The translations under genes and the position numbers were made by a program. From Rhizoclosmatium globosum (Eukaryota; Chytridiomycota; Chytridiomycetes; Chytridiales; Chytriomycetaceae), in NCBI GenBank assembly GCA_002104985.1, contig MCGO01000309.1:1-35997 (forward strand): a stretch of DNA of 35,997 nt, in the 5' to 3' direction. This document shows, piece after piece, positions 1 through 35,997 of the stretch. Numbering within the stretch: position 1 is the first letter of the stretch; each line of letters starts with the position of its first letter. The notes under the pieces are model-generated. The model had not been told where the DNA came from. It saw only the letters and a program-made list of their open reading frames with translations, and did not search any database.

Positions 1-286
1 TCTATTCGCCACACTCATGACTCAATAAACACAAAGTTTACTATTTTTCTCTTGTCGCTGCGCTCACAGGCGTACATCACACGTTTACGTTGCGTGCATT
101 CCATTGCTAGGTCACACTTTGAAATACTCAACTGGAAAGGCCTGAATCTACGAACGACACTTTCGGTCTTATCCTTTTCGGAAAGATCCCAGACGTCTTC
201 ATCCTCCAAAGCCTTGTTTCTGGCTTTAATGAGCAAGCATCGATCCAAGAATACGTGAGTTGGGCAAGCAGAGAAGCACCCTTTCC
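1..286 (-). CDS. ABC transporter, ABCC/MRP-type, partial at window edge
   Basis: This is an internal exon of a minus-strand gene that runs off the left edge. It probably starts after a splice acceptor (TGTAG) at 287. Reading from 286 gives ASLLAQLTYSWIDA, then after a one-base frame jump near 238-245 LLIKARNKALEDEDVWDLSEKD, VVRRF. A Trp in an F/Y-S-W-I segment, followed about 15 residues later by an acidic LE-x-E-D-x-W-D-L, is the hallmark at the start of the first transmembrane domain of ABCC (MRP/YCF1-like) transporters. That family exports glutathione conjugates and other organic anions across vacuolar or plasma membranes. The reading frame closes at about 15, so a further intron must lie near 60-130, but I cannot place it. 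No ATPase motif is inside the window, so the call rests on this one segment. The frame jump could be an assembly indel. Confidence 0.5.
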
Positions 287-1024
287 CTACACGGTTCCCT
301 CTTTCCCGCCTCTCTTTCGCTGTCTGAGAGAGAGAACCCACAATGTGACCTGCCAGTACCGCTGGACACCTTCCGTCACGACCTGGGCAGGATGAGAACC
401 AGCGAGACAACAGCGGCAGTAAGGGCAACGAGCTCGTTGGCTCCGCAAAGGCAATACTCTTCAAGTGGATTCCACGCACAAAAAAGAGCAGGACAGGAAC
501 AGAACACGAGTTTCCTTCGGACACGTCAACTGAAGCGCGGCGTCGAATGCGAAGAACGAGCAGAGCAGCGCAACCACCTTTTAAGAGATAATTAAGTGAA
601 CAAACAAGAGAAGAGAAAGAGACAGAGAAAGACAGCGACAACGCACCCACGTCAGCGCCCAAAGTCCCTCCAACAACAACCAGTCCAATCGACACACTCC
701 CAAATTCAACAACTCCAATCCAAGTGACACCGCGCTTTGAAGCACAATCAGAAACACGTGGATCGAGTCAAGCGACGTCCATCGAACGTTCTGTGCAAGA
801 CCCCGCCCAACACGAGCGTCGCAACTGGTCCGCTTATTAATACAACGAGGCTTCCAAGGAGCCCGAGACTGACTAGCCCGAATCACGTTCGGGTGGTGGG
901 ACGGCCGGAGCATCCTTTTCTTGGGTTTTAGAGTCAAGAAATTAATGGAGGAAAGTGGGTTGCCCCTTCCACCTCCAAAGTAAGTTGCTTTACCACCATC
1001 TCCATTCATCAACTTCCATTAGAA
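287..1024. other. No assignable gene
   Basis: Open frames exist on both strands here, including long minus-strand ones, but they are Ser/Leu/Arg-rich and carry no recognisable motif. Part of the stretch must be intron or upstream exon of the ABC transporter gene that ends at the left edge. I cannot define those exons. Confidence 0.4.
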
Positions 1025-1354
1025 ATGGCTTCCTCGGCACTTGAAACATGGTATGTCAGTTTTTTCTTTTTATATACCAATACTAGGGAAGTCACGCCTG
1101 CCAAGGAGACAGCGGATATTTCCCCATTTATTCCAATGAAGACAACACTGAATCATTTAAATTATTCGCAGTGCTCTACCTTAAAGAAGAGTATACCACA
1201 TAAAGGAAGGATTTACGTTGCATATTATAGGGAAATTGATTCCGAGTTACCAACAGCTCCTCAAACAAAACCCGAAATGTCCTCGATTAATTCTTCGATC
1301 TCTGCATTAATAGCATTGATGGCACAATATAACTTCTTTTTAATCTTGTGTTGA
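1025..1354 (+). CDS. Small hypothetical protein (97 or 109 aa), doubtful
   Basis: An ATG in a good context (AGAAATGGCT) opens a frame to TGA at 1352-1354. A plausible intron lies at 1051-1086 (GTATGT...ACTAG, 36 bp). It is a multiple of three and has no stop, so both the spliced 97-residue and the unspliced 109-residue product are open. The protein starts MASSALETW and later has a polar stretch and a hydrophobic C-terminus (ALIALMAQYNFFLILC), which could be a tail anchor. I do not recognise a family. It stands alone between an unassigned region and a tRNA gene. It could be a chance frame. Confidence 0.3.
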   Translation: MASSALETWYVSFFFLYTNTREVTPAKETADISPFIPMKTTLNHLNYSQCSTLKKSIPHKGRIYVAYYREIDSELPTAPQTKPEMSSINSSISALIALMAQYNFFLILC

Positions 1355-1563
1355 TTTGGCTTTCATCAGCGCGTTGTTCAATCTGGAGGAAGGTAATCCT
1401 TTAATATTCCAACCAACAAACTGCTATCAACGCGACCTCCGCTATATTTCGGATCAAGGACTTCATTTTGATTTGCATAGAAGCTTGTATCAAGAGGAGG
1501 GTGATTCCATAGATGTCTGAAAGCAAAATCGTTTATATATGATGATCCACACAACCATCACCT

Positions 1564-1651
1564 GCCTTCTTAGCTCAGTTGGTTAGATCGCCTGCCTAGT
1601 ATCGTAAGAACAGCTAGCAGGAGGCCACCAGTTCAAATCTGGTAGAAGGCA
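1564..1651 (+). tRNA. tRNA-Thr(AGU) with a 14-nt intron
   Basis: A complete cloverleaf is present. The acceptor is GCCTTCT/AGAAGGC with discriminator A. The D arm starts GCTC, the anticodon stem is CCTGC/GCAGG and the T arm is ACCAG-TTCAAAT-CTGGT. The loop reads CTAGTA, then an intron at 1602-1615, then A. This gives anticodon AGT at 1598-1600 and an intron at the canonical eukaryotic site between positions 37 and 38. Position 24 (T) does not pair with C11 in the D stem. An RNA polymerase III terminator (TTTT) follows at 1655-1658. The anticodon would be modified to inosine and read ACU/ACC/ACA codons. Confidence 0.9.
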
Positions 1652-2128
1652 GCCTTTTGGTGAGTTAGATCTGAGTTTGGTTGGAATGCGACAGGAATCT
1701 GGGTTGAGTCTGAACGTTTACAATAAATCAGGTTGCATAGCTTTATCAAAAGTATCGACAGACGCGATAGTTATCATGCGGTTTCCAGGGAGGCCGCGGT
1801 CTAGTTCACCATATTCCAACTTACATCCACCATTTTCGTCAAGAACTACTGCATACTCACGTTATAAATGAGTCTTTTAATTCATTCTTTGCAGCCTCTG
1901 AAGGGCAGCCTTAAAACAGACAATAATATATTAGGGAATGATAATGTGAACTAACGCGCAATTTCGAACAGCCCTCAGCCAAATCACTAGAATGAATGCA
2001 TTCAAATAGTTTAAAATCCAAGATGAATTCCTGGGGAAATTGAAAACGTTGTGTCGTTGCAGTCATTTTGGTCAACAACAAACAACCTCAAGCAGCAACC
2101 ACTTAACTCTCCTCCTCCTTGTAAAAGC

Positions 2129-2198
2129 GGGCCTCACGGGAATTGAACCCGGACCTCTCGCACCCAAAGCGAGAATCATACTACTAGACCATAAGGCC
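2129..2198 (-). tRNA. tRNA-Pro(UGG), shortened T stem
   Basis: Read on the minus strand, the acceptor GGCCTTA pairs with TGAGGCC and the discriminator is C, as usual for eukaryotic tRNA-Pro. The anticodon arm is CTCGC-TTTGGGT-GCGAG with anticodon TGG. The gene is 70 nt rather than about 72, because the T stem has only four base pairs (CGGG/CCCG): one base is missing on each side. The D loop has AG where G18-G19 is expected. An RNA polymerase III terminator (TTTT on the minus strand) lies at 2126-2123. The gene may be functional or drifting; the balanced loss on both sides of the stem argues against simple decay. Confidence 0.75.
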
Positions 2199-2592
2199 GC
2201 TGTAATGGTGGAAAGGCAATTATGCATAGAAATTCAAATTCATTTGAGTTACTTGGTAACTAAAACACTGACAAATCGATTAAAATGCCAATAATGTGGA
2301 ACAATGTCGAAATACTGTGCGCGTACGCGTATTTTGCATCTGTTTCCACAAAAACAAACAAACGCTTATGAGGCTTGTATTTATTCAAAGTAAAACAACA
2401 AAAGAAATTATGGCTTTTTTCTTACACTAACTTGCAAAACTGAACTCATCAAACCTACAGATAATTCTCGATAAGATCACAGGAATCACATAGCACAACA
2501 AGACATACCTCGGAAACCTCGTCACACGTCTGCATAGATTGAAATAGGTGTTAGTTTGACGGCCTGTTCCCATAGTGGCTTTCCCCTTCGAG
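2199..2592. other. Intergenic, nothing identified
   Basis: This AT-rich stretch separates tRNA-Pro from the stop of the F-box/ankyrin gene. It presumably holds that gene's 3' end. I see no gene or repeat. Confidence 0.5.
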
Positions 2593-4177
2593 TCAAAACT
2601 GTGAGAACTTTGGCAGCGCCATCGTTCTCAACAATAACCCATCATTATATTCAAACAACTTTTTACTTGTAGGTTCATGGTGCACAAGCTTCATCAGCAA
2701 AGAAGAATACGGGACTTCAAAGTGAGGTGTTGCATGGATCATTCTGACCAAACACTCAACAATAGGCTCAACAGAGTCACCCAGCGAAGCCCCATTTTCT
2801 TCGAGAAAGTCGTACGTGGCGGAGAGATTCCATGTCGCTGCGAGAAGAAGTAAGTTCCGTCCTACTGATGGAGAAAACTTTGCTTTTCGGTGTGAAATGA
2901 GGCCTCGGAAGATTGGTAACACGCCTTTCGTGTCTCTGCCGCGAATGTTTTGACGTAGTCTTTGTCTAACGTCAGTTTATAGTCTTTTTCGTATCTGTCC
3001 GCGTAATACTGAAGAATCGAGGAACTCAATTCGGTGGGAGATGACATTGTTATCGATTGTGGAGTATCAAGAAGGATCCATAAGATTTGAGTTTGGCCCT
3101 CTTGAACGGCAAGTTGGATGTGATGGAGAATCAAGGATTGGACGCGAAGAGATTTGAATTCCATGCTGATATTCATGAGGTACTCCACCATTGCTACCTT
3201 TCCACGTACAATTGCGGAATCCATTGCGATTTTCCAGCCTTGCATTTCGCATGTGTTCAGGTCGGATCCAATGTACCAGCCTTGATCAATCAGTTCACCC
3301 GTTTTAAGCAGCAACGACGTCATTTCGTGGCTTCCTTTCGATGACGCGAGTGTAATAAGACTCAACCATGATTCTCGATCAAGCATACAAATATCGTTTA
3401 GGAGAACTTGAAGGGTTTTGAATTTCCCACCCTGTATAGCTTCCGTCAAGTAAGTTGCAAGTTCTTTTTGGTATACGGAGTAGATTCGCGTAGGATCCCG
3501 AGTAGCTGAGCACATGCTTTGGGTCTGTCCAGTTGAATTGCTTTCGAGAGGTACGTGGGGACTTTTGCCATCTTTTCAGATGCAACAAGGAGTCGTGTCA
3601 TGAACTCGATTTGAGCATACGATATAGAAACCTAGATAATTTCACATAGTTTAGAACTGAATTTGATGGTGGATCGAAAGATATCTAATGGGAGTGTATG
3701 GAAACAAAGATCGTCGCGCCACTTTCAAACAATTACCTCGACCGCTTTCTGAACCAACTCGTCTGAGTTTGCTTTCCATCGCGTCTGATGAAACATTGCA
3801 GGTATGACGGAATAATGACCCCATCGAGCGGAAACTAGCAGCATGATTTCCCAAAGATCTTTCCTTCCATAGTTGACAAAGGCTTGAATCAGTTTCAAGG
3901 CTACAGCTTCGGAATTGAGCAGGCTGAGTGGGAACGCGTCGATTGCAGAGTTTGATGGATTATGGAGCAATGAACTGCTAGACTCTGGTGAGAGAATGTC
4001 TTCAAGTGCTGCTGTCAAGGAATGAAGGTGTTTATGGAGGTAAAAAGTACGGATAGCGGTGCTGCGACCAATCGCATATAATGCACGATTTGCGAGAAAT
4101 AGCTGATCCAAGTTGTCGAGGTGCTGTAGAATTGGAGTGAAACAGAGAAAGGGAAGGGTCCATAGATTTAAAGTCAT
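2593..4177 (-). CDS. F-box / ankyrin-repeat-like protein, two frame breaks
   Basis: Exon 1 is 4177-3737, followed by an intron at 3736-3632 (GTAATT...ATCTAG). Exon 2 is 3631-2593. The N-terminus (MTLNLWTLPFLCFTPILQHL, then DNLDQLFLANRALYAIG) resembles an F-box, which docks on SKP1. The rest has weak ankyrin-like helix pairs such as PTYLSKAIQLDRPKACAQLL, ELATYLTEAIQGGKFKTLQV and SAIVRGKVAMVEYLMN. Exon 2 changes frame twice, near 3440-3450 at a five-base A run (minus strand) and near 2925-2930 at an AAA-GG run. Its length, 1039, becomes a multiple of three if two bases are added, which fits two one-base losses. An alternative start is 4207. The upstream region is shared with NSP1. It would be a substrate-recognition subunit of an SCF ubiquitin ligase; SKP1 lies 17 kb away. 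Confidence 0.6.
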
Positions 4178-4327
4178 TTTGAGAGTCTTTCTTCCAACCC
4201 AAACCATTCTCCTGAAATAAAGTGCTGTTCGAAAACGCGTGAGTTTATTAATTCTAATTAAAATATAATGAACATGGACTTCATTCGTTTCTCTGTTTTT
4301 CTTTGACTGCAACAAACCTTCAAAGAA
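4178..4327. promoter_or_regulatory. Shared divergent promoter region
   Basis: Only 150 bp separates the start of the minus-strand F-box/ankyrin gene from the ATG of NSP1 on the plus strand. Both promoters must lie here. I see no clear TATA box or known operator. Confidence 0.5.
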
Positions 4328-6609
4328 ATGAGTATGTCCGCGTTTCACACATATCCAACAAACTAACCACTCGTCCAGGTTTCAGTTTTGGAGGATCTCA
4401 ACCAGCAGCCGGCGGAAGCGGAGGCTTCTCCTTTGGCGCACCGGCAGCACAACCTGCAACTGGAGGTAACCTGGACTACTTCTTGCGATGCATTCACTAA
4501 GTAGCTGTAAAGGACTCTTTGGCTCTGCGCAGCCTGCCCAGGGCCAGCAACAACAAGGGCAGCAACAGCCAGCCAGCGGAGGTTTGTCGTGTGTTGAATG
4601 TGTTGTCGGAACTTGGTTCTAACGTGTTTGTTGGTCAAAGGCTTCTCGTTCGGGGCTGCTCCTGCTTCAAACGCGCCGGCGAGTGGAGGCTTTTCATTTG
4701 GAGGAAGTGGTGCTGCTGCTCCAGTGCCAGGTGGTGGAGGTGGTTTGTTTGGTGCAGCACCGGCTCAAACACAACCAAGTGCGGGAGGAGGCCTCTTTGG
4801 AAGTGCGAGTACTTCAACGGCTTCAACTGCTGCGGCGCCAGCTGGTGGTGGCTTTGGATTTGGGGCTTCGGCCGCGTCGGCTCCAGCAAGTTCAACTGGT
4901 GGTGGTTTGTTTGGGTCAACTCCAGCTGCTCCTGCACCGGCTACTGGTGGGGGATTTAGCTTCGGGGCACCGGCGGCTTCTGCTGCTGCTCCAGCCGCGT
5001 CAGGAGGATTGTTTGGTTCAGCACCTGCCGCTGCAGCTCCTGCCACGGCAGGCAGCTTGTTTGGATCAACGACAGCAACTGCAGCTCCTGCTGCTGGAGG
5101 AGGATTATTTGGATCTGCGGCACCTGCAACTAGTGCCCCCGCAGCTGGAGGATTATTTGGATCAACGCCCGCTGCTGCTCCCGCGACTGGTGGATTGTTT
5201 GGTTCAGCGCCTGCTGCAGCTGCACCAGCGACTGGTGGACTATTCGGGTCGGCACCAGCAGCCGCCGCACCAGCAACAGGTGGCCTCTTTGGAGCTGCTT
5301 CTACTACTGCCCCAGCTGCAGGTGGATTATTTGGTGCAAAGCCAGCTGAACCTGCTGCTGCTGCTGCTGCTCCAACTGGTGGATTGTTTGGTTCGACTCC
5401 AGCTGCTACAACTGCTCCTGCGACTGGGGGATTGTTTGGATCTGCCCCTGCCGCGTCCACAACACCTGCAACTGGTGGATTGTTTGGCTCAACTCCCGCC
5501 GCGTCAACGACTGCAGCTCCAGCAACTGGAGGATTATTTGGTGCTGCTGCTCCAGCAACCCCTGCAGCTGCAGCCGCGCCAGCTGGAGGACTGTTTGGCT
5601 CGACAACGGCCGCGACAACTCCCGCAGCTCCAAAAACCGTTTCATTTGGAGCAACTCCCGCTCCAGCTTCTACAACTGCGGCGCCAGCGGCTGGTGGATT
5701 CAGTTGTAAGTTCACTACTCTTCATTTTCTCATGTTTCTTATTTTCTGGGAATAGTTGGTGCTGCCGCTGCAACTCCAGGCCCGTTGAAAGTTGGGGACC
5801 TTTCAGCTACTCCAGCCGCAACGAAACCACTCTTTGGAGCCGCACCTGCAGCAACTCCAGCAGCCTCAACAACCACACCAGCACTCACGACTGCAACCCC
5901 AGCTGCAACCACCACATCCGCAGCCGCCTCCACAGCAACCCCATCAACAGGCCTTAAAACTCTCAAAGGCAAAACCCTCGCCGACCTGCTCACAAAATGG
6001 CAGCAAGACCTCGACACATCTACAAAAGACTTCCACCGCCAATCCGTCGAAATCTCGCTCTGGGACCGTATGCTCATTGAAAACGGGCACGACATTACAA
6101 ACCTCTACAACGGAATCGTGAAGCTCGACGAAACTCAACGCGGGGTCGAACAGACGCTTGAATACATTGACGCGCAGCAGGTTGAACTTTCTGGCGCGCT
6201 TGAAGCGTATGAAAAGATTGTTCGTGGACTGTACGAAGGAGACAAGAGTGGTGTTCAGGGTGCTGGTGGGCGTGAACCAATTCGTAACACTGGTGCCGAC
6301 GAAGAGCGTGAGAAGGCGTATTTGATTGCGGAGGGATTGAACCGACAGGTGGATGAAATGGCGAGACAGTTGGGAGATATGATTACGGAGGTGAATGGAG
6401 TTCATGGAAACAAGCAAGAGGAAGTTGGTGGGGGAAGTGCTGTGAGCAAGATTGTCAGGATTCTGGATACCCATTTGACTAGTTTGCAATGGCTTGATAC
6501 TCAAGCGGAAGAGTTGGCTGGGAAGGTTGCTGAAGTGAGGAGGAAGGGAGAGAGTGCTGTTGGGGAGGCTGAGAGAGTTCATCAGAGATCGCAAATCGGA
6601 TTAAGATGA
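4328..6609 (+). CDS. NSP1: Nucleoporin NSP1 (p62-like), FG repeats plus coiled coil
   Basis: Five exons encode 692 residues: 4328-4331, 4379-4465, 4513-4581, 4641-5705 and 5756-6609. Exon 1 is only ATG plus one base, followed by a consensus GTATGT donor and an intron with a CTAAC branch; the joined start reads MSFSFGGSQPA. Roughly residues 1-440 are FG repeats (FSFG, then GGLFGS/GGLFGA spaced by Ala/Pro/Thr), the disordered mesh of the nuclear pore channel. The C-terminus from about LKTLKGKTLADLLTKWQQ onward is the Nsp1_C coiled-coil domain (KTLADLLTKWQQDL, WDRMLIENG, DTHLTSLQWLDTQAEEL). This domain anchors the protein in the NSP1-NUP57-NUP49 channel complex. The frame is intact with all splice phases consistent. 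A polyadenylation-like AATAAAT follows the stop. The length is between human p62 and the yeast protein. Confidence 0.96.
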
Positions 6610-6722
6610 GACGGTGTCATGTTTTGCTCGTATTTTTGTTATTTGTTTATTGTTCATGCGATTCCCCCCGTTTCTTGGGCTTGAATAAATATCCGTCTTT
6701 GAAAGTCCTATGATATACCAAC

Positions 6723-7985
6723 TTATCCTCGAGCCTTGATTTCTGCGCGATACAATGCAATAACGATGCCCTTTGAATTCACTCGAGTTCCCAATTCAAT
6801 AGGACCACTCACGACTTCATCCTCACATTTCCAAAACAAATCTTCTCCCCAAATACTTCCACAACGAGTGTACGTGATGAACCGTCCTTCTGTCTGTGTC
6901 ACAAATCCGTACAATCGGAAATAAGTTCCAACGCGATGGTTGCATCGGTGTTCCTTCTGTGCAGCCACAAGCGTTTGTGGATGAACAAGGAACCCAATAT
7001 CAATTTCGAGAGGGACTTCCACCGATGTTCGGTGAAACACATTCTTGGAAGCAGACAGAGGACGATGGAATAAAAGTGGAAGAAGTGTTGGAACTTTCGT
7101 CAACAGTTTCTGTTGCTGCTGGCTAGCTGAAGTGGATTTCGCACTCAAGTCCGGATTCGAGAAGATCAAGTTCTTTGTTGAACCGCTCGTGTTTCCTCCA
7201 AAGTAAAATTGCGCTGGTTGCGGGATTCCAAAATGGGAACGTAGAAGGTCTACAAGAGCCACTGATTCGTGTTCAGCGTATTTCTCGAGTGGAAGGGTTA
7301 CAAAGGGTTCTCGAACAGGAGCCAGTTGCGAAAGAGAGTTGTTGAGCGTGTTGGTTTGGGAATCGAGAGAGGGAAGGGATGCAGCCGTTGAGGTTGAATA
7401 TAGATTTGTCAACGATTCTGAGGCTGATGCAAGGTTATCAATGGTGATGGTTTCCAAATGGAATCGTTGGCCCATCTTTGTTGGACCCAGAAGAGTAGCC
7501 AACATGTAACGCAGTACAGAGTCGTACTTCTCGACAGAAGATATCTCTGTTGCGGTTGTTGTGATCAGATTTGTCTCGCTGAGGATCCAAGATAGGTCCA
7601 AGGGTTCCGCAGTAGGAGAAGTATGGATCTGTCTGATCAAGTTGGTGAAAAGGCGGGTTGGTTCGTGGTTTGATTCAACGGGAAGTTCTTCGGTTGTTTC
7701 TGGATCATGTGGCGCTAATTAGAAACAAGGGACTTGGTGACTTAAACACGGATACCTGGAAGTGCCATCAGCACTTGGAGGATTGCGTGGGTGAGCGAAA
7801 GCGTTCGTAGCTTCAGAGGATTGGACAGTCCTGCGGGTTCCTCTGGTGCACAGTATGAAAGACAGGGCTCCTCTTCTTCTTCTTGAGGAGGATGTACAAT
7901 CACTTGTGGAGCTTAAGATATGATAAGTGAGACAGTGATATAAGAATATGAAGAGGTATGAGGAGGTACCAGCTCGCAGCGGCAT
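6723..7985 (-). CDS. USP-fold-like protein lacking catalytic residues (387 aa)
   Basis: Three exons, 7985-7970, 7911-7756 and 7714-6723, join in frame to 387 codons with introns of 58 and 41 bp. I chose the ATG at 7985 because the frame upstream closes without another ATG. The order of segments recalls a ubiquitin-specific protease. There is a GLSNPLKLRTLSLTHAILQ segment where USPs have the Cys box (GL-x-N-x-G-x-x-C-Y), then a helical LFTNLIRQIHTS segment. The C-terminus has YFRLYGFVTQ, EGRFITYTR, IWGEDLFWKCEDEVV where USPs have the GHY box and D-D-x-x-V. The catalytic Cys and His are absent. This may be an inactive scaffold in a ubiquitin pathway. The gene's existence is much better supported than the fold call. 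Confidence 0.45.
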
Positions 7986-8110
7986 GATGGCAATCGCAGT
8001 GTGTTGATCTTCTTGGACGAACAATCGGCGGGTATTTACAGCGGGCACTTCACATGGGCTATAATAGTAACATACAGTCACATTTAATCATTTAATATCT
8101 ATCATAGTCT

Positions 8111-9751
8111 TCAGAAATACAGCATAACATCCCTCTCAAAATATGGCTTCGGCTTCACAGCATCCTGATGAGTTGTACCTTCGGAATATCCATAGTAATG
8201 CCCAGCTGGACTCCCCAAAATTACTTCAGAGTCCGAAATTGATTTGATCAGAAACACAGTTGTTCCTATCACTGCGACGTAAGGTACCACAAAAGGTGAC
8301 CTTTTCCATGGGAAATCGACCAATCTGCCATCACTTTCAAAACCACATAATTTGTGATTGTAAAGAAACACGCGTTGCTCTTGATTTTCAGGCTTCCACC
8401 ATTCCACTTTTGCTGTTCCCAGATATTGCAAACTAACCAAGAACTCCTCATCGGGACGAATAATACGAGCTGTTACTTGAAATGCCCATCCTTGATTTGT
8501 TTGGACAAATTGAGAGTGAACACTATTGAATTTGCCATTTTTGAGGTATGGAAGCCAGATTCTTGCCAACAACAGTTCCTTGATATGTTTTCCGTTCTCT
8601 TCTCTAAACTGTATCTTCCGCTCCGAAACGGTTTGAAACCATCGCAGTAGGAATCGTTGCATCTCGACTTCATCTTTGGGTATAATAGCCTTCTTTATAC
8701 CATTTTCCCCAGAAACGCAAAGAAAATCCCCTGACAGGTGCATCAAGTCATCGAATTCAAGAAGTTTTTGAAAGAGGTCTTTCATTGAAGTTTCGTAACC
8801 AATAGGTGTGATTCCGTAAATACTCGCACGGCCGTTCACGTAGTCATGAATTTGCGTGCAATATCTTATTGGTGGAAGTCGTTCAATTATTTCAGCAGGG
8901 GAATTCCAAGGTAAATTGAAACGTGAGTCTCCTTCTCGAAGAAACCATGTTGCTAAGCCGTTACGCTCATACGCCGGTAATTTGTTAAAAACCTCTTTAA
9001 ACTGCTCATGTGCAACGAGTACCATCGTTGGATCTGGTGTGCGAAATACATGGACCACTTTCTGAGCAAGAACAAATTCTTGTAGTGTCCAAACTCGCAA
9101 TGAATGCTCGCAAGACCGCAACATTACGTCAAGAACTTCAACAAATATTTTACGATTTGATTCTCCCAATAATGTCGACGCAAGCGATTCTGGATCCTCT
9201 GAATGATAAATGATTGTGTGGTTCTTTGATTTGTACAAGTTTAGAAGCTGCTCGATTTGAGCAAACTTGATGGCATCATTCTCTTGATCAATGTCAAGGA
9301 TATCAACCCAAATGCGGGGACAACCGTTTGATCCACTTTTGATGACGTGTCTCAGCAACTCCAATTTGGTAGGATCATCTTGCTTCAGTAAAACATCCAC
9401 GCCCTCAATTTCAACGACTTTGAGATCAGAACCCCAAACGTGCGACAGAATTCCATCGCTTGCAAATTCGGTGGCAATCTTGGACACGGGCCACAGTTCA
9501 AGTTGAGCTGATGATGATCGACTTGTTTTGTAAGGCTCGGAGATGGTCCAACTCGGGGGTCCCCGTCTTGGATGATAATCCATTTCTTCGTCGGCATCGA
9601 TAATGGTGACTTTGAGCCGGTTCTCGTTTGATTGCTGAAATCAGTTTTGAAAACATTTCTCCGCAAATGGCATCAATACCTTATCATCGACAGACAATGC
9701 AGTCAGCTGATATCGAAGCTGTAAAGAATGTTCAATGTATCCAAGGACCAT
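8111..9751 (-). CDS. HET (heterokaryon incompatibility)-like domain protein (531 aa)
   Basis: Exon 1 is 9751-9680, the intron 9679-9635 (GTATTG...TTTCAG) and exon 2 is 9634-8111. Together they make 532 codons. The N-terminal third carries the three HET-domain signatures in order: ILSHVWGSD, then RIWVDILDIDQEN with a following QIEQLLNLYKSK, then RVWTLQEFVLAQ. The usual CIDQ/CINQ cysteine is D here (LDIDQ). HET proteins trigger cell death on non-self fusion in filamentous ascomycetes; their role in a zoosporic fungus is unknown. The remaining 330 residues have no motif I recognise. Exon 1 overlaps, on the opposite strand, the possible 5' exon of the next gene. A shorter alternative start is the ATG at 9583. 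Confidence 0.7.
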
Positions 9752-10742
9752 CTGCGGGAGTTATAGCGAAGCCAATGATTCATGGGACAAGTCAAGTCCA
9801 GCACCAAAACCCAGATTTAGATGATGTTCAAGCTACTCTGTGCCAATCAGGGAATCCAGCTAATGATATGTAAGAACTGAGTAACGATGCGTATCTTGCA
9901 GTCTTTTTGAAATTAATACAGAAAGCAAGAGCCTGGGATTGGCCTGGGAGCAGATCAACAGCTTTCGTCTTCAAATTCTCACCAGCTTTCAGACTCGTTC
10001 ATTCTATCCAAGGAAATAAGACCCCGTTATGATATCTTCGAACGATTTTGTGATGGGAAACCTGTCACAATACTACATCCAAGCCCACGACTGTATCATA
10101 TCTGCGGCTGTTTCAGCACACGAAAGCAATGTATAGCTATAATATCATCGATTGTATTGAGCTGTTTGGTCCTTGTTGGAGTTGCCTTGTTCTTTCTGGT
10201 AAGTCTCCGAATGTAACCGCCAATCAACTAAGCTGTCATCTCAGATCCCTCGAATTCCATCAGTTCTCATATCCGATCCTTTTATTTCAAATGCAACCGA
10301 CGTCGTTCAATACACAGTCTCCGGCTCGTTAGACAACGCAACAATCGCGAACCCATTCACGATTCAAGTGAACCTCTTCATGAACATATCTGTAGTAAGC
10401 GAAAACTACTATCCAGTTCCCATAAACGATATGTTCTTCACGGGACAAATGATTGGCGCGAACGACGCGACAGTCATTCCAAACTGCTACTTGAATGGTC
10501 GGGCTGGTGGAATATCGTTTCCTCCACGCTCTAATTATACGTTTACGATGCCGATTGAGTTGATTTTCACGGTGACGAGTTTTGCGAACCAATCAAGCTC
10601 GGTGGATCAAGCAATTCTGATGCTAAAGACACGTTGTGGAAGGCGACGAAGTAATTTATTCGTGAACTACGAAGCTGTCATTGATTTGCCTGCATTAAGT
10701 TGGACGGGGTATAAGCCGAAAGCGAATGGGCTCAAAAAGTAA
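9667..10742 (+). CDS. Single-pass membrane protein with LEA2-like outer domain (about 325 aa)
   Basis: Exons are about 9667-9869, 9922-10198 and 10245-10742, with 52- and 46-bp introns that keep phase. A polar N-terminal region is followed by a Cys-rich juxtamembrane segment (HICGCFSTRKQC) and one transmembrane helix (IAIISSIVLSCLVLVGVALF). The second intron falls at the end of the helix, followed by IPRIPSVLISDPFI. The outer domain has several Asn-x-Ser/Thr sites and ends LSWTGYKPKANG. The layout of basic/Cys segment, TM helix and beta-rich ectodomain resembles LEA2/NHL-type proteins. The gene at 15120-17017 is a clear paralog. The start is uncertain: ATGs at 9628, 9667, 9700 and 9775 are all in frame. 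9667 has the best context, but only 9775 avoids overlapping the HET gene. Confidence 0.65.
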
Positions 10743-10944
10743 GCTATTGAAAATGCAAATATTATTCCACACTAACTCAATTCTTAGATTCTTATGCCCA
10801 AATATGCATTTGTCAAATATTAGCAGTATTTTTGATTGATTGGTCAACCAACGTGTTACACAACGCCGTGTACGCGCAATAAAACCTCGTCTGTAACGAC
10901 AAGAATCAAATGTTAAAGTTTTGCTCTGTTTCAGCTGATTGAAA

Positions 10945-11748
10945 ATGAGGGTCAGCTTGAGTTGCCGTTTGGCGGTCGAGTTCGAAACTCACTATCCACT
11001 CCCAGCAAAGAAACTGTCAACGAAAGAAAGTGAACCAAATATGCAGCAGACGTCTCAACAATTCGACAGCAGTGAAGCCCCAATTCGGTGGAAGGATCAG
11101 AAAGAGTCCACCTCCACTACTTTCCCATTGCAAGTAGATACCTCAACTAAAGCAGGCGACGATCTCTGGAGGCCGCCTTCATCTTGCTGTTCACTGTCAC
11201 CGCGAAGCTCGTACTCGTCAATTACTTCTGCCCCTCAATCAGCAGCAGAGCATCGCAACTCTTGCTATTCATACCCATACCCTCTTCCTCGCCAAATATC
11301 AGTTGTGAGTCGCAAGGCGGAAGTAATGTGGCTTCCATCTGAGACGGCCCAGCTAGAAGTAACCCTCGAAGACACTTCAATCTCAGCACCAATTATTGCG
11401 AAGTCCTCTACTGGAGGAGAAATTGAGCTCAATGTATCAGAAATACCACAGGATAACCCAGAAACGAAACGAGCTTCGTTGCTCTCCATGGCGAGCAAGC
11501 TTTCTGACACTGACACAATCACTGAAGCAAACAAGGATCAACACGGACGAAAGAAGACTTTTTCTTCAGCGAAAGAAGCGATTGGGAAGCTCTTTGGAAG
11601 AAAGAGTCAACTTCGTTTTGGTCTTGCAAAGCAGACGTCTCTATTTGAAAAAGAGTCCGGCCCCCTTTACTTGCCTTCTTCTAAATTCCCGACGCTGTCA
11701 TTGCTTGACAGTCCGGACCTTCTTCTGGAAGTCCTTAAAAGCCGTTGA
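10945..11748 (+). CDS. Ser-rich hypothetical protein (267 aa)
   Basis: An uninterrupted frame of 267 codons plus stop starts 200 bp after the previous gene. An upstream in-frame ATG at 10939 would add two residues. The product is polar, with Ser/Tyr-rich patches (CCSLSPRSSYSSIT, CYSYPYPLPRQ) and a short basic C-terminal part (SSAKEAIGKLFGRKSQLRFG). There is no signal peptide or membrane span and I recognise no family. Its codon use and length suggest a real disordered protein, but it could also be the last exon of a longer gene. Confidence 0.5.
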   Translation: MRVSLSCRLAVEFETHYPLPAKKLSTKESEPNMQQTSQQFDSSEAPIRWKDQKESTSTTFPLQVDTSTKAGDDLWRPPSSCCSLSPRSSYSSITSAPQSAAEHRNSCYSYPYPLPRQISVVSRKAEVMWLPSETAQLEVTLEDTSISAPIIAKSSTGGEIELNVSEIPQDNPETKRASLLSMASKLSDTDTITEANKDQHGRKKTFSSAKEAIGKLFGRKSQLRFGLAKQTSLFEKESGPLYLPSSKFPTLSLLDSPDLLLEVLKSR

Positions 11749-12169
11749 ATTTCTGACCTTCTTCCTCACAAAACTCAGCTCGGTTCATCGAATCCACAAC
11801 CCTGATTGTCGTCCCCATTTATGCTTCACTATACTTCTCCAGTAACATGTTCAGGGGATTTGAGTATTTGAAACCTTTTGATTGTCAATTTCAAAACGTT
11901 ACATTTACTCTTATCTTCTGCCACATGCTTTCCTCCATATCTGCTGCCCAAATCTTATGCTCTATTATATCGAGTTCAATAAATGATGCATTCTGGTTTA
12001 TTTACAAACGACGATGAATAGTCAATCACTTGGTCTCCTGCACTGAAAGTTAAGTATACGATTTTATTAAAGTGATTCCTTCTCGAAGATGATTCCTTCC
12101 ATTTTGCGTGCAATGTGAGGTCACCTTATAAAATTGGATTTTTTGAAGATTGCGATATCATACTTCAAG
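11749..12169. other. Intergenic, nothing identified
   Basis: This AT-rich stretch lies between two weak gene calls. It holds an AATAAATG-type polyadenylation-like signal near 11988 and no frame I would defend. Confidence 0.4.
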
Positions 12170-12661
12170 TTAGACGCCCAATCTATCAGTTGTTTGGTGC
12201 ACGAAGTCATTTTTCAACTTGGTTTCTTTCAATCGTTCAAGCTCAGATTGTCTCAACAAATCTGCAGCTAGCATTGCAAGAAGTGAGCCGTATCTTTTTT
12301 TTTTACCCCATTGTCTACCTGAATAGGAGTGAGAAGTGTCAAACCTTTTAGTTGTATAAACGAAAGTCATTTACCAAATCGAGTAAGTATTGACTTCATC
12401 TTCCTCATCATCCTCAACTCCAGGAGTTGAAGGCCCTGATTCCGTTTCACCGTTAGATAGTCCTATCATAGCAAGCGTAATCTGCTCAGCCATCAGCTTG
12501 CACTTTGAGATTCCATCAGATTGACATCGAACTTTTTCCTCCAGATCCCTAGACAAGAAAGCCCAACATATATTACGGCATTCCTTGCCTGGGTAGGCTT
12601 CTACTTTAGGTTTTGATACCTGTTTCTTTGTGCTGCTACCTGCTGAATTCGCGAATATCAA
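12170..12661 (-). CDS. Hypothetical short protein, exons uncertain
   Basis: Two neighbouring minus-strand frames look coding. The upstream one, 12661-12371, contains KECRNICWAFLSRDLEEKV and CKLMAEQITLAMIGLS, then an acidic tail (VEDDEEDEV). The downstream one, to a stop at 12170, is strongly helical (LLAMLAADLLRQSELERLKE) after a Lys run encoded by ten A bases. A GTAAAT donor near 12370 and a TATTCAG acceptor near 12312 would join them, but the phase is off by one, possibly because of the A run. No ATG start is clear. The family is unknown. Confidence 0.3.
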
Positions 12662-12822
12662 TATTCAGTTCTAAGGGGTTCTTGTTTTTTTGGTTTGACA
12701 CGCAATCAACAAGAAATTAGAATTGTATTTGATTATTGTATGGATAATAAAAGACGGTGGTTCAGATGAACTTTACTACCAAAACTCGAACAATCTAAAA
12801 AACCGAATATCCCTGCCACACT

Positions 12823-13932
12823 CTAAACAGCAATAATGCCTCCAATATTCTGGTGCGCAAAAATAAACTTGACACCCAAGTTATTTTGCTCACCCAACTC
12901 CTGCACAATCTTTTCAACAGCCAAATCACGTCCCCCCTCTGCACGCACAGCATCAATTGATTCCTTCACATGCTGAATAATCACAGTAAACCCTTGCAAC
13001 ACATTCTCAACAGTCGCACCACACCCACTCTTCCCCAACTCAAGCACAGCCTGTGCCAGAACCCTTAATTCCTGAATCACAAGCTTCGGCGTCAAATGTC
13101 CAAACAACGAAGAAGTCGGCGTCGAGTCCGGGAACGAGCACTCAATCATTAAAGCCTTCAGCCTCTTTGACGAAACAAGCGGTGCAACTGAGTTCCACAT
13201 TTTCGCGTTCAGAGTTGACTTTTCGTTCACGTCTGCACCGAGGTCTCCGCAGAGAAGGATCGCGTCGCCGGAAGGGGCTGAGAAGGTTGACAAGTTCTCG
13301 CCGAGGAGGAAACACGCGGAGGTTAGGTCTGCGTGTGAGACTGGGTAGATCAGGCTGTCGAGACGCGGGATTCCACCGGTTTTTGTGGTGATGTTTCCGG
13401 GGATCATTTGTTCGTAGTGGTAGTAACCGAATTTTGGGAGGTTTGGCCAGAGGATGCTGTTGAATGCGTGTGTGTTTAGGGCAGTGAGTGTTGAATTGAG
13501 GCCGTAGAGGGGCTTTGAGGCACCAGGGGCGTCTGCTTGAGATGAGATGAGGATTCCAGCGCAGTGGTCGAGGTGAGGGTGCGAGATCAGGTGGCCTGTG
13601 ATGAGTGTTTTGAGGGTGGTTGAAGGAAGTGCTTTTGGGGCAGTGTCGGTGTTGTCGGTGTTGTCGGTGTTGAAGAGGGTGTCGAGCGATGGGAGCGAGC
13701 GCCTGATTCCACCAAGGAGACTGCCTGGATCAAAGGAAAGCAGCGATCGTGAATCCCAGGGACGGACAAGGTACCCGGTCAGCCGGTCTTCGAAGGGCCC
13801 GCCCGCTGCTCCGAGCACAATCAGAGAGAAGGATGCACTGGTCAACGACAACTGCATCAACGGCGTTTCGAACGTGGTTTCGGTGAGAATTTGTTGGAGC
13901 GTGTTGCCTTTTGTTGCTGGATAAGCCGCCAT
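12823..13932 (-). CDS. PDE1: 3',5'-cyclic-nucleotide phosphodiesterase, class II (low-affinity)
   Basis: A single intact exon encodes 369 residues, the same length as the yeast enzyme. The metal-binding signature H-x-H-L-D-H-x-x-G is present as SHPHLDHCAGILIS at about residue 118. Supporting segments are SLIVLGAAGGPFEDRLTGYLV near the N-terminus, LLCGDLGAD in the middle and KALMIECSFPDS. The protein belongs to the metallo-beta-lactamase superfamily and hydrolyses cAMP to 5'-AMP, so it ends cAMP-PKA signals in the cytosol. A short low-complexity insert, NTDNTDNTDT, comes from a 9-bp tandem repeat at about 13646-13675. The start MAAYPATKG has no upstream in-frame alternative nearby. The gene converges on the doubtful gene at 12.2-12.7 kb. 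Confidence 0.94.
   Translation of the reverse strand: MAAYPATKGNTLQQILTETTFETPLMQLSLTSASFSLIVLGAAGGPFEDRLTGYLVRPWDSRSLLSFDPGSLLGGIRRSLPSLDTLFNTDNTDNTDTAPKALPSTTLKTLITGHLISHPHLDHCAGILISSQADAPGASKPLYGLNSTLTALNTHAFNSILWPNLPKFGYYHYEQMIPGNITTKTGGIPRLDSLIYPVSHADLTSACFLLGENLSTFSAPSGDAILLCGDLGADVNEKSTLNAKMWNSVAPLVSSKRLKALMIECSFPDSTPTSSLFGHLTPKLVIQELRVLAQAVLELGKSGCGATVENVLQGFTVIIQHVKESIDAVRAEGGRDLAVEKIVQELGEQNNLGVKFIFAHQNIGGIIAV
13646..13675. repeat. 9-bp tandem repeat inside PDE1
   Basis: GTCGGTGTT is repeated about three times in tandem on the plus strand. On the coding (minus) strand it encodes Asn-Thr-Asp repeats. The repeat keeps the frame, so its copy number can vary without breaking the enzyme. 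Confidence 0.85.
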
Positions 13933-14358
13933 TCAATACTCTAAATTGGTGCTCTGTTTTGGGACAGTGACTCCGGAGAGTGGCCTGTTCTTAGCTTTTC
14001 TATTGGCCCTAGCTTCATTTAATTTAGTGGCGTGAGAAGAGTGGCCATAATGCGATGTTTTATTAGGGCACGCGTGGTTGGTGATAACGGCGTGTGCAGC
14101 CTAAATGGTCGTGCTCCGACCCCGAGATTACATTTAAAAGGTACGACTACATGATGCCTGTTTGAAAGGAACGCAATGAGGTCAGCAATAAATATCGAAC
14201 TCGATGCCATTTGACTCTCCAGCACTAGAAATGTTGCGATGGATCCAAGAAACCTTATCATGCAAATCCGTAGTAGTTTATGCTCGACGGCAATAGTTCG
14301 TCCACAACAGCAGAAAATCAAGAAGAATATCTCAATTTCACGAAAGTCCGTAGATCAA
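13933..14358. other. Intergenic between PDE1 and the first tRNA cassette
   Basis: The region holds the PDE1 promoter and otherwise no frame with coding character. I see no repeats or RNA motif until the conserved upstream block of the tRNA cassette at 14359. Confidence 0.5.
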
Positions 14359-14417
14359 AGCTGGTGCTGGGCTCGCACACTTCACCCTTCTGCAATTTAC
14401 ACAATCAAACGTTTTTA
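14359..14417 (+). promoter_or_regulatory. Conserved block about 97 bp upstream of tRNA cassette 1
   Basis: This block closely matches 20845-20900. It includes GCTCGCAC, then TTCAC, then TTCTGCAATTTACA, then TCAAAC and a T-rich end. GCTCGCAC starts 97 bp before the first base of cassette 1 and 96 bp before cassette 2. The matched spacing means either an upstream RNA polymerase III element or the edge of the duplicated segment. The stretch between this block and the tRNA is not conserved, which favours an element. Confidence 0.5.
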
Positions 14418-14468
14418 TAATAGCTCTTTGCACTCGCAGTATAGTGTCAATGTTCAGAAAGTAAGCAG

Positions 14469-14651
14469 GCCTTGATAGCTCAGTAAGAAGAGCGCCCACC
14501 TTTTAATTCAGTAACCCCTGCCAAGGACGGTGGTTCGAGTCCACCCCAGGCCCTTGAGTAGGCCTGGTAGCTCAGCTGGAAGAGCGTGGTAAAGAATGCC
14601 ACAGATTTAAAGCTCAGTGGGAGGTCGGTGGTGCGAGTCCACCTCAGGGCC
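14469..14651 (+). tRNA. tRNA-Lys(UUU), halves separated by 110-nt insert (cassette copy 1)
   Basis: The 5' half (14469-14506) and 3' half (14616-14651) form a full tRNA only together. The acceptor is GCCTTGA/TCAGGGC with C73, plus an extra G-1:C73 pair possible. The D arm is GCTC/GAGC, the anticodon stem CCCAC/GTGGG and the loop CTTTTAA, typical of Lys(UUU). The T arm is GGTGG-TGCGAGT-CCACC. The insert lies at 14506-14615, the canonical intron site between positions 37 and 38, and contains a second tRNA body in permuted order. The intron's AGATTTAAAG can pair with the anticodon loop, as in normal tRNA introns. Position 18 is A and position 55 is G instead of G18 and U55. A TTTT terminator follows at 14656-14659. 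A plain reading as two tandem tRNAs fails because neither has an anticodon stem. Confidence 0.6.
14519..14591 (+). ncRNA. Circularly permuted tRNA-like body nested in the tRNA-Lys insert (copy 1)
   Basis: The order is 3' half (14519-14553), 7-nt spacer, then 5' half (14561-14591). Rejoined, the halves pair perfectly: acceptor GGCCTGG/CCAGGCC with C73, D arm GCTC/GAGC with canonical GG in the loop, anticodon stem TGGTA/TGCCA, and T arm GGTGG-TTCGAGT-CCACC. This body is more canonical than the Lys body around it (G18, G19, U55 and a perfect B box GGTTCGAGTCC). In the primary transcript its acceptor would be a hairpin closed by the 7-nt spacer. The anticodon cannot be read: the bases next to the stem lack U33 and differ between the two copies. 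It may be a permuted tRNA gene, a tRNA-like RNA released from the intron, or an internal promoter module. Confidence 0.5.
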
Positions 14652-14655
14652 CTAA

Positions 14656-14659
14656 TTTT
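14656..14659 (+). terminator. RNA polymerase III terminator of cassette 1
   Basis: TTTT lies five bases after C73 of the Lys 3' half. There is no T run between the two tRNA-like units except the anticodon-loop TTTT itself, so the cassette is probably one transcript. Confidence 0.6.
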
Positions 14660-15119
14660 GATACACTGCGGACTTGTTGATTGATGATCCACATTGGCTA
14701 CTCACTCATTCTCATGTCTTGAATAATAAATAGATAATACAAAACGCGAACACTGCAGATGATTTGACATTACCCTCCAGAAAATACGTCTGCTGAGACA
14801 CCGATACAAGGAAAACCCAACTCTGTTCATGCACATGACGAATGTTTAATGATTGAACCGAGAAGTGAGACAGAATTTTAATTCCTTATTCCTTTCCTGC
14901 CTTGGTACTAGTCAACCTGAATTGAGACACACGTTCTGGATGTTCTAGATTTATGGCGCAGAATATAAAAAGGATATACTTCATCGAAAGAGTCTAATGA
15001 AACGATTTAGCGACTGCCGCTGAATGCAATGAACCTCAAAAGAAGGTTCGATCACAGACGAAATCAAACAAGTGAACCCGCCCACCAAAACCCACCACCA
15101 ACCAACCAACCAACCAACC
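14660..15119. other. Intergenic, nothing identified
   Basis: About 450 bp separate the tRNA cassette from the WW-domain membrane protein gene. The end holds a (CCAA)n run at about 15100-15119 directly before the ATG. I see no gene. Confidence 0.5.
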
Positions 15120-17017
15120 ATGTCCTCGCCACCACCACCACCACCGCCACAACAGACAACCCTCAACGACGACACCATCGACAATGGATGGACACAGCAC
15201 TTTGACACCACGTACCAGCGCGTGTTCTGGCACCATCCTGAGAAAGGGTCGTCGTGGCTGCCTCCTTCTTCTTCTTCTTCTTCTTCTCCTCCAAACACAA
15301 ACACAGAACTGCCTCAGAAACAGAACAAACTCGATGAAGTCCTCAACGAACGAATCGCTGCTTCTTCCACTTCCTCTGAACAAGAGGCCCTTCCCTCCTA
15401 CGCAGCACCTCAAACTCCTCAACTGGAACCACAAGACAAATCAACAATCGACAGATTCAACGACGAAAACAAAATTAATGCTCTGGTCCAGTCCTCAAAC
15501 GCACCACTTGGAATCAAGGAATCAGACACCCTTAAATCAACAGTCGTGCATCTGTCTGACGATTCGATTGAATTGCTGAATGTGGCGACAAAGGAAGATC
15601 AAAAGTATATCTTGGCGGACTCTCCTGCCTCGGCTTCAACCGATCCCCTTTCATACCAAAAACAACAACAATTCAACCCACCACCACAACTCCCAAATGT
15701 TTATCCTTCGTACCCAATGCATTATTCTCAATCCATTCCGAATGCACCTGTTATGCCTTTGCATCCAAACCATCAACTTGCATACCAACAACAACAATCC
15801 TACGTCCCATCTTCTTCTTACCACTCTTACACTCCCATTGTCGTGCCTCCAATGTCATACACTCCCTCCTCCGCCTCCAATCCGTCAAACCCAGAAGAAG
15901 ATGCGTACATGGCGAAACTCCCACCCGGTGCAAAACGAGTGTCGGTGCCCTCTGTCAAACACGTTTCTTCTTCTGCTCAGTCTAGTAAAGAAAAGGTGTT
16001 GAGTGAGGAGGATGCGTATTATGCTCGTCTTCCGCCGGGTGCGAAACGGGTTTCGTATGTTCCTGCTGCTGTTGCTGCTCGACAGTCTTTGTCGGATGAT
16101 TCGGTTTCTGGGAAATTGTTGAGTACGGGGAATGGTAGTGGTGGTGGTGGGACGCAGTATGGGACTCAGTCGCCTTCTCTTTCGAGAAATTCAAATAATG
16201 CTGTGGGTCCTTCTCCTTTGATGGCGGCGGATGAAGTGAATGGTGGTGAACGGATTACGAGGGAGGAGAGAAGAAGAAAGGAGAGGGAACAGCAGAGAAA
16301 TTCTGGTGTACGTCATTGCTGCTGTTTCAAGACTCGTCGTGGATGTTGTTGGACCATCAGTGCCATTATTGTTGTCTTATTAGCCGGTATCGGTGTCGCC
16401 ATCTACTTCCTGGTTCGTACTTTCCCCCCATCAACATTGTCGAACCCCTTTCCACTAAACAAAATAACAACCAGTGGCCAAGAATCTCATCTGTCCAAGT
16501 CTCAGAACCATACCTCGACCCAACCTCCGCCTCCCCTTACTCCGTCTCAGGAACCCCAACCTCAGCCTCCGCAACAGCCCCCTTCCAACTCAAAATAAAC
16601 CTTGCCGTGGATGTCTCCGTCAAATCCGACTCCTACATCTCCATAACAGTCTCGAACGCTGATTTCTCGGGAACACTGCTCACAGACGCTGGCGTGCGTG
16701 TTCCCAACACGCTTGCGTCGGGGTCAAGTGGGGGTGTGACGTTTAATGGGTCTGGGGCGACGACAAAGTTTAAGCTTCCTGTTGCGGTTGTGTATAATGC
16801 TGTTTCGCCGGTGACGAATGTTGCGGCTGATCCGGCGTTGACGGTTCTTGTGGGGAAGTGTGCGAATGGTGGCGGTGGGACTGTGAAGATTGCTTATACG
16901 GTGAGTGTTGGGGTTTCGTGGATTAGTTGGACGGGGTATAAGCCGTCGTTTGATGGTGTTACGCAGTTTGTTTGTCCGGATGTTGGGGCGCTTGTTGGTG
17001 GGATTTTGACTGGATGA
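15120..17017 (+). CDS. WW-domain, single-pass membrane protein with LEA2-like outer domain (611 aa)
   Basis: Exon 1 is 15120-16412, the intron 16413-16474 (62 bp) and exon 2 is 16475-17017. After a poly-Pro start, residues 23-49 are a WW domain (GWTQHFD, RVFWHH, SSWLPP; W24 and W46 are 22 apart). WW domains bind Pro-rich peptides. A long Ser/Pro/Gln-rich region contains two copies of EEDAY-x-A-x-LPPGAKRVS at about residues 258 and 295. Then come a basic Cys-rich segment (RHCCCFKTRRGCC), one TM helix (ISAIIVVLLAGIGVAIYFL, about 412-431) and a beta-rich ectodomain with ISWTGYKPSFDG near the end. The helix, the intron position and the post-intron WPRISSVQVSEPYL match the gene at 9667-10742, so these are paralogs. 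The N-terminal half would face the cytosol. The ectodomain's function is unknown. Confidence 0.75.
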
Positions 17018-17375
17018 GCGAAGTCTTGGAAATGAGGAGGAGGTGAGGGTGGAGGTAGCATGTTCCTTATTTATTGTTTTTATCTCTTTTTTGGAGTTTC
17101 GTGCAAGTGTAGTGCAATCAGTGCAAGTATGCAAATTAAGGGCGTCATAATTAGTTTTCCTGTTTTACGTTTACGGTTTGAAGTGGGTTTAAATATACTT
17201 TATATTGTTGTGATCGGGGTTATTTGATATACAATGGCTGATCCCACGAGGAAAACAGTTCATTGTCTTTTTCGCGTTGGTGTGGTTTCTCCCATGTGGC
17301 TCTGTTTTACAAAAAATCGTCCAAAACCGGAGAGAGCCACCTTCCCTTTCTCATCCTATCTCAACCTGAACAAAT
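17018..17375. other. Intergenic, holds the FOX2 promoter
   Basis: The stretch is AT-rich near 17150-17230 (TTTAAATATACTTTATATTG), a possible TATA region for FOX2 about 180 bp upstream of its ATG. No gene is seen. Confidence 0.4.
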
Positions 17376-20300
17376 ATGAGTGAATTAAGATTCGATGGAC
17401 GCGTAGTGATTGTTACTGGAGCTGGAGGAGGTAACAAGGATTTAACCACGTGTTTTCAAGGGATTGCTTAGCTAACTCACTTTGTTCAGGTCTTGGAAAG
17501 GTACGCCACTGCAGCTTGTTCTTGAGGGAAGAAGGGGGTTGTTAATAGTTCTCTTTGGTTAGGTGTATGCCTTGTTCTTTGCTTCTCGAGGTGAGGTTCC
17601 CTATTGTGTGAATGGGGGGGAGAGGATGAAGCTGACAAATGCCCTTTCTGTGATATATCAACAGGTGCCTCTGTCGTTGTCAATGACCTTGGTGGATCTC
17701 GTGCTGGAGACGGAAGCGGAAACCACAAGGTTCGTGCTTGATCCTATTGGGGTTGAGAGTATCACAATATTCTGAACACTCTTTGTAAATAGGCTGCTGA
17801 TCTCGTTGTCAATGAGATCGTCGCTGCGGGTGGAAAGGCTGTTTCTAACTATGATTCCGTGGAGGATGGAGACAAGATTGTTGCGACTGCTGTGAAGGCG
17901 TTTGGAAAGGTTGATATTGTTATCAACAACGCGGGTTTGTTCCCTTTTCCCCACTCGAAACTGTAGACTGAGTCGTGTGCTAGGAATCTTGAGAGACAAG
18001 TCCTTCTCGCGTATGACTGATGATGACTGGGACCTTATCCAGCGGGTTCACGTTCGTGGTTCTTACAAGGTTGCTAAGGCTGCCTGGGATATCTTCCAGA
18101 AGCAAGGATTCGGACGAATCATTAACACTACTTCAGCTGCCGGTATTTACGGAAACTTTGGACAGGCAAACTATGCTGCTGGTAACGTTTCCACGTTCTT
18201 TCTGAAAACTCTCCACTCGAAAAGCTTATCAAAACTAAAAAATACAGCCAAATACGCTCTTCACGGATTCACACTGACTCTTGCCAAGGAGGGTGAAAAG
18301 AAGAACATCTTCTGTAACTCCATCGCTCCACTCGCTGCCTCCCGTATGACAGAAACCGTCCTCCCACCCGACATGCTCGCCCACTTGAACCCAACCTTTG
18401 TTGTCCCAGTCGTTGCATACCTCTGTCACGAAAAGACCACCGAAAACGGAGGACTCTTTGAAGTTGGTGCCGGATTCGTCTCCAAACTTCGATTTGAGCG
18501 AAGCAAGGGTGTTATGTTCAAGGCAGATGCTACCTTCACACCTGGCTCTGTTGCCTCTCAAATTGCCAAGATTGGTGACTTTAGCAAGGAGGCGCAGTAC
18601 CCAACCACCATTGCGGAAGTTGATTGGGTTGGACTTTTGGATGAGGCCAAGAAGTTGAAGACCAATGCTGCAGGTCCTAACTTGAGATTTGATGGACGCG
18701 TTGTTGTTGTTACTGGTGCTGGACAGGGTCTTGGACGAGCGTATGCGCACTTGTTCGCTAAGGTTTGAAGTTTCATCTTTGTGTTTTGAAGATTGTGAAA
18801 TTAACCCGGTTTTGGTTTAGAACGGAGCTTCAGTTGTCGTTAACGATCTTGGAACCTCTCACACTGGTTCTGGTGCTGCTCACAACGCCGCCGACACTGT
18901 CGTGAATGAGTTGCGTGCTTTGGGAGCCAAGGCTGTTGCCAACTACGACTCTGTCGAAGACGGTGACAAGGTTATTGAGACCGCCATCAAGGCTTTCGGT
19001 CGGGTTGATATCGTTATCAACAATGCGGGTATTTTGAGAGACAAGAGTTTCGCCAGAGCTACTGATGCGGACTGGGACTTGGTTCACCGTGTTCACTTGA
19101 GAGGTACTTACAAGATCTTGAAGGCGGCTTGGCCACACTTTATGAAGCAGAAGTATGGACGCATTATCAACACTACCTCTGCTGTTGGTCTTTACGGTAA
19201 CTTTGGACAGGCCAATTACTCTGCTGGTGAGTTTCTTTTGACTCATTTTTATACCCAATACTCATCCCACGAATAGCCAAGGCTGGTGTTATTGCTCTCA
19301 GCAACACTCTCGCTTTGGAAGGAAGAAAGTCCAACATTATTGTCAACACTATTGCTCCAAATGCTGGTACCCGTATGACTGCTACAGTTATGCCACCAGA
19401 GATTGTCGAAGCCTTGAAGCCAGACTACATTGCTCCACCAGTCGCCTTCCTCTGTCACGAGTCCAACACTGAGCACACTGGTGGTGTCTACGAAGTTGGA
19501 TCTGGATGGGTCTCCAAGGTCCGTATCCAACGTACTGGAGGATACGGATTCCCTGTCAACGTTACTTTGACTCCCGAGCATGTCGCTGCCAAGTGGAACG
19601 TCATCACCAACTTTGAAGACGGTCGCGCCACTTACCCAACCACCACTCAAGAGTCCTTCATGGCTGTTACTGCCAACTTTGAGAACATCGCCAAAGATGT
19701 TCCAGCAGAGAAGCCTGCTGCTGCTTCAGCTGGAAAGGAGGTTGTGTTCGCGCCAGTCAACTTTGAATACACTGAACGCGATGTCATCCTCTACGCCCTC
19801 GGTGTGAACGCCAAGCGCACTGAATTAAACCTCGTCTACGAAAACGCGGATCCTTTCGTTGCCATCCCATCCTTCGCTGTCTGCGTTGGTTTCAACTCGC
19901 AAATGCAAGTTCCTTTCGGAGACCTTCTCCCCAACTTCAACCCAATGATGCTTCTCCACGGCGAGCAATTCGTTCGCCACGTGAAGCCTCTCCCAGTCTC
20001 TGGAAAGTTTGTCAACACTGCCAAGATTGTTGAGATTGTTGACAAGGGAAAGAGCGCTGTTATGGTTATTGGAGTTACTACCAAGGACGCCGCTACTGGT
20101 GAAGTGTACTGTGAGAACGAGTACACCAACTTCATCCGAGGAAGCGGTGGTTTCGGTGGACCATCAAAGAGCATTCGTACTGGTGCTGCCGTTGCTGCTA
20201 ACGAGCCACCAAAACGTCCAGCCGACGTGATCGTCATTGAAAAGACTCCTGATGATTTGGCCGCCTTGTACCGTTTGTCTGGAGACTACAACCCATTGCA

Positions 20301-20680
20301 CATTGACCCACAAATGGCCGCCATGGGTGGATTCAAGGTTCCTATCTTACACGGTTTGTGCAGTTACGGTATCGCATGTCGTACCATCTTGAGAGAGTTT
20401 GGAGGAAACGATCCAGCCAGCTTCAAGACGAGTAAAGTCAGATTCGCGAAGCACTTTGTACGTTCTCGTTTCTTTCTCTCTCTTCAAATTAACTGTACTA
20501 ATATGTATTCTATGATAGTTCCCAGGAGAGACTGCTGAAATCCACATGTGGAAGGAAGGTGCCACTGTGATTTTCGAAGTCCGCTGCGTTGAGCGCAATG
20601 CCGTTGTTATTTCCAATGCGGCTGTTGAGTTGAGAGGCGAATGGGCAAAGAAGCCAGCTCCTTCTAAGGCTAAGTTGTAA
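17376..20680 (+). CDS. FOX2: Peroxisomal multifunctional enzyme type 2 (hydroxyacyl-CoA dehydrogenase/enoyl-CoA hydratase)
   Basis: Ten exons encode 920 residues: 17376-17430, 17490-17500, 17563-17590, 17665-17729, 17793-17934, 17984-18181, 18248-18762, 18821-19226, 19277-20457 and 20519-20680. Exon 2 has only 11 bases. Two short-chain dehydrogenase domains come first. Each has the NAD site (VTGAGGGLGK and [13 protein letters not shown]), the [11 protein letters not shown] block and the Y-x-x-x-K pair ([12 protein letters not shown] near 164; NYSAAKAGV near 471). The C-terminal third is a MaoC/hydratase-2 hot-dog domain with [16 protein letters not shown] at about 811. The C-terminus is AKL, a peroxisomal targeting signal type 1. 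The enzyme carries out the second and third steps of fatty-acid beta-oxidation through the D-3-hydroxy intermediate. All splice phases agree. Confidence 0.97.
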
Positions 20681-20844
20681 GCTTGGGAGTGTGGAGTTTT
20701 GTAGTTTTTGAGCTTGTTCCCTGAGAATAAAAGAGGTTTCATTATTTACGCCTGCATGCCTTTTAAATCTGTTTTTTGAGATTGTTCTGCTCTTGCAGTG
20801 GTGGTTTGCTGTAGACGAAGAGGAAAGCCTGCAGATTGAAGCAA

Positions 20845-20900
20845 ACTGCTGCCAGGCTCGCACTCTTCACTATTCTGCAATTTACAGTCAAACCTTTTAA
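20845..20900 (+). promoter_or_regulatory. Conserved block about 96 bp upstream of tRNA cassette 2
   Basis: This is the counterpart of 14359-14417, with the shared core GCTCGCAC...TTCTGCAATTTACA. It sits between the FOX2 stop and cassette 2. Confidence 0.5.
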
Positions 20901-20952
20901 TTCTTACTTTTTTATTTACGTTATGATGCCAGTTTTGTAGTACGAGTCAATG

Positions 20953-21134
20953 GCCCTGATAGCTCAGTAAGAAGAGCACCCACCTTTTAATCCTGTACCC
21001 CTTGCCAAGGACGGTGGTTCGAGTCCACCCTAGGCCCGATTGCAGGCCTGGTAGCTCAGCTGGAAGAGCGTGGTACCATTGCAACAGATTTAAATCTCAG
21101 TGGGAGGGCGGTGGTGCGAGTCCACCTCGGGGCC
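20953..21134 (+). tRNA. tRNA-Lys(UUU), halves separated by 109-nt insert (cassette copy 2)
   Basis: The 5' half is 20953-20990 and the 3' half 21099-21134. The acceptor is GCCCTGA/TCGGGGC, the anticodon stem CCCAC/GTGGG, the loop CTTTTAA and the T arm GGTGG-TGCGAGT-CCACC. Relative to copy 1, the fourth pair changes from T-G to C-G and the fifth from T-A to T-G, so the cross-pairing is kept although both sides changed. Within unit 1 alone, the same changes would add an acceptor mismatch. G26 is A here and one variable-loop base differs. The insert at 20990-21098 again holds a permuted tRNA body. Expression in addition to copy 1 is plausible but not shown. Confidence 0.6.
21003..21075 (+). ncRNA. 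Circularly permuted tRNA-like body nested in the tRNA-Lys insert (copy 2)
   Basis: The 3' half is 21003-21037, the 7-nt spacer 21038-21044 and the 5' half 21045-21075. The 5' half is identical to copy 1 over 31 bases. The 3' half differs at one base of 35, turning an acceptor C-G pair into T-G. The spacer agrees at only 2 of 7 positions. D arm, T arm and the anticodon stem TGGTA/TGCCA are unchanged. The bases that would complete the anticodon loop differ from copy 1, so no anticodon can be assigned. Confidence 0.5.
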
Positions 21135-21138
21135 CAAG

Positions 21139-21142
21139 TTTT
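21139..21142 (+). terminator. RNA polymerase III terminator of cassette 2
   Basis: TTTT lies five bases after the end of the Lys 3' half of cassette 2, matching the position in cassette 1. Confidence 0.6.
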
Positions 21143-21229
21143 GCTTCACAGCTTAATTGCATTCGAAATGATTTGTCTGAATTCGACGGTTTGCATCAAC
21201 ATTTTATTGCCATTTCGAATAGAATCAAC

Positions 21230-21937
21230 TTATGCATCCGCAGCCCACTCATTCTCACGACGTATTTGTTCCTCTTCCTCCGGTGTGAAGTCATTTTCAA
21301 TATTGAACATATCACGAATCTGTGAAAATGAAATTAGCTGTCATGAAGATGAATGTAAATACTACGAACCTCTTGAGCAGTCTTTCCCTTAATCATATTG
21401 GCAACAGACTTGCATCCAAGGTCCAGCAACGCCTTAATGTCGAGATAGTTTGCTGCGAGAATGATTTCAAACAGGACTTCGTTATCGACTTTGATGAATT
21501 GAGCGTCCCATTCTTCAATATCGTCTACTCGTCGTCGTGAAGAATCCTTTTGTTTGTTTGGATGTGGTGTGTGAAATTTGGATGTGGTGAAGGTGCGAGG
21601 TCATGTCAGAGACTTCAGGGGTATAACCGTAAACTATGCAATACAAACAATGTTATCTTTGTCTTCCTCAGCGTTTGGCAAAGGATCAGTCTTGTGATGT
21701 TCGCAGTATTCAAGCACCTGTAATGGTTCATAGCATTAGAACATACAAACCACATCCAACCCTCCCAAATTTCAGACAAACCTTCTTTAAAATAGCTGCC
21801 GTAACATTTGGAAGTGGAATTGGAGAATCATCCGAATCGCCCACGTCCTCGAGCATGTTTTTAAGCAGGACTGATCGCTCTGCCACGATTCGGTCCACTG
21901 AAAAGGTCTGGTTGTCCGATGATGTGAGTTTGACCAT
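21230..21937 (-). CDS. SKP1: SKP1, SCF ubiquitin-ligase adaptor
   Basis: Four exons, 21937-21782, 21717-21649, 21546-21370 and 21319-21230, encode 163 residues with consistent phases (introns of 64, 102 and 50 bp). The N-terminal POZ fold starts [20 protein letters not shown] and continues with [10 protein letters not shown] and [20 protein letters not shown]. The C-terminal F-box-binding part has [40 protein letters not shown] and [20 protein letters not shown], and ends [19 protein letters not shown]1 links cullin-1 to F-box proteins in the nucleus and cytosol and also serves kinetochores. The F-box/ankyrin protein in this window would be a natural partner. The C-terminus is AADA rather than the usual acidic W-C-E-x form. 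Confidence 0.97.
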
Positions 21938-22051
21938 TTTGGAGTTGTCTGGAATTGATTTGAGTGTTTAGTAGTTCTCTCTTATGAAAAGTGGATGTAT
22001 TATACCCTTTCTTGGTTCTTTTTTTCTGTTCCACAAAACAATCAACCAAAG

Positions 22052-23171
22052 ATGGGCATGAAGAAGAAGTCGCTCAAGAAGACTCTTTTGGCTTCATCAG
22101 CTTTCCAGCCAAAACCTAAAATTGCAAAGAAAGGTGGGCCTGTTGTTGGTGAGTGTCGACTGTTGGCGGATCATGGCCTAACTGAACTGCTTTCGGTCAA
22201 CAGCTCAATCGAACGCTCCAAAGAAGCTAAAGAATAGGAACGTGAGAGTACCTTACTCGCACGATGAGACTATGCTACGTACGTGTTTCTGCCCTGATCA
22301 TATGTAATCTCACTCTCAACCACACCGTCAACAATACAGTTGTCGGAGAGGGAAACTTCAGCTTCTCAAACTCATTACTCTCAACAATATACGTTCAAGC
22401 TCCCGAGAATATGACTTCAACTTCGTATGATTCTGAAGAAGTTGTGCATGAAAAGTATCCCGACGCCAAATCGCATCTCACTCCGTTGATTGAGAGTGGC
22501 GTGAAAGTATTCCACGGAGTAGATGCACGAGACCTTGGGAAAACGAAGGCGTTGAAGGGGAAGACGTTTGATGTCATTGTGTTCAACTTTCCGCATGTCG
22601 GCTTAGGTATATATTCTGGACCAACAGACAGCTTAATAATATAATTTGTAGGCATCAAGGATCAAGATCGTAATGTAATGGCGAATCAGGTTTGGCTTCC
22701 AATGATTCCTTCCATTGGACTAACTGCGAACAGGACCTGATTTCTGGCTTCTTCGAAAGTGCTCTTAAATTCTTGAAGCCATCGGGTGAAATTGTAAGCG
22801 AATCTCTTCTTGAAATATGTTCGATAACTGTATAACAGCATATTGCTCTCAAAAACTCTGTTCCATATACTCTTTGGAACATCAAAACGCTGGGAGCTAA
22901 TCACGGCCTCAGTCTTCGAACGAAAACACCTTTTGTTCCGGAAACTATGTACCCGCTTTATGCCCACCGCCGAACAATTGGATTCGACGAACGATTGAGC
23001 ACAGACGACAACGAAGATTTGAAAAGGGGTGCAGGAGATTTAGTCAATTGCTTCACTTTCGCGTTCTGGCGAAAGGAATACGCACAAAAGCAAGCAGAAA
23101 GTAAGCAGAAAAAGAAGAAGCCTGCACCCACACCCAAAAAGGAAGCTGAGTACCAAAGTGATAGCGAATAA
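22052..23171 (+). CDS. BMT5: 25S rRNA (uridine-N3)-methyltransferase, BMT5-like
   Basis: Six exons encode 289 residues: 22052-22148, 22204-22278, 22340-22606, 22652-22689, 22734-22793 and 22839-23171. The basic N-terminus (MGMKKKSLKKTLL) fits nucleolar targeting. The methyltransferase core shows the family's S-adenosylmethionine motif LLVGEGNFSFSNSLL at the exon 2/3 junction, then TSTSYDSEEVVHEKYP, GVDARDLGKTKALKGKTFD and VIVFNFPHVG. Further on are LKPSGEIHIALKNSVPYTLW and YPLYAHRRTIGFDE. This order is that of the DUF2431 domain, which methylates one uridine of large-subunit rRNA. A Lys-rich tail (KQKKKKPAPTPKK) follows. The gene is divergent to SKP1, with about 110 bp between start codons. 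Confidence 0.9.
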
Positions 23172-23317
23172 TAAACTTATCAACCTAAAATATCGCATCC
23201 ATTCCTCTTGATCTTATCTTGAAAGTCATGTGGCCGGGAAATTCAGGAATCTGTTTTTTCAAAACCAACTCGAAACCGGATCTCCCCCCACCTCCACTCC
23301 ATTTCCCTGAAACTACC

Positions 23318-23770
23318 ATGTCGGCCTTTGGAACAACATACAACCCAATGCAATCATACACATGTTCCAATGGCATGAAACGCAAGGCATCTGATATATC
23401 TATCGAAGTAAGTAACGATTGATTATCGGTGGCTCGTTCAAAGCCACCCCACCTTTCTTCGCTGCATATCTAACCCATCTGATAGACGGACCGACTGGCA
23501 CCTCCACACATGCGACACCTAAAACTCCAACCACTTGTATTCACCAGTGTGCCGCAACCGCTTTCATTCACTGTCGACGCTGTATCAAGTTGTGTTGGAT
23601 TAAGGGAACAGCGGGTCCCTCAGCAGCAACTGCAACAGCAAGAGTTTGATGATTTTGCAGGATATGATTCGGCGCCTTCTGTGGGGAAGATGGGGGTTGT
23701 GAAGGGTGTTAGCAATGAGGATCTTGGGATTGATATGCTTTCGTTCTATGAGAGGGCTCATAACAAATGA
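23318..23770 (+). CDS. Small hypothetical protein (124 aa)
   Basis: Exon 1 is 23318-23407, the intron 23408-23485 (GTAAGT...GATAG) and exon 2 is 23486-23770. The ATG at 23318 has a good context (ACCATGTCG). A longer frame from 23228 would add 30 residues but begins only 57 bp after the BMT5 stop. The product has a basic KRK patch after NGM, a Gln-rich middle (VPQQQLQQQEFDDF) and an acidic C-terminus ending FYERAHNK. I recognise no family. A 19-bp tandem duplication spans the stop codon. Confidence 0.55.
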
Positions 23771-23785
23771 GAGGGCTCATAACAA
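23748..23785. repeat. 19-bp perfect tandem duplication at a stop codon
   Basis: ATGAGAGGGCTCATAACAA occurs twice head to tail at 23748-23766 and 23767-23785. The second copy begins inside the stop region of the small gene, so the coding end is duplicated just outside the frame. It looks like a recent slippage event, or an assembly artefact. Confidence 0.9.
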
Positions 23786-24014
23786 ATGATGGAGAGTAAT
23801 TCTCTTTCAGGGTGGGTATTTATACACCGTTTTTAGTTCGCTGCTAGCATTAGGATGAGTTTGGTAATAAATGAGTCCATTACCATAAAATATGAGGAGG
23901 CCGCTGTGTCAGTAAATTAACGAAGAAACATTTAAATACAGTGAGGTTTATTGGACAAGCACAGTCCTTCCTAATGAACTTATACATAAAAGAGACTCTA
24001 TAAAGTATGGTTTC

Positions 24015-25656
24015 TCAAGCTGAAACAAAAGCAGCGTCTTTGTTTTCAGTCTTCTCGCCAGGAACTGAAAGAGAGGCTTCGGTAGTGCTCAAGTTTCCAA
24101 GTGGACCCATGTACCACTTTCGCGCATCGACATAGTACCAAATCATGGACAAGAACATTACGCCGACAGTAATTGGTCCGGCATAGTTCATGGTGTCTGT
24201 GGTGACTGGAACGGAAGGTGGCAAGACCAAGATGATTGACACAAATGCAGTCCAAACAACAGCAATGACGTTGATAATCAAACCAAGTGTGGGTCCCATA
24301 TTGAATGGCCCTGGAACAAACTGAATAGACTTGCGAATGTGACAGTAGTAAATCTTGTACAGAATGGTGATGGAGTACGACCAATCCATGGCAACAGTGG
24401 CGAGCGAGAAGATGGCATTGACAGCAGTAGCGGAAGCCAAGTTCAAGAGACCCATCAACATGGAAATGAAGATGATGATCCAGACAGAGTTAACAGGGAC
24501 TTGGAGCTTGGCGTTCATCTTGGCAAAGAATCCAGAGAAGGGAAGACCACCGTCACGAGCGAAAGCGAAAACCATGCGGGAGTTGGCTTGGAGAGCAGAG
24601 ATACCGATAGTGTTGGTAACAAGAATGATGAGAATCAACAAGACGATAGTTCCGTTCTTGCCGACGTTGTTGTAAAGAATCTCAACAGTGGACATTCCAG
24701 TTCCTCCTGGAAGAGCAATGCCGTTGGAGCAGGCAACGAAAGCAATGTTGAGGATGAGACCAAGGATTCCGGTTCCAGTCACGGCCGCGATGATGGAGAC
24801 TGGACCTCGGATAGAAGCGCGGTGGGTTTCCTCGGCAATATGTCCGGTGGCATCATAATCTGTCATGGTCCAGCAGACAGAGAGCAAACCAAACATGATA
24901 GCAAGCGCATTAGAGTTCCATCCGGTGGCATCAGTGACAGAGAAGAAAATGTCGTTGATAGGAAGTTTTTGGGATTCTGGAACAGTGGCGAACAGGGCAA
25001 CGATACAAGCAATGGCAGTAGCAAAGTTGATGAAGACAAAGTACTTGGTCATGACGGCCATGAACTTGGTAGAGGAGGTGTTGATGATTCCATGCAAAAC
25101 CAAAATGGCAACGTAGATTCCCACAATTGCACCTGGAGAAGCAACGTACGCTCCATCAGTGATGAGGTAAGCGGTGGCAGCAACCATTCTTGCACAAGCA
25201 AAGTCAGTGGAAGCGAATCCGGCAATTTGACCAAGAGTGTTCAACCATCCAACGACCCAGGCAACAATGGGAACCTGCTCCTTTGGAACAACAAACTTGG
25301 ATGCGGTGTAAAGACCTCCGGAAATGGGGTAGGCAGAGATGATTTCGGCGATGGAAAGAGCGATACTCATACAGAAGATGGATCCCACAAGCCATGTCCA
25401 GACCACAGAGGCGGGTCCGGCAGCCAACATGGGCGTATCGAAGGTCGATGGAATGGTGGCAGCAACTCCCATGATCGAGAAGGCAAAGGACAGGGTCGAG
25501 AGTGATCCGAACTCACGAAGGAATTCCTGTCTGTATCCCTGGATTGCTGCCAGTTAGCTTTCTCTCATGGTTAGAATATACACGTACCAAACGGGCGAGG
25601 TCTTGCTCATCGCTGTTGATGGATGCAGCCTTGACTGACTCTTCTTTCTGTGGCAT
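24015..25656 (-). CDS. Amino-acid/GABA permease, APC family (530 aa)
   Basis: Exon 1 is 25656-25588, the intron 25587-25539 and exon 2 is 25538-24015. The more distal acceptor (AATCCAG) keeps the frame and gives DLARLGYRQEFLREFGSLS, the family's usual N-terminal block. About twelve hydrophobic spans follow. Landmarks are AAGPASVVWTWLVGSIF, EIISAYPISGGLYTASKFV, DATGHIAEETHRASIRGP (the loop typical of the fungal GABA/choline/amino-acid permease subfamily), FAFARDGGLPFSGFFAK and WTAFVSIILVLP. The protein is a plasma-membrane or vacuolar proton-coupled importer. The substrate cannot be told from sequence: GABA, choline and polyamine carriers share this form. The frame is intact. Confidence 0.95.
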
Positions 25657-25833
25657 TGTGGTGTGTTTTGGGGCAAATTGGAAGGGGGCAAGAGGAGGCA
25701 AAGAAGAAAAAATCGTGCCTTGACATTCCCCAAAACCTGTTTGTCAACTGATCTAAATAGGGCGACAAACTCATGGGCGATGAGCGATCAGAATCACAGA
25801 ATGGCAAGAAGAATCTATTTCTTTGTGCGGATA

Positions 25834-26476
25834 TCAAACTTTTCCTACACATTCATTCAACCAAGCCTCAAGCTCTCTGGGATGGTTGAAACGTATCAAG
25901 TAGCGGTCTCCCTTCCAAACTGCGTCATCATCTATCATCTCATTCTTTGGCCATCCTTCTCTCAACCACGTTTCCCTCAACTTTCCTTTTTCATCTCCCT
26001 GATACTTGGAAGCGTACCACTGTCGAAGCATATGTCCAAAAATATTATCGTAATCCCAAACCTGAACAGCTGTCCAAAATGTTTCTTGAATCTCTGTCCC
26101 CCAAAGCTTCTCTCCAGTCCAACACCTCCAAAATGTTCTCCAAAACAATCTCCACAATATAATGTATAGAGGGTATTTCAACTCAATGACAACATTGATT
26201 TGAGGGAGGAACACATCATGAACGTCTTTCCAAAAGCCATCAGTCACAAATCCGGTGGCAGAATGTTCCGCAGTGAACCTCAAGGCTTCTGCCCGTAACT
26301 TCCGCCTTGTCTTTGAGGGTGAAGTTGGTGCCAGTAAAGTGGAAGGAGTCTTCCTCCAAGTGTGCGATCCCTAAACGCTGGCCGAGCATCCGTCCGAGTG
26401 TCGACTTACCGCTTCCCGATAACCCAACGATTCGGATACGGGCTGGGCGTGGAAGGTCGGCCAGTGCAGGGATCAT
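25834..26476 (-). CDS. P-loop nucleotide kinase-like protein, one frame break
   Basis: The protein starts MIPALADLPRPARIRIV and has a Walker A motif GLSGSGKSTLGRMLGQRLG, followed by HLEEDSFHFTGTNF. This pattern is typical of adenylate-kinase-like P-loop kinases (FlaR/topology-modulation type). The frame then shifts: the downstream part reads SKTRRKLRAEALRFTAEH, ATGFVTDGFWKDV, NVVIELKYPLYIILWRLFWR and ends LEAWLNECVGKV. Total length, 643, fits one extra base (or two missing). The likeliest place is the three-C run (GGG on the plus strand) at 26317-26319. Removing one base there joins the two parts without loss. The substrate is unknown. It could be an assembly insertion or a disabled gene. Confidence 0.65.
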
Positions 26477-26600
26477 GGTTTTTTGACAACAACAAACAAG
26501 CAGAGGTTGTGGCAAAGTCTGTTGACCACAAATGCAAATAATTAATATACAAAGGTTATTATTGTGCAAATACTATAGTAAATAATGGAAATAAAGGTAT

Positions 26601-27110
26601 TCAACAGCTGTGTTTTGCAGAAGTTTGCGCCTCGTCGTATCGGTCTGCACCAATATTTTGCCTTTTGCGACTTTGTAGGAACGACTTTGCATCATTAATT
26701 AGATCGGCGATATTAATTGAAGATACTGAAGATGCTATTGTCTGTGGACTGATCGATTGTGAAGTGGGACTGGACTGGGTATGGCACAAGGCGGGCTCAG
26801 GTAACACTGTCGAGTGAGACCGTGATGCTCGTTGTGTTTTCGAAAGCTTGTCGTCCTCCGCTGGTTGCTCAACTTCAAAATCAGGTCCACTATGGGTTAC
26901 GTCCCTGAGCCAAGACTTGACTCGGTCAAAGTTTTGGTAGGAAGGGTCGCACAAAACAGACGGTACTGTTGCCGCCTCACAGGATGGAGAAACTGGCGAA
27001 AGGGATGGAGTGGAAGACATTTGCGAAACAGTTGAACGCCTCAGCTGCCAGTTGGATCGTGGTTCTTGTGAGTCATCGATCCCCGATCCGTAAAAACCGA
27101 ATCGCATCAT
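26601..27110 (-). CDS. Hypothetical protein, tandem paralog A (169 aa)
   Basis: A complete single-exon frame runs from ATG at 27110 to TGA at 26601. The protein starts MMRFGFYGSGIDD, has a Ser/Thr/Pro region after MSSTPSLSPVSP, a short helix FDRVKSWLRDVTHS and a C-terminal motif INIADLINDAKSFLQSRKRQ with a basic end. The same order of features occurs in the adjacent gene at 27197-27763, so the two arose by tandem duplication. I recognise no family. The basic end could be a nuclear signal. Confidence 0.6.
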   Translation of the reverse strand: MMRFGFYGSGIDDSQEPRSNWQLRRSTVSQMSSTPSLSPVSPSCEAATVPSVLCDPSYQNFDRVKSWLRDVTHSGPDFEVEQPAEDDKLSKTQRASRSHSTVLPEPALCHTQSSPTSQSISPQTIASSVSSINIADLINDAKSFLQSRKRQNIGADRYDEAQTSAKHSC

Positions 27111-27196
27111 CGGGTACTTAAGTTCCCAATAACACGTGAATGCTAAGGCCACACTTCTGTACAGTGGAAGTAAACAATTGCTTATTACGTCCGAGG

Positions 27197-27763
27197 TTAT
27201 TCTAAAATATGTGTCCAATATTTAGCTCGTTTTCGCGAATGAAATACATCCTCTTCCGATTGAGACTCCACAGACGCCTCTCGTTTTACCGTTTTCAGAA
27301 ACGCCTTCGCACTTTCCAACATGGCGATGATATCATTGCCCAAGACAGGTTGAACATTGATGAAGGGCGAACTTGAGAGCGTAGAGATGGTTTTGGATGT
27401 GAGTAGATCAATTTGTTCTACCAAGTGTTCATCCAGTTGTGCGAGTGAAGGGAATATGGCTCAGAGGACGGGGCGGCCAGCAGGGACTTGGAGGACCATT
27501 GGAGAATGGAATCAAGCTTGGTATCAAAAGGTGGAGCAGGCGCCTCAGTTGCGGATGGGTTGGTAAGTGGCGGAGACGGAGCGTCGTTGTGGCTCGTTCT
27601 TGATAGTCTTTGTTTTACACACTGGACAAAGCGCGCAGGTGACCGGTGGAGAACTCGTTGGATCCGACATGTGTTGAGTTGTTTCGTGAGCAAGTTCTTG
27701 TTCGTTTTTTTCATTTCCGATCGTGTTGTTGCAGTTATCGAAATCGTAAAAAATTGGTCGCAT
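27197..27763 (-). CDS. Hypothetical protein, tandem paralog B, frame broken
   Basis: Three overlapping minus-strand frames together mirror paralog A. The 5' frame starts MRPIFYDFDNCNN and has MSDPTSSPPVT. The middle frame has PFDTKLDSILQWSSKS, matching the FDRVKSW helix. The 3' frame has LAQLDEHLVEQIDLLTSKTI, GNDIIAMLESAKAFLKTVKR and SRKRAK. Frame changes fall near 27590-27615 and 27455-27470. No introns fit. The gene is therefore disabled or mis-assembled. It ends before the tail of POL1. Confidence 0.4.
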
Positions 27764-27838
27764 CAGTCGGTATCACGAACGCCAATGAGATATCATTTGA
27801 TGATGAATGAAAAAGGGTATCATATTATTCCAGGTTTA

Positions 27839-30800
27839 TTAATATACACCTAAGTCTCTCCCACATATACCAACATTTATCTGACCATCACCCATATTTC
27901 CCCAAATCTTACCCAAGTCAACCACACCACGGGCATTCAAGTCGATATACATTTGAATCGTTCTCAAACTGGCTGCGATTCCTCCTGACTCTGACTTGTA
28001 AGCAAGTGCAGCACAGCTCGCTGAGTGTCACCTACAATCAAAGTTAGCTGGTGAATAACGTAAAGACAGTTAACTCACTGATTTCTTGTTCTTTTCATAC
28101 TTCTTCACAACCGAATCTTGACTAAACAGAGATTGTAGTACTGCAACTGAGTGAGAAGCATAGCATCCGTGTATTCTGGCTGAAGAATACCACGACACCC
28201 TGTTCTCTGCACCGTTTCCAAAAACAGCTACAGATCGAGTACGTGCACCACATTCGCGTTCATCACAGATGGTGTAACCAATCATGAATTGACGAATGTG
28301 CTCACGAACAGCGACAAGAACTTGTTGATTCAACTTCCCATTGGAATTGGAGAGAAGCATTCTGGATTCTCGCAATTCATTCCCGTCACGAAAGAAAGCT
28401 CGCCCGACTCAGAAGTCTGTATGACCAACGTCAGTCCTGAATTCCAATCTGATTCAACGAACATACCACCAATTTAACCAAACCAGGAAACTCGAAGCAT
28501 GCTGCACAAGTAGGACAGTGGATAGCAAGCTTTTCCATCGCTTAAATCTTTCTTCGTCGCTGATGGTAGACTCAAGAGTGTACATCTTTTCTTCCGCGAT
28601 TTCAGATGTATCATAGAAGTGTGAAATTTAGAAGCGTCAGGCCTGTTATTACGCTGATGAGACTGTACACGTTTATAAAAAAAACTCACCAAGACAAGCA
28701 GCGATACGAGACTGATCTGTTCCATCATTGGACTCAACAATCTCGCCAAAGGAGGAAGACTTGGTTGGCCAAGTAGTACTGATAATCTGTTTACATAGTT
28801 CAGACTAGTATGGGTAAAACCAATGCACTCACCAACTTTGAACGGCGTATCTGCCTTCTTAAGTTCCTCAGGGTGTTGTGCACGACCCGCCAATCCATTT
28901 GATTCACCCGCAACAATAACGTAAGGAACAGTATCCCAACACGAACGGCATCCCTTCTTCTTCATATTCAAAGCACTGAACATGTGGTGGTTCTTAACGT
29001 CAGAGTACTCCTCAGGATTCTTGGTCAGACCCTAATAGTATACCGTAAGCAAGAGACCAACAAGATACCAATCCGTTCGAAATTCCTCACCTTATTAATC
29101 ACAAACTTCTCCACAGGCACATCTCCATTCTTAACATCCTCACCCAACTTTGTCAAATACTCATGAATCTTGCTCAACATTTCATCACGTCCATCATCCG
29201 AGAAAATAGCACTCAACACAAACCTATCGTAAATAAAATCAGTCAGCGAGAAACTCCATTAAACTAAAAGGCCAACTCAACTCAGAAGCATCATGCGACA
29301 AATTACACCAATCTCGACGAACAACGTCCAACCCTTCTTCTCCATATTCAAAGTTGTCTTTCCATCCTTCTCCTCCACAATCAACGCCGCATACTTTTTC
29401 TTCTTGAGCAAAAGCATCTTCTTGAAGATTCCATCAATCTCGATTTCAAGCAAGCGGTATCGCTTATTGACTGCACGTTTGAACTCGTTTCCGCATTTAA
29501 TAACATCTTGCAATGTATCAGTGTTTGTGTGGATCATGATGGAATCCGTGTCTCCATAAATGACTTCGAGCTTTTCAGCAGTGGCTAAATCGACAGTTGA
29601 CTGCAAAATTTCACGACCCCGTTGAGTGACAAGCATAGCGAGGGGCTTCGCATAGAATCGGGAGTGCGTGAATCCAAGACATCCATACATGGAGTTCGCA
29701 GTCAACTTCAACGCTTGTTGACGAATGTTCAACTACATAACACAATCAACATCAAAATCTGTCAACTGGAACCTACATTACCTCAGAATACTCCGCCTCA
29801 GATAGCTTTGGATTCTTCATGAGCCCTTTAACAGCCCGACGACGTTCAACCAAAGTCGCCAACAGCTTTGGCAAGATTCCTTGCGCAACAGACGGGTCAG
29901 GGGGTTCAGGAACGGTTTCATCATCCTAAACACTCAAGTCAGTCATGCAAAGATCCACAATAAAAACGCACCATATCAGGCGGCCTTTCAACCGTCGTAA
30001 AGCAAATATTGAATTCTTGGATAATCGACGGATACAGCGAATTGAAATCAAGCATCAAAACAACTTTTCGTACAATCCCTTCTTGGGTTCAAGCACTAGA
30101 CCTCCCGCATATGCTGGCTTACGTTCGAAGAGGCTGCAGCACGAGGAGCCTCGTTTCCATCATCTAAAACGTTTGATACTTAAAAACCCCATACCTCAAA
30201 AGAGTGAAAAAAGTCATACCATCATCATCCCTCTGAACATCCACAACTTGTCGATTCTGTCTCATAGTCTTATCAGGAACGATAAACTTCTTGTTATGAA
30301 ACTCGTGTAACAACAAGAACTCGTTACGATCAGCTCTAGACCCTGCCATAATCGTTCTCGCCCTGATCCAAAACACATTACACCTCCCTCTCACACTCAA
30401 CAGAAAACCAAACTTACCACAAATTCCCCGCCAACCCAGTCAACTGCTTCGTCAACGGCAACACCTGCAGCTTCATCATCAAACTCGCACTCAACACCAA
30501 TCCGTCTCGCAATGCTTCAAAAGCCACATGAGTTGTCCCGCGTCCCAAAACATTTTCGGGATCTTGTCAACGTCAAGGTCTTGTCGCACGATTTTGAGTT
30601 GCGTGAGAGACATGTTTGTGAGCGTGTAGGATTTGGCTTTTGTCACGTATTCTTTGGCGGACATGAAGGTGTCACAGAGGATTCGGCCGGATGCTACGGT
30701 ACGTTCTTGGAAGGCTGTGTCGCCCATACCTCCGGCACCTGTTTGGAGTTTGGGCCATTTTGTTCGACGAAGGCGACCGATTTTGGACCAGGCGTCAACT

Positions 30801-33475
30801 TTGTTGGCTTTCAGACGGTGTAGGAGAATATCAAGATCGACTCCGATAAAGTTGTGACCGACAATGATATCGGGATCACTCTTGTGGATAATGGCTGTTG
30901 TAAAATAGTGAGAACACATCTCTAGATCAATGCAACGAACTCACCAATCAAGTAATTCAAGAGCCCTTTCTCATTCGGCAGAATCTCAATCGACCGTCCG
31001 CTCTTTTTCGCATTTGAAACAAGCTCTTTCAATCCAAGTGGCATAGGAACGTCCGTCAAGGGCCGAATAACGGAGTACGATAATGGAACGCTTGGTGGCG
31101 ATGTACCATCAATTGAAACTAACAGAAGTCATAAGCAACACGAGAACACATCATGCTCATACCATTATTATAAACCATAGCACACGCAACGACAATCTCA
31201 TTGGAATTCTTTTGATGGTTCATAACAGTCCGCAAACTGATACTCATAGCCACAAAGGGTGGCGGAACACGCAACCGTGGGTTCTGCAATTCTTCAATCT
31301 GAGAATCCGTCAACGGTTTCACATTCTTTGGACTGTTGATTATGAGTTCAAGCTTGGCCCAAGAAATCTGTATTCAAGTGAAGTGAGTGACAAAGGTCAG
31401 TGGTGAAGGTGTTCTTACATTCTGCCGACTCAACACTGGATTCCGAATCTCCAACCAACAAGGCCCATAATTTTACGCTTAATGATGAAATTCTCCAACG
31501 CGCTCGTATTTGTTCCGAAAATGTGACTGAAACAACACCCGTAGTGTCCGATGGAATAGGATGGTCTTTCAAAGTCGTTCAGCTTCACATTTAATCCAAC
31601 TCAAACACTCACACTTATACGAATACGCGACTTTTAAGTAATCACTCTCAACAGGAATACCAGGCAACTCAAACGCATACTTTCTCGACACTGGCCGCGA
31701 TTTATGTTCCTTGACCCCAAATTTCGATCGCACATTATCAAATTCTTCATACACGTCCGCCATAGACACATCAATATCAGTATCCTGTCCACCAACACGT
31801 TTCTTCAACCGCGGAAGCACAAACAGAACTCGATCAATCCCGTTGACGGTGATACAACAACTGACAAACTTTTGTTCCGTCTTGTTGTAAACCTAAACGA
31901 AAAAATAAAAACGTCAGCCTGTTTTTGAAAACCGGCGAACGAAAGACTCAATACCTTGGCAAATAGGTACACAATCCCGTCCTTTTCAAACGCGTCAAAC
32001 CAATACACAAACACTCTATCTTCTCCACCTTCCTCGAAAAAGTCTGCAGCGTTCATCGCTGAATTCAAAGCAACACTAGTACCAGTGTTCATCTGTTGAG
32101 AAGCAGCGTTCGTGTCTCCAACAGCCAAGGAATCCATAACGCTTGTCCAGCTCTTGCATCCAGCTGCAACAGTCTCGGGTTTCGTGGCATGTGCAACGAC
32201 AGGCTCGAACTTTGGAACAAATTTCGCAGAGGAAAGGAGTTTGGATTTCGAGGTGGTTGTTTCGAGTTTACGGATTGTGATTGTGGCTGTTGGAGTTGGT
32301 TTTGGGGGTTCAGACGGTGATGCATCTGTTTCCATGGGTAGTGTTGCGGCGGAGGAAGTTGGAGGAGCGTCAGTGGTAGAGGCAGGTACATCTGGAATTG
32401 GGTCATCGGGAGCTTGAGTCATTTCAGCGTCTGATTCTGCTGGTGCCTGAGTTTCCTCCGGGTCAAATGAACCAAAGTCGTCCTGACCTGGCGCCATATC
32501 TTGGTCGTCATCAGAGAGCTATATGGGTTGGGTCAGGAATGTGATAAAGAAAGAAAAAATAAATACATACCAGGTTGTCAAACGGATTCGCAAACACATC
32601 GTCACGTCGAGATGTTTGGAAGTCACCCACAATACCATCATACTTGAATTCAACCGCGTCGTGGCCACTTTCTTCAGGAAGAATGAATGCAGACTCATCT
32701 TCCTCCATTGTTTCAGCAGCAGTAGTCGCGTTGTTATCCATCTCCCCGAAAATGTCGTTCAACAAGTCCTCCTCATTCACGACTGCAACTTCCTTCTTTT
32801 TCACGACGCGCGGTTTGGTGCCTCATCAGCGTCCTTGGTTGTTGAAGTAGAAGAAGTAGCAGCGGCATGCTTAGCGGCCTGTTTGTTAAAGAAGGTTGAA
32901 ACGCGAGCCTCCTTTGCCACGCGCTTAATCTTTTCCTTCTTCTTTTTGCGCTTTCCTGTTTGATTTAAGCAAAGATAAGAAGATGTACATAGAAGGAAGA
33001 GACAGGAAAGGAATCGTACCAAATCCGTCTTCTTCAGCCTCGCTCTCGTCTCGTCGTCTCGTTCGTCATCGTTGTCGTTTCCATAGTCGTCGCCGTAGTC
33101 CGCGTAGCCCTTTCCGTCGTCGTCGACGACAAAGTCGTCTTCTTCGATTCGCTTTCGAATGTACTTTGGTAGTCTTGTTCTGACACTTCGTCAAAGAGGG
33201 TTGTGTTTGACGAGTCGTCCTAGTTAGTTAGTTCCTCGTTAGTTCCTAGCCGTGACGTGCCATTGACCCAGGGTTTAACTCAACACCTTCAAAATCTGCG
33301 ACCGAGCCAGGCCGCCCTTCCGCGCCAGTTTGAGCAGTTCGAGTTTGTTGCGCCTCTTTTGCGCCTCGCTCTGTTTGTGAGTGCCGCCACTTCGCCGAGA
33401 CCCGCGTTCGAGAAGCGCCGGTGCTTGGCCCTCGCCGAATGCGCAGAGATTGTCGTCATCGTCGTCAAAGTCCAT
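27839..33475 (-). CDS. POL1: DNA polymerase alpha catalytic subunit, many one-base frame breaks
   Basis: This is a large gene with many introns. Early exons are 33475-33287, 33219-33020, 32955-32571, 32518-31955 and from 31892. The N-terminus has the pol-alpha blocks ([40 protein letters not shown]). Then follow [24 protein letters not shown], the exonuclease-like [37 protein letters not shown], motif [16 protein letters not shown], motif [14 protein letters not shown] and motif [12 protein letters not shown]. The end has Zn-type Cys pairs ([19 protein letters not shown]) and [15 protein letters not shown]. It makes the short DNA primer with primase at origins and lagging strands. At least eight single-base losses break the frame, near 33166, 33050-33080, 32820, 31464, 30505, 30066, 29332, 28765 and several below 28220. 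No in-frame nonsense mutation interrupts the motifs. Confidence 0.95.
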
Positions 33476-33479
33476 TTGG

Positions 33480-33516
33480 TTGTTTGTTGGTTGTTTGTTG
33501 GTTGTTGGTTGTTGTT
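33480..33516. repeat. TTG-rich low-complexity run upstream of POL1
   Basis: TTGTTGG/TTGTTTG units repeat just before the POL1 start codon (CAA-rich on the coding strand). It is likely 5' leader sequence. Confidence 0.7.
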
Positions 33517-33600
33517 TGTAGGTGACTTTGAGAAGGGACTCACTTTCGGACATCACAAAAAGCATGAGTAATAAGATGAAATACTTTATTGCAATACATG

Positions 33601-34370
33601 TCATTGAATAGATACTAGAATAGATATATACAAGAATTCAGCGGTGGTGCCCTTCTTACTTGCCCTTGTTGCCTGGCATTGTCGAAACCATAAAGTCGGG
33701 TGGTGGTGCGGATCTCCTGCCAACGTCACATTCCCACTCTCAGCGTCTCCTCTCATTGGTGCACTCTTTGGAGCACTGCTCATCACTCCAGCCTCCAGTT
33801 TCCTGATTCCAGCTGACCTAGTACGAACAGTCCGCTTGACGCCTCTCTGCCGTGTCCACAACACCAACCCAACAGCAATCACAGCAACAAGACATCCAAT
33901 CACGATTCCTGCAATCATTCCAATGTTGGCGCTTCCAGAATCCGTCTGAAACACGATTTGGTTGCCACTGACGCCAGAGCCTGAATGCGAAGCAGAAGTT
34001 GTGATTGCTTTTGTAGTGACCACGGGATAGATTCCGGAACCAGGTGGCCACGCGTATCCTGTTTATCACTTTGTTAGTTCGACGCGCTTGGACAATACTG
34101 CAGGACTCACCAGCAGGCCAGCCAGGAGGAACAGGCGAACCAGGTGGAAACTTGCCCGTGAAGCCGCCAGGAGGTTGCCATCCCGCAGGAGCACCAGCTG
34201 GTGGTGGTGGAGGCCATGGGTAACCTTTGAAGCAATTCAGTCAGATGCCTTGCTTCAACTTTAAAACACAAACCAGGTGCCATCCAGCTGGAATCGGTGG
34301 CAAAGTCGTTGAGACTGTCGCGTTTCCTGTCACGGCAGTTGCGACGGGAGAAGCTGAGTTGGGTCTGCAC
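33601..34370 (-). CDS. Single-pass membrane protein with Pro-rich outer region, 5' end unresolved
   Basis: The last exon contains YAWPPGSGIYPVVTTKAITT, a Ser/Thr stretch, one TM helix (IGMIAGIVIGCLVAVIAVGLVLW) and a basic cytosolic start (TRQRGVKRTVRTRS). The preceding exon, about 34225-34111, reads YPWPPPPPAGAPAGWQPPGG and PPGSPVPPGWPAG. It is joined by an intron near 34059-34110 (GTGAGT...AACAG). Before it, an exon near 34370-34275 with a Ser/Thr-rich reading (NSASPVATAVTGNATVST) needs a one-base shift near 34280 to join. The C-terminus may also be shifted: an alternative frame ends FMVSTMPGNKGK. It is likely a cell-surface protein. The family is unknown. It is related to the plus-strand gene next to it. 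Confidence 0.5.
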
Positions 34371-34623
34371 TCATTTGTGTTGTTTCAGTGTTTAATTGAA
34401 AAAAAATAAATTTCCGACAATAAATAGACCTGCCAGCAACAGCAACTAAGCAACAAGCACGCAAAATTGTTTGAAATCAGAAAGGGTGCAAACAAAATAG
34501 CCACCGTCTTGAGATAAGCTCGTCAAATAATTTAATTCCAAAGCATAATATCACAGTCCGCTCTTCCCCCCTCCAACCTTAGCATTCCAAACTAAACAAA
34601 AAAACTGTTTCCTAAAACGAAGT

Positions 34624-35230
34624 ATGAACCAGGCGGTCGAAACGACAACTGTCCAACCAGCAGTCACAGCAGCTCCAACAGGTATCGCGTTCCCGAACAT
34701 CACCACACATTCCATTAACCAACCACTCCACCCCAGGATTCCCACTCCAACAAACGACCCAGTCCTCCTCCTCTTCGGTGCACCAGTCCACCAGGCTGGG
34801 CCCATCGGTACAACCCACCCTCATTCCCCATTCCCTCTTCCCTAACCAAACCAAACCCCTTAGAATACCCATGGCCCCCCGGCTCAACCCACTACATCGA
34901 AACCCCCGCCGCCTACACTTACCAATCCTTCCAATCCTTCAACCGGACCTCAAACACCACATCCACAGTCGTAATCATCCTCGGCGTCGTTCTAGCCGCG
35001 CTTGTCGCGTTTGTGCGTGTGCGGTTGTGTATTCTGTCGTTGGGAAGATTTGGAGGGGAAAGGAGGGAGAGCGAGAAGAGTCTGGGAAAGCTGAGAGTCG
35101 CGTTTTTTTGAAGGTGGATGAGCTTGATGGAGAGGATGGGTGGGATTCTCGGGGGTCGTCTTTTGGTTTGATTTGGAGTTTGTTCAGTATCAGTGCCGTG
35201 CGTAAAAGAAGGATCGGGTTTTCAGTCTGT
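34624..35230 (+). CDS. Single-pass membrane protein related to its divergent neighbour, frame broken
   Basis: The first part, from ATG at 34624, is MNQAVETTTVQPAVTAAPTG followed by an Asn/Thr/Pro region. After a frame change near 34765-34785 the reading continues SPPGWAHRYNPPSFPIPSSL, LEYPWPPGSTHY, then a TM helix TVVIILGVVLAALVAFV. Another shift near 35020-35030 would join a polar, acidic tail (EREESGKAESRVFLKVDELD, GEDGWDSRGSSFGL) that ends by about 35239. The Y-P-W-P-P-G-S block and the layout match the minus-strand gene at 33601-34370, so the pair is probably an inverted duplication. It may be a surface protein. The gene is either disabled or carries assembly indels. Confidence 0.4.
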
Positions 35231-35239
35231 ATTTTATAA

Positions 35240-35997
35240 TTTTAATATTAGTTTGTAGGAATACAGTTTATGAAGTTCATTGAAGTTTGGTGAGGATTTT
35301 TAGGGAATTGTTCGCCCCAAAGTCTTTGTGTTCATCCTTTTTTGCAAATCTCCCAAGCCCGGACCACTTCCTTCAAGACAAAGGGACTTGTTCGAGAGGT
35401 GATGGTATGAAAGAATCGTGTAAATCCATACCTATCCTCCGAATCAATGATGTATCATGATACAAGACCCTCAATGTCGTTATTACACCCCGACTTACAC
35501 AAGACGTGGCCAGGATTAGCGGCAATGTCTGGTATTCTACTAACAATTTTGTCTTAATAAATTAACTTGAGTACTGTTTGGCAGATTTGACACCCACGGA
35601 CCATAAGGAATCCAAGTGAATCAATGGAGTTCAAAAGCCATAGTCCATCCAATCTTTCACCTGAAAGTAATGCAGTTGGCGTTCGAAAGAGCTGTGGCTT
35701 AACCAAGTCAATCGAAAATGTTCTTCAAGTTCTCCACCCAACTCAGACACCCATCACTCGATCCAGAATCACCAAAGCGTTATACTCGGAATACCTTGAG
35801 TTTCAGACGACGAGCCAGCATCACCAATCATAAAACTCGAAACGCCAGTCGAAACCAACATCACTCCATCAACATCAACCAAACCAACATCCACCAAACT
35901 AACCTCCAGAAATCCAACACAACATTAAAAAACCACATCAACACCCTAAAAAACACAGAACACCACCCTCCATAAAATCCAGCTTCAAATCCTGCCA
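35240..35997. other. Right end, no confident gene
   Basis: A 69-codon frame at 35624-35833 (MEFKSHSPSNLSPES...) has no recognisable motif and may be chance. The last 150 bases are low-complexity, dominated by A and C (CAACATCAACC-like units). Confidence 0.4.

Follow-up and report, generated by a model that had tools for sequence, protein, structure and literature searches.

Circularly permuted tRNA genes, in which the 3′ half of the tRNA precedes the 5′ half, are known from red and green algae, a nucleomorph and Thermofilum (PMC3978253). The Soma review proposes that such genes originate from tandem duplicates that subsequently lose their outer halves; even before this loss, pairing between the 3′ half of the first tRNA and the 5′ half of the second would be possible in the joint transcript, and an artificial tandem transcript is cited that pairs in this way in vitro (PMC3978253). 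A tRNA can also harbor a structured RNA of a different kind: in an archaeal tRNA-Trp, the intron contains a box C/D RNA (PMC4090602). Finally, the bacterial YrlA RNA is described as a stem, on which Rsr sits, and a tRNA-like domain, which is a substrate for modification by DusA and TruB and also a binding site for PNPase (PMC8394870).

Here, we describe a 184-nt element in the chytrid Rhizoclosmatium globosum, located at positions 14468-14651 on the forward strand of a 35,997-nt stretch of DNA (hereafter the window), in which two tRNA-like units stand in tandem and pair with each other such that one tRNA body is nested in the other. The element resembles permuted tRNA genes in that the 3′ half of its inner body comes first, in that a short spacer closes the acceptor, and in that no T-run separates the halves; an origin by tandem duplication, as proposed for these genes, would suit it as well (PMC3978253). 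In contrast to these genes, the element keeps its outer halves, which are mutually paired, it has no conserved inner anticodon, and its host is a fungus, as an earlier note on this DNA had also stated. With the artificial tandem transcript, as summarized in the review, it shares the pairing of the first tRNA’s 3′ half with the second’s 5′ half; unlike that construct, in which one intron-containing tRNA is repeated, the element is part of a genome and no longer has anticodon stems within its individual units. It further shares with the archaeal tRNA-Trp a structured RNA in the anticodon loop, at the canonical place (PMC4090602). It differs from this and from other intron-bearing tRNA genes in that the nested RNA is itself a tRNA body and in that the 32:-3 anticodon-intron pair is missing. 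A survey of the open literature, covering mainly titles and the beginnings of abstracts, returned neither a permuted tRNA body inside another tRNA nor a permuted tRNA in a fungus. Likewise, a 32-base pattern of the element’s 5′ part gave no matches in viral contigs, and a 33-base pattern of its 3′ part gave none in prokaryote contigs.

Copies of the element and their conservation

A genome-wide DNA search (57 Mb, 420 contigs) yielded seven copies of the element, a number to be read as a lower bound, as search-tool counts of repeats are. The copies are distributed over three sites on three homologous contigs, C234 (the window), C47 and C416, and a second DNA search that used the most divergent copy as query (E ≤ 10) returned the identical set of seven. 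Site a holds the copy described above, C234a (C234:14468), together with C47a (C47:55142) and C416a (C416:24668). Site b is occupied on C416 only (C416b, C416:25439). Site c is again occupied on all three contigs (C234:20952, C47:61608 and C416:31995), and its copy on C234 is the second one in the window (C234c, 20952-21134, forward strand), reported by both the DNA searches and ARAGORN. The presence of the locus on three homologous contigs, with the extra copy b on C416 alone, could possibly reflect a ploidy of more than two, a hybrid genome or a duplication at this locus. Further along the window, a permease gene occupies positions 24015-25472 on the reverse strand.

Comparison of the homologous contigs shows no higher conservation of the element than of its flanks. 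When compared in 100-nt steps, the aligned flanks of C234 and C47 are 80-100% identical at sites a and c, and those of C234 and C416 are 88-100% identical at site c; at site a, the alignment of C234 with C416 is patchy, with large insertions. The copies C234c and C416c themselves are 94.5% identical, with flanks mostly at 95-100%. Four comparisons between paralogous sites gave identities of 80-90% for the element, 61-70% for the 120 nt upstream and 40-47% for the 120 nt downstream. The corresponding values for C234 and C416 at site a are 90%, 80% and 44%, and since the downstream flank of C416 aligns at only 44% even at this shared site, the flank contrast is partly one of insertion and deletion. 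Taken together, the seven copies amount to approximately four sequence groups. Another observation concerns the 8-nt loop that closes the inner acceptor (the cap loop), which begins with CGATTGC in C234c as it does in C47a at site a, unlike in the two other site-c copies. This suggests that gene conversion may have taken place between sites a and c.

Within the element, variability is unevenly distributed. Variable columns make up 24% and 9% of the two outer body parts and 15% and 16% of the two inner ones, compared with 64% in both linkers and 88% in the cap loop, and the anticodon block TTTTAAT varies in none of the seven copies. A TTTT run, predicted to act as a Pol III terminator (14656-14659, forward strand), lies 5 nt past the end of the element in six of the seven copies, against a background frequency of 0.07 for a 20-nt stretch to contain TTTT; C416a has none within 80 nt. 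Inside the element, TTTT occurs only as the anticodon run, and the terminal T-run follows the second unit only. The first 80 nt, in the first unit, contain what we take to be an A-box-like sequence (TAGCTCAGTAAGAAG, without G18) and a full B-box sequence (GGTTCGAGTCC). Judged by these letters, the box-like sequences and the T-run could fit a type-2 Pol III gene.

Pairing across the two units

In the window copy, all parts of which lie on the forward strand, the outer body is closed by an acceptor stem between GGCCTTGA (14468-14475) and TCAGGGCC (14644-14651), paired in all seven copies and in 100% of cells. Since this stem comprises 8 bp rather than 7, we place the start of the element at 14468. 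The outer D arm follows (14478-14493; loop AGTAAGAA, with position 18 changed and G19 kept), and then the anticodon stem, whose 5′ strand CCCAC (14495-14499) pairs with GTGGG (14617-14621) in 100% of cells, with one compensatory pair. ARAGORN places the anticodon TTT (Lys) at 14502-14504, within the invariant TTTTAAT block beside the variable linkers, and calls a 110-nt intron-like insert at 14506-14615, which contains the permuted inner body. This body opens with the 3′-half strand of its anticodon-stem equivalent, TGCCA (14519-14523), and continues with the T arm (14529-14545; loop TTCGAGT), which carries the B-box sequence, and with the 3′ acceptor strand CCAGGCC (14546-14552). Beyond the cap loop (14553-14560; seven of eight columns variable), the 5′ half consists of the acceptor strand GGCCTGG (14561-14567), a D arm with G18G19 (14570-14585) and the strand TGGTA (14587-14591). 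The inner acceptor strands pair in 98% of cells and the anticodon-stem equivalents in 100%. A 3′ linker (14592-14616), which includes the anticodon-pairing TTTAAA (14606-14611), leads back to the outer anticodon stem, and the outer T arm (14627-14643; loop TGCGAGT, with G at position 55) precedes the closing acceptor strand.

The nested pairing is real and exceeds chance. All four cross-unit stems of the window copy are perfect (8/8, 7/7, 5/5 and 5/5), its units have no anticodon stems of their own (0/5 and 1/5), and their own acceptors are mismatched (6/7 in each). The earlier note had read the locus in this manner, as one nested unit instead of two tRNAs, with an inner body in 3′-half/5′-half order; our results bear this out, and every stem that it named is present, except that the outer acceptor has 8 bp and not 7. 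Over the seven copies, 99.4% of 172 cells are paired in the cross-unit stems versus 52.1% of 165 cells in the own-unit (tandem) stems, where no double-sided change occurs. The anticodon stems are paired in 2.9% and 21.9% of cells within units and in 100% across them. In C416b, one pair of the inner acceptor is disrupted. The cross-unit inner anticodon stem has zero mismatches in all seven copies, with one gapped pair in the three site-c copies, where the letters TGGTA are present one column over and the pair was treated as a gap. Shifting the cross-unit stems by 1-3 columns lowers the pairing to 26-52%.

Three cross-unit pairs show double-sided changes that retain pairing, one in each of three stems: the outer acceptor (U-A/U-G/C-G), the outer anticodon stem (C-G/U-A) and the inner anticodon stem (A-U/G-C, the change to G-C being that of C416b). 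Among 500 shuffles, none matches the percentage paired and three match the count of double-sided pairs; further pair types in the cross-unit stems are unremarkable, with 232 of the 500 shuffles reaching their count. Each double-sided change is seen in a single copy, either C416a or C416b. With the copies falling into about four sequence groups, each compensatory change therefore rests on one copy, and the covariation support for the cross-unit stems rests on few lineages. As a control, we cross-paired ordinary tRNAs of this genome, using 18 of 31 distinct ones (the other 13 were dropped by the parser or the stem filter). The mean was 12.8 of 24 pairs over 306 ordered combinations, and only two combinations reached at least 23 of 24, both between variants of tRNA-Lys(CUU).

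Structure prediction points in the same direction, with some qualifications. RNAalifold recovers the nested fold without an input structure, and in the alignment fold the pairing between anticodon and linker is largely retained across copies. For the single RNA of the window copy, whose folding the earlier note had proposed as a check, the minimum-energy fold (-70.5 kcal/mol, z -2.68) departs from the nested arrangement at the inner anticodon stem alone, in place of which a local hairpin of the second unit (14586-14602) is favored; this hairpin is complete (6/6) in only one of the seven copies. The minimum-energy folds of the single copies contain 17-44 of the 46-49 nested pairs (17-36 in the six copies other than the window one) and lie 5.7-12.4 kcal/mol below the nested structure as drawn, presumably because the likeness of the two bodies allows alternative pairings. 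The tandem cloverleaves have energies of -21.8 to -33.2 kcal/mol and the nested structure has energies of -59.8 to -65.2 kcal/mol, which is better by about 29-39 kcal/mol. The nested structure also beats the best fold without cross-unit pairs in all seven copies, by 1.6 (C416b) to 13.7 kcal/mol.

The outer and inner tRNA bodies

When introns of up to 200 nt are allowed, ARAGORN reads six of the seven whole copies as tRNA-Lys(ttt) with a 109-110-nt insert at the canonical place; in whole C416b it reads another anticodon (tta). Once the outer parts are joined, all seven copies are called tRNA-Lys(ttt). An intron-free ARAGORN scan and the Rfam tRNA model at its gathering cut-off both miss the element in the window. 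The first unit of the window copy on its own scores 25.4 bits with the Rfam model versus a cut-off of 29, and that of C47a is called tRNA-Gly(ccc) by intron-free ARAGORN, with an oddly placed anticodon. The outer body of the window copy agrees with the genome’s tRNA-Lys(UUU) at 55 of 76 columns, compared with 46 of 73 for tRNA-Lys(CUU). A covariance model (R1), scored on 21 loci and the window, gives 200.7-225.7 bits for the elements; for ordinary tRNAs, the scores are 45.8 and 42.3 bits at two tRNA-Lys(UUU) loci and 42.1 bits at the best tRNA-Lys(CUU) locus. Elsewhere in the genome, tRNA-Lys(CUU) genes recur about 1.6 kb apart in the manner of tandem arrays (C418:38783-49951 and C301:144184-160759), and Ala, Leu, Val and Gly tRNAs also lie around the first of those on C418 (L061).

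We then considered whether the outer body could serve in decoding. The outer anticodon, U33 and A37 are invariant in the seven copies. At the elbow, positions 19 and 56 are kept throughout; position 18 has changed to A or T and position 55 to G in all seven copies, with the loss of the 18-55 pair in every copy. A pair between anticodon-loop position 32 and intron position -3 is the rule for eukaryotic tRNA introns. This pair occurs in none of the seven outer loops, and a 32:-4 pair occurs in two. Read by hand from the letters, the tRNA-Thr of the window does have C32-G(-3). This gene, a tRNA-Thr(AGU) with a 14-nt intron (1563-1654), appears as “tRNA-???” in the intron-free scan. In C416b, the anticodon-pairing block lies 2 nt closer to the stem. 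Of the intron-containing tRNA-Lys(UUU) that the earlier note had seen here, the Lys-like body and the canonical place of the insert (six of seven copies by ARAGORN) hold up, and the missing 32:-3 pair and the outer positions 18 and 55 tell against it. The note had also named a silent locus combined with a normal tRNA-Lys(UUU) gene elsewhere as evidence against its reading; as to the latter, the genome contains eight ordinary, intronless tRNA-Lys(UUU) genes, and the element as the only source of this tRNA is rejected. Because of these eight genes, the changes at 18 and 55 and the missing 32:-3 pair, the outer body is probably not needed for decoding and perhaps not fit for it. The strictly kept anticodon is the best argument to the contrary, hinting that the outer body may still meet lysyl-tRNA synthetase or be spliced.

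For the inner body, reordering into a colinear tRNA gives ARAGORN anticodons of Leu(taa), Val(aac), Asn(att) (three times), Ser(tga) and Thr(tgt) over the seven copies, in an anticodon loop of 30-odd nt. In its elbow, the twelve letters checked are complete in six of the seven copies, and C416b has T at 56. The inner acceptor is closed by the variable cap loop, so that there is no free 3′ end unless the RNA is cut. The earlier note had taken this body for a permuted tRNA, which is not supported in a functional sense, given the lack of a constant anticodon, the 30-odd-nt loop and the missing 32:-3 pair.

The best Rfam match of the insert is YrlA (RF02553; 14499-14616, 41.8 bits over the full model, cut-off 69). 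This is the best score among the copies, none of which reaches the cut-off. Within the genome, matches to RF02553 at E ≤ 1 are confined to the seven elements, among the 46 of 1328 candidates that were scored. The same search also gives weak matches in 12 of the 14 prokaryotes used as controls, never above the cut-off, and a weak match is therefore no proof of kinship. A search for TROVE/Ro60/Rsr gave no matches at E ≤ 1 in the genome, where short exons could hide such a gene, and its control was positive in one of 14 genomes; a vault-protein search gave no matches in the genome and none in the controls either. The element shares with YrlA the order of T arm, looped acceptor and D arm atop a closing stem. 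It differs in scoring below the curated cut-off, in having a closing part that is itself a tRNA body, and in the lack of a Ro60/Rsr match in the genome. We read the likeness as convergence, because both RNAs are permuted tRNA bodies. Two RtcB RNA ligase genes are encoded in the genome (C142:17099-18193 and C371:236571-237602), and an ordinary tRNA-Lys(UUU) gene lies at a distance of about 3 kb from each. The ligase usually associated with fungi is a different one, Trl1; in other organisms, RtcB can circularise tRNA introns.

Possible origin and function

In the window copy, the two units agree at 22 of 27 alignment columns in their 5′ halves and at 27 of 31 in their 3′ halves, so that tandem duplication of one tRNA would be the simplest origin. 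We propose that a tRNA-Lys(UUU)-related gene was duplicated in tandem and that cross-unit anticodon stems then came to replace the own-unit ones. Transcription would start from the A-box-like and full B-box sequences in the first 80 nt and would end at the TTTT. In the resulting RNA, the outer body may protect and trim the ends, and the inner body may offer a tRNA elbow to tRNA-binding proteins, much as bacterial YrlA does; its acceptor being closed by a loop, it would have no free 3′ end to charge. Our main reading, to which we assign a probability of roughly one half, is thus a single noncoding RNA, likely made by Pol III, that acts as a double tRNA mimic derived from a tandem tRNA duplication and not as a second decoding tRNA. 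With similar confidence, the product is predicted to be one noncoding RNA made of two tRNA heads joined via their anticodon stems.

As the leading alternative, the locus might be an intron-bearing tRNA-Lys(UUU) gene, in which the endonuclease removes the 109-110-nt insert, the exons give tRNA-Lys, and the insert is freed as a tRNA-like RNA, perhaps circularised by RtcB. The Lys(ttt) calls with a canonical insert (six of seven whole copies, seven of seven when joined), the invariance of anticodon, U33 and A37, the largely retained pairing of anticodon and linker, and the presence of RtcB genes are all consistent with this. Nevertheless, we consider it doubtful: the 32:-3 pair is absent from all copies although the tRNA-Thr of the window has it, C416b departs in both its spacing and its tta call, positions 18 and 55 of the outer elbow are changed in every copy, and such a gene would be dispensable next to eight intronless ones. 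It is also conceivable, but unlikely, that the RNA is an “avatar” pre-tRNA, spliced to tRNA-Lys with release of a permuted tRNA-like circle, and as such a living intermediate on the way from tandem tRNA duplications to permuted genes. A true circularly permuted gene inside a tRNA-Lys intron, with both parts maturing to decoding tRNAs, appears very improbable. Five different inner anticodons over seven copies, the 30-odd-nt loop and the outer loop without its 32:-3 pair argue against it; the 3′-half/5′-half order, the inner stems that span the units, the complete inner elbow of six copies and the encoded RtcB argue in its favor.

Two further explanations do without nesting. If the locus were a decaying pair of ordinary tandem tRNA genes, its cross-pairing would be a leftover of their shared origin, and given how alike the units are (22/27 and 27/31 columns), some cross-pairing is indeed expected; the Rfam match of the first unit below the cut-off and the tRNA-Gly(ccc) call in C47a also agree with this idea. 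What makes it a slim chance is that pairing in the anticodon stems amounts to 100% of cells across units but to only 2.9% and 21.9% within them, that compensatory changes occur in the cross-unit stems, and that a T-run follows the second unit only. Two separate tandem tRNAs are disfavored on the grounds of the same unpaired own-unit anticodon stems. A tRNA-derived SINE or other mobile repeat would account for the tRNA-like start, the A- and B-box-like sequences and the several copies. It can hardly be reconciled, however, with two DNA searches of the 57-Mb genome that end in the same seven copies (a lower bound) at three sites, nor with the flanks that the copies of sites a and c share between homologous contigs, and we regard it as far-fetched.

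Returning to the double tRNA mimic, the best reading of the sequence is that the element corresponds, in nature, to the intermediate from which permuted tRNA genes have been proposed to derive. The chytrid element would be such a tandem, with its cross-pairings fixed and its outer halves retained. As these outer halves are present, mutually paired and covarying, a living genome could offer the opportunity to study this intermediate. Should the RNA prove to be a tRNA mimic, it would be a eukaryotic parallel to bacterial YrlA.
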